In this document: piece after piece, positions 1 through 64,000 of the stretch
Numbering within the stretch: position 1 is the stretch's first letter
Layout: the number at the start of each line of letters is the position of its first letter
DNA from: Alphaproteobacteria bacterium
GTDB lineage: Bacteria > Pseudomonadota > Alphaproteobacteria > Rs-D84
NCBI GenBank assembly: GCA_017502865.1
Contig: JAFVUD010000006.1
Coordinates: 81,699 to 145,698, forward strand
Reading direction: 5' to 3'
DNA length: 64,000 bases
Notes under the pieces: model-generated
Told to the model about the DNA's origin: nothing
The model's input: only the letters and a program-made list of their open reading frames with translations
The model's database searches: none
Made by a program: the position numbers and the translations under genes

Positions 1-705
1 TTGAATGGGTTGGCACATGTGGTATTGCCGGTTGCACAATGGGTGGGTGATGTTATCACTTGGCCGGTGCGGGCGATTGGAAATATGGCGGATAACATTC
101 GTGAATTATCCACACTGCGTACAGAAAACGAAGAATTACGTGTTAGATTGGATATGGCGTTGGCAAACCAGACAAAATGCGAAATCGCAATCAAAGAAAA
201 TCAAAAAATGGCACGTGAACTGGACGTGGTGGCGGCCCAACCATACAAAACAGTTGTTGCAGATGTTCTGCACGATAACACGGCGTTTCATCATTCTGTA
301 TTTATTATAAACCGTGGCACAGATGATGGGGTCACCAATGGTATGGCGGTTGTTTCTATGGATAATCGGTTGGCCGGGGTGGTAATTGATGCAGGGGGAA
401 ATTTTGCACGTGTACGTGCGTTGACGGATTCTGACACAAATATCGCTGTTCGTGTTGTTGGATCCGAAGTTTATGGATTTTTATCCGGCAATGGGTCGAA
501 CACGCCAACAATGGGATTTTTCAGCGACCCTGAATTTCAGCCAGATGCAGGTATCAAATTAGTCACCAGTAATATCAGTGGGGTTTTGCCAAACGGTATT
601 ATGGTTGGGGAAATGAAAAATGAAACAGATGTTCGGGTTTTGTTGCCACGCAAACTGTCACGTGTGATGGTGTTGCAGTTTGATAATCTGGGTGAATATA
701 AATAA
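1..705 (+). CDS. mreC: MreC, rod-shape protein, 5'-truncated by window edge
   Basis: MreC is the periplasmic scaffold of the elongasome; it links cytoplasmic MreB filaments to PBP2/RodA. The visible 234 residues hold the coiled coil typical of MreC (about residues 30-65, heptad-like with LRTENEELRVRLD) followed by the beta-domain (about 80-230, with NRGTDDGVTNGMAVV). The N-terminal cytoplasmic tail and membrane helix are missing, so the TTG at base 1 is an artefact of the edge and the true start lies upstream. The stop overlaps the mreD start by one base (TAATG), as expected for a mreCD operon. Confidence 0.93.
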   Translation: MNGLAHVVLPVAQWVGDVITWPVRAIGNMADNIRELSTLRTENEELRVRLDMALANQTKCEIAIKENQKMARELDVVAAQPYKTVVADVLHDNTAFHHSVFIINRGTDDGVTNGMAVVSMDNRLAGVVIDAGGNFARVRALTDSDTNIAVRVVGSEVYGFLSGNGSNTPTMGFFSDPEFQPDAGIKLVTSNISGVLPNGIMVGEMKNETDVRVLLPRKLSRVMVLQFDNLGEYK

Positions 706-1163
706 TGAAAGAAAATATTGTGCATTTTTTTCGGGTGGCGTTTCCGTTTCTGGTGACCATATTTTTGTGGCGTTTGTCGGCACCGGTTTGGAATCCGGCC
801 GGTATGTTGGCAATTATCCCAATTTTTTATTGCACATTTGTTCGTAATACACCGTGGTTTGCACCGTTTGGATTACTGATGTGTTTTTTATTAGACTATA
901 AATTTGAAACATTGGCATTCTGGGTGGCAATGTACAGTGTGTTTTATGCAGCAAATGGTTTTCAAACATATATTGATGTGGCACATATGGACAAAAATTC
1001 AATTGGGCCGTTTATGTGTTTTACAGGATTGGGAATTTTGATTTTAATGTGTTTGCACCTGAATTGGGCAAATATTGTTGATGGGGTTTGGCTGTTTGCA
1101 TGGTGTGCGGCAATGTATTTACCAATAACCGAAATTATCAAAAGGGTGTGCGATGATAGATAA
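705..1163 (+). CDS. mreD: MreD, rod-shape membrane protein
   Basis: Small (152 aa) very hydrophobic protein with about five predicted membrane helices and few charges, lying directly between mreC and the PBP2 gene. MreD is the integral-membrane partner of MreC in the elongation complex. Sequence conservation in this family is weak, so the call rests mainly on hydrophobic profile, length and its invariable place in mreC-mreD-mrdA-rodA. It overlaps mrdA by 11 bases, suggesting translational coupling. Confidence 0.85.
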   Translation: MKENIVHFFRVAFPFLVTIFLWRLSAPVWNPAGMLAIIPIFYCTFVRNTPWFAPFGLLMCFLLDYKFETLAFWVAMYSVFYAANGFQTYIDVAHMDKNSIGPFMCFTGLGILILMCLHLNWANIVDGVWLFAWCAAMYLPITEIIKRVCDDR

Positions 1164-2928
1164 AGAAGTTGCACGCACATTTGACAGACGGTCTGCACTG
1201 TTTTTAACAGGTGGGGCGATTTTAACATCTGTGCTGGTTATGCGTATGCTGCAAATGCAGGTGTTTAATTACCGTGAATATACTAAAAAAAGCGAAAATA
1301 ATTCGTTTCGTATCCAGATAAACATGCCACAACGTGGTCGTATATTATCGGCCAAGGACACACCGATTTCACGTGATGTGCCAATTTACAGAATCTATAT
1401 TGTGCCCGAAGAAACCAAGGATATAGATGCACTGGTTCAAACTGTGACAGACAGTTTAGAACTGCGTGAAAAGACGGTTAAAAGAATTTGGGCCAAGATT
1501 AAAAAGCAACCAAAGTTTCAACCGGTTTTGGTTAGTGAAAATACAGACTGGGCAACGTTGGCTAAATTACAGGCAAAAAATCTGGATGGGTTGCATGTAG
1601 AAAGCGGTTTTGCACGTGTCTATGAACTGGGACCAGCGGGGGCACATATTTTTGGATATGTTGGTGAACCAAATAAACCGGTACCAAATGCACCATTCTT
1701 TACAACCGGTATAACGGGGTTGGAAAAAAGATATAACGATGTGATGGCGGGCAGTGCCGGCCAAACGGTTATGATTACCAATGCCGTGGGCCGTGTCACA
1801 GGTGAAGATAAATCACAATTTGTTCCGTCGGTTATGGGTGGGGATTTAAAAACAACAATTAACGATGATGCACAACGGGTATTGTTTGATGCATTGTCTA
1901 TGCACCGGTCGGGTTGTGGTATTGCGATTGAAATTGAAACTGGAAATATTCTGGCGATGGTATCGACCCCCAGTTTTGACCCAAACATGTTTTCAACCGA
2001 TGATGGTGAAGAATATATTGCATCACTGCGTCAGGATTATGCCAAGCCATTTATGAACAAGGCGGTCGAAGGTTTATATCCGCCGGGTTCTACATTCAAA
2101 ATTGTTGTTGCGTTGGCCGCATTAGAAGCAGGTGCAATCACAGAAAAAGAAAAAGTATTTTGCCCAGGATACTGGGATTATGGCGACCGCAGATATCACT
2201 GTTGGGAAGAAAAAGGGCATGGGCATGTCAATCTGGCCGGTGCATTAAAGCATTCGTGTGACATTTATTTCTATCAACTGGCGTTGCGTATCGGTATTGA
2301 TGCAATCAAAACAATGGCTGTGCGGTTGGGATTTACCGAAACATTTATGGACGATGTTATTGCACGTGAAATGCGTGGCGTTATGCCAGACAGAAAATGG
2401 AAAGAAAAAAATGTCGGTGCACGTTGGGTTCATGGGGATACAGTTATTTCTGGGATTGGCCAGGGGTTCATTTTGGCAAACTGTTTGCAATTGGCGACAA
2501 TGATGGCACGTGTGGCATCTAATAAGATTGTAATGCCACGGCTGATAGAAGATGATGAAAAACCAAAGTTCAAAAGCCTGAAACTGCAAAATAAAAATAT
2601 TAAGTTTGTGTTAAAGGGACTGGAACAGGTATTACAGACCGGTGGTACCGCATCAGGCAGTGCAATTAATGTTGATGGCAAAAAAATGGGGGGCAAAACC
2701 GGAACGTCCCAGGTCCGCAGTATTTCACGTGCAGAACGTTTAAGTGGGGTTTTAACCAACGAACAATTAAAGTGGAATATGCGAAATCACGGGTTGTTTG
2801 TTGGGTATGCACCATTGGATAAACCAAAGTACGCCGTCTGTGTTGTGACAGAACATTCAGGGTCCAGCAGTCCGGCGGCACGCACCGCATCTGCGTTGAT
2901 GAAAGAATTGTTAAAGGGGGATAAATAA
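1153..2928 (+). CDS. mrdA: Penicillin-binding protein 2 (transpeptidase of cell elongation)
   Basis: PBP2 cross-links peptidoglycan during side-wall growth and is paired with the glycosyltransferase RodA. The 591-residue protein has one N-terminal membrane anchor (about 12-30), a pedestal domain and a C-terminal transpeptidase domain. The active-site triad is visible: SxxK as STFK with Ser313, SCD in KHSCDIYFY, and KTG at Lys515 in GGKTGTSQV. The ATG start lies inside mreD and is preceded by a GGGTG ribosome-binding motif. Length is usual for the family. Confidence 0.97.
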   Translation: MIDKEVARTFDRRSALFLTGGAILTSVLVMRMLQMQVFNYREYTKKSENNSFRIQINMPQRGRILSAKDTPISRDVPIYRIYIVPEETKDIDALVQTVTDSLELREKTVKRIWAKIKKQPKFQPVLVSENTDWATLAKLQAKNLDGLHVESGFARVYELGPAGAHIFGYVGEPNKPVPNAPFFTTGITGLEKRYNDVMAGSAGQTVMITNAVGRVTGEDKSQFVPSVMGGDLKTTINDDAQRVLFDALSMHRSGCGIAIEIETGNILAMVSTPSFDPNMFSTDDGEEYIASLRQDYAKPFMNKAVEGLYPPGSTFKIVVALAALEAGAITEKEKVFCPGYWDYGDRRYHCWEEKGHGHVNLAGALKHSCDIYFYQLALRIGIDAIKTMAVRLGFTETFMDDVIAREMRGVMPDRKWKEKNVGARWVHGDTVISGIGQGFILANCLQLATMMARVASNKIVMPRLIEDDEKPKFKSLKLQNKNIKFVLKGLEQVLQTGGTASGSAINVDGKKMGGKTGTSQVRSISRAERLSGVLTNEQLKWNMRNHGLFVGYAPLDKPKYAVCVVTEHSGSSSPAARTASALMKELLKGDK

Positions 2929-4074
2929 ATGGCCCGCCAGACACGTGTTTCAAATGCATCTATGATGACGTTTTCAGAAAAACTGGCACGTTTTTCATGG
3001 GGATTGTTTGTGCCAATGTGTTTGGTTTTAACATTGTCTATTGTTGTACTGTATTCCGCAGGTGGTGGTTCATGGCGACCATTTGCGTTGTCGCAATTAA
3101 GCAAGATTATCGTTGGCTTTGGGGTATTCTGGATTGCGGCATTATCTAATATCAAAACATGGATTAAATCGGCGTACCTGATTTATGCGGTTGCGTTGAT
3201 TATGATTATTTTGGTGACATTTGTTGGGCATACAGGTATGGGGGCACAACGTTGGTTGAATCTGGGGTTCTTTCACGTTCAGCCATCAGAACTGATTAAA
3301 ATTGCACTGGTGTTGGCACTGGCACGATATTTTGCATGGATGAATTCTGTGGAATTAACCCAGTTCAAAAATTATCTGGTGCCGGGGGCTATGCTGCTGG
3401 TGCCATTTGCATTGATTGTGGCCCAGCCGGATTTAGGAACTGCATTGTCACTGGGAATGATTACGGTTGGATTTTTCTATATTGTCGGTGCAAACAGAAA
3501 ATGGTTTATTATTGCAGCGATTTTGGGGCTGATGGCGGCACCGGCGGTTTGGTATGGCGGTTTGCACGACTATCAACGGGGACGCATCATTACATTTTTA
3601 AACCCAGACAGTGATGTCCAGGGGGCAGGATATCAAATAAATCAGGCGAAAATCGCATTTGGCAGTGGCGGCATGATTGGCAAAGGGTATATGAAAGGAT
3701 CGCAATCACAACAATCATTCTTGCCTGAAAAACAGACAGATTTTATATTCACAATGCTGGGTGAAGAGTTTGGATTTATGGGTGCATTCGCATTGTTGGC
3801 AATTTATACGTGGATTATTATCGTATTGTTTTGGGCCGCAAAAACATGCAGAAACAGGTTTGGGCAACTTATCTGTTTTGGTTTTATGTTGAACTTTTTC
3901 ATTTATTACTTTATAAATATCTCGATGGTGTTGGGGCTGATGCCGACTGTGGGGGTACCGTTGCCGTTGATGTCGTTCGGGGGCAGCAGTTTGTTATCAC
4001 TGATGTTTGGGTTCGGTCTGGCACAAAATGCACATATTCATAAAGATCAACAGTTATCTGCAAAAGGAAGTTAA
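2929..4074 (+). CDS. rodA: RodA, SEDS peptidoglycan glycosyltransferase
   Basis: RodA polymerises lipid II into glycan strands together with PBP2. The 381-residue protein is a polytopic SEDS-family membrane protein with about ten helices. Family signatures are visible: QPSELIKIALVLALARYF, QPDLGTALSLG, and the C-terminal GVPLPLMSFGGSSLL. It starts immediately after the mrdA stop, so the two are one transcription unit. RodA rather than FtsW is indicated by the mre/mrdA context. Confidence 0.96.
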   Translation: MARQTRVSNASMMTFSEKLARFSWGLFVPMCLVLTLSIVVLYSAGGGSWRPFALSQLSKIIVGFGVFWIAALSNIKTWIKSAYLIYAVALIMIILVTFVGHTGMGAQRWLNLGFFHVQPSELIKIALVLALARYFAWMNSVELTQFKNYLVPGAMLLVPFALIVAQPDLGTALSLGMITVGFFYIVGANRKWFIIAAILGLMAAPAVWYGGLHDYQRGRIITFLNPDSDVQGAGYQINQAKIAFGSGGMIGKGYMKGSQSQQSFLPEKQTDFIFTMLGEEFGFMGAFALLAIYTWIIIVLFWAAKTCRNRFGQLICFGFMLNFFIYYFINISMVLGLMPTVGVPLPLMSFGGSSLLSLMFGFGLAQNAHIHKDQQLSAKGS

Positions 4075-4076
4075 AG

Positions 4077-6317
4077 ATGCGTTTGCTTATCGTGGAATCT
4101 CCGTCTAAGGCAAAAACAATTGAAAAATACCTGGGGACAGGGTGGCGGGTTATCGCATCGGTTGGCCATGTGCGTGATTTGGTGCCTGAAAACGGCAGTG
4201 TTGATACAGAAAATAATTTCAAAATGAAATGGCAGATTATGCCAGGCAAAGAAAAGCAAATTAAACTGATTACAGATGAACTGAAAAAAGCAGATGAAGT
4301 TTATCTGGCAAGCGACCCTGACCGTGAAGGGGAAGCCATTGCGTGGCATTTGTTAGATATTCTTAAAGCAAAAAAGTTATTAAAAGATAAAAAAGTTTAT
4401 CGTGTTGCGTTCCATGAAATTACTAAGAAAGCCGTTCAGGAAGCAATCGCAAATCCACGTGAAATTGACAAGAATCTGGTTGATGCGTATTTAGTTAGAC
4501 GTGCATTAGATTATTTGATTGGATTCAGTATTTCACCGTTGCTGTGGCGTAGAAATCTGGGGAAATCGGCGGGACGTGTGCAATCTGTTGCGGTTAAGTT
4601 GGTTGTTGACCGTGAAAAAGAAATCGAAGATTTTAAGCCGGTTGAATATTGGTCAATTGAATCAATGTGTCGGGTACAAAGTGCAGAATTCAAAGCAATG
4701 CTGACCAAATTCAATGGCGAAAAAATTGAAAAGATGACCGTTGAAAACCAGGCTATGGTTGATGATATTCTGGGGAAAATTGGTACGCCAGAAATCAAGG
4801 CATCTGTTATTAATATTGACAAGAAAAAAACACAACGTAAACCGGCGGCACCATTTACAACATCTACACTGCAACAGGAAGCGTCACGTAAGTTATATTT
4901 TGCATCTAAACGCACGATGAGTGCCGCACAGAAGTTATACGAACAGGGGTTGATTACATATATGCGTACCGACGCAACAAACCTGAATGCGGATGCAGTG
5001 GCGGAAATTAGACAATATATTGCAAATACATATGGTGAAAATTTTGTTCCAAAAACACCAAATATTTATGCAACAAAATCTAAAAATGCCCAGGAAGCAC
5101 ACGAAGCAATCCGTCCAACACACTTTGATGCGCCGGCCAAGAATTTAAGTGGTGACGAAGCCAAACTGTATGATTTGATTTGGAAACGTACAATTGCATG
5201 CCAGATGACAAATGCAGAATTTGATTCTGTGGCGGCGGATATCGAAACAGAAAACAAGGTTGCGGTTTTCCATGCAGTTGGTTCTACACGCACATTTGAT
5301 GGTTTTACCAAGGTTTACACCGAAGACAAAGATGATGATGAAGATAAAAAAGAATCTAAATTGCCACCAATGAATGTTGGTGATGCGATTGTGATTTCAG
5401 AATTGTTGCCAGAACAACACTTTACCCAGGCACCGCCAAGATATACCGAAGCGTCTTTGGTTAAAAAGTTAGAAGAACTGGGGATTGGGCGACCATCTAC
5501 GTATGCGACAATTATGTCAACTATTGTTGATCGTGCATATGTTGAACAAGATAAACAACGTCGCTTTCACCCGACAAACGGTGGTTGGGTTATTGCATCG
5601 TATTTGGCAAAATATTTTGCAGATTTGGTTGATGTGAACTTTACCGCAAAAACCGAAGATACATTAGACGATGTGTCAAATGGTAAACAGGACAAGATTG
5701 CGGCACTGGAAAATTTCTGGCGACCAACAGATGCAATGATTGATGGGGCACGTGGAATTAAGACGGCTGAAATCATTGATGAAATTAATTCATTTATGCA
5801 CAAACATTTGTTTGCAGATGGTAATGATGTTTGTCCAGAATGTGGTGCAAAATTGGGATTAAAATTATCTAAGTTTGGCCCATTTATTGGTTGTGAAAAG
5901 TATCCTGAATGCACATATACTAAACAATTAAAGGCCGATGACAAATCGCCACAGGCCACAGAAACCGCCGTACAGCCAATAAAATCAGATGCGGTTGAAT
6001 TGGGTGATGGAATTGAATTTCGTGTTGGTAAATTCGGTCCATATGTGACCGATGGGGCACGCAATGTGGCGGCCAAACAATACACGGCCGATACAATTAC
6101 ACTGGAAATCGCACGTGAATTATTAACCAATGTTGTTAAAAAGGCAGAACCGGTTAAAATTGGTGAAAATCCAGATACAAAAAAAATGATTTTCTTTTAT
6201 CCATCTGGGCGGTATGGGCCATACATTTCATCTAATCGTGTGAATGTTTCGGTGGCGGCCCAACCAACATTGGAAGAAGCAATCAAAATGATAAATAACA
6301 AGGCAAAAAAGAAATAA
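4077..6317 (+). CDS. topA: DNA topoisomerase I
   Basis: Type IA topoisomerase that relaxes negative supercoils. The N-terminal TOPRIM domain starts at residue 1 (LLIVESPSKAKTIEKYLG), the catalytic tyrosine is Tyr295 in GLITYMRTD, and the SAGRVQSVAVKLVVDRE motif is intact. One C4 zinc ribbon (CPECGAKLG ... CEKYPECTY) is followed by further DNA-binding repeats of the FGPY type. At 746 aa it is shorter than E. coli TopA (865 aa). It starts two bases after rodA and probably shares its transcript. Confidence 0.97.
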   Translation: MRLLIVESPSKAKTIEKYLGTGWRVIASVGHVRDLVPENGSVDTENNFKMKWQIMPGKEKQIKLITDELKKADEVYLASDPDREGEAIAWHLLDILKAKKLLKDKKVYRVAFHEITKKAVQEAIANPREIDKNLVDAYLVRRALDYLIGFSISPLLWRRNLGKSAGRVQSVAVKLVVDREKEIEDFKPVEYWSIESMCRVQSAEFKAMLTKFNGEKIEKMTVENQAMVDDILGKIGTPEIKASVINIDKKKTQRKPAAPFTTSTLQQEASRKLYFASKRTMSAAQKLYEQGLITYMRTDATNLNADAVAEIRQYIANTYGENFVPKTPNIYATKSKNAQEAHEAIRPTHFDAPAKNLSGDEAKLYDLIWKRTIACQMTNAEFDSVAADIETENKVAVFHAVGSTRTFDGFTKVYTEDKDDDEDKKESKLPPMNVGDAIVISELLPEQHFTQAPPRYTEASLVKKLEELGIGRPSTYATIMSTIVDRAYVEQDKQRRFHPTNGGWVIASYLAKYFADLVDVNFTAKTEDTLDDVSNGKQDKIAALENFWRPTDAMIDGARGIKTAEIIDEINSFMHKHLFADGNDVCPECGAKLGLKLSKFGPFIGCEKYPECTYTKQLKADDKSPQATETAVQPIKSDAVELGDGIEFRVGKFGPYVTDGARNVAAKQYTADTITLEIARELLTNVVKKAEPVKIGENPDTKKMIFFYPSGRYGPYISSNRVNVSVAAQPTLEEAIKMINNKAKKK

Positions 6318-6320
6318 TTA

Positions 6321-7955
6321 ATGGCACCAAAAAACAACAATTTTGGCAATAACTTTACCGATGAAATTCGCAATCGGTTGTCTATTGTTGATGTTGTTGG
6401 GCGGGCGGTTCCATTGACACGCAAAGGACCAAATTATTGGGGATGTTGTCCATTTCATAATGAAAAAACACCCAGTTTTTCTGTTAATGAAGACAAAGGG
6501 TTTTATCACTGTTTTGGATGCGGTAAACATGGTGATATTTTTTCATTTGTTATGGAAACCCAGCATATGGATTTTATTCAGGCAATGAAAGAATTGGCGG
6601 ATATGGCGGGACTGAAAATGCCAGAAAGAAATCCACGCCCAGCCGATGTTGTTCAGCGTGAAAACGCATTGTTCCAGGTGTGCGATATGGCGGCAACTGC
6701 ATACAGTGAACAATTATTCACACCCGATGGGGCACATGCGTTGGAATATGTGCGGGGCCGTGGTTTTACCGATGAAATGATAAAAAAATATCGTATCGGG
6801 TATGCACCAAAAAATAAATTTATTGCGACAAGGTTCGCAGATACAAAAAAAGAATATTTAATTGGTTCGGGCCTGTGTCGCAGTGGGGATTATGGGTTAT
6901 ATGATTTCTTTCGTGACAAATTAATGTTCCCGATTTTCAATGCACGTGGTAATATTGTTGCGTTTTCAGGGCGTTCGCTGGACGGGTCAGAACCAAAGTA
7001 TATAAATACAGCAGATACGGAAATTTTTCATAAAAAGCAGACTGTATTTGGGTTTAATTTTGCACGTGATGCAATTTATAAAAATAATCGCAGCATCGTT
7101 GTCGAAGGTCAGATTGATGCAATTAAAATGCAGGTAAATGGATTCCCAGAAACCGTTGCACCATTGGGAACAGCACTGACCGAAGATCATATTGCGTTGC
7201 TGTGCAAATCCAACAGAAATATTACATTTTGCTTTGACGGGGACAAGGCGGGATACAAGGCCGCCCAGCGTGCATGCGGTATTGTAATGCCGTTCCTGCG
7301 TGATACGTCAGATGTAAAATTTGCGTTCGTTTCGGGTGGCAAAGACCCAGACGAAATTATTAAAAATGGTGGTGTGGACGCTATGCAAAAAATCATAGAC
7401 GATGCAATGCCATTGGTAGAATTCCTGTGGAAGATTACAAATGAAAATTTTGTGGTATCTACCCCAGGGGGCAGGGTGCAGGCAGAAAAGTTTTTGCAGG
7501 CGGAATTGGAAAAAATACAAGATGTGGATCTGAGGCGGGAAATGGAGAAAGAATACGCAGGACGCAAGTTTAATGAATGGCGTAAATGGAAAAAAACAGA
7601 CGATATCGTGAAAATTAAATTGCCAGATGTGGATACGTTGACACGCAATACGCTGGTGTTTATTGTGAATACATATCCAGAATTAGTCGAAAGATATGGG
7701 GATTTTCTGGCAACACTGAATATCGATTTCGGGGGAAATGTGGTTGATTTATCCATGGACCAGGCCCAGGCGGAAAAATATATCGTTTCATTAAAACTGC
7801 AACGGTATCTGGAACGGTTAAATATTCGCAAACGGGAAATCACAGCCCAGATGTTATCGGGTGGGGATGCAGATGAATTACGGGCGGAAATGGCCGGGGT
7901 TGATGCCGATATTCAAAAAGCCCAGGCCAGATTAGAAGCATTAGTGAATATATGA
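6321..7955 (+). CDS. dnaG: DNA primase
   Basis: DnaG makes RNA primers at the replication fork. The N-terminal CHC2 zinc finger is visible (CCPFHNEKTPSF then HCFGCGKHGD), followed by the primase core and a TOPRIM domain (VVEGQIDAIKM, CFDGDKAG). The C-terminal DnaB-interaction region is short and poorly conserved; the protein has 544 residues against about 600 in most alphaproteobacteria. The stop overlaps the following small gene by four bases (ATGA). Confidence 0.97.
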   Translation: MAPKNNNFGNNFTDEIRNRLSIVDVVGRAVPLTRKGPNYWGCCPFHNEKTPSFSVNEDKGFYHCFGCGKHGDIFSFVMETQHMDFIQAMKELADMAGLKMPERNPRPADVVQRENALFQVCDMAATAYSEQLFTPDGAHALEYVRGRGFTDEMIKKYRIGYAPKNKFIATRFADTKKEYLIGSGLCRSGDYGLYDFFRDKLMFPIFNARGNIVAFSGRSLDGSEPKYINTADTEIFHKKQTVFGFNFARDAIYKNNRSIVVEGQIDAIKMQVNGFPETVAPLGTALTEDHIALLCKSNRNITFCFDGDKAGYKAAQRACGIVMPFLRDTSDVKFAFVSGGKDPDEIIKNGGVDAMQKIIDDAMPLVEFLWKITNENFVVSTPGGRVQAEKFLQAELEKIQDVDLRREMEKEYAGRKFNEWRKWKKTDDIVKIKLPDVDTLTRNTLVFIVNTYPELVERYGDFLATLNIDFGGNVVDLSMDQAQAEKYIVSLKLQRYLERLNIRKREITAQMLSGGDADELRAEMAGVDADIQKAQARLEALVNI

Positions 7956-8320
7956 GCAATCTAAAATATGTATATTTGTTAAGAAATCCAGAAACCGGTA
8001 ATATTATTAGACGGGTTTATGGACATAAACAATGTGCAATGTCGATTGATGAATTATTCAAATTAATGCGACGTGGAATGCCAATCGCATCACCATTTCG
8101 TTTTCAAATTGGTGTACAAATTTCCAGTGAAAAAGATACAAAAACTGTATGGCAAAAAAGTATCTATACCATTGGAACAATTCATAATGGTTATGTGTAT
8201 AACCTGAAGGGAAAACCATATAAAATGACCCAAAAAGATATTGCGATAACACCGGATTTTTTCAACATTTTTGATAAAAACACCGGTAAAAACGCATATT
8301 TTTCAACAAAAGTTCGATAA
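7952..8320 (+). CDS. Hypothetical protein, 122 aa
   Basis: I do not recognise this protein. It begins YVYLLRNPETGNIIRRVYGH, is basic and beta-rich by eye, and has no signal peptide or membrane helix. It is translationally coupled to dnaG through ATGA. The last 25 codons run through a copy of a repeat that recurs just downstream as the terminator (see the repeat at 8248-8390), so the C-terminus may be a late extension into a former 3' untranslated region. Confidence 0.7.
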   Translation: MSNLKYVYLLRNPETGNIIRRVYGHKQCAMSIDELFKLMRRGMPIASPFRFQIGVQISSEKDTKTVWQKSIYTIGTIHNGYVYNLKGKPYKMTQKDIAITPDFFNIFDKNTGKNAYFSTKVR

Positions 8321-8390
8321 AATAAAAAAACACCGGCTTTTTTTAACAATTTTGATAAAAAAGCCGGTAATTTTTCAACAATTAATATTT
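8248..8390. repeat. Direct repeat of a CCGG-bounded hairpin element; second copy is the terminator
   Basis: Two ~40-nt units begin CACCGG, continue with a run of T, AACA, TTTTGATAAAAA and end CCGGTAA. They differ at about five positions. The first (about 8250-8289) is inside the 3' end of the preceding gene. The second forms a perfect 12-bp stem (ACCGGCTTTTTT with AAAAAAGCCGGT, 8332-8368) between two convergent genes, so it can terminate both. A related element lies at 10644-10736. Confidence 0.75.
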
Positions 8391-8392
8391 GT

Positions 8393-9472
8393 TTAGGTAT
8401 TGAATAAGAAGTGGCAGATGTCGCCCGGTTGCATTATATAATCACGACCGACCAGACGCATTTTGCCGGCTTCTTTGACGGCAACTTCGCCACCTAATGC
8501 GATATAGTCGTCGGGTGATATAACTTCGGCACGGATAAATCCTTTTTCAAAATCGGTATGAATTTTGCCGGCCGCCATTGGTGCAGTCATACCAACAGTG
8601 ATTGTCCAGGCATGTGCTTCCTTGGGGCCGATGGTGTAATATGTTTGCAGGCCCAATGTTTTGTAACCGGTTTTAATAACCTGGTCCAGGCCGGATTCAG
8701 TTAAGCCCAAATCGTCCAGGAACATTTTGCGTTCATCGGGGTCAACAATCTGGGAAATTTCCATTTCTATTTTTGATGAAATTACCAACACATCTGCAAT
8801 GGTGCCAAATTTTTCTTTGACCATGTCTGAATATTTATTGCCGGTGGCGGCAGATGCTTCTTCGACATTGCAGACATAGATAACCGGTTTAGATGTCAAC
8901 AGGTTAAATGGTTTGGAATCAATATCGCCATTACGGGCCGGAATTGAATTTTCCAAATTTGTTTTAATTGTATTTGCATCTGCCAATAATTTGGCGGCTT
9001 CTTTGTCCAGGCCACGTGCCCGCTTTTCCAGGTTTTTAATCTGTTTTTCCAGGCTTTCTATATCAGCCAGCATAAGTTCTGTTTCAATTGTTTCAATGTC
9101 GCCCAGTGGGTCAATGCGACCATTTACATGCACAATATCATCGTTTTCAAAGCAACGTACAACGTGGATAATCGCATCGGTGGACAAGATATTGCCCAAG
9201 AATTTATTCCCCAATCCTTCGCCGGCAGATGCGCCCTTGACCAGGCCGGCAATATCAACAATTTCCAGTTGGGTTGGCATAATCTTTTGCGAGCCTGCAA
9301 CACGTGCCAATTCATGCAATGTCGCATCAGGTACCACAACACGGCCGGTATTTGGTTCGATGGTGCAGAATGGATAATTCTGGGCATCGGCGGCCGCACT
9401 TTGTGTCAAAGCATTAAATAATGTCGATTTGCCTACATTTGGCAATCCAACAATTCCACAATTGAATCCCAT
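8393..9472 (-). CDS. ychF: YchF/Ola1-type P-loop ATPase
   Basis: YchF is a universally conserved Obg-related NTPase that prefers ATP and binds ribosomes. The protein begins MGFNCGIVGLPNVGKSTLFN (G1/Walker A), has the switch motif DIAGLVKGAS, and ends with the TGS-like domain (KEAGKMRLVGRDYIMQPGD). I chose the ATG at 9472 over an upstream in-frame ATG because AAAGGA lies 8 bases before it and family members start at MGF. Length is standard at 359 aa. Confidence 0.97.
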   Translation of the reverse strand: MGFNCGIVGLPNVGKSTLFNALTQSAAADAQNYPFCTIEPNTGRVVVPDATLHELARVAGSQKIMPTQLEIVDIAGLVKGASAGEGLGNKFLGNILSTDAIIHVVRCFENDDIVHVNGRIDPLGDIETIETELMLADIESLEKQIKNLEKRARGLDKEAAKLLADANTIKTNLENSIPARNGDIDSKPFNLLTSKPVIYVCNVEEASAATGNKYSDMVKEKFGTIADVLVISSKIEMEISQIVDPDERKMFLDDLGLTESGLDQVIKTGYKTLGLQTYYTIGPKEAHAWTITVGMTAPMAAGKIHTDFEKGFIRAEVISPDDYIALGGEVAVKEAGKMRLVGRDYIMQPGDICHFLFNT

Positions 9473-9499
9473 TTTTAAATCCTTTATAATGCGCATAAT

Positions 9500-10180
9500 A
9501 TGTCATACATGTGGGACGAATTCAACATAAAAACTTTTCCCGCGGAAACAATCGTTTACCGTGATGGTTTGTTTTGCCCAGATTTATCAACATTAAAAAA
9601 CGACATAATTACAACAAGATATGATTTGCCCATTCATGTTATATATGTTGGCAAGATTGATGGGAATTGTGCGTTGGATGTAAATATTGGGGTTGATAAT
9701 CAAAACGTATTTATCAGTGTTGATGTGGATGTTGAAAAGTCTGCAACACTGAACATAGATGTTAAAAACGCAGGATTTAATTCACAGGTTCGTGGAAATG
9801 TGATGATTAAAAACAGTGGAAATCTGGAATTAAATATAAATGCCCGCCATTTGTTGAAAAACACCGGTATTTTAATTCACACTAAATTATATGCTGGGGA
9901 AAACAGTTTTTCTAAAATCAGTGGTGTTGCCATTATTGACCGGGATTGCCCAGATTGTGAATCTGATATTGGATTCAGTGCAATGGCGGAACAGGGGGCA
10001 AAAATTCAATTTATGCCCGCCCAGCGTATTTCCGCAGAACCCGCACGTGCCGATCACAGTGCCGGTATTTTCCGCCCAGCAGATGCCCAGATTCAATACC
10101 TGAACCAGGCGGGGTTAGATAATGCGGCGGTTAAAAATATTATGAAAGAAGCGTTTTTGAACAGTAACGATTTATTTTAA
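9500..10180 (+). CDS. Solitary short SufB/SufD-family protein
   Basis: The C-terminal half matches the SufB/SufD beta-helix core of Fe-S cluster scaffolds: GVAIIDRDCPDCESDIGFSA, then ARADHSAGIFRPADAQIQYL and a C-terminal helix (LDNAAVKNIMKEAFL). At 226 aa it is about half the length of SufD, lacking the N-terminal region, and no sufC, sufS or sufB lies beside it. It is divergent from ychF; a TATAAT at 9485-9490 would give a very short leader. It may be a minimal SufD that works with distant SufBC, or a repurposed scaffold. Confidence 0.75.
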   Translation: MSYMWDEFNIKTFPAETIVYRDGLFCPDLSTLKNDIITTRYDLPIHVIYVGKIDGNCALDVNIGVDNQNVFISVDVDVEKSATLNIDVKNAGFNSQVRGNVMIKNSGNLELNINARHLLKNTGILIHTKLYAGENSFSKISGVAIIDRDCPDCESDIGFSAMAEQGAKIQFMPAQRISAEPARADHSAGIFRPADAQIQYLNQAGLDNAAVKNIMKEAFLNSNDLF

Positions 10181-10193
10181 TATATTAAAAAAA

Positions 10194-10207
10194 CCGCCAA
10201 GCGGCGG
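10194..10207. terminator. Bidirectional terminator
   Basis: CCGCC and GGCGG arms separated by a short AAGC-type loop, with a run of A before and a run of T after. It serves both the SufD-like gene and the convergent rpmJ. Confidence 0.8.
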
Positions 10208-10212
10208 AATTT

Positions 10213-10347
10213 TTATTTCTTTTTAAAGCCCTGTTTGGCCTTAAACTTTGGATTATCTGGATCAATCAAGATAACCTGCTTGCCACGGCGGATTTGTTTA
10301 ACATTTCCGCGTTTTTTCCAAGCCTTTAATGAACTTAAAAATTTCAT
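10213..10347 (-). CDS. rpmJ: Ribosomal protein bL36, cysteine-free form
   Basis: A 44-codon gene encoding a basic protein that starts MKFLSSLKAWKKRGNVKQIR and ends with the family signature KFKAKQG plus FKKK. The pattern (SLK ... RRGK-VILID-x-KFKA-QG) is that of bL36 in alphaproteobacteria. It lacks the four zinc-binding cysteines of the C+ form, as is common in this group. AAAGGAT sits 6 bases upstream of the ATG. bL36 is the last protein added to the large ribosomal subunit. Confidence 0.9.
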   Translation of the reverse strand: MKFLSSLKAWKKRGNVKQIRRGKQVILIDPDNPKFKAKQGFKKK

Positions 10348-10798
10348 GTTTTATCCTTTGGTACGGGGCTATTATAAACATATTTTTTATAAAATCAAAT
10401 ATTATTATCATTTATATTCATTTAGTTATCTGTTAAGAATTTACAGATGCGTGTTCATTCAATGTTCAATATATGACTTTATTTGTTGGTTGTAATTGAT
10501 TGTGTTTATGTGGTTTTTAACAAAAGAAAAAATAAAAATTCGTATATATTAATTATTGTTGTTTTTATTGGGGCCGTTTAGATTGTTGAAAATGGATTTC
10601 AAATTTTATTAAACAGGTTTTCAACAGTTTTTTGTTGGATTTTCCGGTCTTTTTTGTAAATTGTTAAAAAAACACCGGGAAAAATTAACAGTTAAAAAAG
10701 TCGGTATTTTTCAACAGTTTTAACATTTTGACCGGGAAGTGTTTTTATGCTTGTTGAAAATTGTTGAAATTGTTATAATTTTAGTACCCGAGGGAGAT
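10348..10798. repeat. Divergent intergenic region with inverted CCGG/TTTTTT elements
   Basis: This 450-base AT-rich gap between divergent rpmJ and virB3 encodes nothing I can see. It holds two overlapping hairpin-like units at 10644-10678 and about 10701-10736, with CCGG arms, T/A tracts and AACA/TGTT loops. On the minus strand the first unit matches the terminator copy at 8332-8368 (CCGG, seven T, AACAATTT, six A, CCGG). TTTTCAACAG and TTGTTGAAAA recur several times. Terminators are not expected between divergent genes, so another role is possible. Confidence 0.6.
10751..10779 (+). promoter_or_regulatory. Sigma70-like promoter for virB3-virB4
   Basis: TTGTTG (10751-10756), a 17-base spacer and a perfect TATAAT (10774-10779), 20 bases before the virB3 start. 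Confidence 0.6.
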
Positions 10799-11095
10799 AT
10801 GAAACAGCAAGTTTTGAAAGCATTGGCAAATCCATCGCGCATTTTCTATGTGCCGTATTCGTTGGCCATACTGAATTTTGTTGTACAATTCATTGTTTTT
10901 ATGGCGATTTTTCTAATTGGATTTATTTTTACCCAAGGCGATGTCGCAATCAACCCGATGTATTTTATGATATCGGTTATTGTTGTACATTCTGTTTTGG
11001 CGGTGTTTTCAAAGCGTGACCCACAGCTGGGGCAAATCGTTTCGGCAAAAGTTCAATTGTTCAAAAGAAAGATACCTGGAAAATTGGCGGCGTAA
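10799..11095 (+). CDS. virB3: VirB3, type IV secretion inner-membrane protein
   Basis: A 98-residue protein with an N-terminal LANPSRIFYVPY segment and two membrane helices (about 22-45 and 52-72), then RDPQLGQIV, all typical of VirB3. It is followed after 2 bases by virB4, the usual partner. I chose the ATG at 10799 because GAGGGAGAT precedes it; an upstream in-frame codon has no such site. VirB3 sits in the inner-membrane complex of the secretion channel with VirB4 and VirB6. Confidence 0.92.
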   Translation: MKQQVLKALANPSRIFYVPYSLAILNFVVQFIVFMAIFLIGFIFTQGDVAINPMYFMISVIVVHSVLAVFSKRDPQLGQIVSAKVQLFKRKIPGKLAA

Positions 11096-11097
11096 AA

Positions 11098-13518
11098 ATG
11101 AATGGATTTTTTGAATATTTCGCAGGAAGTGGATTTACAATCACTATGACCGTATTGGTTATGGCGGTGATTTTTGTGTTTATTGTTATGTTGATGTATG
11201 TGCCGACGTTGTCAAAACGTATCTTGCCACGGTTCGGTTATGCAAAGTATGCAGACTATCTGCCGTTCAAAACAGTATATAATGATAATACAATCGAATT
11301 GACCGATGGGGCGATTATCAAAGCATATCGGGTCCAAGGGGTCCAGACCAGTATGCAAGATGAAGAAACCAAGGTAAAGTTTCTGGATTTAAGAACACAG
11401 TTATTTAATCAAATTCGTGATCCAAACGTGACACTGCGTTTTTATATGGTGCGTGATGCGGTGCGGGAAAATACAGACTATGAATTTGACCAGCCAACAT
11501 TACAGCGTATATATAATAAGTGGAAAAGTCAGGGACTGAAAATTTTCCAGAACAATTATTATATTGTGATTTCTGCGGCGGGGAATGATGCACGGGAAAA
11601 ACTGCATCAATATGGTAATTATGTGGAATCTGTGTTGGCGGCTTATAAACCAACTGTGTTGAAAAACACCAGCAAAGATAATATGGCACGCTTGTTCGGG
11701 CGTATTTTGTCACCGATTTCTAAACCGGAACCATTGTACTGTGATAATAATATAAGTAGTGCGGTTTCAGTTGATGATGTGTTGTTCCAGAAAAATGGTT
11801 TGGTGAAATATGAAAGTGGTGGCCAACAGATGTTTGCTGCAATGGCTTCGTTCAAGGGGGCACCGGATTATTTAGATGAAGAATTCTTTAATACGGTTTC
11901 TACAATCCAGACGGAAATGATTTGTATGAATGGTTTTCGTATTATGGGGGCATCCGATGTAAAATCTACGATTAATCAAACATTGGCGACCATGGATAAA
12001 AAATCCCAGGCGTCAACAGAAACACAGATTAGTGAAGTAGAAGCATCGATGGATGAAAATATTTCAGGTAATCAAACACTGGTTAATTATTATCCTTTGT
12101 TCATTTTGACGGCGGAAACACCGGCAGAATTGGAAACGTATGTTGAAGAGTTTAAGAAAATATCGGCTTCGTTCGGGATTTCGCCAGTAATCGAAACATT
12201 TGCGTCCAAGGTTTCGTGGTTTGCACAAATTCCAGGGTTCAATGTTTTCCCACGCAGTTTCAAATTGTTGTCGAAAACAGCGGCAATCAGTATTCCAATG
12301 TCCAGTACACCACGGGGGATTGCAAATTCAGACTGGGGCAATGGGCCATTGGTTGTTTTCCCAACAGCACAGGGAACCCCGTATCAATTCCAATTCCATG
12401 TGTCGGATAAACCGGCGGCGGTGGCACATACATTAACAATTGGGCCAACAGGTGGTGGGAAAACAACACTGTTTTCATTCTTAATCGCACAATCATTGCG
12501 GTATCCAAAATTAAAAGCATTTTTCTTTGACAGAAATAAAGGGGCAGAAATATTTACACTGGCCAGTGGTGGTAAGTATATCACTATGCAGGGTAAAGAA
12601 AAGAAAGCCGATCCAATGGAACAGAGTTTCTTGACACATTTGAATCCGTTGAAAATGCCAGACACGGCGGCAAATCGGGCTTTCCTGCGCAGATGGTTTG
12701 CAATTATTTCGGGGCAAAATGATGCAATGTCAGCCGATGAAATTGCACGTGCGGTTTCGGTTAACTTTGATTATTTAAGTGACAAAGACAGATTGTTGAA
12801 AAACCTGTGGGAAAGTTGTTTTTCGTCTGCGGGTAATATGCGTAGTGCGTTGAAAAAGTGGGTTGACCCATTACAATATGGTGACATATTTAACGAAACA
12901 GCAGATACGTTGGATTTGAATGCACGATTAACTACATTTGATTTCACAGATATTTTGCAGGATTCAACATTGGCACCGGCAGTTATATCATATATATTAC
13001 ATCGTATTAATAATACGACCGTGTCGGGTGGAAATCCATCACTGATTATGATTGACGAAACGGCACCGATGCTGGAAAACAAAATGTTCCGTGATAATTT
13101 TATCGCAGGTCTGCAAGAAGGAAGAAAAAATCGCCAGGCATATATGGCGGCATTCCAACGTGCAAATGTTTTGGACCAGTTGGGAATTGGGGATGTCGTT
13201 CGTGGCCAGGCACAGACTGTTTTATTCTTCCGTAATCCGGCGGCGGATTTGCGTGACTATGAACATTGGAATTTGAATCCGCTGGAAATGGCGTTTATCC
13301 AGGGTAAAGCATATCCTAATTTGAAACGTGCAGTTTTGTTATCAAGACCGGTTAATGGTGAATCTGTTATTTTGAATACAGAACTGGGTGGATTGGGTAA
13401 TATGTTGCGATTGTTTGAATCGGGCAGATCGTCTGTATTGTTGGCCGAAGAATTATACAAATCGTATGGTAATGCATTTGTTGATGAATACCTGAAAAAG
13501 CAGGGTGCATTAGAATAG
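11098..13518 (+). CDS. virB4: VirB4, type IV secretion ATPase
   Basis: VirB4 powers substrate transfer and pilus biogenesis in type IV secretion systems. The 806-residue protein has an N-terminal membrane segment (about 8-35), which is unusual for VirB4 but occurs in fused or anchored forms, a CagE/VirB4 N-domain, and a RecA-like domain with Walker A GPTGGGKTT (about 449-457). The Walker B region is LIMIDETAPML, followed by EGRKNRQAYMAAFQ. No virB6, virB8-11 or virD4 genes lie nearby, so the rest of the system must be elsewhere if functional. Confidence 0.96.
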   Translation: MNGFFEYFAGSGFTITMTVLVMAVIFVFIVMLMYVPTLSKRILPRFGYAKYADYLPFKTVYNDNTIELTDGAIIKAYRVQGVQTSMQDEETKVKFLDLRTQLFNQIRDPNVTLRFYMVRDAVRENTDYEFDQPTLQRIYNKWKSQGLKIFQNNYYIVISAAGNDAREKLHQYGNYVESVLAAYKPTVLKNTSKDNMARLFGRILSPISKPEPLYCDNNISSAVSVDDVLFQKNGLVKYESGGQQMFAAMASFKGAPDYLDEEFFNTVSTIQTEMICMNGFRIMGASDVKSTINQTLATMDKKSQASTETQISEVEASMDENISGNQTLVNYYPLFILTAETPAELETYVEEFKKISASFGISPVIETFASKVSWFAQIPGFNVFPRSFKLLSKTAAISIPMSSTPRGIANSDWGNGPLVVFPTAQGTPYQFQFHVSDKPAAVAHTLTIGPTGGGKTTLFSFLIAQSLRYPKLKAFFFDRNKGAEIFTLASGGKYITMQGKEKKADPMEQSFLTHLNPLKMPDTAANRAFLRRWFAIISGQNDAMSADEIARAVSVNFDYLSDKDRLLKNLWESCFSSAGNMRSALKKWVDPLQYGDIFNETADTLDLNARLTTFDFTDILQDSTLAPAVISYILHRINNTTVSGGNPSLIMIDETAPMLENKMFRDNFIAGLQEGRKNRQAYMAAFQRANVLDQLGIGDVVRGQAQTVLFFRNPAADLRDYEHWNLNPLEMAFIQGKAYPNLKRAVLLSRPVNGESVILNTELGGLGNMLRLFESGRSSVLLAEELYKSYGNAFVDEYLKKQGALE

Positions 13519-13522
13519 GGTG

Positions 13523-14143
13523 ATGGGTGTGCTGAAAAAAATCTTAACATTTTTAATTGTTGGGGTTTCAGTACCAGCCATGGCAGATGATTGTGTTGCA
13601 TATAAATTAACACCAAAAATTACAATTGATAATCCGTCGTGGGTCAAAGAAGTTGTACAACCGTTGGAACCGATGGATTTGTGGCATGGTAATGTGGTTG
13701 CAACAATGGTTGATAACTATGATATTGTTGCAGATGTCACATCAATCGAAGATGGTTTTTGTATTGGATTAAAATCTGTGCATGCGACAATTGGGTATTC
13801 TGATTTTTCTGTGCGGATTGATATTCGGCATACGCCAAACACATGTTCGTATGATGCAATACTGGCACATGAAGATCAGCATATCAGACAATATTTATCT
13901 GTCATAGATGATTTCAAAGAAGATTTGCATAAATCTGTTTTTGTAGCGGCGGATTCTGTGATGCCGATTTTTGTTCCAGATATGGAATTGTTTGATGCGG
14001 CCATTGATGAATTGAATAAAGAATTGCAGGCACATCCTGATTTAATTTTAGTTAAACAAAAAATCAAAGCCGAAGAAGAAATTAGAAATAAACGGGTTGA
14101 TTTGATGGATACCGGTGCGGGATTGAAAAAGTGTTTTGAATGA
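13523..14143 (+). CDS. Exported HExxH protein, putative metallopeptidase
   Basis: The N-terminus is a signal peptide (LKKILTFLIVGVSVPAMA, cleavage expected near residue 21). A zinc-peptidase-like motif HEDQH lies at 116-120, in the context YDAILAHEDQHIRQY. The C-terminal third is helical and charged. The start is ATG 13523, preceded by AGGG. It begins 4 bases after virB4 and so probably shares its transcript, which suggests a periplasmic role linked to the secretion channel, perhaps in wall remodelling. That role is inference; I cannot name the family. Confidence 0.65.
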   Translation: MGVLKKILTFLIVGVSVPAMADDCVAYKLTPKITIDNPSWVKEVVQPLEPMDLWHGNVVATMVDNYDIVADVTSIEDGFCIGLKSVHATIGYSDFSVRIDIRHTPNTCSYDAILAHEDQHIRQYLSVIDDFKEDLHKSVFVAADSVMPIFVPDMELFDAAIDELNKELQAHPDLILVKQKIKAEEEIRNKRVDLMDTGAGLKKCFE

Positions 14144-14190
14144 AAAAATAACCAACTGTTTTAATTGGGTTTTTGTAAATTTTTTATTAG

Positions 14191-14219
14191 TTGATTTTAT
14201 ATAAAATAATTCCAATAAT
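14191..14219 (+). promoter_or_regulatory. Probable promoter of the rml operon
   Basis: TTGATT (14191-14196), 17-base spacer, AATAAT (14214-14219), then AAGGAAATGTT before the rmlA ATG. Confidence 0.5.
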
Positions 14220-14244
14220 ATTGTTAATATAAAAAGGAAATGTT

Positions 14245-15132
14245 ATGAAAGGGATTATTTTAGCCGGTGGCAGTGGTACACGTTTGTATCCATTGACCAA
14301 AACAACATCTAAACAATTATTGCCAGTTTATGACAAGCCGATGATTTATTATCCGCTGTCAACATTGATGCAATTTGGTATCAAAGATATTCTTATTATA
14401 TCTACACCACAAGATACACCGAATATTGAAAAGTTATTTGGTGATGGTAAAAAAATTGGTTTGAATATTTCGTATGCAATTCAACCAGAACCAAAGGGTA
14501 TTGCCCAGGCGTTTACAATTGGTGCAGATTTTATTGGTAATGATGATGTCTGTTTGATTTTGGGTGATAATATTTTCTATATGGGTGGACAATTCCCAAT
14601 GTTCGAAGAAGAAGTAAAAAAGAATATGGGAAAGCGTGCAACGATTTTTGCATATCATGTTTCCGACCCAGAAAGATTTGGTGTTGTTGAATTTGATAAA
14701 GATTTGAATGCAATTTCAATTGAAGAAAAACCAAAAAATCCAAAATCTAATTATGCATCGGTTGGATTATATTTCTATCCAGGTGATGTTGTTGAAAAAG
14801 CAAAAAATCTTAAACCGTCTGCACGTGGGGAATTGGAAATTACAGATTTGAATAATGCATATCTGCGTGAAGGTCGTATGTCGGTTGTGCCGATGCGACG
14901 TGGAAATGCATGGCTGGATGCAGGTACACCAGACAGTTTGATGGAATCTGGACAATTTGTTCAAATTATCGAACAACGCCAAGGTTTGAAAATTGCATGT
15001 ATCGAAGAAATCGCATATACCCAAGGTTTTATCAATGACGAACAAATGTTGGAATTGATAAATGAATTAAAATCTGGGAACTATAAAGAATATTTACAAA
15101 AAGTGTACGAGGAAAAACATGAACTTTATTAA
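14245..15132 (+). CDS. rmlA: Glucose-1-phosphate thymidylyltransferase
   Basis: RmlA (RfbA) joins dTTP and glucose-1-phosphate, the first step to dTDP-L-rhamnose. The nucleotidyltransferase signature is at the N-terminus ([17 protein letters not shown]), with [18 protein letters not shown] and LGDNIFY following. At 295 aa it has normal length. AAAAGGAAATGTT precedes the ATG. It overlaps rmlC by 14 bases and heads a four-gene operon in the order A-C-D-B. Confidence 0.97.
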
Positions 15133-15670
15133 AACTGAAATAGATGGGGTTATCATTGTTGAACCACGCGTGTTTGAAGATGCACGTGGATATTTCTTTG
15201 AAAGTTATAACGAAGCGGAATTTGCAAAAAATGGAATTCCAAATAAATTCGTTCAAGATAATCAATCAAAATCCAGTTATGGTGTGGTGCGTGGACTGCA
15301 TTGTCAATTGGGGGAACATGCCCAGGCAAAATTAGTTCGTGTTTTGCATGGACGTGTTTTAGATGTTGCAGTTGATATTAGAAAAAATTCACCAACGTTT
15401 GGTAAATATGTTGCAGTTGAACTGAGTGATGAAAATAAAAGACAGTTGTTTATACCACGTGGTTTTCTGCACGGTTTTTCTGTGTTGTCGGACGAAGCGG
15501 TCTTTGCGTACAAGTGTGATAATTTATATGCACCGCAATCTGAATTTGGTATCAGATTTGATGATCCAGATATTGGAATTGACTGGAAAGTGCCGGCAGA
15601 TAAAATTATTACATCTGCAAAAGATAATATAGCCAAGGGATTGAAAGATGTACCTGATAACGGGATGTAA
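15119..15670 (+). CDS. rmlC: dTDP-4-dehydrorhamnose 3,5-epimerase
   Basis: RmlC epimerises dTDP-4-keto-6-deoxyglucose at C3 and C5. The cupin protein (183 aa) shows the family motifs: [27 protein letters not shown] with the catalytic His, [18 protein letters not shown], and [13 protein letters not shown]. It overlaps rmlA upstream and rmlD downstream (23 bases), consistent with coupled translation. Confidence 0.97.
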
Positions 15671-16469
15671 AGGACAGTTGGGAACGGAAATTGCCCAACG
15701 GTTGCCAGATGCAATTTGTGCCGATGTTGATATGCTGGATATTACAGATGCGGCGGCGGTGCAAAAATTTGTAGATGAAAATAATGTTGATGTAATCATA
15801 AACTGTGCGGCATATACAGCGGTTGATAAAGCCGAAGATGATATTGATTTGGCAACAAAAATTAACGTCGATGGGCCAAGAAATCTGGCCAAAACTGGGG
15901 CGAAAATTATACATATTTCAACGGATTATGTGTTTGACGGTATGGGGCATAAACCATATGCGGCCGATGATGAAACAAATCCTGTTTCGGTATATGGTAA
16001 AACAAAACGTGCCGGTGAAATTGCAGTTCTGGAAAATGCAAAATGTGCAGTTGTAATTCGTACAGCATGGTTATATTCGGCACATGGAAATAATTTTGTA
16101 AAAACTATGCGGCGATTGGGTGCAGAAAAAGAATCGCTGAATGTGGTTGCAGATCAAATTGGAACACCAACATTTGCAGGTGATTTGGCAGATGCGATTG
16201 TGAAAATTATCCCACAGATGAATAATGAAAATTCAGGCATTTATCATTTTACAAACGAAGGCGTTTGTTCTTGGTATGATTTCGCAAGTGAAATTATGGA
16301 AATGTCAAATTTGGATTGTGTGGTAAATCCAATTAAATCACATCAATATCCAACACGGGCGGTGCGTCCGTTCTATAGCGTGTTGGACAAAGATAAAATT
16401 AAAAATGTTTTTGGAATAAAAATTGAACACTGGAAAAAAGGATTGGAAAAATGTCTAAAACAATTTTAA
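15648..16469 (+). CDS. rmlD: dTDP-4-dehydrorhamnose reductase
   Basis: RmlD performs the last step of dTDP-L-rhamnose synthesis. This extended short-chain dehydrogenase (273 aa) has the NAD(P)-binding motif [11 protein letters not shown] at the N-terminus, the catalytic YxxK in VSVYGKTKRAGE, and HISTDYVFDG. It overlaps rmlC upstream by 23 bases and rmlB downstream by 19. Confidence 0.96.
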   Translation: MYLITGCKGQLGTEIAQRLPDAICADVDMLDITDAAAVQKFVDENNVDVIINCAAYTAVDKAEDDIDLATKINVDGPRNLAKTGAKIIHISTDYVFDGMGHKPYAADDETNPVSVYGKTKRAGEIAVLENAKCAVVIRTAWLYSAHGNNFVKTMRRLGAEKESLNVVADQIGTPTFAGDLADAIVKIIPQMNNENSGIYHFTNEGVCSWYDFASEIMEMSNLDCVVNPIKSHQYPTRAVRPFYSVLDKDKIKNVFGIKIEHWKKGLEKCLKQF

Positions 16470-17458
16470 TCACAGGTGGGGCAGGTTTTATTGGTTCAAA
16501 CTTTGTGCCATATTTTTGTGAAAAATATCCACAATATAAAATTATCAATCTGGATAAATTAACATATGCAGGTAATCTGGATAATTTGAAAGAATGCGAC
16601 GGTATGGAAAATTATACTTTTGTCCAGGGGGATATTTGTGATGCAGATTTGATTGAAAAATTATTTGCAGAAAATGATATTCGTGGTGTAATTCATTTCG
16701 CCGCAGAAAGTCATGTAGATAATTCTATCAAGGGACCACGTGCATTTATAAATACTAATATTGTTGGTACTTTCAATTTATTAGAAGCGGCACGTAAGCA
16801 GTGGATGGATGCACCGGGTAAGGTAAAGCCAGGTTATGAAAATTGCAGATTTCATCATATTTCAACAGATGAAGTTTATGGGGCGTTGGGTGAAACAGGT
16901 ATGTTCCGCGAAGATACACCATATGCACCAAACAGTCCATATTCTGCATCCAAGGCATCATCGGATTTCTTGGTTCGGGCGTATCATCATACATTCGGTA
17001 TGAATGTGACGACATCAAATTGTTCTAATAATTATGGACCAAAACAGCATAATGAAAAATTAATTCCGCATATTATTTCCAAAGCCTTGGCGGGTCAGCC
17101 GTTGCCAATTTATGGACGTGGGGAAAATGTGCGTGATTGGTTATATGTTCTGGATCATTGCAAGGCAATTGATTTGATTTATCATAATGGTAAATCGGGC
17201 GAAACATATAATATTGGTGGACGCAACGAAAGAAATAATATCACGATTGTAAAAACAATCTGTGCAATATTAGATGAAAAGAAACCACGCAGTGATGGTA
17301 AAAAATACGAAGAACAGATTACTTTTGTTGCGGATCGTGCGGGGCATGATTTTAGATATGCAATCGATGCGACCAAGTTGGAAAAAGAACTGGGTTGGCG
17401 TGCAGATGAAACGTTCGATACCGGTATTGTAAAAACAGTTGAATGGTATTTGAAGTAA
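16451..17458 (+). CDS. rmlB: dTDP-glucose 4,6-dehydratase
   Basis: RmlB converts dTDP-glucose to dTDP-4-keto-6-deoxyglucose. The 335-residue protein shows TGGAGFIGSNFV, the active-site segment HISTDEVYG, YSASKASSDFLVRAYHHTF with the catalytic Tyr and Lys, and SNNYGPKQHNEKLIP. It is last in the rml operon and is followed at once by a strong terminator. Confidence 0.97.
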   Translation: MSKTILITGGAGFIGSNFVPYFCEKYPQYKIINLDKLTYAGNLDNLKECDGMENYTFVQGDICDADLIEKLFAENDIRGVIHFAAESHVDNSIKGPRAFINTNIVGTFNLLEAARKQWMDAPGKVKPGYENCRFHHISTDEVYGALGETGMFREDTPYAPNSPYSASKASSDFLVRAYHHTFGMNVTTSNCSNNYGPKQHNEKLIPHIISKALAGQPLPIYGRGENVRDWLYVLDHCKAIDLIYHNGKSGETYNIGGRNERNNITIVKTICAILDEKKPRSDGKKYEEQITFVADRAGHDFRYAIDATKLEKELGWRADETFDTGIVKTVEWYLK

Positions 17459-17461
17459 TAA

Positions 17462-17487
17462 AAATCCCCAGATTTCTGGGGATTTTT
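17462..17487. terminator. Terminator after rmlB and the convergent barrel gene
   Basis: CCCCAG / CTGGGG stem with ATTT loop, preceded by A-run and followed by T-run; works in both directions. Confidence 0.85.
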
Positions 17488-17492
17488 ATTGT

Positions 17493-18062
17493 CTAGAAAT
17501 TCATGCGTGCACCAATTGAAAATTCAGACATTGTATGGATTAGTTCGTTGTTAATTGGTATGTATTGATACTGGGCCAACAAGGATATTCCATCATGGGG
17601 CAGGGTGAACATGATGCCAATTCCAAATCGTGTGGTCACATCATTTTCAGAAATTTTGTCGGATTCATTAACCAGGCCTATGTAATCATATTCATTATAT
17701 GTTTTGTAATTTGCAACACCGAATGATGTAAAGAAATCAAATTCATGTGTCATTGGGTAATATGCAAAAATATCAAATCCATATGCCATGTAATAAAATT
17801 CATGATTTTGTGTTTGTACATCTGAAACTAGTTCCAGTTCATTTGTTGATGAATGGGTGAAAAATAATTCTGCACCAAAATTGCTGCCTATTTTCAGGCC
17901 GGCGTTCAATGATGCGGAATAGTAAATATCGTCCAGTTCGGTTTGATAATTATAATCTGCGATATTTGTTCCCAGGTCGATTCCAATGTATGGTTTGAAA
18001 TTATCGGCCAATGCATTTGTTGAAATCAGTAATGCGAAAAACAAAAATAACTTTTTCATCAT
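17493..18062 (-). CDS. Outer-membrane beta-barrel protein
   Basis: A 189-residue protein with a signal peptide (MKKLFLFFALLISTNALA) and alternating aromatic beta-strands ending in IGARMNF, the C-terminal Phe pattern recognised by the BAM complex. Two DNF/DLG-type strand starts (KPYIGIDLGTNIADYNY) resemble OmpA/Omp25-like small porins with eight strands. No enzymatic motif is seen. It ends head-on against the rml operon, with a shared terminator. Confidence 0.75.
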   Translation of the reverse strand: MMKKLFLFFALLISTNALADNFKPYIGIDLGTNIADYNYQTELDDIYYSASLNAGLKIGSNFGAELFFTHSSTNELELVSDVQTQNHEFYYMAYGFDIFAYYPMTHEFDFFTSFGVANYKTYNEYDYIGLVNESDKISENDVTTRFGIGIMFTLPHDGISLLAQYQYIPINNELIHTMSEFSIGARMNF

Positions 18063-18153
18063 AAATCCGTTTGGTTGATAATTTTATTTTATATGTATGT
18101 TTGATTTTTGGCAATAAAGAAAAAAATCATGGTGGGGGTGGGAGGGTAAATAA

Positions 18154-18183
18154 AAAAATGCACCACAGGGGTACATTTTTTAT
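18154..18183 (-). terminator. Terminator-like hairpin, probably the ancestral tRNA-fMet terminator
   Basis: AAAAAATG and CATTTTTT arms enclosing an ACC/GGGT stem. Read on the minus strand it lies just downstream of the 15-bp tRNA-fMet 3'-end copy at 18189-18203, where a tRNA terminator would be. Confidence 0.65.
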
Positions 18184-18188
18184 TTAAC

Positions 18189-18203
18189 TGGTTGCGGAGT
18201 GTG
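18189..18203. repeat. Distal att-like copy of the tRNA-fMet 3' end
   Basis: Fifteen bases identical to the 3' end of tRNA-fMet (including CCA). After that the sequence diverges (CGGTCCTCGAACTA against GATTTGAACCA), although a GAAC core of the T-loop remains recognisable. Confidence 0.75.
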
Positions 18204-18312
18204 CGGTCCTCGAACTAATAACTATATGGATTTAATATCATTTGGACACGAAATACAACTTTTTAAAGACAAATTAGGTTTATAGAATTTACACTGAATA
18301 TTATCAAAAATA

Positions 18313-18341
18313 TTGATTTTTTGCGGTTTTCATTGTATAAT
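18313..18341 (+). promoter_or_regulatory. Promoter of the RhuM-family gene
   Basis: TTGATT (18313-18318), 17-base spacer, perfect TATAAT (18336-18341), followed by AAAAGGAAAA before the ATG at 18366. Confidence 0.75.
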
Positions 18342-18365
18342 ATTCCGCGAAATAAAAGGAAAAAT

Positions 18366-19394
18366 ATGAGTAAATCAGATATGATATTCGTATACGATAA
18401 AAAAGATGGAAGCCCTGTAATAAATCCACATTTTTTTAATAACAATATGTGGTTGACACAAAATCAAATAGCCCAATTATTTGATACAACTCAGGGAAAC
18501 GTCAGTAAACATATTACAAATATTTATTCTGATAGGGAATTACCAGAAATCACGACTCATTCCAAAAATGAATCGGTCGTGAATCGTGGTTTTAGGGGTG
18601 CTGTTAAAGAGCAGCTAGATGTTTATAATTTAGATGTGATAATTGCGGTCGGTTATCGGGTAAATTCTAAAAAAGCTACAGATTTTCGTATTTGGGCGAC
18701 AAATGTATTGCGTGAATATATACAAAAAGGTTTTGCTTTGGATGACGAAAGGTTTAAGCAAGGTTATCCTGATGATAAGCAATATTTCAAAGAATTGCGC
18801 GAAAGAATCAAAGAAATTCGTGCAAGCGAGCGAATGTTGTATCAACAAATTAAGGATATTTATGCTTTATCTGCAGATTATGATAATAACCGTCAGCAAA
18901 CAATGTTGTTTTTCGCAAAAGTTCAAAATAAACTTTTGTTTGCAATATCTGGCAAAACTGGGCCAGAAATAATTCATAGTAGGGTTGATTCAAATAAAGA
19001 AAATATTGGACTTACATCATTTAAAAATTCACCAGATGGTAGAGTCACAAAACAAGATGTTGAAATAGCAAAAAATTATCTGCAAGAGCCAGAAATGAAA
19101 GAACTACGGTATATAGTAAATTTATTTCTGGATTATGCAGAACACAAGGCGGAATCCGAAGAAAAGATATTTATGCGTGAGTGGGAAATTTTATTAGATG
19201 ACTTTTTGTCTTTTAATAAAAAAGAAATATTGCCACGGGCTGGGTCGATTTCTTTAGAAAAAGCGTTAGAAAAGGCCCATAATGAATATTTTAAATATCG
19301 TGAAAATTTAAAAATATCAGAAAAGAAAGAATCGGAAATAGAGCATAAAGAAGATATAAAAGAATTGGAAAAATTATTAAAAACGGTTGAATAG
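18366..19394 (+). CDS. RhuM-family protein
   Basis: Members of the RhuM family (named from Salmonella SPI-3) are carried on genomic islands and prophages; their biochemical role is unsettled. The signature is clear: ending of the first domain WLTQNQIAQLFDTTQGNVSKHI (an HTH-like segment, about residues 28-50), then KEQLDVYNLDVIIAVGYRVN and FRIWATNVLREYIQKGF. The C-terminal half is helical and charged. I chose ATG 18366 because of the AGGA site and the promoter immediately upstream. Lys/Ile/Asn-rich codon use is more AT-rich than in the neighbours, in keeping with transfer. Confidence 0.92.
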   Translation: MSKSDMIFVYDKKDGSPVINPHFFNNNMWLTQNQIAQLFDTTQGNVSKHITNIYSDRELPEITTHSKNESVVNRGFRGAVKEQLDVYNLDVIIAVGYRVNSKKATDFRIWATNVLREYIQKGFALDDERFKQGYPDDKQYFKELRERIKEIRASERMLYQQIKDIYALSADYDNNRQQTMLFFAKVQNKLLFAISGKTGPEIIHSRVDSNKENIGLTSFKNSPDGRVTKQDVEIAKNYLQEPEMKELRYIVNLFLDYAEHKAESEEKIFMREWEILLDDFLSFNKKEILPRAGSISLEKALEKAHNEYFKYRENLKISEKKESEIEHKEDIKELEKLLKTVE

Positions 19395-19499
19395 TGTTGT
19401 ATTGACGATGTGATTATAATATATTGTTTTTACTATAAAAACACCACTTGAAAGAATCGGTTGATTTTATTGGGAATATTGTGTTATCCAATATATTAA

Positions 19500-19597
19500 G
19501 AAAGCCCAAAAGGGCTTTCGAGACTAGCAAGGTAAGTTTGCTAAGTGGATGTTACAAGCTTACTTTGCTCCGATTCACTTGTCAAATGAAAATTTGA
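19500..19597 (+). ncRNA. Structured leader upstream of the small basic protein
   Basis: Three consecutive hairpins lie before the ribosome binding site: GAAAGCCC/GGGCTTTC (19500-19519), an 11-bp stem AGCAAGGTAAG with CTTACTTTGCT (19526-19569, one G-U pair), and TCAAAT/ATTTGA with a GAAA loop (19582-19597). AAGAGGAG then precedes the ATG at 19618. The density of stems points to a regulatory leader or small RNA. Confidence 0.5.
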
Positions 19598-19617
19598 CTA
19601 ATAAGAGGAGTAAAACC

Positions 19618-19752
19618 ATGGCGAAAAAAGCGAATGGTATTCGTACTTCCAAAAGTGTTGCTTCTAAAGCTTCGGGGCTTTTAAGAGATAAGCGCACTTC
19701 TGCGAAGACGAAATCTGTTGCTGCTGCTGGTTTATGTAATCGTGGCAGATAA
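19618..19752 (+). CDS. Small basic protein, 44 aa
   Basis: Short Lys/Arg/Ser/Ala-rich protein (MAKKANGIRTSKSVASKASG, then LLRDKRTSAKTKSVAAAGL). It has an excellent ribosome binding site (AAGAGGAG) and its own terminator just after the stop, which supports a real gene. Similar short S-K-A-rich proteins occur on mobile elements, but I cannot assign a function. The composition suggests nucleic acid binding. Confidence 0.7.
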   Translation: MAKKANGIRTSKSVASKASGLLRDKRTSAKTKSVAAAGLCNRGR

Positions 19753-19757
19753 AACTA

Positions 19758-19781
19758 AACCGGTCGTATGGCCGGTTTTTT
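19758..19781 (+). terminator. Terminator of the small basic protein gene
   Basis: AACCGG / CCGGTT stem followed by TTTTTTAT. Confidence 0.85.
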
Positions 19782-19844
19782 ATAATAATATTGAAAAAAT
19801 AATATGTTGGAATATAATCATAATGTTTATAAAAAGGATACGAC

Positions 19845-20174
19845 ATGAAGAAAGCTATAATGTTGTTTTTTGTATGTTTGTTGACCGCGTGTTCTTCTAA
19901 TGAGCAATATGATTGTCATATTATCATAAAATATTACGATTGGACACGAGAAAAATTATGCGATGCTCCCTGTGATGAATGGAAAATCATAGAATCTTCT
20001 ATAAAAGAAAGAATTGAAGAAAAGCATGAAATTGTTTCTAGTAAAGAATTAAACCAATTTGTGCAATCTAAATACGACAATATGGATTTTGTTAATTCTG
20101 CGGATAAATATTTTACAGATAAAACAGGAAAACAACCAATGCAGATTATAAAATTGGATTGTAAAAAATTATGA
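19845..20174 (+). CDS. Small lipoprotein of the island
   Basis: The N-terminus MKKAIMLFFVCLLTACSS is a lipoprotein signal with lipobox LTAC (Cys16). The mature part is about 93 residues, with four further cysteines (CH, CDAPC, and Cys near the C-terminus) that could form two disulphides. AAAAAGGATACGAC precedes the ATG. I do not recognise the family. It is the gene nearest the tRNA-fMet attachment end. Confidence 0.65.
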   Translation: MKKAIMLFFVCLLTACSSNEQYDCHIIIKYYDWTREKLCDAPCDEWKIIESSIKERIEEKHEIVSSKELNQFVQSKYDNMDFVNSADKYFTDKTGKQPMQIIKLDCKKL

Positions 20175-20278
20175 TAATAAAAAATTAGTTATACTTATTT
20201 TGTTATCATTTAGTTCAAACGTGGTGAAAAAACATCATTTAACTTTTGAACTTTTTGTAGTTGTTGGAAACCAAACAT

Positions 20279-20302
20279 AAAACCGCCCTTATGGACGGTT
20301 TT
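20279..20302. terminator. Terminator between lipoprotein gene and tRNA-fMet
   Basis: AAAACCGcCC / GGaCGGTTTT hairpin with TTAT loop. It can stop the island transcript and, on the minus strand, the tRNA-fMet transcript. Confidence 0.75.
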
Positions 20303-20310
20303 ATAAATCT

Positions 20311-20387
<77 letters not shown>

Positions 20388-20400
20388 ATAAAGCCCACAT

Positions 20401-20428
20401 ATTATATATTTTTTTGAGTAATAGTCAA
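20401..20428 (-). promoter_or_regulatory. Promoter of tRNA-fMet
   Basis: On the minus strand TTGACT (20423-20428), 16-base spacer, TATAAT (20401-20406), 13 bases before the tRNA 5' end. Confidence 0.75.
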
Positions 20429-20465
20429 ATAAAAATTAAAAATACCGGATTTCTGCGGTTTTTAC

Positions 20466-20494
20466 TTGAAATAAATGGCGATTTGTGATATAAT
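20466..20494 (+). promoter_or_regulatory. Extended -10 promoter for the tail-fibre-like gene
   Basis: TTGAAA (20466-20471), 17-base spacer, TGATATAAT with TATAAT at 20489-20494. Confidence 0.8.
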
Positions 20495-20501
20495 GCGGCC
20501 A

Positions 20502-20535
20502 AGACACAACGAAAATCGTTGGGTCTATTTTTTTT
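20502..20535 (+). terminator. Terminator-like hairpin inside a 5' leader
   Basis: Starting at the expected +1, AGAC-a-CAACGA-aaa-TCGTTG-g-GTCT folds into a ten-pair stem followed by A and eight T. It has every feature of an intrinsic terminator but lies between the promoter and the start codon at 20577. Confidence 0.75.
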
Positions 20536-20576
20536 ACCTTGCAAAGGATTTTAATGAAAAAAATGGAGATTTAACC

Positions 20577-21029
20577 ATGGCACGTGCAATTCAAATTCGC
20601 CGGGGAACAGCCCAGCAGCATGCGGATTTTACCGGAAAAATCGGTGAAGTGACCATGGATACAACAAATAATACATTACGAATTCATGACGGTGCCACAG
20701 TTGGTGGTACGGTATTAGCAAAAAAAACAGAAATTCCGGATTTATCAAGTTATATGAAAAGACCCGATTATTTTAATAGAACAAGAGCACAAAATGGTAT
20801 TATTTACTATGCTGATTGCGATTACCTGGCATTAATGGCCAAAGGTGTGGGAGATGAAGCAACATTACATGTTTCACAAAATGCAGATATGTCGAATGCA
20901 GTTCGTATTGCAGAAGTTTTCATTGTTGCTGCAGGACAAATATTTTTTGACATCCAAGCCATTATCCCCAAGGGGTGTTATTATAGATTTGAAAACGTTG
21001 ATGAGATAAGATTGTGTAAAATGATATAA
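20577..21029 (+). CDS. Phage tail-fibre-like protein, 150 aa
   Basis: The first 50 residues (ARAIQIRRGTAQQHADFTGK, IGEVTMDTTNNTLRIHDGAT) match the N-terminal module found in phage tail fibres, hyaluronidase-like tail proteins and tropism determinants. The remaining 100 residues are short and unassigned (TLHVSQNADMSNAVRIAE). No other phage genes are nearby, so this looks like a domesticated or orphan cargo gene. The start is ATG 20577, preceded by TGGAGATTTAACC. Confidence 0.75.
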   Translation: MARAIQIRRGTAQQHADFTGKIGEVTMDTTNNTLRIHDGATVGGTVLAKKTEIPDLSSYMKRPDYFNRTRAQNGIIYYADCDYLALMAKGVGDEATLHVSQNADMSNAVRIAEVFIVAAGQIFFDIQAIIPKGCYYRFENVDEIRLCKMI

Positions 21030-21055
21030 AAATCGGGGGCATCCCCCGATTTTTA
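21030..21055. terminator. Bidirectional terminator
   Basis: AATCGGGGG / CCCCCGATT stem with CAT loop and T-run, between convergent genes. Confidence 0.85.
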
Positions 21056-22168
21056 TTTTTTCATTGATGTTTTTAAGACTTTTTGCAAGTCTATATTTCT
21101 GACATCAAAACGATATAAGTTTTTGGTTGCGTTTTTGATTTGGTTTTCATATTTTTTTGGATTTTCTACAACGTCTAATAAAATTTTAGATAATGTTTCA
21201 TAATCTTTGGGTGGGAACAATATTCCCGCATCGCCATTTAACAATATTTCAGATGGTCCAGATGGAACATTTGACGATATTGCAAGTGTTTGTAAAATCT
21301 GGGCTTCGGTTAAAACAACGGGTAATCCTTCGCCAATGGTTGTGGATGATGACAATATTAATGCCAACGCCCCAGATATTAAATAGTATGGTTCATCAAT
21401 TCGTCCACAAAAAACAATATTTGGATTATTCGCAGCCAATTGTTCAAGATGTTCTTTTTGGACACCGTCGCCAACAATATACAGTTTAACATCTTGATTT
21501 TTTTTATAGAATAAATCAAATGCTTTGATAACCGTAATCAGGTCTTTGTCGGCACCATCCAGTCTGGAAACATGTATAAAATATTTTTCATTTGGTGGTG
21601 TTTGTTTTTTTGCCGCATGTTGAATTTCAGTAATATTTAATGGATTGTAAAGACGGACAATTTTATTTTTGTGTTCTGGATATATATCAATAAAAGCATT
21701 TAGAAAATTATCTGATAAGCAAACTAATTTATCGTATGAAGATAATTTCTGAATTAAATTATTACGATTAAAAAATAAAATACTGCCATGACACCATGCA
21801 ATTTTTGTTTTGTTTATATTGCGTAATTCTGGTTCAAAAGAAAAGTTACAAAAGTCAATAATGATATCAAACTTGTTCAATATATATTGATAATTGTTCC
21901 GTTTTCTGGTCAGGATTCGTATAGGTTTTAATAAAATTTTCCACAAAAAGAAATGGATATGCTTCTCGGGATGCACAGATATATCATCTATCAAATGTAT
22001 GCCATTGGACGTGAAATAATCCAAAAAATATTTGTCTGAAACCTTGTGACGGGATAATACAGTTATATCGTATTTATCACGTAATTCAGATAAATACTGC
22101 AACAGTATTTTTTCAATCCCACCCATAACAATTTGATTCATACAAAAAACAATGCGTTGTTTTTGCAT
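21053..22168 (-). CDS. GT4-family glycosyltransferase
   Basis: A 371-residue GT-B fold retaining glycosyltransferase. The N-terminal domain begins CMNQIVMGGIEKILLQYLSE (the GGIE motif for acceptor binding). The C-terminal domain carries YFIHVSRLDGADKDLITVIKAF and the donor-binding segment GEGLPVVLTEAQILQ with the conserved EX7E-type glutamates. It is the last of three glycosyltransferase genes read as one minus-strand operon, probably for LPS core/O-antigen or capsule. Confidence 0.9.
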   Translation of the reverse strand: MQKQRIVFCMNQIVMGGIEKILLQYLSELRDKYDITVLSRHKVSDKYFLDYFTSNGIHLIDDISVHPEKHIHFFLWKILLKPIRILTRKRNNYQYILNKFDIIIDFCNFSFEPELRNINKTKIAWCHGSILFFNRNNLIQKLSSYDKLVCLSDNFLNAFIDIYPEHKNKIVRLYNPLNITEIQHAAKKQTPPNEKYFIHVSRLDGADKDLITVIKAFDLFYKKNQDVKLYIVGDGVQKEHLEQLAANNPNIVFCGRIDEPYYLISGALALILSSSTTIGEGLPVVLTEAQILQTLAISSNVPSGPSEILLNGDAGILFPPKDYETLSKILLDVVENPKKYENQIKNATKNLYRFDVRNIDLQKVLKTSMKK

Positions 22169-22170
22169 TT

Positions 22171-23049
22171 TTAATCCTTTATTTTAATAATCGGCAGAAA
22201 ATCAAATAATAAAATCCATTTCTTTTTACGTTTTAACAATGGAATTACACCAAACAAACGATAACGCCAGTTTTTGCTGTGCTTAGGCATTACGACTGTA
22301 TTTATTGGTGTATCTTTGTGTGAATTCAAAAATTCTTGATAAAAAGCCGGGTGTTCTTCGCATATTTCCAGACGCACAGCCTTGGCTGCACGTTGCATCT
22401 TTTCAAAAGATGTTGTGGATGTATTGTTGCCATTCCAACGATAATTAACTAAAACATCCTGGATATTATGGAACTGTGTAAAAGGCCACAGTCGTGCCCA
22501 CAAACGATGATCTTCGGCGGGGGAATATTGTTCTTCGTATTTTATATTATGTTCATCCAAAACAGATTTTCGTATCATTGCAGCGGTATGCAATAAATAA
22601 CTTTCATGTGTCAAATGTATTTTTATATCAATATCATATTCCGGTGTTATATGTGTCCAGTTTCTGTCCCCAAACCATCGCAGCCAGCCCGACACCACCC
22701 CAACATTTGGATGTGTGTCCAAGAATTCAACCTGGCGTTCTAGTCTGTCTGGTACAGATATATCGTCATGGTCAAATATTGCAATATATTCACCACGTGC
22801 CAGTTCCAACAGGCGATTGCGTGATGCAGAAATACCCATATTTTTTTCGTTTTCGTAATATTTGATACGATCGTCATCATATGTTTGGATGATTTTTTTC
22901 AATTGTTTATTATTTGGACTGTCATTCAATATAATAAACTCAAAATCAGTAAATGTTTGATTTATAATTGATTCAATACATTCACATAAATGCCCAATGT
23001 TTGTATTATAAATTGGTGTTAATACAGATACACGTGGTGATTTTGACAT
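22171..23049 (-). CDS. GT2-family glycosyltransferase
   Basis: A 292-residue GT-A fold enzyme starting VSVLTPIYNTNIGHLCECIE, with the DxD-type motif in IAIFDHDDISVPDRLERQ. The aglycone side (HTAAMIRKSVLDEH, AEDHRLWARL) is typical of family 2 O-antigen transferases. The C-terminus is basic and hydrophobic (RYRLFGVIPLLKRKKKW), probably a membrane-surface anchor. One to three bases separate it from its neighbours. Confidence 0.9.
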   Translation of the reverse strand: MSKSPRVSVLTPIYNTNIGHLCECIESIINQTFTDFEFIILNDSPNNKQLKKIIQTYDDDRIKYYENEKNMGISASRNRLLELARGEYIAIFDHDDISVPDRLERQVEFLDTHPNVGVVSGWLRWFGDRNWTHITPEYDIDIKIHLTHESYLLHTAAMIRKSVLDEHNIKYEEQYSPAEDHRLWARLWPFTQFHNIQDVLVNYRWNGNNTSTTSFEKMQRAAKAVRLEICEEHPAFYQEFLNSHKDTPINTVVMPKHSKNWRYRLFGVIPLLKRKKKWILLFDFLPIIKIKD

Positions 23050-23052
23050 AAT

Positions 23053-24015
23053 TTAACCCTTGATTTTATATACAGTTATTTTGAAAATTTTTACACGACC
23101 GTTTTGTATCCTGAATACAAAACGCTTTATTTTGTTAATTATCCTGCCTAAAAATGTTTTTTTGGACGGAACCGGTAAAAAGGATTCTATATATCTTTTA
23201 CCGAACATTCTCTCTAAATCTTCGCGATACTTTTTATTGGTTAAATATTCACTTTGCATAAATAAAATATTCAAGAAAGTGCGATTTATAGCATTGCGTT
23301 CATTTGAATTGCGTGATTTTGATAATTGGTTAATTTTTGATAGTATTTCAATACTGTCACGAACGCGTTTTTCGTGTCTTTTATTATCGTGAACAGTGCT
23401 GTTCGGGTTTGAACGATAATGATAAAATACCGTATTGTTAAAACTGACTGATTTTGCACCAAAAAGCAATTCAAGTAATGTTATATTATCTTCGTAATAT
23501 AAGCCAGATGGGAAGCGAATGTTCTGGAACAATTTGTGCTTAAATAACTTTGAGCATACAGACCCATTGGTTATATACGACAACGCCGATGATAAATCAT
23601 TTATAACGCATGTTGGGTGTTTATCAATACTGTGTGTATTAAACTTTTCAACAATCCTTAATACCCCGCAAGCGACATCAGAATCATTTGTTTCACATTG
23701 TTTATAAAGAGTTTCATAAAAATCATTATCTAGCCAATCGTCTGAATCCAAGAATCCGATATAATCCCCAGTTGCAATATCAAGTGCAGAATTACGAGCA
23801 ACGCTTTGCCCCATATTTTTTTGATTTAAAACCGTGACATGTTTATTGTTTTCCAATTGTTTTAAATATGCGATGGTGTCAGGATTAGAAGAGCCATCAT
23901 TTACGACAATGATTTCTAAATCAGAAAGTGTTTGGTTATACAGTGATTCCAGTGCGGTCTGGATGTATTCGGGTTCAGTATTAAAAACTGGTACAATGAC
24001 ACTTATTTTTGGCAT
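23053..24015 (-). CDS. GT2-family glycosyltransferase
   Basis: A 320-residue family 2 enzyme starting ISVIVPVFNTEPEYIQTALE, with VVNDGSSN and the DxD motif in GDYIGFLDSDDWLDNDFYE. The C-terminus is basic and ends with an amphipathic tail (GRIINKIKRFVFRIQNGRVK). It is the first gene of the three-gene glycosyltransferase operon, with AGGA before the ATG and a consensus promoter about 30 bases upstream. Confidence 0.9.
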   Translation of the reverse strand: MPKISVIVPVFNTEPEYIQTALESLYNQTLSDLEIIVVNDGSSNPDTIAYLKQLENNKHVTVLNQKNMGQSVARNSALDIATGDYIGFLDSDDWLDNDFYETLYKQCETNDSDVACGVLRIVEKFNTHSIDKHPTCVINDLSSALSYITNGSVCSKLFKHKLFQNIRFPSGLYYEDNITLLELLFGAKSVSFNNTVFYHYRSNPNSTVHDNKRHEKRVRDSIEILSKINQLSKSRNSNERNAINRTFLNILFMQSEYLTNKKYREDLERMFGKRYIESFLPVPSKKTFLGRIINKIKRFVFRIQNGRVKIFKITVYKIKG

Positions 24016-24045
24016 GATAAAATCCTGGGGGTTTATTGTCTGGGG

Positions 24046-24074
24046 ATTATAAGATAAAAAGCCAGTCCTTTCAA
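24046..24074 (-). promoter_or_regulatory. Promoter of the glycosyltransferase operon
   Basis: On the minus strand TTGAAA (24069-24074), 17-base spacer, TATAAT (24046-24051). Confidence 0.8.
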
Positions 24075-24178
24075 CTGTTTTTTTGGGTGTTATGAATAGT
24101 TATCCTAAGTTGTGTTGAAATAAATTTATTTTATTGCTATGGTACACGTATATATAAGTGTGTAAGACCGAGGATTAA

Positions 24179-24979
24179 GTGGCGGATAAAATAGATTTTA
24201 AGAAGAAATGGCGGCATTTCTGGCGTGATTTTTGGGGTTTTTGGCCGTTTCAGTGGATTATTGCAATTTGTCTGGCAATTCCAATTTGGTTTTCGTATTT
24301 GACAACACGTAAAGAATTTCGTGGTATGGAAATTTTTGAAGAGTATAAGAAAAAGCCCGCTATTTTCGTGGCGTGGCATGGACGCAGTATGATGTTGCCA
24401 CCGGTTATGTTGCTGGGGGGGATGCGGGGGTATGTCGTGACCAGTCAACATAAAGATGGACGTATGATGGCTAAAATCCAGAAGTTGTTTGGTATGCGGG
24501 CGATTTATGGTTCTACGTCCAAGGGGGGCGTGTCTGTGTTAAAGCAGGGGGTGCGTGTATTGCGTGATGGGCGGTATACGGTTTGTCTGTCGCCAGATGG
24601 TCCCAGTGGGCCAGCGATGAAAATGCATGATGGGGCGTTATATTTTGCCAAGATGAGTGGGGCACCGATTATCCCAGTTTGCTTTTCATGTTCACGGCCA
24701 TTGTTCCAGAAAAGATGGGACAGATATTTGGTGGCATTGCCTTTTTCCAAGGTGACATGTGAAATTGGCAAGCCGATATTTGTAGAGTCTAAGATTTCAG
24801 CCAAAGATTTTGAAGCCAAACGTCAATATATCGAAGATGTTATGGTGGAACAATTAAGACGTATGGATGCTGAATTTAATCTGGAACAGGTTGAACAGGG
24901 GATTAAGGCATCTGAATATAAACGCAGATTAAAAGCACAGCGGGCCGAAGCAAAATCGGCAAAAAAGCACAGGGGGTAA
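24179..24979 (+). CDS. DUF374 lysophospholipid acyltransferase-like protein
   Basis: An LPLAT-superfamily membrane acyltransferase of the DUF374 type: one N-terminal membrane helix (about 25-45), VAWHGRSMMLPPVML (catalytic His region), TSQHKDGRMMAKIQKLFGM, and SPDGPSGPAMKMHDGAL (acyl-acceptor motif). It starts at GTG, with GAGGATTAA just upstream. It lies in front of lpxK and lpxC, so it probably acylates lipid A or a lipid A precursor; this is inferred from context. Confidence 0.85.
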   Translation: MADKIDFKKKWRHFWRDFWGFWPFQWIIAICLAIPIWFSYLTTRKEFRGMEIFEEYKKKPAIFVAWHGRSMMLPPVMLLGGMRGYVVTSQHKDGRMMAKIQKLFGMRAIYGSTSKGGVSVLKQGVRVLRDGRYTVCLSPDGPSGPAMKMHDGALYFAKMSGAPIIPVCFSCSRPLFQKRWDRYLVALPFSKVTCEIGKPIFVESKISAKDFEAKRQYIEDVMVEQLRRMDAEFNLEQVEQGIKASEYKRRLKAQRAEAKSAKKHRG

Positions 24980-24980
24980 T

Positions 24981-25883
24981 ATGAAAACGCCATGGTGGTT
25001 TAGACACAAGACGATTTTGGCATGTGTGTTGGTGCCTGTGTCGTGGTTGTATTATATAATAAGTAGGACTGTTTATTTTGTTCGCAGTTTGCGGCCATTA
25101 AAATCACGTCGCAAAATTGTATGTGTTGGTAATATTTTGGCCGGTGGTGTGGGCAAGACACCAATTGTGCGGGCGATTGCAAATCGTCTGGATTTACCGG
25201 TTGTTATGCGGGGGTATAAACGCAGTGCCAAGACTGGGTACGCCGGGGACGAAGCGACCATGTTGGCACGTGATGGGTTGGCGGTTCATGTTGGTGACAG
25301 AAAAAGTAATATCGTTTTGTTAAATAAACAAAAGTCTGTTAAACCAATCTTGATGGATGATGGTTTCCAAAATCCAACAATAAAAAAAGATTTGTCGATT
25401 TTGGTGTTTGATCAGGGACTGGGGTACGGTAATGGATTTTTATTACCAGCAGGGCCTTTGCGTGAACCAAAGCGGGCGGCAAAAAAAGCAGATGCGATTA
25501 TTGTTGTAAAAAGTAATAAGCCTAAAAAGAATTTCAAATTGCCAGATGGGGTGCCGGTGTTTTATGCAACAAACCAGACATTTAATCCGTATGATGAAGA
25601 AGAAAAAGTGGTGGCTTTTGCGGGAATTGGGTATCCAAAAAAATTCTTTAAATCGCTGAATAATGTGGTGGGAACACGGTCGTTTGCAGATCATTATCAA
25701 TATACAGATGAAGATATTGAACGGTTGATTATGTGGGCAGATAAAAAGGGTGCAAAACTGATTACCACAGAAAAAGACTGGGTGCGGTTGCCGGTGCAGG
25801 TGCAGGATAAAATCAAGTATGCTAAATTGCAGACTGTGATAGAAAATGCGTTTTATGATTGGCTAAAGGAGAAGTTGGCATGA
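24981..25883 (+). CDS. lpxK: Tetraacyldisaccharide 4'-kinase
   Basis: LpxK adds the 4'-phosphate to the lipid A disaccharide at the inner membrane. The protein (300 aa) has an N-terminal membrane-associated helix, a Walker A variant GNILAGGVGKTPIV, and motifs LMDDGFQNPTIKKDLSILVFD and LLPAGPLREP that are characteristic of LpxK. The stop overlaps the lpxC start (ATGA). Confidence 0.95.
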   Translation: MKTPWWFRHKTILACVLVPVSWLYYIISRTVYFVRSLRPLKSRRKIVCVGNILAGGVGKTPIVRAIANRLDLPVVMRGYKRSAKTGYAGDEATMLARDGLAVHVGDRKSNIVLLNKQKSVKPILMDDGFQNPTIKKDLSILVFDQGLGYGNGFLLPAGPLREPKRAAKKADAIIVVKSNKPKKNFKLPDGVPVFYATNQTFNPYDEEEKVVAFAGIGYPKKFFKSLNNVVGTRSFADHYQYTDEDIERLIMWADKKGAKLITTEKDWVRLPVQVQDKIKYAKLQTVIENAFYDWLKEKLA

Positions 25884-26815
25884 AAACTGTGAACAAAGAA
25901 GTGAAAATTTCAGGACAGGGGATTCATTCGGGGTTGCCGGTAAATCTGGTGATTAAACCCAGTGATAAGCCGGGCATCTTCTTTCGCCGGGTTGATATGG
26001 CGGGGACCGATTTGATTGCAGCGGTATATGATAATGTTGGTGAAACCAAGATGCGTAATACAACCGTTGGTATGACAGATGGGGCACATGTTCAAACCGT
26101 TGAACATTTGATGGCGGCGTTATTTATGGCCGGGGTGGACAGTGCAATTGTTGAAATTGATGGGGTGGAAACACCAATTCTGGACGGCAGTGCCGCACAA
26201 TTTTATGATGCAATTGTTGCAGCGGTTGATGCGGATAAATCAAAAATGAAACGCATTGTTGTAAAGCGTGAGGTGACAGCACATGCGGCAGAAATACTGA
26301 AACAATTGCCATGGTTTGTGCGGATTCAGTTGTGGATTATGAACAAGATTGCAGGGCGTAAATCAAATGGATTTGTTAAGTTAAGTCCAAATGATGGAAA
26401 AAGTCTGGATATCAAGGCGACTTTGATTTATCCAGAAAAAATCATTGGTAATCAATCGTATGAATATTCGTTTGATGGAACGAAAAAATCTGTTGATGTT
26501 TTTCGCAAAGATGTGGCACGGGCCAGAACGTTTGGCAAGTATTCTGAATGGGAGTATTTGAAAAAACGTGGAATGGGGCGTGGTGCAAATGAATCTAATG
26601 TAATTGCGTTGAATGATGCGGGGGACGGCACATTGAATGAACTGATTTGGGCAGATGAATTTGTGCGTCACAAGATTATTGATGCAATTGGGGATATGTT
26701 CACCAGTGGTGGTATGGTGTGTGGAAATCTGGAATCATACAAGGGCAGTCATGCGATGAATAATTTGGTGCTGAAAAAGTTATTCAGTAATCCAGATAAT
26801 TATGATATAATCTAG
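25880..26815 (+). CDS. lpxC: UDP-3-O-acyl-N-acetylglucosamine deacetylase
   Basis: LpxC catalyses the committed step of lipid A synthesis and is a zinc enzyme. Metal ligands are visible: the His in VQTVEHLMAALF, and the His and Asp in HKIIDAIGDM; the catalytic His is in KGSHAMNN. The start is ATG 25880, which overlaps lpxK by four bases and is preceded by AAAGGAGAAG; an upstream in-frame codon has no such site. Length (311 aa) is normal. lpxK-lpxC adjacency is uncommon, since lpxC usually follows the ftsZ cluster. Confidence 0.96.
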   Translation: MKTVNKEVKISGQGIHSGLPVNLVIKPSDKPGIFFRRVDMAGTDLIAAVYDNVGETKMRNTTVGMTDGAHVQTVEHLMAALFMAGVDSAIVEIDGVETPILDGSAAQFYDAIVAAVDADKSKMKRIVVKREVTAHAAEILKQLPWFVRIQLWIMNKIAGRKSNGFVKLSPNDGKSLDIKATLIYPEKIIGNQSYEYSFDGTKKSVDVFRKDVARARTFGKYSEWEYLKKRGMGRGANESNVIALNDAGDGTLNELIWADEFVRHKIIDAIGDMFTSGGMVCGNLESYKGSHAMNNLVLKKLFSNPDNYDII

Positions 26816-26839
26816 TGACATTAGGTAAGGATTGGTGTT

Positions 26840-27328
26840 ATGAAAAAGATTTTTGCAATTTTCGCAGTTGTTTTTGGATTGGCGGCATGTGGTGGTATGA
26901 TTAAAAACCAAAACGGCAGTCAGTATCTGGTGCAACTGGATGCGGAACCGATTGGTTGTACATTTTTGTATAAACTGGAATCAGAAGTGTCTGTTTATGA
27001 TGCAGATGATGCACGCAGATATCTGGAAAACCGCATTGTTGACCAGGCACGACCGGGTAATGCGTATTGGATTACATCACAGCGTACAAAACCAAATGAA
27101 TGGGTGATTTTTGGCCCAGAACGTTCTTTTGTTTTGGTGGCTAATGTTTATGATTGTCCAAATCCACAGCGTGTTCGCACCGCCAAGGATGGTGGGCCAG
27201 ATACTGTATCGGGCGAAGTTGTTTATCGGGCACCAGAATATTCAAACATGTATCAAACGCCGGCACCAAATGCCACCCCATGTGGCCAGGTTGTTTATGG
27301 GCAACTGATAGAATGTTATGAAAACTAA
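26840..27328 (+). CDS. Putative lipoprotein, 162 aa
   Basis: Lipobox LAAC at Cys17 in MKKIFAIFAVVFGLAACGG. The mature protein includes GSQYLVQLDAEPIGCTFLYK and a segment on aromatic residues (GNAYWITSQRTKPNEW). It has some resemblance to short envelope lipoproteins of the DUF4156 kind, but I am not sure. A terminator follows immediately, so the gene ends the lpx transcript or stands alone. Confidence 0.7.
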   Translation: MKKIFAIFAVVFGLAACGGMIKNQNGSQYLVQLDAEPIGCTFLYKLESEVSVYDADDARRYLENRIVDQARPGNAYWITSQRTKPNEWVIFGPERSFVLVANVYDCPNPQRVRTAKDGGPDTVSGEVVYRAPEYSNMYQTPAPNATPCGQVVYGQLIECYEN

Positions 27329-27335
27329 AAAAAAT

Positions 27336-27359
27336 ATCCCCCGGTTGGGGGATTTTTTT
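27336..27359 (+). terminator. Terminator
   Basis: ATCCCCC / GGGGGAT stem with GGTT loop and seven T. Confidence 0.85.
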
Positions 27360-27392
27360 ATTGATTAGGGATTAAAATTTCAAAATCTGTGT

Positions 27393-27422
27393 TTGCCATA
27401 GTTTATATTTTTGTGCTATAAT
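27393..27422 (+). promoter_or_regulatory. Extended -10 promoter of the pilus operon
   Basis: TTGCCA (27393-27398), 18-base spacer, TGCTATAAT with TATAAT at 27417-27422. Confidence 0.7.
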
Positions 27423-27451
27423 TATTCCAAGACCCAGGGTAGAGAGAAAAA

Positions 27452-28714
27452 TTGATTAATCAAGTTGTATCCATAAATCGCAAAAAATATGCAGTCGGTT
27501 TGTTTTGGCAACCCGTCGGGGCGGGCTTTGTCGCACGAAATTATGCACGAAATTTGTCACGTACAGTTGATAAAAAACTGAACCTGTATACGGAATACAG
27601 GGCGATGGTTGGTTTGGGTGCACGACGCATGGGGCATAAGTCGGGTATGCTGTCGATTGCAGCCGAAGTAATGGAAGCGTTGGCCGAATATACTTCGTTT
27701 CTGTCTGTGTTTGCGGCCGGCAAGAATTTTGTTCTGGTTGCGGTTAGAAATGGTGTTATTTTAGAAGATAAATTATTCGATACCGAAGCGGCTGCACGCA
27801 AGGCGTATACTAAATTATCACAGATTCCAGATTGGGGTGTTTTGATTGCACCGGGTGCATGGGGAATGCCACGTGCAATTGAAAGAAATCTGGGGGATAT
27901 TGTTTCAGGAAATTCACGTTCAAATTTACACACAATCAGTCGCTTTGGTGCGGGTATGATGTCTGTGTTGATGATTGTGTTGTTTGGGGTTTTATTGTTG
28001 TGGGCGTTCCGTGACCAGATTGGCCAGATGATGGCACCACGGCCACAGATGGCAAATGTTGACCCGGAAATTGTTGCCGAATATAAACGCCAGGTTGAAG
28101 AGAAAAATAAAGAATTAGATACACAGTTCGAAATTGAAAAACCTGTACCGCCGGCACCGATTGTTATGCCGTACGAAGCGTTGCCAAATCCGGTGGCACG
28201 TGCAGAACAGTGTTATCAGGCAATTGGATTTTTAATGCAGCCGATTGTTGGTTGGAACCAGGTGTTCGCAGAATGTGGCGAAACACATGCGTCGGTTGAA
28301 ATAAGACGTGGTTTTGGAACGTTGGGCGAATTTTATGATGTGGCAACGGAATTAATGCCCGGTGCATTTGTGACCGAAGTGTCGGAAAACCTGTTAAAGG
28401 TTCGTGCCAAATTGCCACAGATTCCAACAGTTGCATCCCAAGACGAACGTGATGCAGAAACAATTGTTCGGGATATAACGACTAAATTCCAGGCAATAGA
28501 TACAGATTTTGAATCTGAAATTGTTGTGGATACTTTGACCAATGGTGTTGAAACAGCAACACTGAATATCGTAGAAGTTGCCGCCAGTTCTAAGATGGTG
28601 CCAATGCAATTTATGCAGATATTCGAAGATTTTGGTGGTGTTTATATGACGGGTTGTACATGGGACGCGTCATCACGCACATGGAACTATGAGGTGATTA
28701 TATATGCAAAATAA
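27452..28714 (+). CDS. pilO2: PilO2-type type IVb pilus accessory protein
   Basis: Resembles PilO of the R64/IncI thin pilus: a cytoplasmic N-domain (about 1-150), one membrane helix (about 160-185, SVLMIVLFGVLLLWAF) and a periplasmic C-domain (230-420) with GFLMQPIVGWNQVFAEC and FGGVYMTGCTWD. It starts at TTG, with GGGTAGAGAG upstream. Three further pilus genes follow with overlaps or short gaps in the R64 order O-P-Q-R. The role is assembly of the inner-membrane platform. Confidence 0.8.
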   Translation: MINQVVSINRKKYAVGLFWQPVGAGFVARNYARNLSRTVDKKLNLYTEYRAMVGLGARRMGHKSGMLSIAAEVMEALAEYTSFLSVFAAGKNFVLVAVRNGVILEDKLFDTEAAARKAYTKLSQIPDWGVLIAPGAWGMPRAIERNLGDIVSGNSRSNLHTISRFGAGMMSVLMIVLFGVLLLWAFRDQIGQMMAPRPQMANVDPEIVAEYKRQVEEKNKELDTQFEIEKPVPPAPIVMPYEALPNPVARAEQCYQAIGFLMQPIVGWNQVFAECGETHASVEIRRGFGTLGEFYDVATELMPGAFVTEVSENLLKVRAKLPQIPTVASQDERDAETIVRDITTKFQAIDTDFESEIVVDTLTNGVETATLNIVEVAASSKMVPMQFMQIFEDFGGVYMTGCTWDASSRTWNYEVIIYAK

Positions 28715-29405
28715 AAAAATGATTTTGGTTGCAATGTTTGGACTGTGTGCGGTGTTTGCCGGTGCACGTGCAGATGATGCGGTTTTTATCGAAGAAACAA
28801 TCGATATGGCAGATGTTAGTCCAGAAGAAATGATGGAAAATCTGTCGGCAGATGCGATTGAAAACTATGATGTGCAGGGTTCTTTGTTCCAGCAGATTAC
28901 AGATTTGGAACAGGAAAAGGTTTTGATGCAGTTGGAAAAAGAACGTGCACAGTTGGATCTGGAACTGGACAGATTGGCGGCAGAAAAAATCAAGTTGCAT
29001 ATGGAAATTGATACATTGTCCAGTCGTGCAGAACAGCAGCAGATGCAGGTGGAAACTGAAATCGTAAAATTAGAAAACGAAGCCAATCGTTTGGTCAAAG
29101 AACAGGCAGAATTGATGGCCCAGGAAGAAGAGGTCGAAGAAGAAGTTCAGGAAATTAAACGGGCCAAGAAAAAAGAACCAGCAAAGGAAGCAGATATTTC
29201 ATTTGCTGATAAATACAGACTGATTAATGTTATTGGGGCGGGCAATCAATTGCAGGCGACAATAGAAGATTTAAATAACGGCCAGACAAAACGTATCAGT
29301 GTAGGCAAAAAATTAGATGGATATACCGTAAAATCTATTTCACTGGACGAAGGTATTGTCTTCACAAAAGGAGAAGATGAACAAAGCCTGGGTGTTGATG
29401 AATAA
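28704..29405 (+). CDS. pilP: PilP-like periplasmic pilus protein
   Basis: Signal peptide (MILVAMFGLCAVFAGARA), then a long coiled coil (about 65-155, heptads such as LEQEKVLMQLEKERAQLDLE) and a small C-terminal beta-domain (IEDLNNGQTKRISVGKKLDG). In R64 PilP has the same plan and is thought to link the platform to the secretin. It overlaps pilO2 by 11 bases. The coiled coil is long relative to R64 PilP. The assignment rests on context and architecture. Confidence 0.7.
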   Translation: MQNKKMILVAMFGLCAVFAGARADDAVFIEETIDMADVSPEEMMENLSADAIENYDVQGSLFQQITDLEQEKVLMQLEKERAQLDLELDRLAAEKIKLHMEIDTLSSRAEQQQMQVETEIVKLENEANRLVKEQAELMAQEEEVEEEVQEIKRAKKKEPAKEADISFADKYRLINVIGAGNQLQATIEDLNNGQTKRISVGKKLDGYTVKSISLDEGIVFTKGEDEQSLGVDE

Positions 29406-29429
29406 CGAAAGCAATTTGGAATCATAAAA

Positions 29430-31055
29430 ATGGTAATGTCTGATAACAATTTAATGGATGTGAATAAACCGTCTGTGCCAGCCGGGCTGGAAAATGCGGA
29501 AAGCAAAGATATTATCGATTTTTTGTTCGCAAATGGTAATCGGTTATTGACGGCAACGGGGGCAGAACTGGAATTGCCACGTGATACCCAGGGGTTGGTT
29601 GCGTATTTTTCAGGTGGTGAAATTATTATTTCCAGAACACACAGATATGATGGACGTGTGTTGGCGTTCTTGGATTTATTGCAAAAGAAAAATAAAGCGT
29701 TCAAGGCACCGTTCTATTCTGATTTGGGTTTGGTTTCTGAAATATATAAATCGTATGAAATGCGTTTGGGGGGTGGGGTGCGTTCCCGCCAGGATTATGA
29801 TAACCAAATGCAGCGTGCGTTTGTTGATATTATTGCACGTGCAGCGGCCCAGAAAGTATCAGACGTACATATCGAAGTTGCAGACCAGACCACTATATAT
29901 TTTAGAATAGACGGCAGTATGCAGCCGGTGTTGGAATATAATTCGGGGTGGGGGGAATCCTTTGTTCGTGCGGCGTTTGCGTCGGCAGATATTTCAAATG
30001 CGAACTATGCCCAGAATGAATATCAATCGGCACAAAAAGATGGACGAACACCGCTGCGTGGAACCAAGGATTTATACCTGCCAGCGGGGGTGACGGCGGT
30101 TCGTATGCAATTTAACCCGATTGCGTTTGGTACACGATATGTGGTTATGCGTTTGCTGTATGATAACCCGTCCGAAGGTATCAAAACAGAACAGGAATTT
30201 GGCGAATATGAACAAAAACTGTTGACACGTATGCGTGCGTTTCCAACAGGATTGGTTGTTGTTGCCGGTCCAACCAGTTCTGGGAAATCAACAACGTTGG
30301 TTCGTAATATGGCAATGATGCTGAAAGAACGTAATTACGAAATCAATATGATTACTGTGGAAAATCCGGTTGAACAAAAGATTTTTGGTGCACATCAAAT
30401 GCCGGTTATGAATACCACAACCGAAGAACAGCGTGAAGAAAAATATGTAGAAGCGTTGGCGGCGGCGTTGCGAAGTGACCCGGATACATTGATGGTGGGG
30501 GAAATTCGTACGTTGGCGGCGGCACAATTGACAATCAAGGGTGCGTTGTCGGGGCATAATGTTTGGACAACATTGCATGCGAATTCTGCAATGGCGGCAT
30601 TGACCCGTTTGCTGGATTTGGGGATTGAAGATTTCAAAATAAAAGATGAAACACTGATGCGTGGGTTGGTGTCTATGCGTTTGTTCAAAAAGGTTTGTCC
30701 GTATTGCAGACGCAGATTGGCCGATCATCCACATTTGCCAGAATATCGCCGTGTGAAAGATATGTTGGGTGATATTGGTCTGCGTCAGGTGTTTATCCGT
30801 GGCCAGGGGTGTGAACACTGTAAGGGGACAGGTACGCTGGGGCGTATCAAGGCCGGTGAAATTATTATTACAAACAGTGAATTTTTAAGATTGGCGGTGT
30901 CTGGTGATACAGATGCGGCGGTGCGTTATTGGTTAGAAGAAATGGATGGTCGTACATTAAAAGAAGCGGCCACTGCGTTGATGTTGCAGGGTGTAATTGG
31001 TATTGATGAATTAGAACGTTGGGTCGGGCAATTGGATCAACCGGGGGCGTACTGA
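29430..31055 (+). CDS. GspE/PilB-family pilus assembly ATPase (R64 PilQ type)
   Basis: Secretion ATPase of 541 aa: Walker A GPTSSGKSTT, Asp box/Walker B with LRSDPDTLMVGEIRT, and His box TTLHANSAMAALTRL. A tetracysteine zinc motif is visible in CPYCRRR and CEHCKGTG. It starts at ATG 29430, with GGAA 9 bases upstream. It powers pilin polymerisation. In R64 nomenclature it is PilQ, which must not be confused with the PilQ secretin of type IVa systems. No PilT-like retraction ATPase is nearby. Confidence 0.92.
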   Translation: MVMSDNNLMDVNKPSVPAGLENAESKDIIDFLFANGNRLLTATGAELELPRDTQGLVAYFSGGEIIISRTHRYDGRVLAFLDLLQKKNKAFKAPFYSDLGLVSEIYKSYEMRLGGGVRSRQDYDNQMQRAFVDIIARAAAQKVSDVHIEVADQTTIYFRIDGSMQPVLEYNSGWGESFVRAAFASADISNANYAQNEYQSAQKDGRTPLRGTKDLYLPAGVTAVRMQFNPIAFGTRYVVMRLLYDNPSEGIKTEQEFGEYEQKLLTRMRAFPTGLVVVAGPTSSGKSTTLVRNMAMMLKERNYEINMITVENPVEQKIFGAHQMPVMNTTTEEQREEKYVEALAAALRSDPDTLMVGEIRTLAAAQLTIKGALSGHNVWTTLHANSAMAALTRLLDLGIEDFKIKDETLMRGLVSMRLFKKVCPYCRRRLADHPHLPEYRRVKDMLGDIGLRQVFIRGQGCEHCKGTGTLGRIKAGEIIITNSEFLRLAVSGDTDAAVRYWLEEMDGRTLKEAATALMLQGVIGIDELERWVGQLDQPGAY

Positions 31056-31057
31056 TT

Positions 31058-32128
31058 ATGAATAAATTAGAATTACTGTATGCAAAATTAGTTTTTAGAT
31101 TAAATACGGAAAAACGTATGGCGATTTGCCGCAAATTGGCATCGCTGTTGCGGAATGATTTTACATTGATGGATGCGCTGGGGCGGTTGGAGATGATTGA
31201 ATCCAAGGGTGGTAAAAAACCAAACGAACCGTTCGCAATAGTTATGCGTCAATGGCAAAAGAATCTGGAACAGGGGATGAGTTTTTCAGATGCAACACGT
31301 GGTTGGGTGCCGCCCGAAGAAACATTGTTGGTGACATCGGGTAATATTTCAAATTTGGTGTTGGCGTTGGAAAATGTTGGGCGTGTTGTTGATGGAACAC
31401 AACGTATCAAACGTGCAATGCGCAGTGCAATTTTATATCCGCTGTTTTTGTTGGTGTTGACATTCGCTATTATTTTAATGGTGGGTATTTATTTGGTGCC
31501 GCCGTTGGCAGATGTTGCCGGTGATAATGTTGTGTGGCGTGGGTCGGCACGGTCGCTGATTTGGCTGTCGGATTTTTCAATTCAATATTGGCATATAATT
31601 GCGGCGGTGTTTGCAGGGCTAGTATTGCTGGTATGGTTCAGTTTGTCAAATTGGTCGGGTAAAACACGTGCGGCGTTTGACAAGTTGCCACCATGGAGTG
31701 TCTATAAAATTCATATTGGTGTTGGTTGGATGATGGCGTTGGCGGCGATGGTGCGTTCAGGTGTTGCGATTCCAGATGCAATGCGTATGTTGGCCGATAA
31801 CGCAAACAGATATTTGCGTAGTATTTTGCACGACACGTTACGGTATATCGCAAATGGTTATAATTTGGGTGCTGCATTGCAAAATACAGAACGTAATTTC
31901 CCAGATGAAGATATTATTGGTGATTTAACGATTTATGCCGATATGAATGGTTTTGATGAAAATATAAATAATGTTGCAAATGACTATCTGGCAGAATCTG
32001 TGCGAAAGATGGAATCTGTGTCCAATGTGATGAACAGTGTTGGAATTTTATTAGTGTCTGTTATTATTGCGTGGGTTGTGTTGGGGACTTTCCAGATGCA
32101 GGACCAGATTACCGCAGTATTATCGTGA
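31058..32128 (+). CDS. GspF/PilC-family inner-membrane platform protein (R64 PilR type)
   Basis: 356-residue protein of the GspF family: two cytoplasmic helical domains (about 15-120 and 215-300), with membrane helices near 125-150, 175-195 and 325-350. Motifs: EQGMSFSDATRGWVPPEE, ALAAMVRSGVAIPDAMRML and IIAWVVLGTFQMQDQI. The ATG at 31058 follows the ATPase stop by two bases. This ends the operon; pilin genes are not in the window. Confidence 0.88.
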   Translation: MNKLELLYAKLVFRLNTEKRMAICRKLASLLRNDFTLMDALGRLEMIESKGGKKPNEPFAIVMRQWQKNLEQGMSFSDATRGWVPPEETLLVTSGNISNLVLALENVGRVVDGTQRIKRAMRSAILYPLFLLVLTFAIILMVGIYLVPPLADVAGDNVVWRGSARSLIWLSDFSIQYWHIIAAVFAGLVLLVWFSLSNWSGKTRAAFDKLPPWSVYKIHIGVGWMMALAAMVRSGVAIPDAMRMLADNANRYLRSILHDTLRYIANGYNLGAALQNTERNFPDEDIIGDLTIYADMNGFDENINNVANDYLAESVRKMESVSNVMNSVGILLVSVIIAWVVLGTFQMQDQITAVLS

Positions 32129-32140
32129 AAAAAATAAATC

Positions 32141-32225
32141 TAATGGCATATCTGCGTTCAAAACCACAATCTTATGTAACGTCATGTACACTGCGTTTGT
32201 GGTTTTGAACGCATCTGTACCATTA
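32141..32225 (+). repeat. Variable-stem/constant-loop hairpin, copy A
   Basis: A perfect 16-bp stem (32154-32169 with 32197-32212) encloses the loop TCTTATGTAACGTCATGTAC plus ACTGC. Outer pairs TAATGG/CCATTA extend the fold. The loop is shared with copies B and C at 55.6-55.8 kb; the stem is unrelated. It lies between the pilus operon stop and its terminator. Confidence 0.8.
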
Positions 32226-32239
32226 TCTTTATTTTTAAA

Positions 32240-32267
32240 CCCCACTGATAGGAGTGGGGGATTTTTT
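32240..32267. terminator. Bidirectional terminator
   Basis: CCCCACT / AGTGGGG stem with GATAGG loop and T-run, between the pilus operon and the convergent RusA-like gene. Confidence 0.85.
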
Positions 32268-32835
32268 ACACCATAAATGGCAGGTTTTCTAATGTGCCTT
32301 CGGCGACACGGACATTCACATCAATCATCATAAAGACAGAGTCAGGTGATTGTGGAATTTTGTCTGAAAATATATTGGTGTCCAGCAAGTGGCTGGTATT
32401 TACAGACAGTTTGGTTATTAAATGGTCGTCGTCCAGCAATGTATAAATTGGGCCGATATTGTTTGGTGTGTTTGTGCCGATTTCGTGTTCGTTTTGTGGG
32501 CAACGCAGGCCGTCCATAATTGTTTTAACACGGTTGTCGATATCGCTGCGTGGAACACCGACAATTTCAGGGTGTAACATTTGGATATCCAATTCGGCAA
32601 TCAATTTCAAATTTGGTGTAATGATTGGGTTCCAATCTATGCCACCGACATGGCGTGTTGTAATTGGGCTTTTGGTTGGGTTGGGTACCATGTATTGTGT
32701 TAGATTATTCCATGGACTGTGTTCAACCAATTTTTTTAATTGTGGATGAAACTGCATACGGATGTCGGCAATATGCTGGGCCCGTTTTTTAGGGTTTATT
32801 AAAATATCCCCAAAGTATAGTAATTTGAATTTCAT
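32266..32835 (-). CDS. RusA-like Holliday-junction resolvase
   Basis: The central segment RSDIDNRVKTIMDGL and the downstream LLDDDHLITKL match the RusA catalytic pattern (D-x-D-N-x3-K and the DD before Q/H-x-I). RusA cuts four-way junctions and is usually carried by prophages. Here the protein is 189 aa, longer than RusA (about 120 aa), with an N-terminal extension and an insertion before the last Asp. The start is ATG 32835, with AAAGGAAAATAAT upstream. It follows an HTH-like gene by one base. Confidence 0.65.
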   Translation of the reverse strand: MKFKLLYFGDILINPKKRAQHIADIRMQFHPQLKKLVEHSPWNNLTQYMVPNPTKSPITTRHVGGIDWNPIITPNLKLIAELDIQMLHPEIVGVPRSDIDNRVKTIMDGLRCPQNEHEIGTNTPNNIGPIYTLLDDDHLITKLSVNTSHLLDTNIFSDKIPQSPDSVFMMIDVNVRVAEGTLENLPFMV

Positions 32836-32836
32836 A

Positions 32837-33106
32837 TTATTTTCCTTTGGCCATGATTTCTTTGATTTTGTCGTGGGCAAGTGGATGCAACCGTAACCGG
32901 GTACCCTGGGACAGGGCGGTATGGTTTGTGCGGTCCAATGTTACAGCGGGGCGTGGGCTGCTGCCGATAAGGATGGTGGTGCCACGTTTATATGCGTGAA
33001 TCATTGCACGGTTGACATCTTCGATATCACAGCCCCATTTTTCAGCCAGCTGTTTTGCGTTTAAAAAGTCTTTTTTTGTATATGTTGTTTGTGTGACTGA
33101 TGGCAT
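32837..33106 (-). CDS. Small HTH-like protein, 89 aa
   Basis: Basic protein with a probable helix-turn-helix or Mor/excisionase-like segment (FLNAKQLAEKWGCDIEDVNR, residues 14-33). The remainder (AVTLDRTNHTALSQGTRL) is unassigned. AAGGGAATAAAAAT precedes the ATG. It forms a two-gene unit with the RusA-like gene. It may be the remains of a prophage module or a paired regulator; this is inference. Confidence 0.6.
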   Translation of the reverse strand: MPSVTQTTYTKKDFLNAKQLAEKWGCDIEDVNRAMIHAYKRGTTILIGSSPRPAVTLDRTNHTALSQGTRLRLHPLAHDKIKEIMAKGK

Positions 33107-33182
33107 ATTTTTATTCCCTTTTTTCTTGATAATTATACCAGAAATTGCTATGTTTTACACAGAAAAAAGAAAGGAATTTTAA

Positions 33183-35582
<2,400 letters not shown>

Positions 35583-35594
35583 TAGGGGAAAGTG

Positions 35595-35876
35595 ATGGAA
35601 GGCGAAGAAAAAAAAGAACCAACAAATCGTGATAAATTGCTGCGTGAAAAACAGCAATTAGAAGACGAAATTCGTGAATATGGTTCACGGGTTGCGGATG
35701 CACAAATCTGGCATAAACGTGCCAGAATTGCTGCGATTGATAAAGAGTTAGCCGGTGGTGATAAAGCAAAGCAATTCGCACAGGCAAACGATAAATTGAA
35801 ATCGCAGATGTCGTCACAAAATACCGCTGATTTGCAACGGTTGATGCAACAAAATAATGGTGGTATGTCGGCGTAA
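35595..35876 (+). CDS. Hypothetical coiled-coil protein, 93 aa
   Basis: A short, charged, helical protein (LLREKQQLEDEIREYGSRVA, AAIDKELAGGDKAKQFAQAN) with no signal peptide. It follows gyrB by 12 bases, with AGGGGAAAG before GTGATG; I take the ATG. I do not recognise it. Its stop overlaps the next start by one base (TAATG). Confidence 0.65.
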   Translation: MEGEEKKEPTNRDKLLREKQQLEDEIREYGSRVADAQIWHKRARIAAIDKELAGGDKAKQFAQANDKLKSQMSSQNTADLQRLMQQNNGGMSA

Positions 35877-36520
35877 TGAAAATTTTTTCAGCACAATGGT
35901 TTTGGGCATTAGATGAAGAACTGCGTAGGCAAGGTTTGGATTCTGATGCCCAAACTTTTGATGAAATTAAACAAAATTTACAAAAACGAAAAATTTGTTC
36001 CCCAGATGAATTTGCAGCACAATGTGTCTATGTGATTTTAGCAGGTGGATTTTCACAAAAAACAGCCAAGAAAATTCACGCAATTATTATGGAAAAAATA
36101 AAATCAGTTGGTGCAAATTTTGATGATTTAATTGTACTGTTCAACAATAAAAATAAAATAAATGCGATATGTAAAATTTGGGAAAATCGTGCAGATTTGT
36201 GTGATGGATATTATCGGTGTAATGATTTGAATTCACGATTAAATTATTTGTCGAAATTGCCGCATATTGGAAAGATTACCGCAAATCATTTGGCACGCAA
36301 CCTGGGCGAAGATATTGTGAAATATGATGTCTGGATTCAGCGGTTGGGGTGTGTGTTTGCGAATAAAAAACTGGGAATAAATAATGCAAAATTAAATCCA
36401 GAAATTCAGGCGGCATGTGATGCGATGTTTGAACATTTGGTTCATGAAACAGGAATGCCACGGGGATATATTGATGTTGTTCTGTGGAAGGCCTTACAAC
36501 AAGGATTGGTAAAATTATGA
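35876..36520 (+). CDS. HhH-GPD-type DNA glycosylase
   Basis: The helix-hairpin-helix with Gly-Pro-Asp-like loop is visible: [17 protein letters not shown] (about 138-154) followed by the catalytic Asp in [11 protein letters not shown]. No 4Fe-4S cysteine cluster is seen, unlike Nth. The N-terminal region [21 protein letters not shown] is typical of glycosylase cores. Substrate cannot be told from sequence. It overlaps ung by four bases (ATGA), making a base-excision-repair pair. Confidence 0.8.
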
Positions 36521-37179
36521 ATGTGAAAATTGAACAATCGTGGAAAGATGCATTGGCAGCAGAATTTGATAAAGACTATTTTATCAAACTGACGGATTTT
36601 GTACGTGGGGAATATTTAGCAGGAAAAACGGTTTATCCAGAAGCCAAGAATATTTTTAATGCGTTTAATTTATGCCCACTGGAAAAAGTCAAGGTTGTTA
36701 TTATCGGCCAGGATCCATATCACGAACTGGGCCAGGCACACGGGCTGTGTTTTTCAGTTTTGCCACCAACACCAAATCCGCCCAGTTTGCAAAATATTTA
36801 CAAAGAAATTTTGTCTGATTTGGGGCGACCGTCGGTTACAAATGGTGATTTGACATACTGGGGGCAACAGGGTGTTTTGTTGCTGAATTCTACGTTGACG
36901 GTGGCGGCGCATGTGGCGGCTTCGCACAGTGGACGTGGTTGGGAACAATTTACAGATGCGGTAATTCGTGCAGTTGCAAAGCGTGAACATATTGTATATA
37001 TGCTGTGGGGCAGTTATGCACAAAAGAAGGCCGCCATTGTTGATGCAGATAAAAATTTGATACTGAAAAGTGTGCATCCATCGCCGTTGTCGGCGTATCG
37101 TGGATTTTTTGGATGCAAGCATTTTAGTGCGGCGAATAAATACCTGGAATCGGTGGGCAAAACACCAATTGAATGGTGA
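36517..37179 (+). CDS. ung: Uracil-DNA glycosylase, family 1
   Basis: Removes uracil from DNA. All five family-1 motifs are present: water-activating [13 protein letters not shown] (Asp and Tyr), [26 protein letters not shown], and [14 protein letters not shown] with the catalytic His. The start is the ATG at 36517 that overlaps the preceding stop; family members begin close to here. Length 220 aa is usual. Confidence 0.97.
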
Positions 37180-37743
37180 TTAAAAACTGTATGTGATGCC
37201 CAAACCATAGAACGCATATGAATGGTTTTCAGGTGCGGTGTTTCCGTTGGAATAGTGCTGGACATATGCTTCGATAGCGGTACATTCAGATACGTGAACG
37301 CCGGCCCCCAATTTAAACCCAAATATCAACTTGGAACCAATGCGTTCGTTTTGCTGTAATTGCATACCAACAGACAGGCCGGTGTATGTGTACCAGTATT
37401 TGCCATATGCCAGGGCAATATCTTCGGACAGCATTGCGATTGGTATTGTGTATTTGTCCCAGTGCCATCCATATTTTTTGCCATGTCCCAATGTTTGCAC
37501 AACGCCCAAAGACATACGTGCGGGCAGGCGGAAAAATGTTGTTGGTTGGGCATACTGGAATTGAAACATATTAAAAGGTACCCACTGGGTTGGTGGTGGA
37601 ACGATAAAGCCGTGGTTCACACCCCAGCCGAAATTAAAGCCAACCTGGTTATCATAGCCATTGAAAAATGGGTTTGCGTTTGCAGGATTCGCAACAACCG
37701 CCGCGAATGCCAAAAATGATAAAGTGGATACGATTTTTTTCAT
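37180..37743 (-). CDS. PagL-like outer-membrane barrel (lipid A 3-O-deacylase family)
   Basis: Signal peptide MKKIVSTLSFLAFAAVVANP, then a beta-barrel whose end (AYVQHYSNGNTAPENHSYAF, YGLGITYSF) resembles PagL, with the catalytic H-x-S of the HYSN motif. In PagL the catalytic Glu is 12 residues after the Ser; here that position is Ala and a Glu lies at +7, so activity is uncertain. I chose ATG 37743 because the signal peptide begins there. No clear ribosome binding site precedes it. Confidence 0.7.
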   Translation of the reverse strand: MKKIVSTLSFLAFAAVVANPANANPFFNGYDNQVGFNFGWGVNHGFIVPPPTQWVPFNMFQFQYAQPTTFFRLPARMSLGVVQTLGHGKKYGWHWDKYTIPIAMLSEDIALAYGKYWYTYTGLSVGMQLQQNERIGSKLIFGFKLGAGVHVSECTAIEAYVQHYSNGNTAPENHSYAFYGLGITYSF

Positions 37744-37843
37744 AATCGCAAATATATCTGTTTTTGAAAAATTGTTCAAGACAATTTATTATAATTTTTA
37801 ATATTTTTTTATAAGAACGAATTCATAGGAATGATTTTGATGC

Positions 37844-37871
37844 TTGCATTCTTAAAAAAGTTTGTTATAAT
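37844..37871 (+). promoter_or_regulatory. Promoter of tRNA-Met
   Basis: TTGCAT (37844-37849), 16-base spacer, TATAAT (37866-37871), 11 bases before the tRNA. Confidence 0.75.
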
Positions 37872-37882
37872 GCGTGGCGTTT

Positions 37883-37957
37883 GGCAGCGTAGCTCAGTGG
37901 TAGAGCAGAGGAATCATAATCCTTTGGTCGGGGGTCCGAATCCCTCCGCTGCTACCA
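37883..37957 (+). tRNA. Elongator tRNA-Met (anticodon CAT)
   Basis: 75-nt cloverleaf with CCA. Acceptor GGCAGCG pairs with CGCTGCT through a G1-U72 wobble. The anticodon loop ATCATAA on a GAGGA/TCCTT stem and the T-arm GGGGGTCCGAATCCCTC fit elongator tRNA-Met of alphaproteobacteria rather than tRNA-Ile2. Confidence 0.85.
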
Positions 37958-37962
37958 GAATT

Positions 37963-37986
37963 TCCCGGTTAACCGGGATTTTTTTA
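37963..37986 (+). terminator. Terminator of tRNA-Met
   Basis: TCCCGGTTAACCGGGA palindrome followed by seven T. Confidence 0.85.
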
Positions 37987-38018
37987 TTTAGTAAAACTCT
38001 CCAATAATCTAATTAAAA

Positions 38019-38037
38019 CACCGCCCGGGGGGCGGTG
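38019..38037 (-). terminator. Terminator of tRNA-Thr
   Basis: ACCGCCC / GGGCGGT stem; on the minus strand a TTTTAATT tail follows. Confidence 0.75.
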
Positions 38038-38043
38038 GAATCG

Positions 38044-38117
38044 TGGTGCCCTAAGCAAGAATCGGACTTGCGACTCGTCCTTACCAAGGACGTGTTTTAC
38101 CACTAGACTATTAGGGC
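38044..38117 (-). tRNA. tRNA-Thr (anticodon GGT)
   Basis: 74-nt cloverleaf with CCA: acceptor GCCCTAA/TTAGGGC, D-arm with TAGTGGTAAAAC, anticodon loop TTGGTAA on a CGTCC/GGACG stem, T-arm CAAGTCCGATTCTTG. Confidence 0.93.
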
Positions 38118-38228
38118 GATTGGTAATGTTGCAATTATAAGTGCCAGCAGATAAAAATCAAGAATAAAATATAATATGTAAAAATAGGGCTTTTTGTGAT
38201 ATAATTATCCAGAGAAAGGGAGGTTGTT

Positions 38229-38825
38229 ATGCCAAAAGTTCAAAAAGATAAATATGATATTTTAGCAGAAGTTGCATTAGCGTTAAGAGTGGAAAATCAA
38301 AAAGTGGAAATTGAAACACTGGATGCCCGGGATATTGGACATGGTATGGTATATGATAATTTGCCACAAATCCCAACAAGACGCACAAAAAATACTTTTA
38401 ATGGAATTGCGTCGTTAAGCAGAATTCATGCAAAATCTATCAAAATTGGCAAGGATATTTCTATTAAACGAATTCATCGCAAGCCGACCATTGTAAAAAC
38501 AGGTAATCAGGAATACGAAGTAGATAATGGGTTCTATTATGTTGTTCGTACACCAAAGGGCGAAGCCAAGTTTGACAGGGCAGATGATGATTTCTTGGCG
38601 GTGTGGAACTATGCGTTGGCAATGCATGACAAGACAGATAATTATATGGCGTTTTCAAAGAATTTGAGAAATGAAAAGGTACAAAAAGCTGCATGGGGGC
38701 CAATGATAAAGCAAGAACCAGATGCAGATAAATTTAAAGATGCGATTAAAAAGTTGAAGTCTATGGGCATTGAACCAAAGAAGTTGGCACAATATATCGA
38801 AACAAAAACAGGTAAATCTATGTAG
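38229..38825 (+). CDS. Hypothetical protein, 198 aa
   Basis: Basic cytoplasmic protein without recognisable motifs. It has a central segment with YEVDNGFYYVVRTPKGEAKF and a C-terminal helical stretch (DAIKKLKSMGIEPKKLAQYI) that looks like a helical hairpin. GGGAGGTTGTT precedes the ATG and a GATATAATT -10 lies about 30 bases upstream, so it is an independent unit ended by its own terminator. Confidence 0.7.
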   Translation: MPKVQKDKYDILAEVALALRVENQKVEIETLDARDIGHGMVYDNLPQIPTRRTKNTFNGIASLSRIHAKSIKIGKDISIKRIHRKPTIVKTGNQEYEVDNGFYYVVRTPKGEAKFDRADDDFLAVWNYALAMHDKTDNYMAFSKNLRNEKVQKAAWGPMIKQEPDADKFKDAIKKLKSMGIEPKKLAQYIETKTGKSM

Positions 38826-38827
38826 TA

Positions 38828-38851
38828 AAACGCCCCCAAGCGGGGCGTTTA
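38828..38851 (+). terminator. Terminator
   Basis: AACGCCCC / GGGGCGTT stem with short CAAGC-type loop and TTTATTTAT tail. Confidence 0.8.
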
Positions 38852-38877
38852 TTTATGGATAAGTATTATAAATAATG

Positions 38878-38905
38878 TTGACAATAAAATAATTTGTATT
38901 ATATT
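38878..38905 (+). promoter_or_regulatory. Promoter of the HELRH protein gene
   Basis: Perfect TTGACA (38878-38883), 16-base spacer, TATATT (38900-38905). Confidence 0.65.
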
Positions 38906-38939
38906 TAGCCCAGACAAGATTTAATAATAAGGATATGTT

Positions 38940-39761
38940 ATGTCTGGGGTAAAAAAGATGAGTCTTAAAAGAATTTTGGCTGTTGCGGGTACTGGGGCTG
39001 CGCTGGCGGGGTTGCTGGTGTGGGGCGGTGTCGCACAGAAAAAGGCAAAACAAGATGCGCTGCATTATGTGGCGGGGTTGACGCCAACAACATATGTGTG
39101 TGATACAATTGATGTGGACTGTCCAGAAGCGATTGATCAGATTATTTTTGGCGTGATTTATGCAGGCAGCTATGATCGTATGAATAATGTGGTACATAAA
39201 TATCACTATAGGGATTTGACTGGGACAGAAATGGGACAGGCGGTTACAGGCGCGGTAAATCAGTCCCAGGAATTTGCATCGTATCATGAATTAAGACATG
39301 CATACAATTCACGTTTGATGTGGCGTTATAATGGGGTTTTAAGTCCAGATGTTTTTGTAATGGACGAAGTGTCGGCACGTGTTGCAGAAGAACTGGCCAG
39401 AATTAGTGAAAAAAAGCCAATGAAATCTGGAAAAATGTCGTCGGCAGTGTCGTATAAGATAAGCGATAAATATAATTTGCAGAATATTGCAAATATGTTT
39501 GTAAAAAAGGCTTTGATAGAAATTGACCAGACATTTGAAGTGTCTGCAGATATCTTTGAAGAAGCAAGTTTGTATGCACACAATGATCCGTTGGTTCAGG
39601 ATGTAATGATAGATAAAAAGACACTGATGAATGAAATGATGGTGTTTGAAATAAATGGTAAAAAGCAAAATATGCTGAAATTGGCATCGAAAGAATTACA
39701 GAAAGAAGTAGAACGATTGAAAGTTAGTGTTGAAAAATATCTGGATGTCAAATATAGATAA
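38940..39761 (+). CDS. Membrane-anchored HExxH protein, putative metallopeptidase
   Basis: One N-terminal membrane helix or signal anchor (about 10-31, AVAGTGAALAGLLVWGG). The motif HELRH lies at 116-120 in QEFASYHELRHAYNSRL, and a possible third zinc ligand is Glu143 in VMDEVSARVAEELA. This spacing (about 23 residues) fits zincins of the gluzincin type. The C-terminal half is helical. AAGGATATGTT precedes the ATG. It resembles the HEDQH protein after virB4 only in plan. I cannot assign a family or substrate. Confidence 0.65.
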   Translation: MSGVKKMSLKRILAVAGTGAALAGLLVWGGVAQKKAKQDALHYVAGLTPTTYVCDTIDVDCPEAIDQIIFGVIYAGSYDRMNNVVHKYHYRDLTGTEMGQAVTGAVNQSQEFASYHELRHAYNSRLMWRYNGVLSPDVFVMDEVSARVAEELARISEKKPMKSGKMSSAVSYKISDKYNLQNIANMFVKKALIEIDQTFEVSADIFEEASLYAHNDPLVQDVMIDKKTLMNEMMVFEINGKKQNMLKLASKELQKEVERLKVSVEKYLDVKYR

Positions 39762-39765
39762 AATG

Positions 39766-39790
39766 ACGGCGTTTCGGCGCCGTTCTTTAT
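39766..39790 (+). terminator. Terminator
   Basis: ACGGCG / CGCCGT stem followed by TCTTTATTTC; the T-run is interrupted. Confidence 0.7.
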
Positions 39791-39828
39791 TTCTTGCAAA
39801 ATGGGATTTTTTGGTTTAGCATACGGGT

Positions 39829-40020
39829 ACAGTTTTTTGGGGGCGGGGCGTTGAAGTGTCTGACAATCACAGAGTCCTTGAACCCGGTAATAAGTAATAA
39901 ATCAGGGTGGCACCGCGCAGCCGTAATATGACTTGCGCCCCTGTGAATTAAATAACAATGTGGGTGCCGAAAGTTTCCATAAAGATTTTTTCAGGTGCCC
40001 AAAATAAAAAAGGGACCAAA
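39829..40020 (+). promoter_or_regulatory. T-box riboswitch leader of aspS
   Basis: The T-box sequence AGGGTGGCACCGCG is exact at 39904-39917. It folds as the canonical antiterminator: CAGGG (39903-39907) with CCCTG (39939-39943), a 7-nt bulge TGGCACC, then GCGC (39915-39918) with GCGC (39935-39938). The bulge base N of TGGN is C, complementary to G73 of tRNA-Asp. Upstream, 39841-39886 can form a short Stem I-like hairpin (TTGAAG/CTTGAA, TCTG/CAGA) with GAC-A at 39862-39865 as a candidate specifier. Two GGTGCC copies (39963-39968, 39994-39999) can compete for GGCACC; the second is also complementary to the Shine-Dalgarno region. A weak promoter (TTGCAA-17-TAGCAT) precedes it. Confidence 0.85.
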
Positions 40021-41790
40021 ATGTTATCTTTGAAATCAAAGTACAGAACCCATACATGTGGTGAATTAAATACATCTAATGTTGGGGAAAAAGTTGTTTT
40101 GTCGGGTTGGGTGCATCGTAAACGTGACCATGGGGCATTGCTGTTCGTGGATTTGCGTGATAATTATGGTATTACCCAGATTGTGTTTGATGGGGGCGAT
40201 GCAGAATTGGAAAAAGTGCGTCCAGAATCTGTGATTAAAATTACAGGTAATGTTGTCGCACGTGATGCAAATGCAGTGAATGATAAAATCCCAACAGGTG
40301 GTATCGAAATTCAGGCAGAAAGTTTTGAAGTGTTGACCAGTGCAGAAGTTTTGCCATTCCAGGTATTCGGTGATGATGATTCTGTGGCAGAAGATTTGCG
40401 TTTGAAATATCGCTATATCGATTTGCGTCGTGAAAGTCTGCATAAAAATATTTTGTTCCGCAATCGTGTTATGAAATTTATTCGTGACAAAATGTGGGAT
40501 ATGGGTTTCTCGGAATTCCAGACACCAATTTTGACGGCGTCCAGTCCAGAAGGGGCACGTGACTTTATCGTGCCAAGTCGTAATCATCATGGTATGTTCT
40601 ATGCGTTGCCCCAGGCACCACAGCAGTTCAAACAGATGATTCAAATTTCTGGGTTTGACCGCTATTTCCAGATCGCACCATGTTTCCGTGATGAAGATTT
40701 GCGTGCAGACAGATTGCTGGAATTCTATCAGTTGGATTTGGAAATGTCGTTCGTTGATTTGCCAGATATTCAGGCGGTTGGTAATACGCTGATGCCGGCG
40801 ATGATTCGCGAATTTGTACCAGGTGCCCAGATTTGTGAAGATATTCCACATATTTCTTTTGATGAAGCAATGTTGAAATATGGTTCGGATAAACCAGATT
40901 TGCGTAATCCAATTATCATTCATGACGTGACAGAAATATTCCGTGGGTCTGATTTTGGTATCTTTGCAAATGCGGTTGAAAATGGCAGTGTTGTTCGTGC
41001 AATCCCTGCACCAAACACAGCAGATAAACCACGTTCTTGGTTCGATAAACTGGGTGAATATGCAGTGAAAGAATTGGGACTTGGTGGTTTGGGATATATC
41101 GTTTTCGCAGAAGAAGCCAAGGGGCCTGTTGCAAAGAAATTAGATGAAGCCCGTATTGCAAAATTGCGTGAAATCGCAGGGGATAATTCATCATTGTTCT
41201 TTGTTTGTGATGCGGAAAATACCGCCGCCAAGGCAGCAGGTAAACTGCGTAATAAATTGGGTGATGATTTAGGTTTAATCAATCCAAAAGAATTCCGGTT
41301 GTGCTGGATTGAAAACTTCCCATTCTTTGAAGAAGATGAAGAATCACCAACAGGTATTGCGTTTACGCATAATCCATTCTCGTTCCCGATGGCAACATTG
41401 GAAGAATTGAATACAAAAAATCCATTGGAAATCAAGGCTGCACAGTTCGATATGGTGTTGAATGGGGCCGAAATTTGCAGTGGTGGGCTGCGTAACTATA
41501 ACCCAGAAGTTATGTTGAAATGCTTTGATATTACCGGTTATTCCGAAGATGTGGTTAAGGAAAAGTTCGGTGGTATGTACACAGCATTCCAATATGGGGC
41601 ACCACCGCACGGTGGGTGTGCGTTCGGTTTGGACAGATTGGTGCAGATTATGTTAGATGAACCAAATCTGCGTCAGGTTGTTATTTTCCCAACAAACCAA
41701 CGTGGCCAGGATTTGATGATGGGCGCACCAACAACTGTTACAGAAAAACAGTTACGTGAAGCTCATATTCAGGTACGAAAGAAAAACTGA
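40021..41790 (+). CDS. aspS: Aspartyl-tRNA synthetase
   Basis: Class II synthetase that charges tRNA-Asp. The N-terminal OB-fold begins YRTHTCGELNTSNVGEKV with LSGWVHRKRDHG, the form found in alphaproteobacteria. Motif 2 is in FRDEDLRADRLLEFYQ, motif 3 in GCAFGLDRLVQIML, with the bacterial GAD insertion between. I chose the ATG at 40021, preceded by AAAAGGGACC, over an upstream in-frame codon inside the T-box leader. Length (589 aa) is normal. Expression is probably controlled by the preceding T-box. Confidence 0.97.
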   Translation: MLSLKSKYRTHTCGELNTSNVGEKVVLSGWVHRKRDHGALLFVDLRDNYGITQIVFDGGDAELEKVRPESVIKITGNVVARDANAVNDKIPTGGIEIQAESFEVLTSAEVLPFQVFGDDDSVAEDLRLKYRYIDLRRESLHKNILFRNRVMKFIRDKMWDMGFSEFQTPILTASSPEGARDFIVPSRNHHGMFYALPQAPQQFKQMIQISGFDRYFQIAPCFRDEDLRADRLLEFYQLDLEMSFVDLPDIQAVGNTLMPAMIREFVPGAQICEDIPHISFDEAMLKYGSDKPDLRNPIIIHDVTEIFRGSDFGIFANAVENGSVVRAIPAPNTADKPRSWFDKLGEYAVKELGLGGLGYIVFAEEAKGPVAKKLDEARIAKLREIAGDNSSLFFVCDAENTAAKAAGKLRNKLGDDLGLINPKEFRLCWIENFPFFEEDEESPTGIAFTHNPFSFPMATLEELNTKNPLEIKAAQFDMVLNGAEICSGGLRNYNPEVMLKCFDITGYSEDVVKEKFGGMYTAFQYGAPPHGGCAFGLDRLVQIMLDEPNLRQVVIFPTNQRGQDLMMGAPTTVTEKQLREAHIQVRKKN

Positions 41791-41817
41791 TAATTCAGTT
41801 TTGTACAAAGGAGAAAA

Positions 41818-41845
41818 AAAGCCGGCAAACACCGGCTTTTTTTTA
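41818..41845. terminator. Bidirectional terminator after aspS
   Basis: AAAGCCGG / CCGGCTTT stem with CAAACA loop and eight T. Confidence 0.88.
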
Positions 41846-41848
41846 TTA

Positions 41849-44329
41849 TTAAAATTTATCGTGTGTTTTTATAAACTGACGCATATATTCTGCATCAAAA
41901 TTACGGACGATATCAGACAATGAATACTGGCGTGTGCCGCTTGGTGAAATGTTCATTTCAATTGGGGCAGGGGTTGGGGCCGTGCCACGCAATGTCAAAT
42001 CCATGGCGACAAACATATTGCCGTTTGTAATCTTTAATGCACCGATTGCATCAACGTGTCGCATAGACAGGGTGAATGGCTGGGTCGTTTCGAATGTGCC
42101 GTGTGAATATTTTGCAACAATTCGTAATTTCTTGATTTTTGTTTCGCCGGTTTCCAGGGCGTTGGAAATTGCGTATTCTGAATTTAATATTGTGATGTCG
42201 TTCGCAGATGCATAGAAATCATCAAATGACATGCCGACCAGATATCCACCATCGAATGTTAAATCCATTGAACCAGCCATGTTATAATTTATGTCGTGGG
42301 CGATTTTCCCATTCGTTGTTAAATGGATTTCGGCCGTGATGACAGAATCACGAATGTTTAATGGCATTGTTGATGACAGCAATGTGCCAGCGATTGAAAA
42401 ACGATTTAGTTGAACAAAGATGTCATAGTTGGATTTATCTTTGGCGATTGTTGCCAACAGGTTTCCACGTGCACCGTCACTGATGGAAAATGTTTGGGTG
42501 TTGTCTTTTAATGAATAGACAAAGTTTTCATATTCTTCGCCGTTGTATATCACGCGGTCTGCGGTCAAGAATACATTGGTGGGGGCATCGAATAGGGTTA
42601 GTACCGGCGAATTGGTCAGGAATTCTAATTCTGCGGAATTGTCCAGATATTTCTGGGATATGAATGAATCCAGATTAAACACAGGGGTTTTTAATGTGAT
42701 ATTTTTCCCAGATGCAGAACCGGTAAATTCATGATTTTGGAATGTGATATTTAGATTTGAAATACGCTTTTTATCGTATGTTCCAGAAATTGTATATGCA
42801 CCATCGTTGGCAAATCGGGTGTCGGCGTTTCCAGTCCAATCACGAATAGATTTGCCATTGATGACAAATTTCTTGCCAGATATTTTTAATTGCCATTTGT
42901 TAGAATGGGGGGTGAATTCAAGTGTTTTATCGGTCCAGATGAAATTTCCAATTTCGTTTTGCATAGCACTTGGAATAAATGGCAGGTCAATTTGGCCCCA
43001 GGACAGTTTTTTATTATCTGCAAATTTATATGTTGATGATGTGTGGTCGGGGCTGATTTCATATGTGCCGGCCATGTCTGCAAAGTTAAAGTGAACACGC
43101 CCACGTTTGCCCAGTTGTTTGATTAATTTGTTCAATTCTTCCATTGGGGGAACGGGGTTTTTGGAATTAAGGAATATTTCAAATGCGTCACCAGATACAG
43201 ACAGGGAACCAGAAATGTCACCGTATGTGTATTTTGAACAACGCCATGATTTTTTATTTCCAGTTAACATGCATGTTGTGTTTACGCCATTAATGGGCAT
43301 GGCGACCAACACGTTGTGTGCACCGTCTGGGTTCACAAAACCGCCGGTCAATGTAATATCGTCGCCGATGATTTTATTAATTTTATATCCGTCTTTTTCA
43401 CCGACGGTGTCCAGCAAGATGTGGTTAAATGTGCGGCCATCAATACGGATTTTTCCATAGAAGTCCAAATCAATTGTGGCGTTGTACATCAGGCTTGTTT
43501 TATTAATCAAGAATGAATAGTCATAGTCGATTGTTTTTGAACGGACACGAATGTTTTTGTATCCGTCGGGTAAAATCTGGATATCGCCGGTAAATTTGTT
43601 TGCGATAATGTTGGAATATTTATAACCGTTTTTGCCGTCCCATTCGAAATCTGTGCTGACCTTGATAAGGGCGGTAATTGGCAATACAGAAAAACCAAAC
43701 CCAATCCATGAACCGATGTCGTATGTTTCCAGATCCATGTGGCCACGGACAGAACCGTCTGAAAATATTTGGCCAGTGATTGTTAAGCGGTTATTTTTAT
43801 TTTTAATAAAGAATGTGTCGCCAGAAAATTCAACATCGTATTTATGTTCGTGGGTACGGACAATGCCACGGAATTTGCCGTCTGAAAATTCCCCACGGAC
43901 AATATGAAAATGGCGGTCCATAAAGTTGATAATAGAATTATGGATAATGATGTTGTGGTTAAAATCTGCAGGGGCCAATTTTGGAATATTAATTTCTGCA
44001 TCGTAAACAACGACGGTTCTTTCCAGTTGTATGTTGTTCAGGTTGAACATGTCACGAAATGGTATCGAGAATAATACAGTGCCGATTTTTGTGTTTGGTA
44101 CAGTGACATCATGTGCCACGATGGTTGCACCACCCAACAGACTGAATGTTAAATCACCATTCAATTTGGCGGGTACGTCGGTTTGTGCATAGACGGCACT
44201 TTCAATAGCCGGCTTGAACCGGTTCAGGGTAATCATTGGTGGTACAATAATTACAGCCAATATAAATGTAGCAATTGCAATGGTAATTGACCAAGCAATT
44301 CTGCGTTTGTGTCTGGGTTTAAGTGCCAT
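41849..44329 (-). CDS. AsmA-family envelope protein
   Basis: An 826-residue protein with a basic N-terminus, one membrane helix (about 13-34) and the AsmA signature that follows it (MITLNRFKPAIESAVYAQTD, then LNGDLTFSLLGG). The remainder is beta-rich periplasmic repeat, with a C-terminal AsmA_2-like section (YNMAGSMDLTFDGGYLVGMS). AsmA-like proteins are bridge-like phospholipid transporters between the membranes or affect outer-membrane assembly. It is monocistronic, convergent with aspS and divergent from uvrB. Confidence 0.88.
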   Translation of the reverse strand: MALKPRHKRRIAWSITIAIATFILAVIIVPPMITLNRFKPAIESAVYAQTDVPAKLNGDLTFSLLGGATIVAHDVTVPNTKIGTVLFSIPFRDMFNLNNIQLERTVVVYDAEINIPKLAPADFNHNIIIHNSIINFMDRHFHIVRGEFSDGKFRGIVRTHEHKYDVEFSGDTFFIKNKNNRLTITGQIFSDGSVRGHMDLETYDIGSWIGFGFSVLPITALIKVSTDFEWDGKNGYKYSNIIANKFTGDIQILPDGYKNIRVRSKTIDYDYSFLINKTSLMYNATIDLDFYGKIRIDGRTFNHILLDTVGEKDGYKINKIIGDDITLTGGFVNPDGAHNVLVAMPINGVNTTCMLTGNKKSWRCSKYTYGDISGSLSVSGDAFEIFLNSKNPVPPMEELNKLIKQLGKRGRVHFNFADMAGTYEISPDHTSSTYKFADNKKLSWGQIDLPFIPSAMQNEIGNFIWTDKTLEFTPHSNKWQLKISGKKFVINGKSIRDWTGNADTRFANDGAYTISGTYDKKRISNLNITFQNHEFTGSASGKNITLKTPVFNLDSFISQKYLDNSAELEFLTNSPVLTLFDAPTNVFLTADRVIYNGEEYENFVYSLKDNTQTFSISDGARGNLLATIAKDKSNYDIFVQLNRFSIAGTLLSSTMPLNIRDSVITAEIHLTTNGKIAHDINYNMAGSMDLTFDGGYLVGMSFDDFYASANDITILNSEYAISNALETGETKIKKLRIVAKYSHGTFETTQPFTLSMRHVDAIGALKITNGNMFVAMDLTLRGTAPTPAPIEMNISPSGTRQYSLSDIVRNFDAEYMRQFIKTHDKF

Positions 44330-44375
44330 TCTCTCTGTCCTTGTAATTTGATTATAATGGATTATACTAAAAAAT

Positions 44376-46367
44376 GTGAGTAAAAAAATATTTAATCTTG
44401 AAAGTAATTATAAACCGATGGGTGACCAGCCAACCGCTATTGCAGAATTGGTGGCGGGGGTTCAAGAGGGGCGACAATCCCAGGTTTTATTAGGGGTGAC
44501 GGGGTCTGGCAAGACGTTCACAATGGCAAATGTTATTGCAGAATTGGGACGGCCGGCGTTGATTATGGCACCTAATAAAATTCTGGCGGCACAGTTATAT
44601 ACGGAAATGAAGGCGTTTTTTCCAAATAATCATGTGGAATATTTTGTGTCGTACTATGATTACTATCAGCCCGAAGCATATATGCCGACAACAGATACAT
44701 ATATTGATAAAGATGCATCGATAAATGAACAATTGGATCGTATGCGTCACAGTGCAACACGTGCAATGCTGGAAGAACGTGATGTTATCGTGGTTTCCAG
44801 TGTGTCGTCTATTTATGGTATGGGGTCGCCAGAACAATATGCAGGTATGCGTTTGGTCTTGAATGCGGGCGATATGATTTCACAAAAAGATGTTATTAGA
44901 AGTCTGGTCGATATTCAGTACAAGCGAAATGATATGGCGTTCGCACGTGGGGATTTTAGGGTGCGTGGTGATACGCTGGATTTGTTCCCATCGCATGCCC
45001 AGGACCGGGGGTGGAAGATTTCTTTCTTTGGTGATGAAATTGAAGAAATCTGGGAATTTGACACGTTAACTGGGGCGAAATTACAACGGGTTGACCGTAT
45101 TGCGGTTTATCCAAATACCCACTATGCAACACCAATGCCAACTGTTTTGCAGGCGATTGGGGAAATAAAAAAAGACCTGAAAGAACGGTTGGATTATTTT
45201 CATGAAAATATGAAATATATCGAAGAACAGCGTCTGCGTGAACGGGTGGGGTTTGATATAGAAATGCTGGAAAGTACGGGGACGTGTCGTGGGGTGGAAA
45301 ACTATTCACGATATTTGTCTGGGCGTGCACCGGGCCAGCCACCACCAACATTGTTTGAATATTTACCAAAAGATGCGGTTTTATTTATAGATGAAAGCCA
45401 TGTGACGGTGCCACAGATTGGGGCGATGTCACGTGGGGACCGTGCACGCAAGGAAACACTGTCGCAGTATGGATTTCGGTTGCCGGCATGTGTTGATAAC
45501 CGGCCATTGACATTTGAAGAATGGGATATGTTGCGTCCACAGACTATATTTGTGTCGGCAACACCGGCCGCATGGGAAATGGACCAGGCAGGTGGAATTG
45601 TATCAGAACAGGTTATTCGACCAACAGGATTGTTGGACCCAGAATGCGAAGTAAGACCAACAGAACACCAGGTTGATGATTTGTTAGACCAGGTGAAAAA
45701 GACCAGTGGGCGTGTGTTGGTGACAACATTGACCAAGAAGATGGCGGAACAATTGACGGACTATTTTATTGAAAATGGGGTCAAGGCCAGATATCTGCAC
45801 AGCGATATTGAAACGTTGGAACGTATTGAATTGTTGCGTGAACTGCGTATGGGAAAATTTGATGTGTTGGTTGGTATCAATTTGCTGCGTGAAGGTTTGG
45901 ATGTGCCGGAATGTGAATTGGTTGCAATTATGGATGCGGATAAAGAAGGATTCTTGCGTTCGACACGTTCGCTGATTCAAACCATAGGGCGGGCGGCACG
46001 AAATGCAAATGGTCGTGTGATTTTGTATGCAGATAAAATTACAGATTCTATGAAAGATGCGCTGGGGGAAACAGAAAGACGTCGGGCCAAGCAGATGGCG
46101 TATAACGCAGCACATGGGATTGTACCGACTACGGTTGCCAAGGCCATCTTTGCCGAGGTGGGTGACAGACAAGAAAAGACAGACAAAGCCCGCAGATTTG
46201 TTTATGACAAATCGGGTGGGGTGATGGATGCAGATTCGCTGCGTAAAGAAATCAAGGCATTGAATAAAAAGATGCGTGATGCAGCAGAAAATCTGGAATT
46301 TGAATTGGCGGCGGAAATTCGTGACCAGATTCATAAATTAGAAGATGATTTGTTGTTGGTGGAGTAG
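44376..46367 (+). CDS. uvrB: UvrB, excision nuclease subunit
   Basis: UvrB is the damage-verifying helicase of nucleotide excision repair. Walker A ([11 protein letters not shown]), the beta-hairpin region ([20 protein letters not shown]), helicase motifs ([33 protein letters not shown]) and the C-terminal UvrC-binding UVR motif are intact. It starts at GTG 44376 with no clear Shine-Dalgarno; TATAAT/TATACT hexamers lie only 8-20 bases upstream, so the message may be almost leaderless. Length (663 aa) is normal. Confidence 0.97.
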
Positions 46368-46373
46368 GATAAA

Positions 46374-46769
46374 ATGGAAGTAATTACAAAAAATATTGAA
46401 GAAACAAGAAGTTGGGCGAATAAGTTTGCAAAAAACTTAAAGTCACCGGTTGTGGTTGCGTTGCATGGGGATTTGGGTATGGGGAAATCTGAAATTGCAC
46501 GTACAATCATAAAAACGTTGCGTGGTGAAGATACAGTTGTGCCCAGTCCTACGTTCACGATTGTGCAATCGTATGATGGGATTTCACATTTTGATTTGTA
46601 CAGGCTGGAAGATGCATCTGAACTGGTCGAGGTGGGGTTGCAGCACGCAATGCAAAATGATATTACGTTGATTGAATGGCCAGAAATTGCAGCGGATATG
46701 TTGCCGGCAGATACAATTCATATTTATATTACGCAATATGAAGATGGCCGAAAAATTGTTATCAAATAA
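46374..46769 (+). CDS. tsaE: TsaE, tRNA t6A-modification ATPase
   Basis: TsaE binds TsaD-TsaB and its ATPase is required to cycle t6A synthesis at A37. The 131-aa protein has Walker A HGDLGMGKSEIAR, the PSPTFTIVQSY motif and FDLYRLED, ending with LIEWPEIAADMLPADTIHI. It follows uvrB by 6 bases and may share its transcript. Confidence 0.95.
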   Translation: MEVITKNIEETRSWANKFAKNLKSPVVVALHGDLGMGKSEIARTIIKTLRGEDTVVPSPTFTIVQSYDGISHFDLYRLEDASELVEVGLQHAMQNDITLIEWPEIAADMLPADTIHIYITQYEDGRKIVIK

Positions 46770-46897
46770 TACCTGGGAAAAGGACCCTGTGGAATAGTGC
46801 GGATAAAAAAGTAATAATTGCTTTGCGGATGACGAAACAAGTTGTTGCAATGCAAGAATGAATTTTCGAAATCCCAAACCCACATCCCTAAAACAAA
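46770..46897. other. Intergenic stretch without clear content
   Basis: About 128 bases between tsaE and a bidirectional terminator. I see a weak ATTGC/GCAAT inverted pair but no open frame or known RNA; a small RNA or a decayed 3' end is possible. Confidence 0.3.
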
Positions 46898-46921
46898 ACA
46901 CCGGTGATTGCCGGTGTTTTT
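46898..46921. terminator. Bidirectional terminator
   Basis: ACACCGG / CCGGTGT stem with TGATTG loop and T-run, between tsaE and the convergent ftsA-rpe gene. Confidence 0.85.
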
Positions 46922-48702
46922 TATTGTTGTGTTTTTTTCAGCAGGCTGTGAACCGCCAATGGGAAATCTGGGGCACGGGACAGGTAAGAACCACTGACCA
47001 ATAAATCGGCACCAGCATCCCAGCACATTTGGGCGGTTTTATCATTTATGCCACCATCAACAGATATCAAGAATTTTAATCCATATTTTTTGCGGGTTGC
47101 CGCTAATACAGAAATTTTATGCAGGCATGATGGTTGGAATTCTTGGCCAGCGGCACCGGGTGATACGGTCATTACCATTACTTCGTCAATGTCACGCAAG
47201 ACTTCTTTTAATATAGAAACAGATGATTCTGGGTTCAGGGCGATTCCGGCACGTTTGCCCGCCGCACGAATACCACGCAGGGCGGCCCGAACCCCAGATG
47301 TATTGGTTGAAAGGATTATTGTGTCGGCACCGGCATTTATGGCATCAGCGGCCCAGACGGTGGGACTTTCGGTCATTAAATGAACATGTAAATGTGCGTT
47401 TGTGTGGGCACGTATAAATTTTATTTGGTCAATACTGCCGGCGATGCGGTCTACGTAAAAGCCATCCATAATGTCGACGTGAATCATTGAAATGCCGCCA
47501 GATTTGAACAGGCTGTATGTGTCGGGGCGTTTCATGTTAAAGCACAGGGTGCTGGGTAAAATAGGGATGAATTTTGGTTGACGTGTTCGCTTTTTACGAC
47601 GGAACGGTGATGACAGACGTTCAACCAGACGACTGCGTTTTTCGGCCCATGCCAAGAATTTCTGGCGGTGTGGTGTTTCCATGTTCCAAATGTGGGCGGA
47701 CAGGGCACGAACCGATGCGTCGCTGTGCATGATTTCGGTTGGAATGCCGAATGTGTTTTCAAAGAAATCACGTATGCCGTCCATTTCACTGCCGCCGCCG
47801 GTTAATACAATTTTAGTTGGTTTATATTTAGACAGTGCAGATGATGACTGGGCCTGGATTTTTGCAATCAGGTCAACAACAATTGGTAAAACAATGTCAT
47901 TGATGTCGCCACGTGAAAAACCATATGCTGTGTCAGCCGGGGTAAAGCGGTCCATTTCTTTGGGAATCATGCTGGCTACGCTGCGTTTGATGCGGTCCGC
48001 TTCGTCAGGGGTTATGTTGGTGGCGGATGAAATTGCGTCGTTTATCGTTTTGCCACCGATTGCAATTTTTGTGTGCCATACCGGTCCACGGTCGGTCCAG
48101 ATAGATGCGCCGGTGAATTCAGCCCCCAGGTCAATAAACATTGTTGTTTGTTTGCGGGGACGAAATGCGTAATTCTGGACAAATTGGGGGTCATAGAATG
48201 CGATTGGTTGGATAAAGGCACGGCGTAAAATTGCATAGATTTCATCCAGGTATATGGACTGATAAAATATAGAACCGAATATGGACGTTAATTGTTTATC
48301 AACAGAACCAACCGGTGTTAACATGTCACGTGCGCCAGGGCGACTGTATGCCAATGGAATAATGTGCATACGGTAATATTCGTCGGGTGGGACGATTTGT
48401 GCAATTTGATGCTGAATATCAGATTGGCTGATTTTATGTTCGCCATTCCAAATGGTATTCTTGGCAGATATGTCAAATTTAGAAGGACCAAAATTTCCGG
48501 TGATATACGCACTGTCCAGGTTGACACCCAATTGTTTTTCCAATTCGTCAACCACAGATTTTATTGCAAAAACAGTATCTGTACTGTCGATTGAAAATAC
48601 GGCAGATTTTGCAATTCGGGCAGATTTTACATGGTGTGCAATACCACGGACACCACTGGTGCCAATGTCCAGACACAGAAAAGAAGAGTCGAACATGTTC
48701 AT
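46921..48702 (-). CDS. FtsA-ribulose-phosphate 3-epimerase fusion
   Basis: One uninterrupted 593-codon frame. Residues 1-372 are FtsA, the actin-like anchor of the division ring: phosphate-1 motif LCLDIGTSGVRGI, phosphate-2 MFIDLGAEFTGAS, adenosine motif IVLTGGGSEMDG, and an amphipathic basic helix (about 355-371, AEKRSRLVERLSSPFRRKK) that is FtsA's membrane-targeting element. Residues 377-593 are an epimerase of the pentose phosphate pathway: ILPSTLC, His408, Asp410 and Met412 in MIHVDIMDG, His441 in HLM, MTVSPGAAGQEF, and Asp549 in SVDGGIND. ftsQ lies just upstream; ftsZ is absent. Confidence 0.92.
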   Translation of the reverse strand: MNMFDSSFLCLDIGTSGVRGIAHHVKSARIAKSAVFSIDSTDTVFAIKSVVDELEKQLGVNLDSAYITGNFGPSKFDISAKNTIWNGEHKISQSDIQHQIAQIVPPDEYYRMHIIPLAYSRPGARDMLTPVGSVDKQLTSIFGSIFYQSIYLDEIYAILRRAFIQPIAFYDPQFVQNYAFRPRKQTTMFIDLGAEFTGASIWTDRGPVWHTKIAIGGKTINDAISSATNITPDEADRIKRSVASMIPKEMDRFTPADTAYGFSRGDINDIVLPIVVDLIAKIQAQSSSALSKYKPTKIVLTGGGSEMDGIRDFFENTFGIPTEIMHSDASVRALSAHIWNMETPHRQKFLAWAEKRSRLVERLSSPFRRKKRTRQPKFIPILPSTLCFNMKRPDTYSLFKSGGISMIHVDIMDGFYVDRIAGSIDQIKFIRAHTNAHLHVHLMTESPTVWAADAINAGADTIILSTNTSGVRAALRGIRAAGKRAGIALNPESSVSILKEVLRDIDEVMVMTVSPGAAGQEFQPSCLHKISVLAATRKKYGLKFLISVDGGINDKTAQMCWDAGADLLVSGSYLSRAPDFPLAVHSLLKKTQQ

Positions 48703-48720
48703 CTGTTAATTATGGTCGCA

Positions 48721-49407
48721 TTATTTTACCAATATTCTGGTGTTGTCGCGCATGTCGATAACATCAATGTCTTTGGATAAAATTTTGTGATTTTTATTCA
48801 TGGCAATCAGGCTGCTGATTGCGGAAATTGGGTCTTCTTCGGGTAACATTATTGTGATGCCGGCAGGTGTCGTTATGTTCCAGCGACGATTTTCAATCCA
48901 TGATAAATATTCTATGTCGGCCAGCATTGTGTGGGCAGCCTTGGTAATTTCGGTGATGTCGTTTGGAATTGGTCCAGAAAATACAACCGCCGATGTATCA
49001 CGTTCGGGGGTGGGACGGTTGACAACCGTGCCATCGGCCGACAGTGGGAAATAATATTCGCCATTCCACCACAGGGCAACAGCATGGTGCATTTTTACAT
49101 TTATTTTAAGATTGCCGTTTGGCAGGCGACGTACCGCAGATGATTTTACACCGGGGACGTTCGCAATGCGGTCGTTTAATTCAGCCAAATCAACATCGTA
49201 TGTGTTGCGTACCAGACCGCCCGCCGCCGCACGCAGGGCAGATAAATCAGATTTTTCAGCATCGCTGGTAATTGAAATGTTGTGTACATGTGCGACCGAG
49301 CCATGGCCCATACCGGTCATAATTATACGGGTTGCAAAATAGATGGCCATAATTATGGCAACGGCAAAACACAGCCAAAACCAGATAGAACGCTTCATGC
49401 GGAACAT
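48721..49407 (-). CDS. ftsQ: FtsQ, divisome membrane protein
   Basis: A bitopic protein: short cytoplasmic N-terminus, one membrane helix (about 8-28, IWFWLCFAVAIIMAIYFATR), a POTRA-like domain (VAHVHNISITSDAEKSDLSA) and the FtsQ beta-domain (ELNDRIANVPGVKSSAVRRL ... VALWWNGEYYFPLSADG). FtsQ links early and late division proteins through FtsB/FtsL. It starts 19 bases before ftsA-rpe in the same orientation. No good ribosome binding site precedes either ATG at 49407 or 49398. Confidence 0.88.
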   Translation of the reverse strand: MFRMKRSIWFWLCFAVAIIMAIYFATRIIMTGMGHGSVAHVHNISITSDAEKSDLSALRAAAGGLVRNTYDVDLAELNDRIANVPGVKSSAVRRLPNGNLKINVKMHHAVALWWNGEYYFPLSADGTVVNRPTPERDTSAVVFSGPIPNDITEITKAAHTMLADIEYLSWIENRRWNITTPAGITIMLPEEDPISAISSLIAMNKNHKILSKDIDVIDMRDNTRILVK

Positions 49408-49454
49408 TATATCATATTTTTATAGATTAAAAAAGAGGGAGGCGAAAATATTTA

Positions 49455-49844
49455 TTACATTGCACGCAACAGATAGCCACGTCTGAACATGCAACGGCGA
49501 TATGCACCCACAGATTTTGATGCGGTGTTGCGTGGAACAGACATCAGCGAACGTTGGCCAACGTCACGATATTCGTTTGATTGGAATGTCACCCATAAAC
49601 CGTCCCATTCGGGCATAATTGCACTTTGGTTCGGGGAAATTAATTTGGCAATGCGGGAACGTGGTAAATATGATGGGCGGTCAATCCCCAGGCATGCTTT
49701 GTGGTCACGAACAAATTGTTCTGTGGTGACGGCTTCGTTTTCCCAATTCAAAACGGTGGCGTTATCAATGCTGCCACGGTTGGGGGATGCGCACCCGAAC
49801 AGTACAATTAATGATAAAAATGCGGATAATAATTTTATTCTCAT
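49455..49844 (-). CDS. Putative lipoprotein, 129 aa
   Basis: Lipobox LFGC with Cys18 in LLSAFLSLIVLFGCASPNRG. The mature domain contains EQFVRDHKACLGIDRPSYLP and ends with GAYRRCMFRRGYLLRAM, so three cysteines in total. It resembles small proteobacterial lipoproteins with a repeated C-x(n)-R-x-C-M-x-x-R-G-Y ending, whose function is unknown. It lies upstream of ftsQ on the same strand. Confidence 0.7.
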   Translation of the reverse strand: MRIKLLSAFLSLIVLFGCASPNRGSIDNATVLNWENEAVTTEQFVRDHKACLGIDRPSYLPRSRIAKLISPNQSAIMPEWDGLWVTFQSNEYRDVGQRSLMSVPRNTASKSVGAYRRCMFRRGYLLRAM

Positions 49845-49920
49845 GTTTTATATTATAATTTATTTGCCTTTGGGGGGCAATAGTTTTTATAATAGCAAAA
49901 AAGGGACAAAGGACAGAGAG

Positions 49921-50244
49921 ATGGCATTGACAGTTCAAAACTTTATAAAACTGGCCAATTATTATAACCAGACCGCAAAGACGATGTCGGCGATTTGTGT
50001 GCAAAAGGGCGGTATTGCCATGGAAAACTATGTAGGGCGATTTTATATGGCAGATGTGCTGGAATTTGTTGTGGAATATGGCCATCGTCTGGTAAAATCA
50101 GGTGTAGCAGTACCAGAAGAAATTGTCGCACTGGTTGGGCGGTTCGAACAGCAATACGAACGGGTGCGGGATTTGACAACACCTTCGCAGAAGCCAATTC
50201 ATGAAATGACATTGGCAGAATTTGAAAAGGTTATGAATATTTAG
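49921..50244 (+). CDS. Hypothetical protein, 107 aa
   Basis: Helical cytoplasmic protein (VQNFIKLANYYNQTAKTMSA, VLEFVVEYGHRLVKSGVAVP) without recognised motifs. I chose the ATG at 49921 because AAAGGACAGAGAG precedes it; the frame is open far upstream but only as the antisense of the lipoprotein gene. It precedes the secretin gene by 27 bases, which suggests a pilus-related role such as a pilotin or regulator, but nothing in its sequence shows this. Confidence 0.6.
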   Translation: MALTVQNFIKLANYYNQTAKTMSAICVQKGGIAMENYVGRFYMADVLEFVVEYGHRLVKSGVAVPEEIVALVGRFEQQYERVRDLTTPSQKPIHEMTLAEFEKVMNI

Positions 50245-50270
50245 TGCAAAACAAGGACAAGGAGAAACCT

Positions 50271-51611
50271 ATGAGCATTATCACAAAATACATTAAGTGT
50301 ATGATTGGGTGGACATGTGTGGTGTCCGTGCTGGTGGGGTGCGTGAATAGCAAGCAGGAAGAACCGCAATTTGATAACGTTGTGGTCGAAGATACGTTGG
50401 TGATAAATGAAAATTCTGTGCCGATTTTTCCAAAAATGGCGGCGTTGACCACAGATACTGCACGCAGATTTGCAATTGATTTGCCAAAAAGATGTTCGGT
50501 TGACTGGAATAATCAAAATGTGATGTCGGTTGTACCAGAAGAAAAAATCGAAATAGTTCGTCTGGAAATGGGGGACAAATTACCGGATTTAAAGGTGTCT
50601 GATTACGAGTTTAAGCAACTGACCGTGAAGCAGGCGTTGGACAAGTTGTTGGACGGGACAGATATTGCGGTGGTCGAAGATGAAGATTTGTATGAAAAAA
50701 TTACAGGGACAATTTCATCAGGGGCGTTGAATGAAGCCGTAGAATTGATGTCTAAAATGGGTCGTGTGTATTACAGTTATGATGAAACGCATGGCGAAAT
50801 TCATTTGAAACATCGGGGTAAGTGGCTGATTAAAATGCCAAAGAATGAAAGTATTATCATGGCATTATTAGATGCAATGCGTGGTGCGGATGTAAGAAAT
50901 CTGTTGGTGGACTGGGAAGATAAAACATTGGTGTTCGAAGGTAATTATCAAACAGAACGTGAAGTGGCCAAAATTATCGCAGATATTTCCAGTAAAAAAT
51001 ATATGATTGGTTGGGATGTTGATGTGTATCGTGTTTATCCACGTACAGATAATCCAATTGTTTGGATGAATTTGCTGCCTGCGTTTGGTGAAAGCAATGT
51101 TCATATGTCTGTGCCAGGTGTGGTTGGGCGTGCGCTGGTGGTCAGTTCAGAAATTAATACCAAGACTTTGCAGGAATTCTTGTATCAGCAGGCGAATGTT
51201 GTGCTGATTTCACAGGGGCAATTTGTAATTCCAAATGGTTGGCAATCACGTTTTGATATTGGCCAATGCGGTAAAGAAGAAAGACTGGAAACAGATTTGG
51301 TTATTGGGGCCAAGGGTACATACGGTGATTTTGGTGGCAAGAAAAAGATAGATGCTAAAATTGTTCTGCGTACGGGGGCGGGCGAATTAACATCTTTTAA
51401 TATCCCAAGCAGTGTTGGTGATAACTATGTTATCGTTGGTATTCCAACACATTCGTTTGTGACAACACCTGAAACACTGATTTCACCATATGCGGAATTG
51501 GTTGTGTTTATGTCGCCACGGGTTATTTCAATTGTTGATGCACCAAAGCAGGTGGACATGGATGCACCATTGGTTGGTGATGCATTGCGTGACTTTTTAA
51601 GTGAAGAATAG
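50271..51611 (+). CDS. Secretin, PilN-like outer-membrane channel of a type IVb pilus
   Basis: Lipoprotein signal (lipobox LVGC, Cys24 in CVVSVLVGCVNSK), an N-terminal secretin-like domain (LTVKQALDKLLDGTDIAVVE) and a C-terminal beta-domain ending PYAELVVFMSPRVISIVDAP, the secretin signature. R64 PilN is likewise a lipoprotein secretin. AAGGAGAAACCT precedes ATG 50271. At 446 aa it is shorter than PilN. It is 18 kb from the pilO2-P-ATPase-GspF operon that it probably serves. Confidence 0.8.
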   Translation: MSIITKYIKCMIGWTCVVSVLVGCVNSKQEEPQFDNVVVEDTLVINENSVPIFPKMAALTTDTARRFAIDLPKRCSVDWNNQNVMSVVPEEKIEIVRLEMGDKLPDLKVSDYEFKQLTVKQALDKLLDGTDIAVVEDEDLYEKITGTISSGALNEAVELMSKMGRVYYSYDETHGEIHLKHRGKWLIKMPKNESIIMALLDAMRGADVRNLLVDWEDKTLVFEGNYQTEREVAKIIADISSKKYMIGWDVDVYRVYPRTDNPIVWMNLLPAFGESNVHMSVPGVVGRALVVSSEINTKTLQEFLYQQANVVLISQGQFVIPNGWQSRFDIGQCGKEERLETDLVIGAKGTYGDFGGKKKIDAKIVLRTGAGELTSFNIPSSVGDNYVIVGIPTHSFVTTPETLISPYAELVVFMSPRVISIVDAPKQVDMDAPLVGDALRDFLSEE

Positions 51612-51621
51612 GGGCACGGGT

Positions 51622-52875
51622 ATGTTTTCAAAACTGGAACGAAAAATTGCATTTAGATATCTGGGGGCCAAGAAACGTGGTTTTGGTTCGGTGATTTCGT
51701 GGGTGTCGTTGATTGGGATTATGTTGGGTGTGGCGACACTGATTGTGGTTATGTCGGTTATGGGTGGGTTCCATGATACTTTGTTGGGACGCATTGTTGG
51801 TATGAATGGTCATGTGGTTGTCTATCACCAAGATGGGGCAATTGGGGACTTTGATTTCTTAATCGATAAAATGAAGCAGAACAAGGTTGTTGCCCAGAAT
51901 GTGACCGGTATTGTTCCAATTGCCGAAGGCCAGGTTATGGCAACCGCCGGTGGCAACAATACAGGTGCGATGATACGTGGTATTCGCATGGCGGATTTAG
52001 CAGCCAAGGCCCAGACCGGGACCAAGGTTTATGGTAAAAAACTGACCGATGTAAAAGATGGTGAATTGGTTGGTGGGGCGGCTTTGACACGTGCGTTGCG
52101 TGTGGGTATGGGTGATAATATTTCATTGGTGTCTGCGAATGCGGCGACGCCGACACCATTTGGGTCTATGCCACGGATTATGTCGTATCCGGTGGTTTCT
52201 TCGTTCTTTATGGGAATGTATGAATATGATTCAGGATATATATTTATGCCGTTGGAAACAGCCCAAAAGTATTTGAATATCGGTCAATCGGTTACACATA
52301 TTGATTTGTTCTTGAAAGATCCTGAAAATACAACGGCGGTTCAGGAATCGTTGCAACGGTTATTGCCAGATGGATTTGTTGTGCGTGATTGGCGTGAACT
52401 AAATCGTGGGTTTGTTGGTGCGTTACAGGTGGAATCAAATGTTATGTTCTTGATTTTAATGCTGATTGTGATTGTGGCGGCGTTTAATATTGTGTCATCG
52501 TTGGTTATGCTGGTTAAAGACAAAAACAAAGATATTGCGGTGCTGCGTACATTTGGGGTGTCACGGAAATCTATGATGAAAATATTTATTTTGTCGGGCA
52601 CATCGATTGGTGTGATTGGGACGTTCTTTGGTACGATATTTGGTGTGCTGGTTGCAATTTATATTGAACCAATTCGTCAGTTCTTTCAATGGTTAACAGG
52701 ACGTGATTTGTTCCCAGCGGAATTGTATTATTTGTCTGAATTGCCATCGAAATTAGAATTTGCCAGTGTTGTGGGTATTGCGGTTTTGGCAATCGGTTTG
52801 GCATTTTTGGCAACACTGTACCCAGCGTGGAAGGCAGCAAACACAGATCCAGTAGAGGTTTTGAGAAATGAATAA
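51622..52875 (+). CDS. lolC: LolC/LolE-family lipoprotein-releasing permease
   Basis: Inner-membrane part of the ABC machine that releases lipoproteins to LolA. The 417-residue protein has four membrane helices (about 20-45, 275-300, 320-345, 375-400) around a large periplasmic domain. Signatures: FSKLERKIAFRYLGAKKR at the N-terminus, VVAAFNIVSSLVMLVKDK, DIAVLRTFGVSRKSMMKIF and TLYPAWKAANTDPVEVLR. Only one LolC/E gene is present, as in many alphaproteobacteria. The start is ATG 51622 with AGGGGCACGG upstream. Confidence 0.93.
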   Translation: MFSKLERKIAFRYLGAKKRGFGSVISWVSLIGIMLGVATLIVVMSVMGGFHDTLLGRIVGMNGHVVVYHQDGAIGDFDFLIDKMKQNKVVAQNVTGIVPIAEGQVMATAGGNNTGAMIRGIRMADLAAKAQTGTKVYGKKLTDVKDGELVGGAALTRALRVGMGDNISLVSANAATPTPFGSMPRIMSYPVVSSFFMGMYEYDSGYIFMPLETAQKYLNIGQSVTHIDLFLKDPENTTAVQESLQRLLPDGFVVRDWRELNRGFVGALQVESNVMFLILMLIVIVAAFNIVSSLVMLVKDKNKDIAVLRTFGVSRKSMMKIFILSGTSIGVIGTFFGTIFGVLVAIYIEPIRQFFQWLTGRDLFPAELYYLSELPSKLEFASVVGIAVLAIGLAFLATLYPAWKAANTDPVEVLRNE

Positions 52876-53602
52876 AAAACAGAATTTTGAAGATGCATCA
52901 GCCGAAATGCTGTTTCGTCAGTTTATTCGTGGATGGGCTGCGATAGAGTATAAGTGTAATCCGCCGTCTGCACTTCGTGTGGAACAGACATATGCAAAAT
53001 ATGGTATTAAATTACCATTTAAAATTCATTATGAATACAAGGTTCCAGCAGAATTTGAATCGCAGTATGGATTTTTATTTTGGGTCAAGATGATATTTTG
53101 TAAACAGGAATCATTTGAAGAGATTTGGACACAGATTCAAAATGTCGATGTTGATAAAGCACCAGCGGGGGTCAACAGAGATGTTGTTTTGTATTATAGG
53201 ACATTTTCAAAAGAACAGTTTGCTATGATTTATGCGTGTACGCTAAAAATGATAGAGGCTTGGCCGGTGGATAAAATGATAGCCGAAATTAAACGTCTGA
53301 ACCCAGAATTGGCAAGCATTAAAACAGATGGTAAGAATAGCAACGTAATGGGTATTGTAAAATCCAGCGGGGTGCTGTTGGATTTTTTTAATGGTGTTGC
53401 CTATGGTTTTGCCCCAGAAGATATAGATTATTGTTTGAATGCGCCCAGGGAAGAATTTTTGGCGTATAAAGAAAAAACTGATAGGTTGAATTTGGCTCAT
53501 GGTCATATACCGGCACCGTCAAGGCTTGATGCGTTGCTTGTGGCAGAAGCAGAAGTGAAAAAAATAATAGCGCAGCGGGCCCAAGAAAAAGGACTGGAAT
53601 AA
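52868..53602 (+). CDS. Hypothetical protein between lolC and lolD
   Basis: A 244-residue cytoplasmic, helical protein (FRQFIRGWAAIEYKCNPPSA, YALTLKM-type stretches) with a C-terminal coiled region (AEAEVKKIIAQRAQEKGLE). No family is recognised. It overlaps lolC by 8 bases and touches lolD, so it is an integral operon member inserted between a permease and its ATPase, which normally sit together. A role in lipoprotein release is possible but unproven. Confidence 0.7.
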   Translation: MNKKQNFEDASAEMLFRQFIRGWAAIEYKCNPPSALRVEQTYAKYGIKLPFKIHYEYKVPAEFESQYGFLFWVKMIFCKQESFEEIWTQIQNVDVDKAPAGVNRDVVLYYRTFSKEQFAMIYACTLKMIEAWPVDKMIAEIKRLNPELASIKTDGKNSNVMGIVKSSGVLLDFFNGVAYGFAPEDIDYCLNAPREEFLAYKEKTDRLNLAHGHIPAPSRLDALLVAEAEVKKIIAQRAQEKGLE

Positions 53603-54313
53603 ATGGCGAATATATTAAACTCTTTATCAAAAGTTAGTGCAGGCGACGTGGTTATGTCGGTGCGTGATATTAAAAAGACCTTTATCGAAGGGGGGCAGCC
53701 ATTACATATTCTGCGGGGTGGGGGCTTTGATTTAAGACGTGGAGAAATTGTGGCGATGGTTGGACCATCGGGGTCTGGTAAATCAACACTGTTGCAGTGT
53801 GTTGGGTTGCTGGATAAGCCGACCAGTGGCAGTATTTTAATTGGTGGGGCGTCTGTCCAGAAAATGGATGAAGATATGCGTACGCAAATTCGCCGGAAAA
53901 AGATAGGGTTCGTTTATCAACGGCATAATTTGTTGTCTGATTTTACGGCGGTGGAAAATGTTATGTTGCCGCTGTTGGCAAATGGTGTTGCCGAAGATAT
54001 GGCCTATGCACGTGCAATGAAATTGTTAAAGGCTGCAAATGTTGCACATCGTGCGACACATGTGCCAGGTGAAATGAGTGGTGGTGAACAGCAACGCACG
54101 GCGGTGGCACGTGCATTGGCAAACAATCCAGATATTTTGTTGGCGGACGAACCAACCGGCAGTTTGGACCCAAACCATGCAACAGTTGTGTTTGATTTGT
54201 TGCTGGATTTGGTGCGTAAGAATAAAATGGCAATGTTGTTTGTGACGCATGATATGGGATTGGCCCAGCGTGCAGACAGAATAATTACAATTAAAAACGG
54301 GATTGTGGAATAA
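53603..54313 (+). CDS. lolD: LolD, lipoprotein-releasing ATPase
   Basis: ABC ATPase (236 aa) that works with LolC. Walker A GPSGSGKSTLL, Q-loop YQRHNLL, the LolD/MacB-type signature MSGGEQQRTAVARAL, Walker B DILLADEPTGSLD and switch His in FVTHDMGLA. It begins at the base after the preceding stop. Confidence 0.95.
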   Translation: MANILNSLSKVSAGDVVMSVRDIKKTFIEGGQPLHILRGGGFDLRRGEIVAMVGPSGSGKSTLLQCVGLLDKPTSGSILIGGASVQKMDEDMRTQIRRKKIGFVYQRHNLLSDFTAVENVMLPLLANGVAEDMAYARAMKLLKAANVAHRATHVPGEMSGGEQQRTAVARALANNPDILLADEPTGSLDPNHATVVFDLLLDLVRKNKMAMLFVTHDMGLAQRADRIITIKNGIVE

Positions 54314-54336
54314 TTATAAAAAAAAGGAGAGAGTAT

Positions 54337-54894
54337 ATGAAAAAGATTCAACAGAAATCTGCAAAGCAAACATACACAGTTGTTCACAGCCCAAAACAGA
54401 GATTGTTGGGTATATTGGGTTTTGTGGCGTTATTTGTGTGCGGTGTTATGGTTGGTTGGGGTGTCAACAGTGGTCGTGCACCAGAACATGTGAAATCTGC
54501 CCAGGCGGCGGAAGTGGCCCAGCCAGCGGCTGTTCCAGAACAGATGGAACCAACGTGTGCAGTTATAGAAGAAGTGTTAACGGAACAATTACCAGTGGCA
54601 GATGCCGATGCAGATAATCGTATTATGCGTGCCAAGATTTTTGCAAATCTGTCAGAACGTGGTTGTGCAGAAAATTCCCAGAAATATGTCGCAATGGCTA
54701 AGCAAGAACTGGAAATAGCACGTGCACTGGAAGATGATGAATTTGACCAGGGCGAAACAATAGAAGTTGTCGAAACATACAAAAGATTAAATATGCAGGC
54801 AGCAGCCGAAGAAATTTTTGAAACGGCTAAAAAACTGACGAATCCTGCAATTGACTTTATATTGGAAGTCGAAAAAATCATAAACGAAAAGTAA
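54337..54894 (+). CDS. Membrane-anchored hypothetical protein, 185 aa
   Basis: Basic N-terminus, one membrane helix (about 24-44, LLGILGFVALFVCGVMVGWG), an Ala/Pro/Glu-rich linker and a helical periplasmic domain (IMRAKIFANLSERGCAENSQ, AKQELEIARALEDDE). Two cysteines (in PTCAVIEE and RGCAEN) could form a disulphide. AAAAAGGAGAGAGTAT precedes the ATG. It lies in the lol operon, but no family is recognised. Confidence 0.65.
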   Translation: MKKIQQKSAKQTYTVVHSPKQRLLGILGFVALFVCGVMVGWGVNSGRAPEHVKSAQAAEVAQPAAVPEQMEPTCAVIEEVLTEQLPVADADADNRIMRAKIFANLSERGCAENSQKYVAMAKQELEIARALEDDEFDQGETIEVVETYKRLNMQAAAEEIFETAKKLTNPAIDFILEVEKIINEK

Positions 54895-54907
54895 AAGGAA
54901 CGTGCGC

Positions 54908-55624
54908 ATGAAAAGCATTTATAAAATAGCAATTGCGTCCCTGGTGGCGGGGTTTGCCGTTGCTGCATTTGCCCAGGAAGTTGATGCAACATCAGCCGAT
55001 GCAGAAGAGGTTGTGGTCGAAGAAGTGGCCGAAGAAACAGTGGCCGATGCATCTGTGGCGGACAGGGTGGATTGTGAAGAAATCAAAGTCAAAATTGCAG
55101 AATTGTCGGCAATAGAAGAACCGGATGAAGCGACCGTAGCGGAATTGACAGAGTTAAAAGCACAACAAAGAAAATCATGTATGCGCCGGGCAGGGGTACG
55201 TGCGGCACGGTCTGCAACACGTGGCCGTGGTGCACCAATTAAAAATCCAACCCTGGCACCAACTAATGTCGTGGCGGATACGGTGGCTGTATCAGAAACA
55301 CCAGCCGACACAGAACCCAAGACATGTGATGTGCCCGATGAAAATGGCTGCTGTCCGGGTGAAAAGTTTGTTGATATGGGGGAATTGGGATTTAATTGTT
55401 GTCCAGAATCCGGTGGTGATTGTTTCCCGCCAATAAAGACAGCCCCAACCCCAGAAGATGTTGCCAAGAATATCGAGGCCGGTCTGTGTGCCGATGGCAG
55501 TAAACCAAACCAGTTTGGATGCTGTGGCGAAGAAGTGTTCAAGGATTTGGGTAATACAGTTTTCGCATGTTGCCCCAAAGGATGGGAGAAGGCCGAGGAT
55601 TGTTTCCCACCAATAAAAAAATAA
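54908..55624 (+). CDS. Exported protein with two Cys-rich modules
   Basis: Signal peptide (MKSIYKIAIASLVAGFAVAA FAQ, split here for length), an acidic Ala/Glu/Val-rich region (25-55), a helical stretch (55-95) and a Pro/Thr linker. The C-terminal part has two copies of a module of 38 and 44 residues, 140-177 and 194-237, each with C-x(n)-GCC, F-x-D-x-G, CCP and the ending DCFPPIK. That makes five or six cysteines per copy, presumably disulphide-bonded. AAGGAACGTGCGC precedes the ATG. The module is unfamiliar to me. Confidence 0.75.
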   Translation: MKSIYKIAIASLVAGFAVAAFAQEVDATSADAEEVVVEEVAEETVADASVADRVDCEEIKVKIAELSAIEEPDEATVAELTELKAQQRKSCMRRAGVRAARSATRGRGAPIKNPTLAPTNVVADTVAVSETPADTEPKTCDVPDENGCCPGEKFVDMGELGFNCCPESGGDCFPPIKTAPTPEDVAKNIEAGLCADGSKPNQFGCCGEEVFKDLGNTVFACCPKGWEKAEDCFPPIKK

Positions 55625-55641
55625 ATTATAATAATTCATCT

Positions 55642-55701
55642 GTGGGCTGTCCCGACAACTCATGTAGCGGTTTGTACACTACGTTGTCGGGACCGTTCCA
55701 C
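55642..55701 (+). repeat. Variable-stem/constant-loop hairpin, copy B
   Basis: Stem CCCGACAAC (55651-55659) with GTTGTCGGG (55683-55691); GTGG/CCAC outer pairs lengthen it. Loop TCATGTAGCGGTTTGTACAC plus TAC matches copies A and C. It lies just after the Cys-rich gene. Confidence 0.8.
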
Positions 55702-55846
55702 ATCTAAATCATTCTAATTTATTTTTTAACAGGCAAGGGGGTGGGTTGTTTGTGGGAATCTTATGTAGCGTCGTGTACACTACGATTCCCGATTTTCTTT
55801 TATCTAAATCATTCTAATTTATTTTTAACAGGCAAGGGGTGGGGGA
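55702..55846 (+). repeat. Tandem direct repeat flanking hairpin copy C
   Basis: The ~44-base sequence ATCTAAATCATTCTAATTTA (continuing TTTTTTAACAGGCAAGGGG-GTGG) occurs at 55702-55745 and again at 55802-55846 with one T deleted. Hairpin copy C sits between them, so the unit (hairpin plus spacer) of about 100 bases is tandemly duplicated with B. Confidence 0.85.
55754..55790 (+). repeat. Variable-stem/constant-loop hairpin, copy C
   Basis: Stem GGGAATC (55754-55760) with GATTCCC (55784-55790); loop TTATGTAGCGTCGTGTACAC plus TAC. A T-rich tail follows. Confidence 0.8.
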
Positions 55847-55875
55847 TTTTGAGAGGAATTTGTGTAAATAAGGGC

Positions 55876-55903
55876 TTGATTTTGTTTTTATTTGATATAT
55901 AAT
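55876..55903 (+). promoter_or_regulatory. Promoter of the tRNA-Gly/tRNA-Tyr unit
   Basis: TTGATT (55876-55881), 16-base spacer, TATAAT (55898-55903), 20 bases before tRNA-Gly. Confidence 0.7.
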
Positions 55904-55923
55904 CAGAAAGCTCTGAATTTGTT

Positions 55924-55998
55924 GCGGGCATAGTACAAAGGCTAGTATGCAAGCCTTCCAAGCTTGAAATGCGGGTTCGATTCCCGCTGCCCGCACCA
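55924..55998 (+). tRNA. tRNA-Gly (anticodon TCC)
   Basis: 75-nt cloverleaf with CCA: acceptor GCGGGCA/TGCCCGC, anticodon loop CTTCCAA on CAAGC/GCTTG, T-arm GCGGGTTCGATTCCCGC. Confidence 0.93.
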
Positions 55999-56052
55999 CA
56001 CTTCGCCAAGGCTTCGTGTGGCACAGCCACAAGAATGCGTGGCGATAAGTTC

Positions 56053-56139
56053 GGGCGTGCGCCGGAGTTGGAGAGCCGGGGCAGACTGTAAATCTGTTGG
56101 CTTAAGCCTGAGCTGGTTCGAATCCAGCCACTCCCACCA
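56053..56139 (+). tRNA. tRNA-Tyr (anticodon GTA), slightly irregular
   Basis: An 87-nt class II tRNA with CCA. Acceptor GGGCGTG pairs with CACTCCC except for a C4-U69 mismatch. The D-arm is CCGG/CCGG with loop AGTTGGAGAG, anticodon loop CTGTAAA on GCAGA/TCTGT, a long variable arm (TGGCTTAAGCCTGA) and T-arm GCTGGTTCGAATCCAGC. Position 8 is C instead of the near-invariant U. It may be a functional variant. Confidence 0.8.
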
Positions 56140-56330
56140 TTAAAACAACCCACGTGTCGTGGGTTTTTTTAATGGGTTGTGGTGCTGAGATGAGAACCAG
56201 CGGGGAAAGTCGCAAAGCGACGACTGGTTCGAGCCGAAGGCGAAAGGGGCCCATTGAAGCATTGGCGAAAATGGGAATTACAATCCAGCCACTGGCACCA
56301 TTAAAACAACCCACGTTTCGTGGGTTTTTT
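56121..56330 (+). repeat. Duplicated 3' end and terminator of tRNA-Tyr
   Basis: About 49 bases covering the end of the T-arm, acceptor, CCA and terminator hairpin (ACCCACG/CGTGGGT with T-run) are present at 56121-56168 and again at 56282-56330 with three substitutions (CTCCC to CTGGC; one base in the hairpin loop). The 113 bases between hold tRNA-like pieces (CTGGTTCGAGCCG) and hairpins but no gene I can support. Confidence 0.8.
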
Positions 56331-56338
56331 GTTTGAAA

Positions 56339-56361
56339 AAACCGACCATTTGGTCGGTTTT
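56339..56361. terminator. Terminator of the helical protein gene
   Basis: AAACCGACC / GGTCGGTTT stem with ATTT loop and T-run, able to work on both strands. Confidence 0.8.
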
Positions 56362-56363
56362 AT

Positions 56364-56693
56364 TTAACGTGTCATTTCGTTCAGTGTGTGCAACATTGCA
56401 TCGATTGCATCTGTTGCGGATTTGATACCTTCTTGGACAGACTGGTTCATATTACCGGTCATCAGCATCAAGTTGCGGTGCTGTTCCAAACTGGTTTTTG
56501 GGGCATCGAAAACAACGGTGTCCAGTAATTGTGCATGACTTTCAATCATCTGGGATACTAATTTGACACCTTGGGCAAAGGCAGGACCCAGGTTTTTTGT
56601 TTTTGATTTTGCGACAATACGTTTTAATTCGTCTGCACGTTTTTCCAATTCTTGTTGTGCAATGTTTACACGTTCATTTACGATATCTGCCAT
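56364..56693 (-). CDS. Helical hypothetical protein, 109 aa
   Basis: An all-helical protein without cysteines or signal peptide (IVNERVNIAQQELEKRADEL, LVSQMIESHAQLLDTVVFDA, ATDAIDAMLHTLNEMTR). Its plan, with amphipathic helices and a short length, recalls phasin-like granule or membrane surface proteins, but identity is too low by eye to claim this. GGGGAA lies 7-12 bases before the ATG. Confidence 0.6.
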   Translation of the reverse strand: MADIVNERVNIAQQELEKRADELKRIVAKSKTKNLGPAFAQGVKLVSQMIESHAQLLDTVVFDAPKTSLEQHRNLMLMTGNMNQSVQEGIKSATDAIDAMLHTLNEMTR

Positions 56694-56705
56694 GGCGGGT
56701 TCCCC

Positions 56706-57146
56706 TTAGTTTGTTTGTTTTTGTATAAAATTTCTTGTAAAATATTCTGGTAAATATGTTTGGTCTACACAGTAATTATGGGTGTTTAAAATGTCTGCGT
56801 TTGTGGCGATTTCGCTATTAAATGTAATTATAATGTTGCAGTTTGTTGAATGGTTGTCCGTTGTATATGTGTGTAAGGTGTATTCGAAAAATTCTGTATC
56901 GTTTATTTTGTAGGACGAATCTGGTATGCCAAGATTTTTTATTATCGTTGTTGCTGGTTGGTTGATTAGGGATAATAATGCGGCTTCCATGTTGGCCCAT
57001 AGTAAGTTATATTTAAGGTCTAAATCTGCGGATATATTTTCGGAAAATGTGCTTTTTATGGGTACAAATTTTACATCATTAGCATTTGCGTGAGAATGTA
57101 CGCTGATTAGTGCTAGAGTAAAAAAAACTGCTAGATTTTTGTGCAT
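56706..57146 (-). CDS. Exported hypothetical protein, 146 aa
   Basis: Signal peptide MHKNLAVFFTLALISVHSHA followed by a small domain (LDLKYNLLWANMEAALLSLI, GIPDSSYKINDTEFFEYTLH). Two cysteines (NCNI and NYCVD) may pair. It resembles small periplasmic proteins with an SmpA/BamE-like "lg-P-x-w-Y" core (LGIPDSSYKIND), only weakly. ATG 57146 was chosen for the AAAAGGTTAAAT site; upstream in-frame codons lie in the preceding gene. Confidence 0.6.
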   Translation of the reverse strand: MHKNLAVFFTLALISVHSHANANDVKFVPIKSTFSENISADLDLKYNLLWANMEAALLSLINQPATTIIKNLGIPDSSYKINDTEFFEYTLHTYTTDNHSTNCNIIITFNSEIATNADILNTHNYCVDQTYLPEYFTRNFIQKQTN

Positions 57147-57159
57147 ATTTAACCTTTTG

Positions 57160-58752
57160 TTAATCTTCATATACTTCGTATTCGTCGATAAAGGTACGTG
57201 AAACACTTTCCAATTCGACGGGTGTGTAATCTGATGTGGTGATAATGTCACGATCGTCTTCGGGCATGATGGTGACGATTTCGGTTGGCTGTTGGGCAAC
57301 CGGGGTATTTGTCATATTGGCACCGTATGTTTTGCTGCGATATTTAGAACGAAAACGTTCAGGGATATTTAAATAACTGTTTGGGTTAATCCCAGGTGAA
57401 CGCAATGTGATTTCGGTCGCAGGACTGATATGACGTTGTTCGATGTTATACAGTGGCGACATGAATGTTGTTGGGGCAGGCTTGATTTGTGTTAATGTGC
57501 CGGCACCGTTCAGGCGAACAATACGTAATGCACGTTCGTTGTCGCCGGTTGGTTTTAAACGGAACAGGCCGTCCATGCCCATATAGCCACTGGGGTCCAG
57601 CAGGTATGCGGCATCTGATTTATTAGAATTTATCATGCCCATTGCCATGTTAGCGGCGTCGTATCCAAATGTTGCCAGGCGAGATGCAGGAACACCAGAA
57701 ACCTGTTCATAGATTTGGGTAAAGTTTTCGTTTACAGGTGGCAGGGCGGCATATTTTGCACCAGACATGGTTATGTCGTTAACGATATTTGTTCCGTCCC
57801 ACAGTGCGGTGCCGTACATTTTTGCATCGCCTGCGGCCACGCCATAGTAACGCATAAATGATGCCAGTTTGGTTGTGTCGTCTGCATCGCCCAAGAATAA
57901 TACACCGTCATATGGTACCGCACCCAATGTGTCTGTGCGTGATATGCGTTCCAATTGGATGTTCAGATTTGATTTTTCAATTGCGGTCAGGGTTTCTTTG
58001 GTCAAAATGTCGGCCAGAATTTCACGTGCACGTGTGTTTGCCGCTGTGCGGGCCGTGTTCATTGTGGCACGGATTGTTGTGTTCTTGATAGATTCTGAAT
58101 CATCGGGTGTGTAATAGAACAGGCCAGATAAACCGATGTTGTACATTTCGGCAGCACTTTTTGCGGTGCCGGCCATCAGGCGGCCAGATTCTGTGTTTGG
58201 TGCCAAGATGATGAATTTCTTGACGTTGTCGGTTTGCATTTCTTTGATAATGGCTTCGATACTGTTGGTGGGCATCAGGGCCATTGTCATAACGCCACGA
58301 CCGACCGCTGTTGCATCAGATGTGAATGACAGGGCAGGTGTGGTTTCAGGTTTGATTTCACGCAGTATGCGGGCGTTGCCAGCAAACACAGGGCCGATAA
58401 TAACATCGGGTGATGTGGAAACGGCATCGGTCATAACAGTGGTTGCGTTTTTGGCGGTGTCATAAAATGTAAATGATATATTGGATGGGGCACGCTGTAA
58501 AACGGCGGTTTCAATAGATGCACGAATTGTGTTGCCAACCGCTGCGTTTGGGCCAGACATTGGCAGTAAAACCGCCACGTTATGTGTTGTGCCATCATCG
58601 GTTGGTGAAAATGTGCCGTACTGCATTTCAATTGGGGTGCCGGTCTGTAATTCGCCATAGCCCGAGAACCAGCCATCGTTGTTCGATGTGCCGGTGCACC
58701 CAGATAAGATGCTAATCAAGCCAAAAAGTCCAAAAATTCTGTTCATATACAT
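57160..58752 (-). CDS. LpoA-like penicillin-binding protein activator
   Basis: A lipoprotein (lipobox LSGC in IFGLFGLISILSGCTG) with a periplasmic-binding-protein fold: HNVAVLLPMSGPNAAVGNTI, DVIIGPVFAGNARILREIKP, ALSFTSDATAVG, VPYDGVLFLGDADD and FGYDAANMAMGM. This matches the C-domain of LpoA (YraM), which activates PBP1a. It is divergent from rsmI, the same arrangement as yraM-yraL in E. coli, which supports the call. I chose ATG 58752, with GGA 8 bases upstream. The C-terminus is an acidic tail (VSRTFIDEYEVYED). Confidence 0.82.
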   Translation of the reverse strand: MYMNRIFGLFGLISILSGCTGTSNNDGWFSGYGELQTGTPIEMQYGTFSPTDDGTTHNVAVLLPMSGPNAAVGNTIRASIETAVLQRAPSNISFTFYDTAKNATTVMTDAVSTSPDVIIGPVFAGNARILREIKPETTPALSFTSDATAVGRGVMTMALMPTNSIEAIIKEMQTDNVKKFIILAPNTESGRLMAGTAKSAAEMYNIGLSGLFYYTPDDSESIKNTTIRATMNTARTAANTRAREILADILTKETLTAIEKSNLNIQLERISRTDTLGAVPYDGVLFLGDADDTTKLASFMRYYGVAAGDAKMYGTALWDGTNIVNDITMSGAKYAALPPVNENFTQIYEQVSGVPASRLATFGYDAANMAMGMINSNKSDAAYLLDPSGYMGMDGLFRLKPTGDNERALRIVRLNGAGTLTQIKPAPTTFMSPLYNIEQRHISPATEITLRSPGINPNSYLNIPERFRSKYRSKTYGANMTNTPVAQQPTEIVTIMPEDDRDIITTSDYTPVELESVSRTFIDEYEVYED

Positions 58753-58800
58753 TGAAAAATCCATTTTATTTTGTATTATTTTACTATAAAAGGATTACGA

Positions 58801-59604
58801 ATGCAAACGGGGCTTTATATTGTTGGTACACCAATTGGTAATTTGTCGGATATGTCACCACGTGCCATCGATGTGTTAAAGAATGTTGATTTGATTACAG
58901 CAGAAGATACACGTGTGTTTGCAAAACTGGCATCGCATTTTGATATCAAGACAAAACGAATTGCATGTCACGAACATAATGAACGTGAAATCGTTGATGA
59001 TATTATTGCGAAAATTCAATCGGGTATGGCGGTTGCAACGGTCAGTGATGCAGGTATGCCGGGGATTAGTGATCCGGGATTTCGTTTGGTGCGTGCGGCA
59101 CGTGCCGCCGGGGTGCCGGTGTTTGTTGTGCCAGGGCCAACGGCGGTTGTGTCTGCGTTGGTGTTGTCTGGGTTCCCAACGGACCGATTTACGTTCTGTG
59201 GTTTCTTTGATGAAAAGAAATTGCGTGATGACAATAAAATTCGGCATACGATTGTTTATTACGAAAGCCCGAACAGAATTATGGATACAATTGCGGCATT
59301 GGCCCGTGTTATGCCAGAACGTCAGGTTGCAATTGTGCGTGAAATAACCAAGATTCACGAAGAAACGATTATTGGATATCCGGCAGACTTGTTGCGTATA
59401 GAGCCACCACGTGGGGAAATTGTTATTGTTATTGCACCGGCACCAGATAAAAAAATGTCGGACAGTGAAATTGCTGAAATTGTAAATGATGTAGTGGCAG
59501 GGTCAACCAAGTCGGCGGCAGCAGAATTGGCGGCACGTGCAGGTATTTCTAAAAAAGAAGCATATAAACGTTTATTGGAAAAAGAGGTTGGCACAGATGA
59601 TTAA
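58801..59604 (+). CDS. rsmI: 16S rRNA C1402 2'-O-methyltransferase
   Basis: RsmI methylates the ribose of C1402. Tetrapyrrole-methylase fold: GLYIVGTPIGNLSDMSPRAI, LITAEDTRVFAKLASHF, VSDAGMPGISDPGFRLVRAA, VPGPTAVVSALVLSGFPTDR. ATG 58801 was chosen for the AAAGGATTACGA site. Length 267 aa is slightly short. The stop overlaps engB by eight bases. Confidence 0.96.
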   Translation: MQTGLYIVGTPIGNLSDMSPRAIDVLKNVDLITAEDTRVFAKLASHFDIKTKRIACHEHNEREIVDDIIAKIQSGMAVATVSDAGMPGISDPGFRLVRAARAAGVPVFVVPGPTAVVSALVLSGFPTDRFTFCGFFDEKKLRDDNKIRHTIVYYESPNRIMDTIAALARVMPERQVAIVREITKIHEETIIGYPADLLRIEPPRGEIVIVIAPAPDKKMSDSEIAEIVNDVVAGSTKSAAAELAARAGISKKEAYKRLLEKEVGTDD

Positions 59605-60151
59605 ATTTGTTGGCAGTTTTGAAACGGTAGAATCTTTGCCACGGACACAATTCCCAGAGTATGCGTTTATTGGACGCAGTAATGTAGGAAAATCTTCGCT
59701 GATAAACGCAATTGTTGGGGCACCGATTGCACGTACATCTAATACACCGGGACGTACACAAAGTTTGAATTTGTTTAATCTGGATGATCGGGCGATGATT
59801 GTGGATTTGCCAGGATATGGATACGCCAAGGTGTCTAAGGCCGATGCAATGCGATGGTTGAACAGATTGGAAAACTATTTATTAAATCGCAGACAATTGA
59901 CCCGGCTGTTTATACTGATTGATTCACGAATTGGCGTGCGGGATTCAGATTTGGATTTGATGGATTTCTGTGATGCCAATGGTATTGGGTACCAGATTGT
60001 TTATACAAAAAAAGACAAGCGGGTGCGTGAAAAAAATCAAACAGAAGTTTCGCATGAAAATCATGGTGCAATGGTGCCTGAAATCATTGAAACATCGGCA
60101 GAAAAGAAAACAGGGCTGGAACCATTAAGGGCAATAATTGGCATTAAATAA
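59597..60151 (+). CDS. engB: EngB/YihA ribosome-biogenesis GTPase
   Basis: A 184-residue GTPase of the TrmE-Era family needed for large-subunit assembly. G1 IGRSNVGKSSLIN, G2 TPGRTQSLNLF, G3 VDLPGYGYAKV, G4 TKKDK, G5 ETSAEK. I chose the ATG at 59597 because family members begin close to KFVGSF and GAGG lies upstream. Overlaps rsmI upstream and addB downstream. Confidence 0.96.
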   Translation: MIKFVGSFETVESLPRTQFPEYAFIGRSNVGKSSLINAIVGAPIARTSNTPGRTQSLNLFNLDDRAMIVDLPGYGYAKVSKADAMRWLNRLENYLLNRRQLTRLFILIDSRIGVRDSDLDLMDFCDANGIGYQIVYTKKDKRVREKNQTEVSHENHGAMVPEIIETSAEKKTGLEPLRAIIGIK

Positions 60152-62669
60152 AAATATCTTTTGTGCAACAAATCCGGCGCATATGGCAGATGCGTTGGTG
60201 CGTATTATGCAAGACAGTGGGGAAAAATGGGAAGATATGCTGATATTCTTGCCCAGTCGTCGTGCAGTGCGTACGGTTGAAAAAGATTTGGTTCGCCGTG
60301 TGGGACATGCGGTTATGTTGCCGCATCTGGTTGCACTGGGCGAAGGGGTCGATGACGAAGAATATGTGCCAGAAATTACCGGCGACGATGTAATTTCAAA
60401 TACAGAACGGGTAATTGTTGTTGCCAAGTTGTTGGTTGCAGACGCAAATATTGGACGGCTGTCGGTGGCGTTGCCAATTGCACGTGATTTGGTGCGTATG
60501 CAGGATTATCTGGAAAACGAAGGTGTGGATGCCGCAGATATTGACTGGATGGAATTGGTTGATGAAAAGTATGCACAACATTTTCAGTCCAAGGCACAGA
60601 TGCTGGGGATTTTGTCCCAGGTTATGCGTGAATATGCCAATGGGCGTCAAACGTCTGTTCAGGTTAGAAATGCAGAAATTCGTAACTGGATAAATTATTT
60701 TCATAAATATAAATTAGTAATTGTTTGTGGTTCAACCGCCAGTGTTCCTGCAACAGCAGATTTGATGGTTGCGATTGCAGCACAACCGCACGGACGGATT
60801 ATTTTGTCTGGGAAAATTGACGGGCGTGAATCTGATTTCGAATTAGACACAAATCCATATAATGCAGAATATAAATTCTTGGGACGTGTTGGGGTAAAAC
60901 CAGCAGATGTAATTCAAATTGATGTAGGGCAGTCTGCAATTGATTTTATGAATTACTGTATGGGAAATGATACGGCACCAACACAAATCAGCAATGATTT
61001 GCGGCATTGTCATTTGGTTGTTTGTGGACGTGAAGCACAAGAGGCCGAAGCCGTTGCAGAAATTGCAGAACGCAGTATAAAAGATAATAAGTCTGTGTTG
61101 GTAATTACGCCAGACGCCGCAGGAAACCAGCGTATAGCCGTGGCATTGGCACACAGAAATATAGATGCGGATTTTTCGGGTGGAAAATCTGGGGCGGCAA
61201 CATCAGCAGGTCGTGCGATACTGAATTTATTAGATGCCTGGATTGAAAAATCGGCGGATGAATTTAATTTGGCATATGTTAAATCTGGGCGAAATTTATT
61301 TGATACGATTGCAGATATTGTAGAACGGTACCATCCGCAATTTACACCAAAATGTGTCATAGACGATGCGGATTCTGTGTTGGTATGGCATGCGATTAAA
61401 GATTTGTCTGATGCGTTAAATGTGGCGGTGGTTGATTTGGATGTCGCAGATGCACGGGCGTTGATTGCAGATGCGTTGTCGGGTGTGTCTGTGCGTGGTG
61501 CGATGAATGATGGGGCCGGTGTGGTTGTGTTGGGGACAATTGAATCACGTATGCAGACGGCAGATGTTGTGATTTTAACGGGGCTGAATGATGGCATGTT
61601 TCCGTCACGTGGGTACGAAAATTCGTGGTTGCCACGTGCGCTGGCCCAGCAGATTGGATTGCCGTCGCCCGACAGAAAGGTATCTTTGCAGGCGTTGGAT
61701 TTTATGAATTTGTCATGTGGGCCAGAAGTGTACTGGGTGCGGTCGGGGGCATCGGGCGGTGTCCAGATGACAGAATCTAGATTTTTATCCCGAATAATTG
61801 CACGTGGTGGAGATTTTGATACGGCCGTGGGCACAGATATTATTGCCAAAATTGTTGCAGATGATTCACCAAATTTATGTCCGCTGTCATATGCACCACC
61901 ATCGCCACCAGCGGATTGGAGTGATGTTTATGTGACGGAATTGGAACATTTGATTCATAATCCGTATTCGTTCTATGTTAAACATATTTTAAGATTAAAA
62001 ACAAAAGATGACTATTGGTTAACACCAGATGCACGGGATTTTGGAAATCTGGTTCATGAAGTTATTGAAAAAGCGACAGATTATCGCACCGATGTTTTGA
62101 TTGCCCAGATGGATGCACGGGCACATGAAATTTTGGGGCGGGGCAGTATTTTGTTTCATTTTTGGCATAAAAGATTTTGTGAAATTGCCCCGTTGGTTGA
62201 AAAAGTGTTCGGTCAAATGCCAGATGGGGCCCGGGCAGAAATTGGGGCATCGGTTAAAATACCGGTTGGCAAGAATGCAGAACGTGTGGTGCGGGCACGT
62301 GCAGACTGGGTCTGGGACGGTGGGGTTTTAGATATCAAGACGGGTTCTGCCCCCAGCGAAAGCCAATTAAAAGAAGGGAATATGCCACAGTTGCCGTTAG
62401 AGGCGTTGATGCTGAAATCGGGTGGGTTTAAGATTAAAACAACTAAAATCAGTCAGTTGCCGATAATGCAATTTTTACAACTGAAAAATAATGATGTGCG
62501 GTTGATTGAATATGATGCACAAACAACCCAGATGATGATAGATGCTGCATACAACAAAACCCAGGAATTGTTTCAAATGTATTCTGCGGGTGGGGCAGAA
62601 TATGAAAACAGACCAAATTCAGATCAGAAGTATAGAAATTATGATGATTTGGTACGTGCGTATGATTAA
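60138..62669 (+). CDS. addB: AddB, double-strand break repair helicase-nuclease subunit
   Basis: AddB pairs with AddA in recombinational repair (alphaproteobacterial equivalent of RecBCD). The 843-residue protein begins with an inactive UvrD-like domain (MLIFLPSRRAVRTVEKDLV) and ends with a RecB-type PD-(D/E)xK nuclease: EYIVFYVKHILRL-type segment, FGNLVHEVIEKA, VLDIKTGSAPSESQL. No cysteine cluster is seen. It starts at TTG 60138, with AAGGG 6 bases upstream, overlapping engB. addA is not in the window. Confidence 0.9.
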   Translation: MALNKNIFCATNPAHMADALVRIMQDSGEKWEDMLIFLPSRRAVRTVEKDLVRRVGHAVMLPHLVALGEGVDDEEYVPEITGDDVISNTERVIVVAKLLVADANIGRLSVALPIARDLVRMQDYLENEGVDAADIDWMELVDEKYAQHFQSKAQMLGILSQVMREYANGRQTSVQVRNAEIRNWINYFHKYKLVIVCGSTASVPATADLMVAIAAQPHGRIILSGKIDGRESDFELDTNPYNAEYKFLGRVGVKPADVIQIDVGQSAIDFMNYCMGNDTAPTQISNDLRHCHLVVCGREAQEAEAVAEIAERSIKDNKSVLVITPDAAGNQRIAVALAHRNIDADFSGGKSGAATSAGRAILNLLDAWIEKSADEFNLAYVKSGRNLFDTIADIVERYHPQFTPKCVIDDADSVLVWHAIKDLSDALNVAVVDLDVADARALIADALSGVSVRGAMNDGAGVVVLGTIESRMQTADVVILTGLNDGMFPSRGYENSWLPRALAQQIGLPSPDRKVSLQALDFMNLSCGPEVYWVRSGASGGVQMTESRFLSRIIARGGDFDTAVGTDIIAKIVADDSPNLCPLSYAPPSPPADWSDVYVTELEHLIHNPYSFYVKHILRLKTKDDYWLTPDARDFGNLVHEVIEKATDYRTDVLIAQMDARAHEILGRGSILFHFWHKRFCEIAPLVEKVFGQMPDGARAEIGASVKIPVGKNAERVVRARADWVWDGGVLDIKTGSAPSESQLKEGNMPQLPLEALMLKSGGFKIKTTKISQLPIMQFLQLKNNDVRLIEYDAQTTQMMIDAAYNKTQELFQMYSAGGAEYENRPNSDQKYRNYDDLVRAYD

Positions 62670-62670
62670 A

Positions 62671-62697
62671 AAATCCCCAAATGGGGATTTTTTATTT
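62671..62697. terminator. Bidirectional terminator between addB and xthA
   Basis: AATCCCC / GGGGATT stem with AAAT loop and T-run. Confidence 0.85.
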
Positions 62698-63462
62698 GAT
62701 TGTTAACATTAAACCGCAATGGTCGGTTGGTTTTTCAGCCAGGCGTGGTTCAATATCAATTTCACAATTTTTAATCATTTCCATGGCGGCTTTGTTTGCC
62801 AGGAAATAATCCAGACGCAGGCCCTGTTTGTTGCCAACGGTGTCACGGCCACGGTATCCGTACCATGTGTAATCAATATCATCTGGGTGGAAATGACGCC
62901 ATACGTCGGTCCAACCGGCGTTTAACCATTGATTCATAATTTCACGGGCGGCCGGGGCAGAAATTGCGATTCCTTCGTAATTTTTGGGTTTCCAGATGTC
63001 ACGATCTTCGATTGCGACGTTAAAGTCACCGCCAATGATTACCGGTTCTGGGGAATCCAGGAAGCCGGCTATGTAATCTGTGAATGCACGCATCCATTCC
63101 AATTTGTATGGGAATTTTGGTGATTCAACAGTGTCGCCGTTTGGCATATATGTATTTATAACACGAATGCGGCCGTCAATCACGGTTTCCAGAAAGCGTG
63201 CGTTTACATCGGCATAGTTTGGCATGCCACATGTGGTGTCTTCGATGGAATATTTAGAAAATGTTGCGACCCCGTTCCATGATTTTTGACCAAATACTTT
63301 GACGTTGTATCCGTATTCGTCAAACAGGTTGTGGGGAAAGTTTGCGGTTTCGACTTTTAATTCCTGGACCAGGATGGTGTCGTATTCACCGCGGCTTAAA
63401 ATATCCAAGAAACTTTGTGCATGTGCACGGATTGAGTTTATGTTTAAGGTTAAAATTTTCAT
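62692..63462 (-). CDS. xthA: Exodeoxyribonuclease III family AP endonuclease
   Basis: Incises abasic sites and has 3'-5' exonuclease activity. Motifs: LTLNINSIRAH, ILVQELKV with the metal Glu, PVIIGGDFNVAIEDRD, DIDYTWYGYRG, and catalytic Asp-His in EKPTDHCGLML. ATG 63462 has AGGAAAG upstream and matches the family start; an in-frame extension further upstream has no support. Length is 256 aa. Confidence 0.95.
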   Translation of the reverse strand: MKILTLNINSIRAHAQSFLDILSRGEYDTILVQELKVETANFPHNLFDEYGYNVKVFGQKSWNGVATFSKYSIEDTTCGMPNYADVNARFLETVIDGRIRVINTYMPNGDTVESPKFPYKLEWMRAFTDYIAGFLDSPEPVIIGGDFNVAIEDRDIWKPKNYEGIAISAPAAREIMNQWLNAGWTDVWRHFHPDDIDYTWYGYRGRDTVGNKQGLRLDYFLANKAAMEMIKNCEIDIEPRLAEKPTDHCGLMLTIK

Positions 63463-63532
63463 GTTTGCTTTCCTGATTATGTTGATTATAATAAACACAG
63501 TCCAATATAAAAACAACAAGGAATTTTTTGAA

Positions 63533-64000
63533 ATGAATATGTATAAACTGTTGGAACAGACAGTAGCGAAGTATCCAGATAATTTGTATCTGGTGCGTGA
63601 AAATGTTTCGTACAAAGAATTTTTAAATTTGGTCAAGGCACGTGCATCTACATTGGACACGGCCGGTGTTAAAAAAGGGGATGTGGTTGGTGTTCTGTCG
63701 CATAATATCCCAGAATTTCCAATTACTATGTTTGCGTTGTGGTATCTGGGGGCAACAGTGCTGCTGCTGGATACAAATTTGACACCATATGAATATGATA
63801 ATATGGCGGAAATTGCAGACTGCAAAATGGTTTGTGCAGAAAAGTCATTTGTTTATAAAACAGATAAATTCAAATTCTTTGATATCACCAAAAAAGATGG
63901 CAAGGTTAATCCAGATTTGAAACCGGCTGATGTTGAAACACTGGATGTTGCAACAATGTCATTTACATCGGGGTCAACCGGTGTGCCAAAGGTTGTGCCA
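63533..64000 (+). CDS. AMP-binding (adenylate-forming) enzyme, 3'-truncated
   Basis: The first 156 residues of an acyl-CoA synthetase/ligase-type enzyme. The N-terminal part MYKLLEQTVAKYPDNLYL, with VSYKEFLNLVKARAS and GVKKGDVVGVLSHNIPEFPI, is typical of the family. The P-loop SFTSGSTGVPKVVP is reached at the window end. CAAGGAATTTTTTGAA precedes the ATG. The substrate (fatty acid or other carboxylate) cannot be told without the C-terminal half. Confidence 0.88.
   Translation, partial: MNMYKLLEQTVAKYPDNLYLVRENVSYKEFLNLVKARASTLDTAGVKKGDVVGVLSHNIPEFPITMFALWYLGATVLLLDTNLTPYEYDNMAEIADCKMVCAEKSFVYKTDKFKFFDITKKDGKVNPDLKPADVETLDVATMSFTSGSTGVPKVVP

Follow-up and report, generated by a model that had tools for sequence, protein, structure and literature searches.

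The insert of about 2.1 kb behind the initiator tRNA gene in the 64,000-nucleotide stretch of alphaproteobacterial DNA analyzed here (the window) belongs to a set of hundreds of small mobile gene cassettes that are stacked, in integron-like arrays, behind three tRNA genes in a genus of tiny rumen bacteria. We consider it likely that this element (positions 18189-20310) represents a non-autonomous form of a cassette family found across the genus and connected with a large serine recombinase (LSR), and that it was probably moved in trans by such an enzyme. Below, genomes of the order are designated by G numbers and individual loci by L numbers.

Insertion at the tRNA-fMet gene

The insertion target is the tRNA-fMet (CAT) gene at 20311-20387 on the minus strand, which was identified with ARAGORN and Rfam and whose 3' end, ..CACACTCCGCAACCA, occupies 20311-20325. 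A first-pass annotation had reported an att-like repeat of 15 bp, and this sequence, TGGTTGCGGAGTGTG, does recur exactly (15 of 15 positions) as a direct repeat at 18189-18203, the displaced tRNA 3' end; a perfect 15-mer repeated within 2 kb is far above chance expectation. Both of the hairpins that it had described are present as well. The one at about 18154-18183 (minus strand), GTTAAAATAAAAAAT..CACC..GGTG..TTTTTT, is the original downstream terminator, of the kind found directly after tRNA-fMet in many relatives and now located beyond the cassette, whereas the tRNA of the window is followed by AGATTTATAAAACCGTCC.., a different hairpin, at about 20277-20304.

The tRNA and the neighboring OMP gene were searched for in 59 genomes of the genus, and the regions found were read. 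The site is empty in G050, G064, and G049, where the tRNA is directly followed by a terminator and then by the same OMP gene 96 to 116 bp away; G050 and G064 have a GTT(A/T)AA-type terminator, like the one located past the distal repeat in the window. Other genomes carry different inserts of 0.15 to 11 kb in this place. Relatives therefore do not all have the same genes here, the predicted empty-site join exists, and the window insert is a real integrase-less insertion, as had been proposed from the window alone: a foreign 2.1-kb element was inserted at the tRNA-fMet 3' end, supplying a terminator in place of the original one. Neither a tyrosine nor a serine recombinase is encoded within 18189-20325, in agreement with the first-pass annotation, and tblastn of the LSR described below gave no match in the window. 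That annotation had suggested looking for a related integrase elsewhere; a related tyrosine integrase is not needed to explain the insert. That the element was inserted and that it belongs to the cassette family is close to certain. Across the tRNA from the insert, an ORF at 20577-21029 contains an Mtd_N (major tropism determinant N-terminal) domain, whose fold occurs in phage tail fibers and retroelement targets.

Ends and cargo of the window element

A conserved 109-nt left end (LE; 18189-18297, minus strand) with the core AGTTCGAGGACCGCACAC plus TCCGCAACCA has the distal repeat at its tip. This end is the one strong match of the LE model (R1) in the window (59 bits; E value, 1.4e-17), the next best place scoring 9 bits, and it is 88% identical at the nucleotide level to the LE of G095 and to that of G123. 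The 15-bp repeat includes bases supplied by the LE (GCACAC). The right end (RE; 20211-20310, minus strand) consists of the replacement terminator and the inverted repeat AAAGTTCAAAAGTT..TTTGAACT. It directly follows the CCA of the tRNA in the same orientation, a layout that is shared by G061, G009, G114, and G106, and over 70 bp (20241-20310) it has 81% nucleotide identity to the RE of G095.

The genes listed by the first-pass annotation, a RhuM-family gene, a 44-amino-acid basic protein under a structured leader, and a lipoprotein, are all present between these ends on the plus strand. The predicted lipoprotein (19845-20174; 109 amino acids; lipobox LLTAC) matches no Pfam family above the cut-off. 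The basic protein (19618-19752) belongs to phrog_5079 (PHROG, 6.7e-11); its homologues adjoin tRNA-fMet in G131, G193, G120, and G172 and are recurrent in tRNA-fMet islands. In five genomes (L111 to L115) the phrog_5079 protein is preceded by a small HNH-like protein (..LEVHHKR..DNAMVLCH.CH..), which suggests a two-gene module. The leader RNA of the gene for the basic protein (19496-19602) has a minimum free energy of -40.2 kcal/mol (z score, -7.0 versus shuffled sequences) and no matching Rfam family, and it is kept at 85 to 86% nucleotide identity in G131 and in G095, in the latter although the 44-amino-acid gene behind it has decayed.

The third cargo gene (18366-19394) encodes a RhuM-family protein of 342 amino acids (PF13310, 4.3e-96; PADLOC PDC-S05, 3.5e-122), for which no solved structure was found. 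It has 79% amino acid (82% nucleotide) identity to the RhuM in a tyrosine-integrase island of G142, and its relatives at the DNA level include Wolbachia phage WO and Streptococcus satellite phages. The defense-system search of the window set returned RhuM as PADLOC candidate family PDC-S05, which is unproven, and matched no established system. The first-pass annotation had taken these genes for candidate defense or colonization genes. We would not call the cargo set a defense island; the cassettes of the family carry mostly unrelated single genes, and the cargo does not look specifically defensive.

By nucleotide identity, the LE and the RE with the lipoprotein gene correspond to G123 (89%), the leader with the 44-amino-acid gene corresponds to G131 (76%), and the LE, RhuM with the leader, and the RE correspond to G095 (72 to 88%). 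The window element is therefore a mosaic, with segments that resemble several different cassettes. No DNA relatives of it were found in plasmids, and those found in phages were matches to the RhuM-coding part only.

A cassette family behind three tRNA genes

Window-type LEs (..TAGTTATTAGTTCGAGGACCGCACAC plus the CCA tip) occur in integrase-less inserts with other cargo in G095, G131, G061, and G044. An 18-nt LE pattern was matched in 35 of the order's genomes, compared with a handful for the reversed control, and about 30 of these share roughly 75 to 100 bp. With the LE model, a sequence-only model built from 25 copies, the end was detected in at least 101 of the order's 201 genomes and in at least 59 of the 126 high-quality ones, nearly all belonging to one genus; with 20 candidates per genome scored, the highest copy number was at least 16, in G114. 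An exact LE scan of about 85,000 species returned 13 stretches, all from uncultured proteobacterial or alphaproteobacterial metagenome-assembled genomes (MAGs), several of them labeled rumen, omasum, or horse faeces. Neither the LE nor LSR peptides were found in viral contigs.

Among 45 LE regions read, some genomes contributing several, 39 have a tRNA gene upstream in the same orientation, namely tRNA-fMet in 21 and tRNA-Gln(CTG) or tRNA-Gln(TTG) in 18. Four of the other six are on short contigs or close to contig ends; the LEs of the remaining two, in G117 and G107 (L202 and L213, respectively), have no tRNA in the stretch read and adjoin a large ORF resembling a DNA cytosine methylase. LEs are also arranged in tandem, at +1202, +2556, and +3462 from tRNA-fMet in G114 and at +858, +2492, +3473, and +4660 from tRNA-Gln in G154, with cassettes of 0.5 to 2.5 kb each that carry unrelated cargo; in the tandem arrays, the spacing of cassettes is 0.5 to 2 kb. 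The three tRNAs all end in CAACCA and have little else in common, which leaves a shared core of about 6 bp. The idea that the LE tip was copied from tRNA-Gln was rejected, because the glutamine tRNAs end in CTGCCCCAACCA, not in GCACAACCA. The minimal island proposed earlier is not supported as a one-off with a 15-bp tRNA-type att site; the ends of the window element match a genus-wide, LSR-tied family that occupies three tRNA genes and stacks in tandem. A limited literature search of open PMC text found no earlier description of this family.

Many genomes also have palindrome-rich mini-units of approximately 150 to 240 bp after tRNA-fMet, made up of a terminator, TGTGTTGTGTTGGATTTGAACCACAGA..TGTGGTTCAACCGC.., and 20 bp that duplicate the 3' end of the tRNA. 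They are tandemly repeated in G041 (L055, 3290-3636, oriented) and G074 (L058 and L059) and look like minimal cargo-free elements on the same CCA boundary.

Cassette cargo recurs across species boundaries. The lipoprotein of the window has 95.4% amino acid identity to a cassette gene of G123, compared with 76.2% for the VirB4 proteins of the two genomes, and a whole cassette of 483 bp is 93.8% identical between G082 and G123, its cargo being 98.4% identical in amino acids against 73.1% for VirB4. Recurrent cassettes encoding Fic, MYG1-like, methyltransferase, and phosphatase proteins are 90 to 100% identical. Judged by these identities, cargo is shown to spread horizontally between species. 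The cargo includes Fic, NADAR, S41 and S51 peptidases, HD, EamA, glutathione peroxidase, AlbA_2, GNAT, PQ-loop, histidine phosphatase, and exonuclease proteins.

Probable origin of the cassette ends from a large serine recombinase gene

The arrays are found without a tyrosine integrase: G114 (94% complete), G123, G044, and the window genome each have only two XerC/D-like PF00589 matches. XerC/XerD was considered as the mover and rejected, since there was co-occurrence only and no dif-like site was seen. An LSR of 511 amino acids (PF00239, PF07508, and PF13408; G004:C6:50,030-51,563) was found at tRNA-Gln(TTG) of G004, as the first gene of a 5.8-kb element that extends from the tRNA to a distal LE; the gene is oriented towards the tRNA, and its product terminates in ..NMNGCKSWL at the CCA junction. 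No other intact LSR was seen, and the 436 kb (49%) read of the window's own genome, a 78%-complete MAG, contained none. By sequence, the closest solved relative of the LSR is the phage A118 serine integrase (2.5e-4; 6dnw/4kis), which is distant and is a phage integrase with another target. An ORF of the LSR element (L278, 3092-8880) weakly matches the replication protein ORF2/G2P (PF23343, 1.6e-4), hinting that the circle of this element self-replicates.

Recombinase-less cassettes can retain apparent traces of an LSR gene at either end. The RE stretches of cassettes in G114 (at tRNA-Gln) and G154 (at tRNA-fMet) contain about 50 residues of the LSR C terminus, which extend in frame exactly up to the CCA junction. 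A profile made from the G004, G114, and G154 sequences detected a further remnant, in the junction frame, inside an array of G134, which is independent of the profile (iE, 1e-19). The LE family encodes, on the plus strand, the tail of the serine recombinase: read from the junction in the LSR frame, the LE gives WL(C)SVCSSRAELLEIGREIDELKDKLGL, so that the peptide continues from ..SWL into CSVCSSRAELLEIGREIDELKDKLGL. Stop codons interrupt this LSR-continuous frame in 2 of 26 sequences, versus 25 and 24 of 26 for the two remaining same-strand frames. The indel that distinguishes the two LE subtypes is 12 nt long and hence divisible by three. The in-frame remnants and the open LE frame are most simply explained if attP is located in the 3' end of the recombinase gene. 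Serine recombinases would be expected to have a short core and an attachment site within or next to their own gene. We regard an LSR origin of the cassette ends as highly probable.

Few cassettes keep an LSR remnant, and the window RE gave no significant profile match at the junction. The LE frame of the window is also shifted, by a 10-nt spacer in place of the 12-nt one. With a shifted LE frame and an RE without a readable LSR remnant, this copy may be a fossil.

Proposed mechanism

Cassettes insert after the 3' CCA of tRNA-fMet, tRNA-Gln(CTG), and tRNA-Gln(TTG). Autonomous members would encode an LSR whose gene spans attP, reading ..GCKSWL followed by CSVCSSRAELLEIGREIDELKDKLGL in the circle, where the LE-RE junction would be ..GCACACTCCGCAACCA joined to AGATTTATAAAACCG... 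Integration at ..CAACCA would split the gene, leaving its C terminus on the tRNA side (RE) and the last approximately 25 to 30 LSR codons at the far side (LE). Window-type cassettes would have kept both ends, with the recombinase replaced by one to three cargo genes, and probably were moved in trans by LSR made elsewhere in the population. Each cassette brings a terminator for the tRNA, and cassettes stack in tandem. We infer that the LSR would catalyze cassette insertion and that the window cassette may still be able to move; the evidence leans slightly towards mobilization by an LSR in trans at present.

Alternative explanations

The strongest alternative, which we nonetheless think unlikely, is that the same cassettes now spread only by homologous recombination (e.g., after DNA uptake) between conserved ends, tRNAs, and terminators, the LSR being a fossil. 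The ends are indeed 80 to 90% identical over 70 to 115 bp between species, and internal parts have been reshuffled between fixed ends, as the window element illustrates when compared with G123 and G095. The scarcity of recombinases, with one intact LSR seen and only the two XerC/D-like proteins each in the array-rich genomes G114 and G123, points the same way. However, homologous recombination does not explain the use of three different tRNAs that have only CAACCA in common, nor LE tips with various 3' ends, and the insertions are precise at CCA. Part of the cassette spread could still be due to homologous recombination between conserved ends.

Tyrosine-integrase islands of 6.7 to 11.2 kb that repeat 37 to 50 bp of the tRNA occupy tRNA-fMet in G004, G016, G065, G120, G142, and G172. 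RhuM lies between the integrase and the distal att site in five of the six, in the order tRNA, cargo, integrase, RhuM, distal att (L063 of G004, L085 of G065, L130 of G120, L131 of G172, and L159 of G142), and RhuM and a tyrosine integrase form a recurrent pair in tRNA-fMet islands. These islands and the cassettes have in common the tRNA 3'-end target, the direct repeat, and restoration of a terminator and tRNA end; the cassettes differ in lacking a tyrosine integrase, in a core of 6 to 15 bp rather than 37 to 50 bp, and in their ends. A window element derived by deletion from such an island (G004/G065/G142 type), its integrase lost, would account for RhuM beside the distal att site at the same tRNA, the integrase being its neighbor in the islands, and for the similarity of the window RhuM to that of the G142 island. 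We judge this very unlikely: the islands are without an LE, the window repeats 15 bp only and has both the LE and the RE of the cassette family, and RhuM alone is common to both. A pure deletion derivative, favored for RhuM beside the integrase, was therefore dropped. Integron gene cassettes (attC, IntI) beside tRNAs would likewise be tandem and mostly single-gene with a shared recombination end, but are extremely improbable, as the junctions, CAACCA and then AGATTT, GAGTTT, CGAATT, etc., do not fit G^TTRRRY, cargo genes are found on either strand, LSR tails are encoded by the ends, and no integrase adjoins the arrays; G114, the genome richest in arrays, has only its two XerC/D-like matches.

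Relation to known systems and significance

The LSR-tied cassettes resemble staphylococcal cassette chromosome (SCC) and pseudo-SCC elements, in which CcrA/B/C serine recombinases insert at the 3' end of one gene, elements stack in tandem, and some members are without a recombinase. SCC elements target rlmH and measure tens of kilobases, whereas the cassettes use three tRNA genes, measure 0.5 to 2.5 kb with one to three genes, and have attP inside the recombinase gene. Stacking of this kind is exemplified by ACME with SCCmec (PMC5964201). With integron arrays and CALINs, the cassettes share promiscuous, mostly single-gene units, a common recombination end, and the absence of a linked recombinase; in contrast, they have no IntI and no attC but serine-recombinase ends, a tRNA 3' anchor, and cargo in both orientations.

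We tentatively propose, as a possibility somewhat short of an even chance, that the family is a serine-recombinase analogue of the integron, in which one recombinase family would maintain arrays of interchangeable, mostly single-gene cassettes at three tRNA genes of a genus with reduced genomes. Because attP would lie inside the recombinase gene, each integration would swap the C-terminal tail of the enzyme, from CSVCSSRAELLEIGREID.. in the circle to a read-through of the tRNA antisense strand in the integrated state, and could thereby act as an intrinsic switch from the integrating to the integrated state and back. Such tail swapping is a concrete, testable hypothesis on LSR directionality, and the family, if correctly understood, would supply natural LSR att sites at tRNA ends. 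It would also represent a second, mechanistically unrelated route to integron-like arrays, using serine rather than tyrosine recombinases. Genomes of about 0.9 Mb are expected to lose mobile DNA; this genus nonetheless keeps a busy gene exchange behind its initiator and glutamine tRNAs.

Follow-up and report, generated by a model that had tools for sequence, protein, structure and literature searches.

A T-box core upstream of aspS

T-boxes are tRNA-sensing switches that are best known in Gram-positive bacteria, and this locus raises the question of whether one of them precedes the AspRS gene of an alphaproteobacterium. T-boxes have been viewed as mainly a device of Firmicutes and Actinobacteria, with the leuA elements of Geobacter and Pelobacter as the only proteobacterial cases in the surveys (PMC2494555, PMC3766115), and no relevant report of T-boxes in Alphaproteobacteria or Rs-D84 was found in the literature searched, most subscription papers lying outside that search. 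The window, the whole stretch of 64,000 nucleotides that was analyzed, belongs to an 889-kb draft genome (assembly 78% complete) of the genus holding Candidatus Enterousia, a gut bacterium that NCBI assigns to Alphaproteobacteria. Enterousia is a member of the order Rs-D84, and its genomes are mostly smaller than 1 Mb and without amino-acid biosynthesis pathways (PMC12306168). Judging from sequence comparison, we consider it probable, at about 0.7, that a minimal, translation-controlling T-box lies upstream of aspS in this genome.

The first-pass annotation had called a T-box here from an exact consensus folding into a canonical antiterminator with a 7-nt bulge, a TGGC that fits G73 of tRNA-Asp and an AspRS gene downstream, and each of these observations held (Table 1). 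With up to 2 mismatches allowed, the window contains no match to the motif other than the core AGGGTGGCACCGCG itself (39904-39917, 0 mismatches), and simple arithmetic gives a chance expectation of about 0.002 for an exact 13-base match in 64 kb on both strands. No second exact match occurs in the genome; four matches with one mismatch all lie within long open frames and were discarded for that reason. The Rfam T-box model RF00230, which expects a long Stem I and a Stem III, scores the leader at 25.3 bits (E 4e-4 genome-wide, the sole match in the genome at E <=10), far short of its curated cut-off of 93 bits. Of 148 relatives, 91 matched the model weakly, and almost all of these belong to the genus. 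An in-frame ATG at 39958, given by the ORF tool as the aspS start, was rejected, as the relatives indicate 40021. Transcription starting after 39943 is not supported: the gene before aspS has its terminator-like hairpin well upstream, with its last base at 39784, and conservation of the leader sets in near 39845, although the promoter-like match is weak; a similar TTGCAA...TATAAT-like spacing was seen by eye in some relatives.

Table 1. Features of the aspS leader, in window positions
Feature	Position	Strand	Basis
Terminator-like hairpin of upstream gene	39765..39784	+	Pattern scan: 8 pairs, then T-rich tail; 5' bound of leader
Weak promoter-like TTGCAA-N17-TAGCAT (putative)	39794..39822	+	Read from sequence, under scan threshold
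Stem I, kink-turn hairpin, 34 bases	39845..39878	+	Invariant GA/GA, compensatory changes
C-helix of Stem I	39845-39849/39874-39878	+	Compensatory changes
Kink turn of Stem I	bulge 39850-39852; tandem GA 39853-39854 and 39872-39873	+	GA/GA invariant, 83/83
Upper helix of Stem I	39856-39858/39868-39870	+	2/3 pairs with compensatory changes
Apical loop UCUGACAAU, holds specifier	39859..39867	+	Family consensus ACUGACAAC
Specifier GAC, complementary to tRNA-Asp anticodon GUC	39862..39864	+	83 leaders; tRNA-Asp(GUC) in genome
A-rich linker UAAGUAAUAAAU, where Stems II/III would be	39891..39902	+	Conserved columns, 83-row alignment
T-box antiterminator/antisequestrator	39903..39943	+	Exact motif; outer A1 pairs covary; RNAalifold
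Antiterminator bulge UGGCACC, 7 bases	39908-39914	+	Between A1 and A2
A1 helix	39903-39907/39939-39943	+	Outer pairs covary
A2 helix	39915-39918/39935-39938	+	Antiterminator
Element X, GGGUGCC	39962..39968	+	Complementary to T-box GGCACC and to Y
Element Y, GGUGCCC, anti-Shine-Dalgarno	39994..40000	+	Y/SD table, independent-pairs test
Shine-Dalgarno-like GGGACC	40012..40017	+	Position conserved a few bases 5' of aspS start in relatives
aspS, bacterial-type AspRS, 589 aa	40021..41790	+	NCBIfam PRK00476, 745 bits (cut-off 443)

Secondary structure and covariation

The AspRS genes of the relatives were located by tblastn and the leaders upstream of them were aligned. The core UGGCACCGCG stands 59-138 nt 5' of the aspS start in every aligned Enterousia leader and is invariant in the 83 leaders. 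With the alignment as its sole input, RNAalifold recovered the C-helix, the upper helix and A1/A2. Counted on this structure plus two added A2 pairs, compensatory sequence-pair cells numbered 279, compared to 75 in shuffles; 95.4% of cells were paired, two-sided changes occurred in 12 pairs, and the covariation score was 0.51, against 0.20 when shuffled and 0.13 at best when slid. Compensatory changes were found in all 6 C-helix pairs and in two of the three upper-helix pairs, the tandem GA/GA of the kink turn did not vary, and the consensus of the loop reads CU-GAC-A. Comparison of the leaders establishes the T-box core, the kink turn, the helices, the apical-loop specifier, the complementarity of X and Y described below and the placement before aspS.

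The Stem I proposed earlier at 39841-39886 proved indeed to be very short, and the element as a whole is even shorter than that proposal implied. From the kink-turn GA to the core there are only 30-36 nt, part of which is C-helix, and the A-rich linker of the family leaders leaves no room for anything similar to Stem II, IIA/B or Stem III. The apical loop is drawn here with 9 nt; stacking or pairing of its first and last bases would reduce it to 7 nt (CUGACAA), the size found in some sister genera. The linker AAGUNAUAAAU 5' of the antiterminator (39891-39902; A1 columns 61-79) is conserved without forming a helix and may substitute for the tRNA contacts of Stem III.

Folded alone, the window leader did not show the proposed structure, and its stability was no better than that of shuffles (z 0.39); the structural case is one of comparison across leaders.

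Stem II and IIA/B seem to have been lost in the family, because three aspS leaders (L033, L034, L255) and the leaders of a second AspRS described below retain a GAAGAAC...UUCCCGGG..GCCCGUUA-type sequence, which we read as probable Stem II and IIA/B. The specifier of L034 is AAC.

Relation to the known T-box classes

The published scheme recognizes four T-box classes (PMC10482949). Class III carries its specifier in an apical loop and needs Stem II, which together with a pseudoknot is required for tight tRNA binding, whereas class II has no Stem II, a long Stem I and specificity for glycine (PMC10482949). The search for translational T-boxes behind the TBDB was restricted to Actinobacteria and to class I matches with a truncated Stem I (PMC7778990). 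The window leader has the sequence features by which a T-box is recognized, namely an antiterminator with a 7-nt bulge, a UGGN facing the discriminator and CCA, and a kink-turned Stem I with a specifier that matches the gene. It has neither the long Stem I, internal specifier loop and Stem II of class I nor the long Stem I, distal double T-loop motif and glycine specificity of class II, as Stem I closes in a 9-nt loop with GAC, and the 30-36 nt before the core do not hold the Stem II with S-turn or the IIA/B pseudoknot of class III. The loss of these parts, on which tight tRNA binding depends in class III, speaks against a working T-box, as does the low Rfam score.

The closest likeness is to class III, represented by Nocardia farcinica ileS (PMC10482949), which shares a short, kink-turned Stem I without an elbow-binding tip, the apical-loop specifier and, in all likelihood, the translational output. 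Unlike that element, the leader has no Stem II, S-turn, IIA/B pseudoknot or Stem III; its loop is formally 9 nt rather than the penta- or hexanucleotide of class III (5-6); its specifier stands for Asp/Asn and not Ile, it occurs in Alphaproteobacteria and not Actinobacteria, and it has a proposed X-Y relay before the SD. A single-stranded linker replaces Stem II as in the class II element of Bacillus subtilis glyQS (PMC10482949), but in class II the Stem I is long and ends in a tip that binds the tRNA elbow, the specifier loop is internal, and the elements respond to glycine and act on transcription. The leuA T-boxes of Geobacter and Pelobacter likewise occur in bacteria then classed as Proteobacteria (PMC2494555), but these are typical elements, upstream of leuA and in a distant lineage. 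An apical specifier with no Stem II is thus a combination outside all four published classes. Sequence and covariation agree with the core definition of a T-box, but the leader falls short of the Rfam cut-off and of the class definitions, and we therefore describe it as a minimal T-box of a new type.

The specifier and its probable tRNA

Genes for tRNA-Asp and tRNA-Asn were found with Rfam plus ARAGORN. The tRNA-Asp of the genome has the anticodon GUC and the 3' end G73-CCA, and its tRNA-Asn has the anticodon GUU and likewise G73. The GAC of the loop and the C of UGGC match tRNA-Asp, in contrast to the tyrS leaders of relatives, which carry UGGU. The GAC that the first-pass annotation had offered as a possible specifier is present in 73 of the 83 Enterousia leaders, and the remaining 10, or roughly every eighth species, have AAC. 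When other genera are included in the AspRS tree, 13 changes between GAC and AAC are needed, at least 7 of them forced by well-supported branches, and the relation between an AAC specifier and the presence of a second AspRS is a mixed pattern.

The alternation between species recalls a two-codon T-box that controls the transamidation operon in Clostridium acetobutylicum (Saad et al. 2013, cited in PMC4052509), which also serves tRNA-dependent transamidation and makes the codons of two tRNAs relevant; there, however, tRNA-Asn and tRNA-Glu are addressed by overlapping codons in one RNA, whereas here Asp and Asn alternate between species. In the window genome, at 78% completeness, no AsnRS and no archaeal-type AspRS scored above cut-off, and both are likewise absent in most of the genus. 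Because GatB and tRNA-Asn are nevertheless present, the window AspRS should, on the basis of the established transamidation pathway, charge tRNA-Asn in addition to tRNA-Asp. Since about one species in eight has AAC, asparagine supply may be sensed as well, and with a single synthetase for two tRNAs the alternation of the specifier provides a natural experiment as to which of the two is important.

A proposed relay from the T-box to the Shine-Dalgarno sequence

Two GGTGCC copies (39963-39968 and 39994-39999) had earlier been taken to suggest control of translation, one of them being complementary to the Shine-Dalgarno (SD) sequence. Both copies are present and the comparative data favor translational control, but the picture is now refined to a relay in which X could pair with the T-box or with Y, and Y with the SD. 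In several sister genera the SD itself is GGTGCC, GGTGTC or GGTGCT (GGTGYY) and complementary to the GGCACC of the T-box bulge, at all 6 positions in 9 of 10 leaders and at five in the other. X is found as GGTGC[CT] in 78 of the 83 Enterousia leaders; five aligned species are without X or Y. In a test run without preselecting Y by its pairing to its own X, X paired better with its own leader than with those of other species (matched -12.1 vs mismatched -10.9 kcal/mol; 0 of 5000 shuffles). Types of Y co-vary with types of SD, GACACC occurring with GGTGT and GTCGCCC with GGCG. In 4.7 of 6 independent pairs Y and SD changed in the same direction, and in 0 in the opposite one (median p 0.06 on the tree); without Y preselection, 20 of 5000 shuffles were equally good. 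The co-change of Y and SD is partly supported, and we regard this support as modest. The Y-SD duplex of the window has a calculated energy of -9.6 kcal/mol.

We infer binding of tRNA, dependence on its charging and the direction of switching from this arrangement. Uncharged tRNA-Asp would be bound at two sites, its anticodon GUC pairing with GAC in the apical loop of the small, kink-turned Stem I and its free G73-CCA end pairing with the UGGC of the antiterminator bulge. With the T-box strand held by the tRNA, X (GGGUGCC) would pair with Y, leaving the SD open for synthesis of AspRS. The 3' end of charged tRNA-Asp would be kept out of the bulge, so that the T-box GGCACC could pair with X, and the freed Y would cover the SD and lower translation. 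In the sister genera the simplest switch would be that tRNA occupies the bulge and the SD becomes free. The insertion of X and Y in Enterousia would then be a relay between T-box and SD that keeps the sign of the switch; uncharged tRNA would still mean ON, because two added elements preserve the sign. The calculated energies do not reproduce an OFF default for this relay: by nearest-neighbor calculation, OFF lies above ON in 63 of 78 species, by a median of 4.6 kcal/mol. This result, the modest Y-SD support and the species without X and Y are its weak points.

It is rather unlikely that tRNA is sensed but that X, Y and the SD are not the switch, the route being instead the A1 3' strand (GCGCCCC) pairing with the SD or X, or some other. 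The A1 3' strand with X averages -10.7 kcal/mol, the T-box is kept in the species without X and Y, and calculated energies do not give a default-OFF switch. Against this, all but five of the 83 leaders keep X, which fits the Y of its own leader, and the direct GGTGYY SD of the sister genera points to GGCACC as its partner.

Improbable, too, is transcription attenuation, with the hairpin of T-box and X acting as a terminator that uncharged tRNA blocks. Among the alternative helices this one is the most stable (-13.9 kcal/mol on average), at least 5 U follow X within 9 nt in 8 of 77 leaders, and the tyrS T-boxes of other genera of the order end in a terminator-like hairpin and a U run. The other 69 leaders, however, including that of the window, have no U run after X, and no U run follows the X-Y hairpin in any species examined. 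The first-pass annotation had seen no clear terminator in the leader, and the region 39785-40060 is indeed without a terminator-like site; furthermore, the SD of the sister genera is complementary to the T-box. The output of the window T-box therefore looks translational on present sequence evidence.

A broader proposal is that a fifth T-box architecture specific to Rs-D84 exists, a sensor of about 100 nt in which an anticodon-loop-like CU-GAC-AA hairpin and a bulge suffice without Stem II/III, a four-strand relay leads to the ribosome-binding site, and, given a non-discriminating AspRS, uncharged tRNA-Asp and tRNA-Asn are both readable, in one species via a G-U pair of GAC with tRNA-Asn or via flips of the specifier base. 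We hold this only tentatively. If tRNA binds, the lower limit for tRNA sensing would become much smaller, the role of Stem II would become testable and a small tRNA-responsive translation switch would be on offer.

Conservation across Rs-D84

Of the 142 genomes available for the family, which belongs to the order Rs-D84, 129 are matched by a covariance model (R1) built from the 83 leaders. These matches cover 11 of 13 genera, and a count from the table gives 113 of 115 genomes within the genus. Matches in genera outside the training set scored 62-86 bits, except two near 24 bits. Across 385 genomes spread over the class, R1 found Enterousia only, plus two weak matches: one (L262) is an aspS leader from another family with a fuller T-box that includes Stem II-like sequence, and the other (L263 in G356, 24.8 bits) was taken as a chance match, having no T-box core before the open frame. 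An entire family of alphaproteobacteria with reduced genomes has thus retained the T-box, and searches with standard models miss this compact type.

This conservation makes it very improbable that the leader is the decaying remainder of a T-box that was gained by horizontal transfer and no longer functions. Relatives such as L033, L034 and L255 do have the Stem II, IIA/B and Stem III that are missing here, but the core, kink turn and specifier loop are invariant and compensatory changes run genus-wide and over most of the family. Contamination or a binning artefact, with a leader from a Gram-positive organism, can practically be dismissed: the genomes are all metagenome-assembled, but the same arrangement recurs in the independently assembled family genomes and the AspRS genes that follow the leaders form a single tree in which they vary jointly, which bears out the alphaproteobacterial host named at the outset.

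Other T-boxes and neighboring elements

About a dozen Enterousia (L038, L054, L060, L062, L096, L265-L267) have a further T-box 5' of an archaeal-type non-discriminating AspRS; its specifier is AAC, and it includes sequence like that of Stem II and IIA/B. This class II enzyme was considered as an AsnRS and rejected on its NCBIfam match, PRK05159. The SD region of this second T-box (GAACACAAAGG) could pair with the 3' strand of the antiterminator (CCUUGUGUUC), to which it is complementary. In other Rs-D84 genera (L032, L035, L037) the UGGU T-boxes precede an archaeal-type TyrRS and are followed by the hairpin with U run mentioned above; L032 comes close to the Rfam cut-off, at 90.4 of 93 bits. 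An Asn-type T-box lies 5' of a 2-isopropylmalate synthase-like open frame in L070:1-1000 (G009:C24), where the contig end cuts the frame; this arrangement is possibly a misassembly.

In many Enterousia (for example L049, L068, L084 and L094) a tRNA gene with the 3' end ...CTTAGGGCACCA directly abuts the aspS leader on its upstream side, which suggests that the two may share one transcript in many species of the genus; the tRNA-Thr of the window (38047-38117) has the same 3' end. Finally, three leaders (L105, L118, L086) carry an inserted hairpin TCCCACTTCGCCAAGGCTTCGTGGGACAAG, with small variations, between Y and the SD, with the appearance of a mobile or REP-like repeat.
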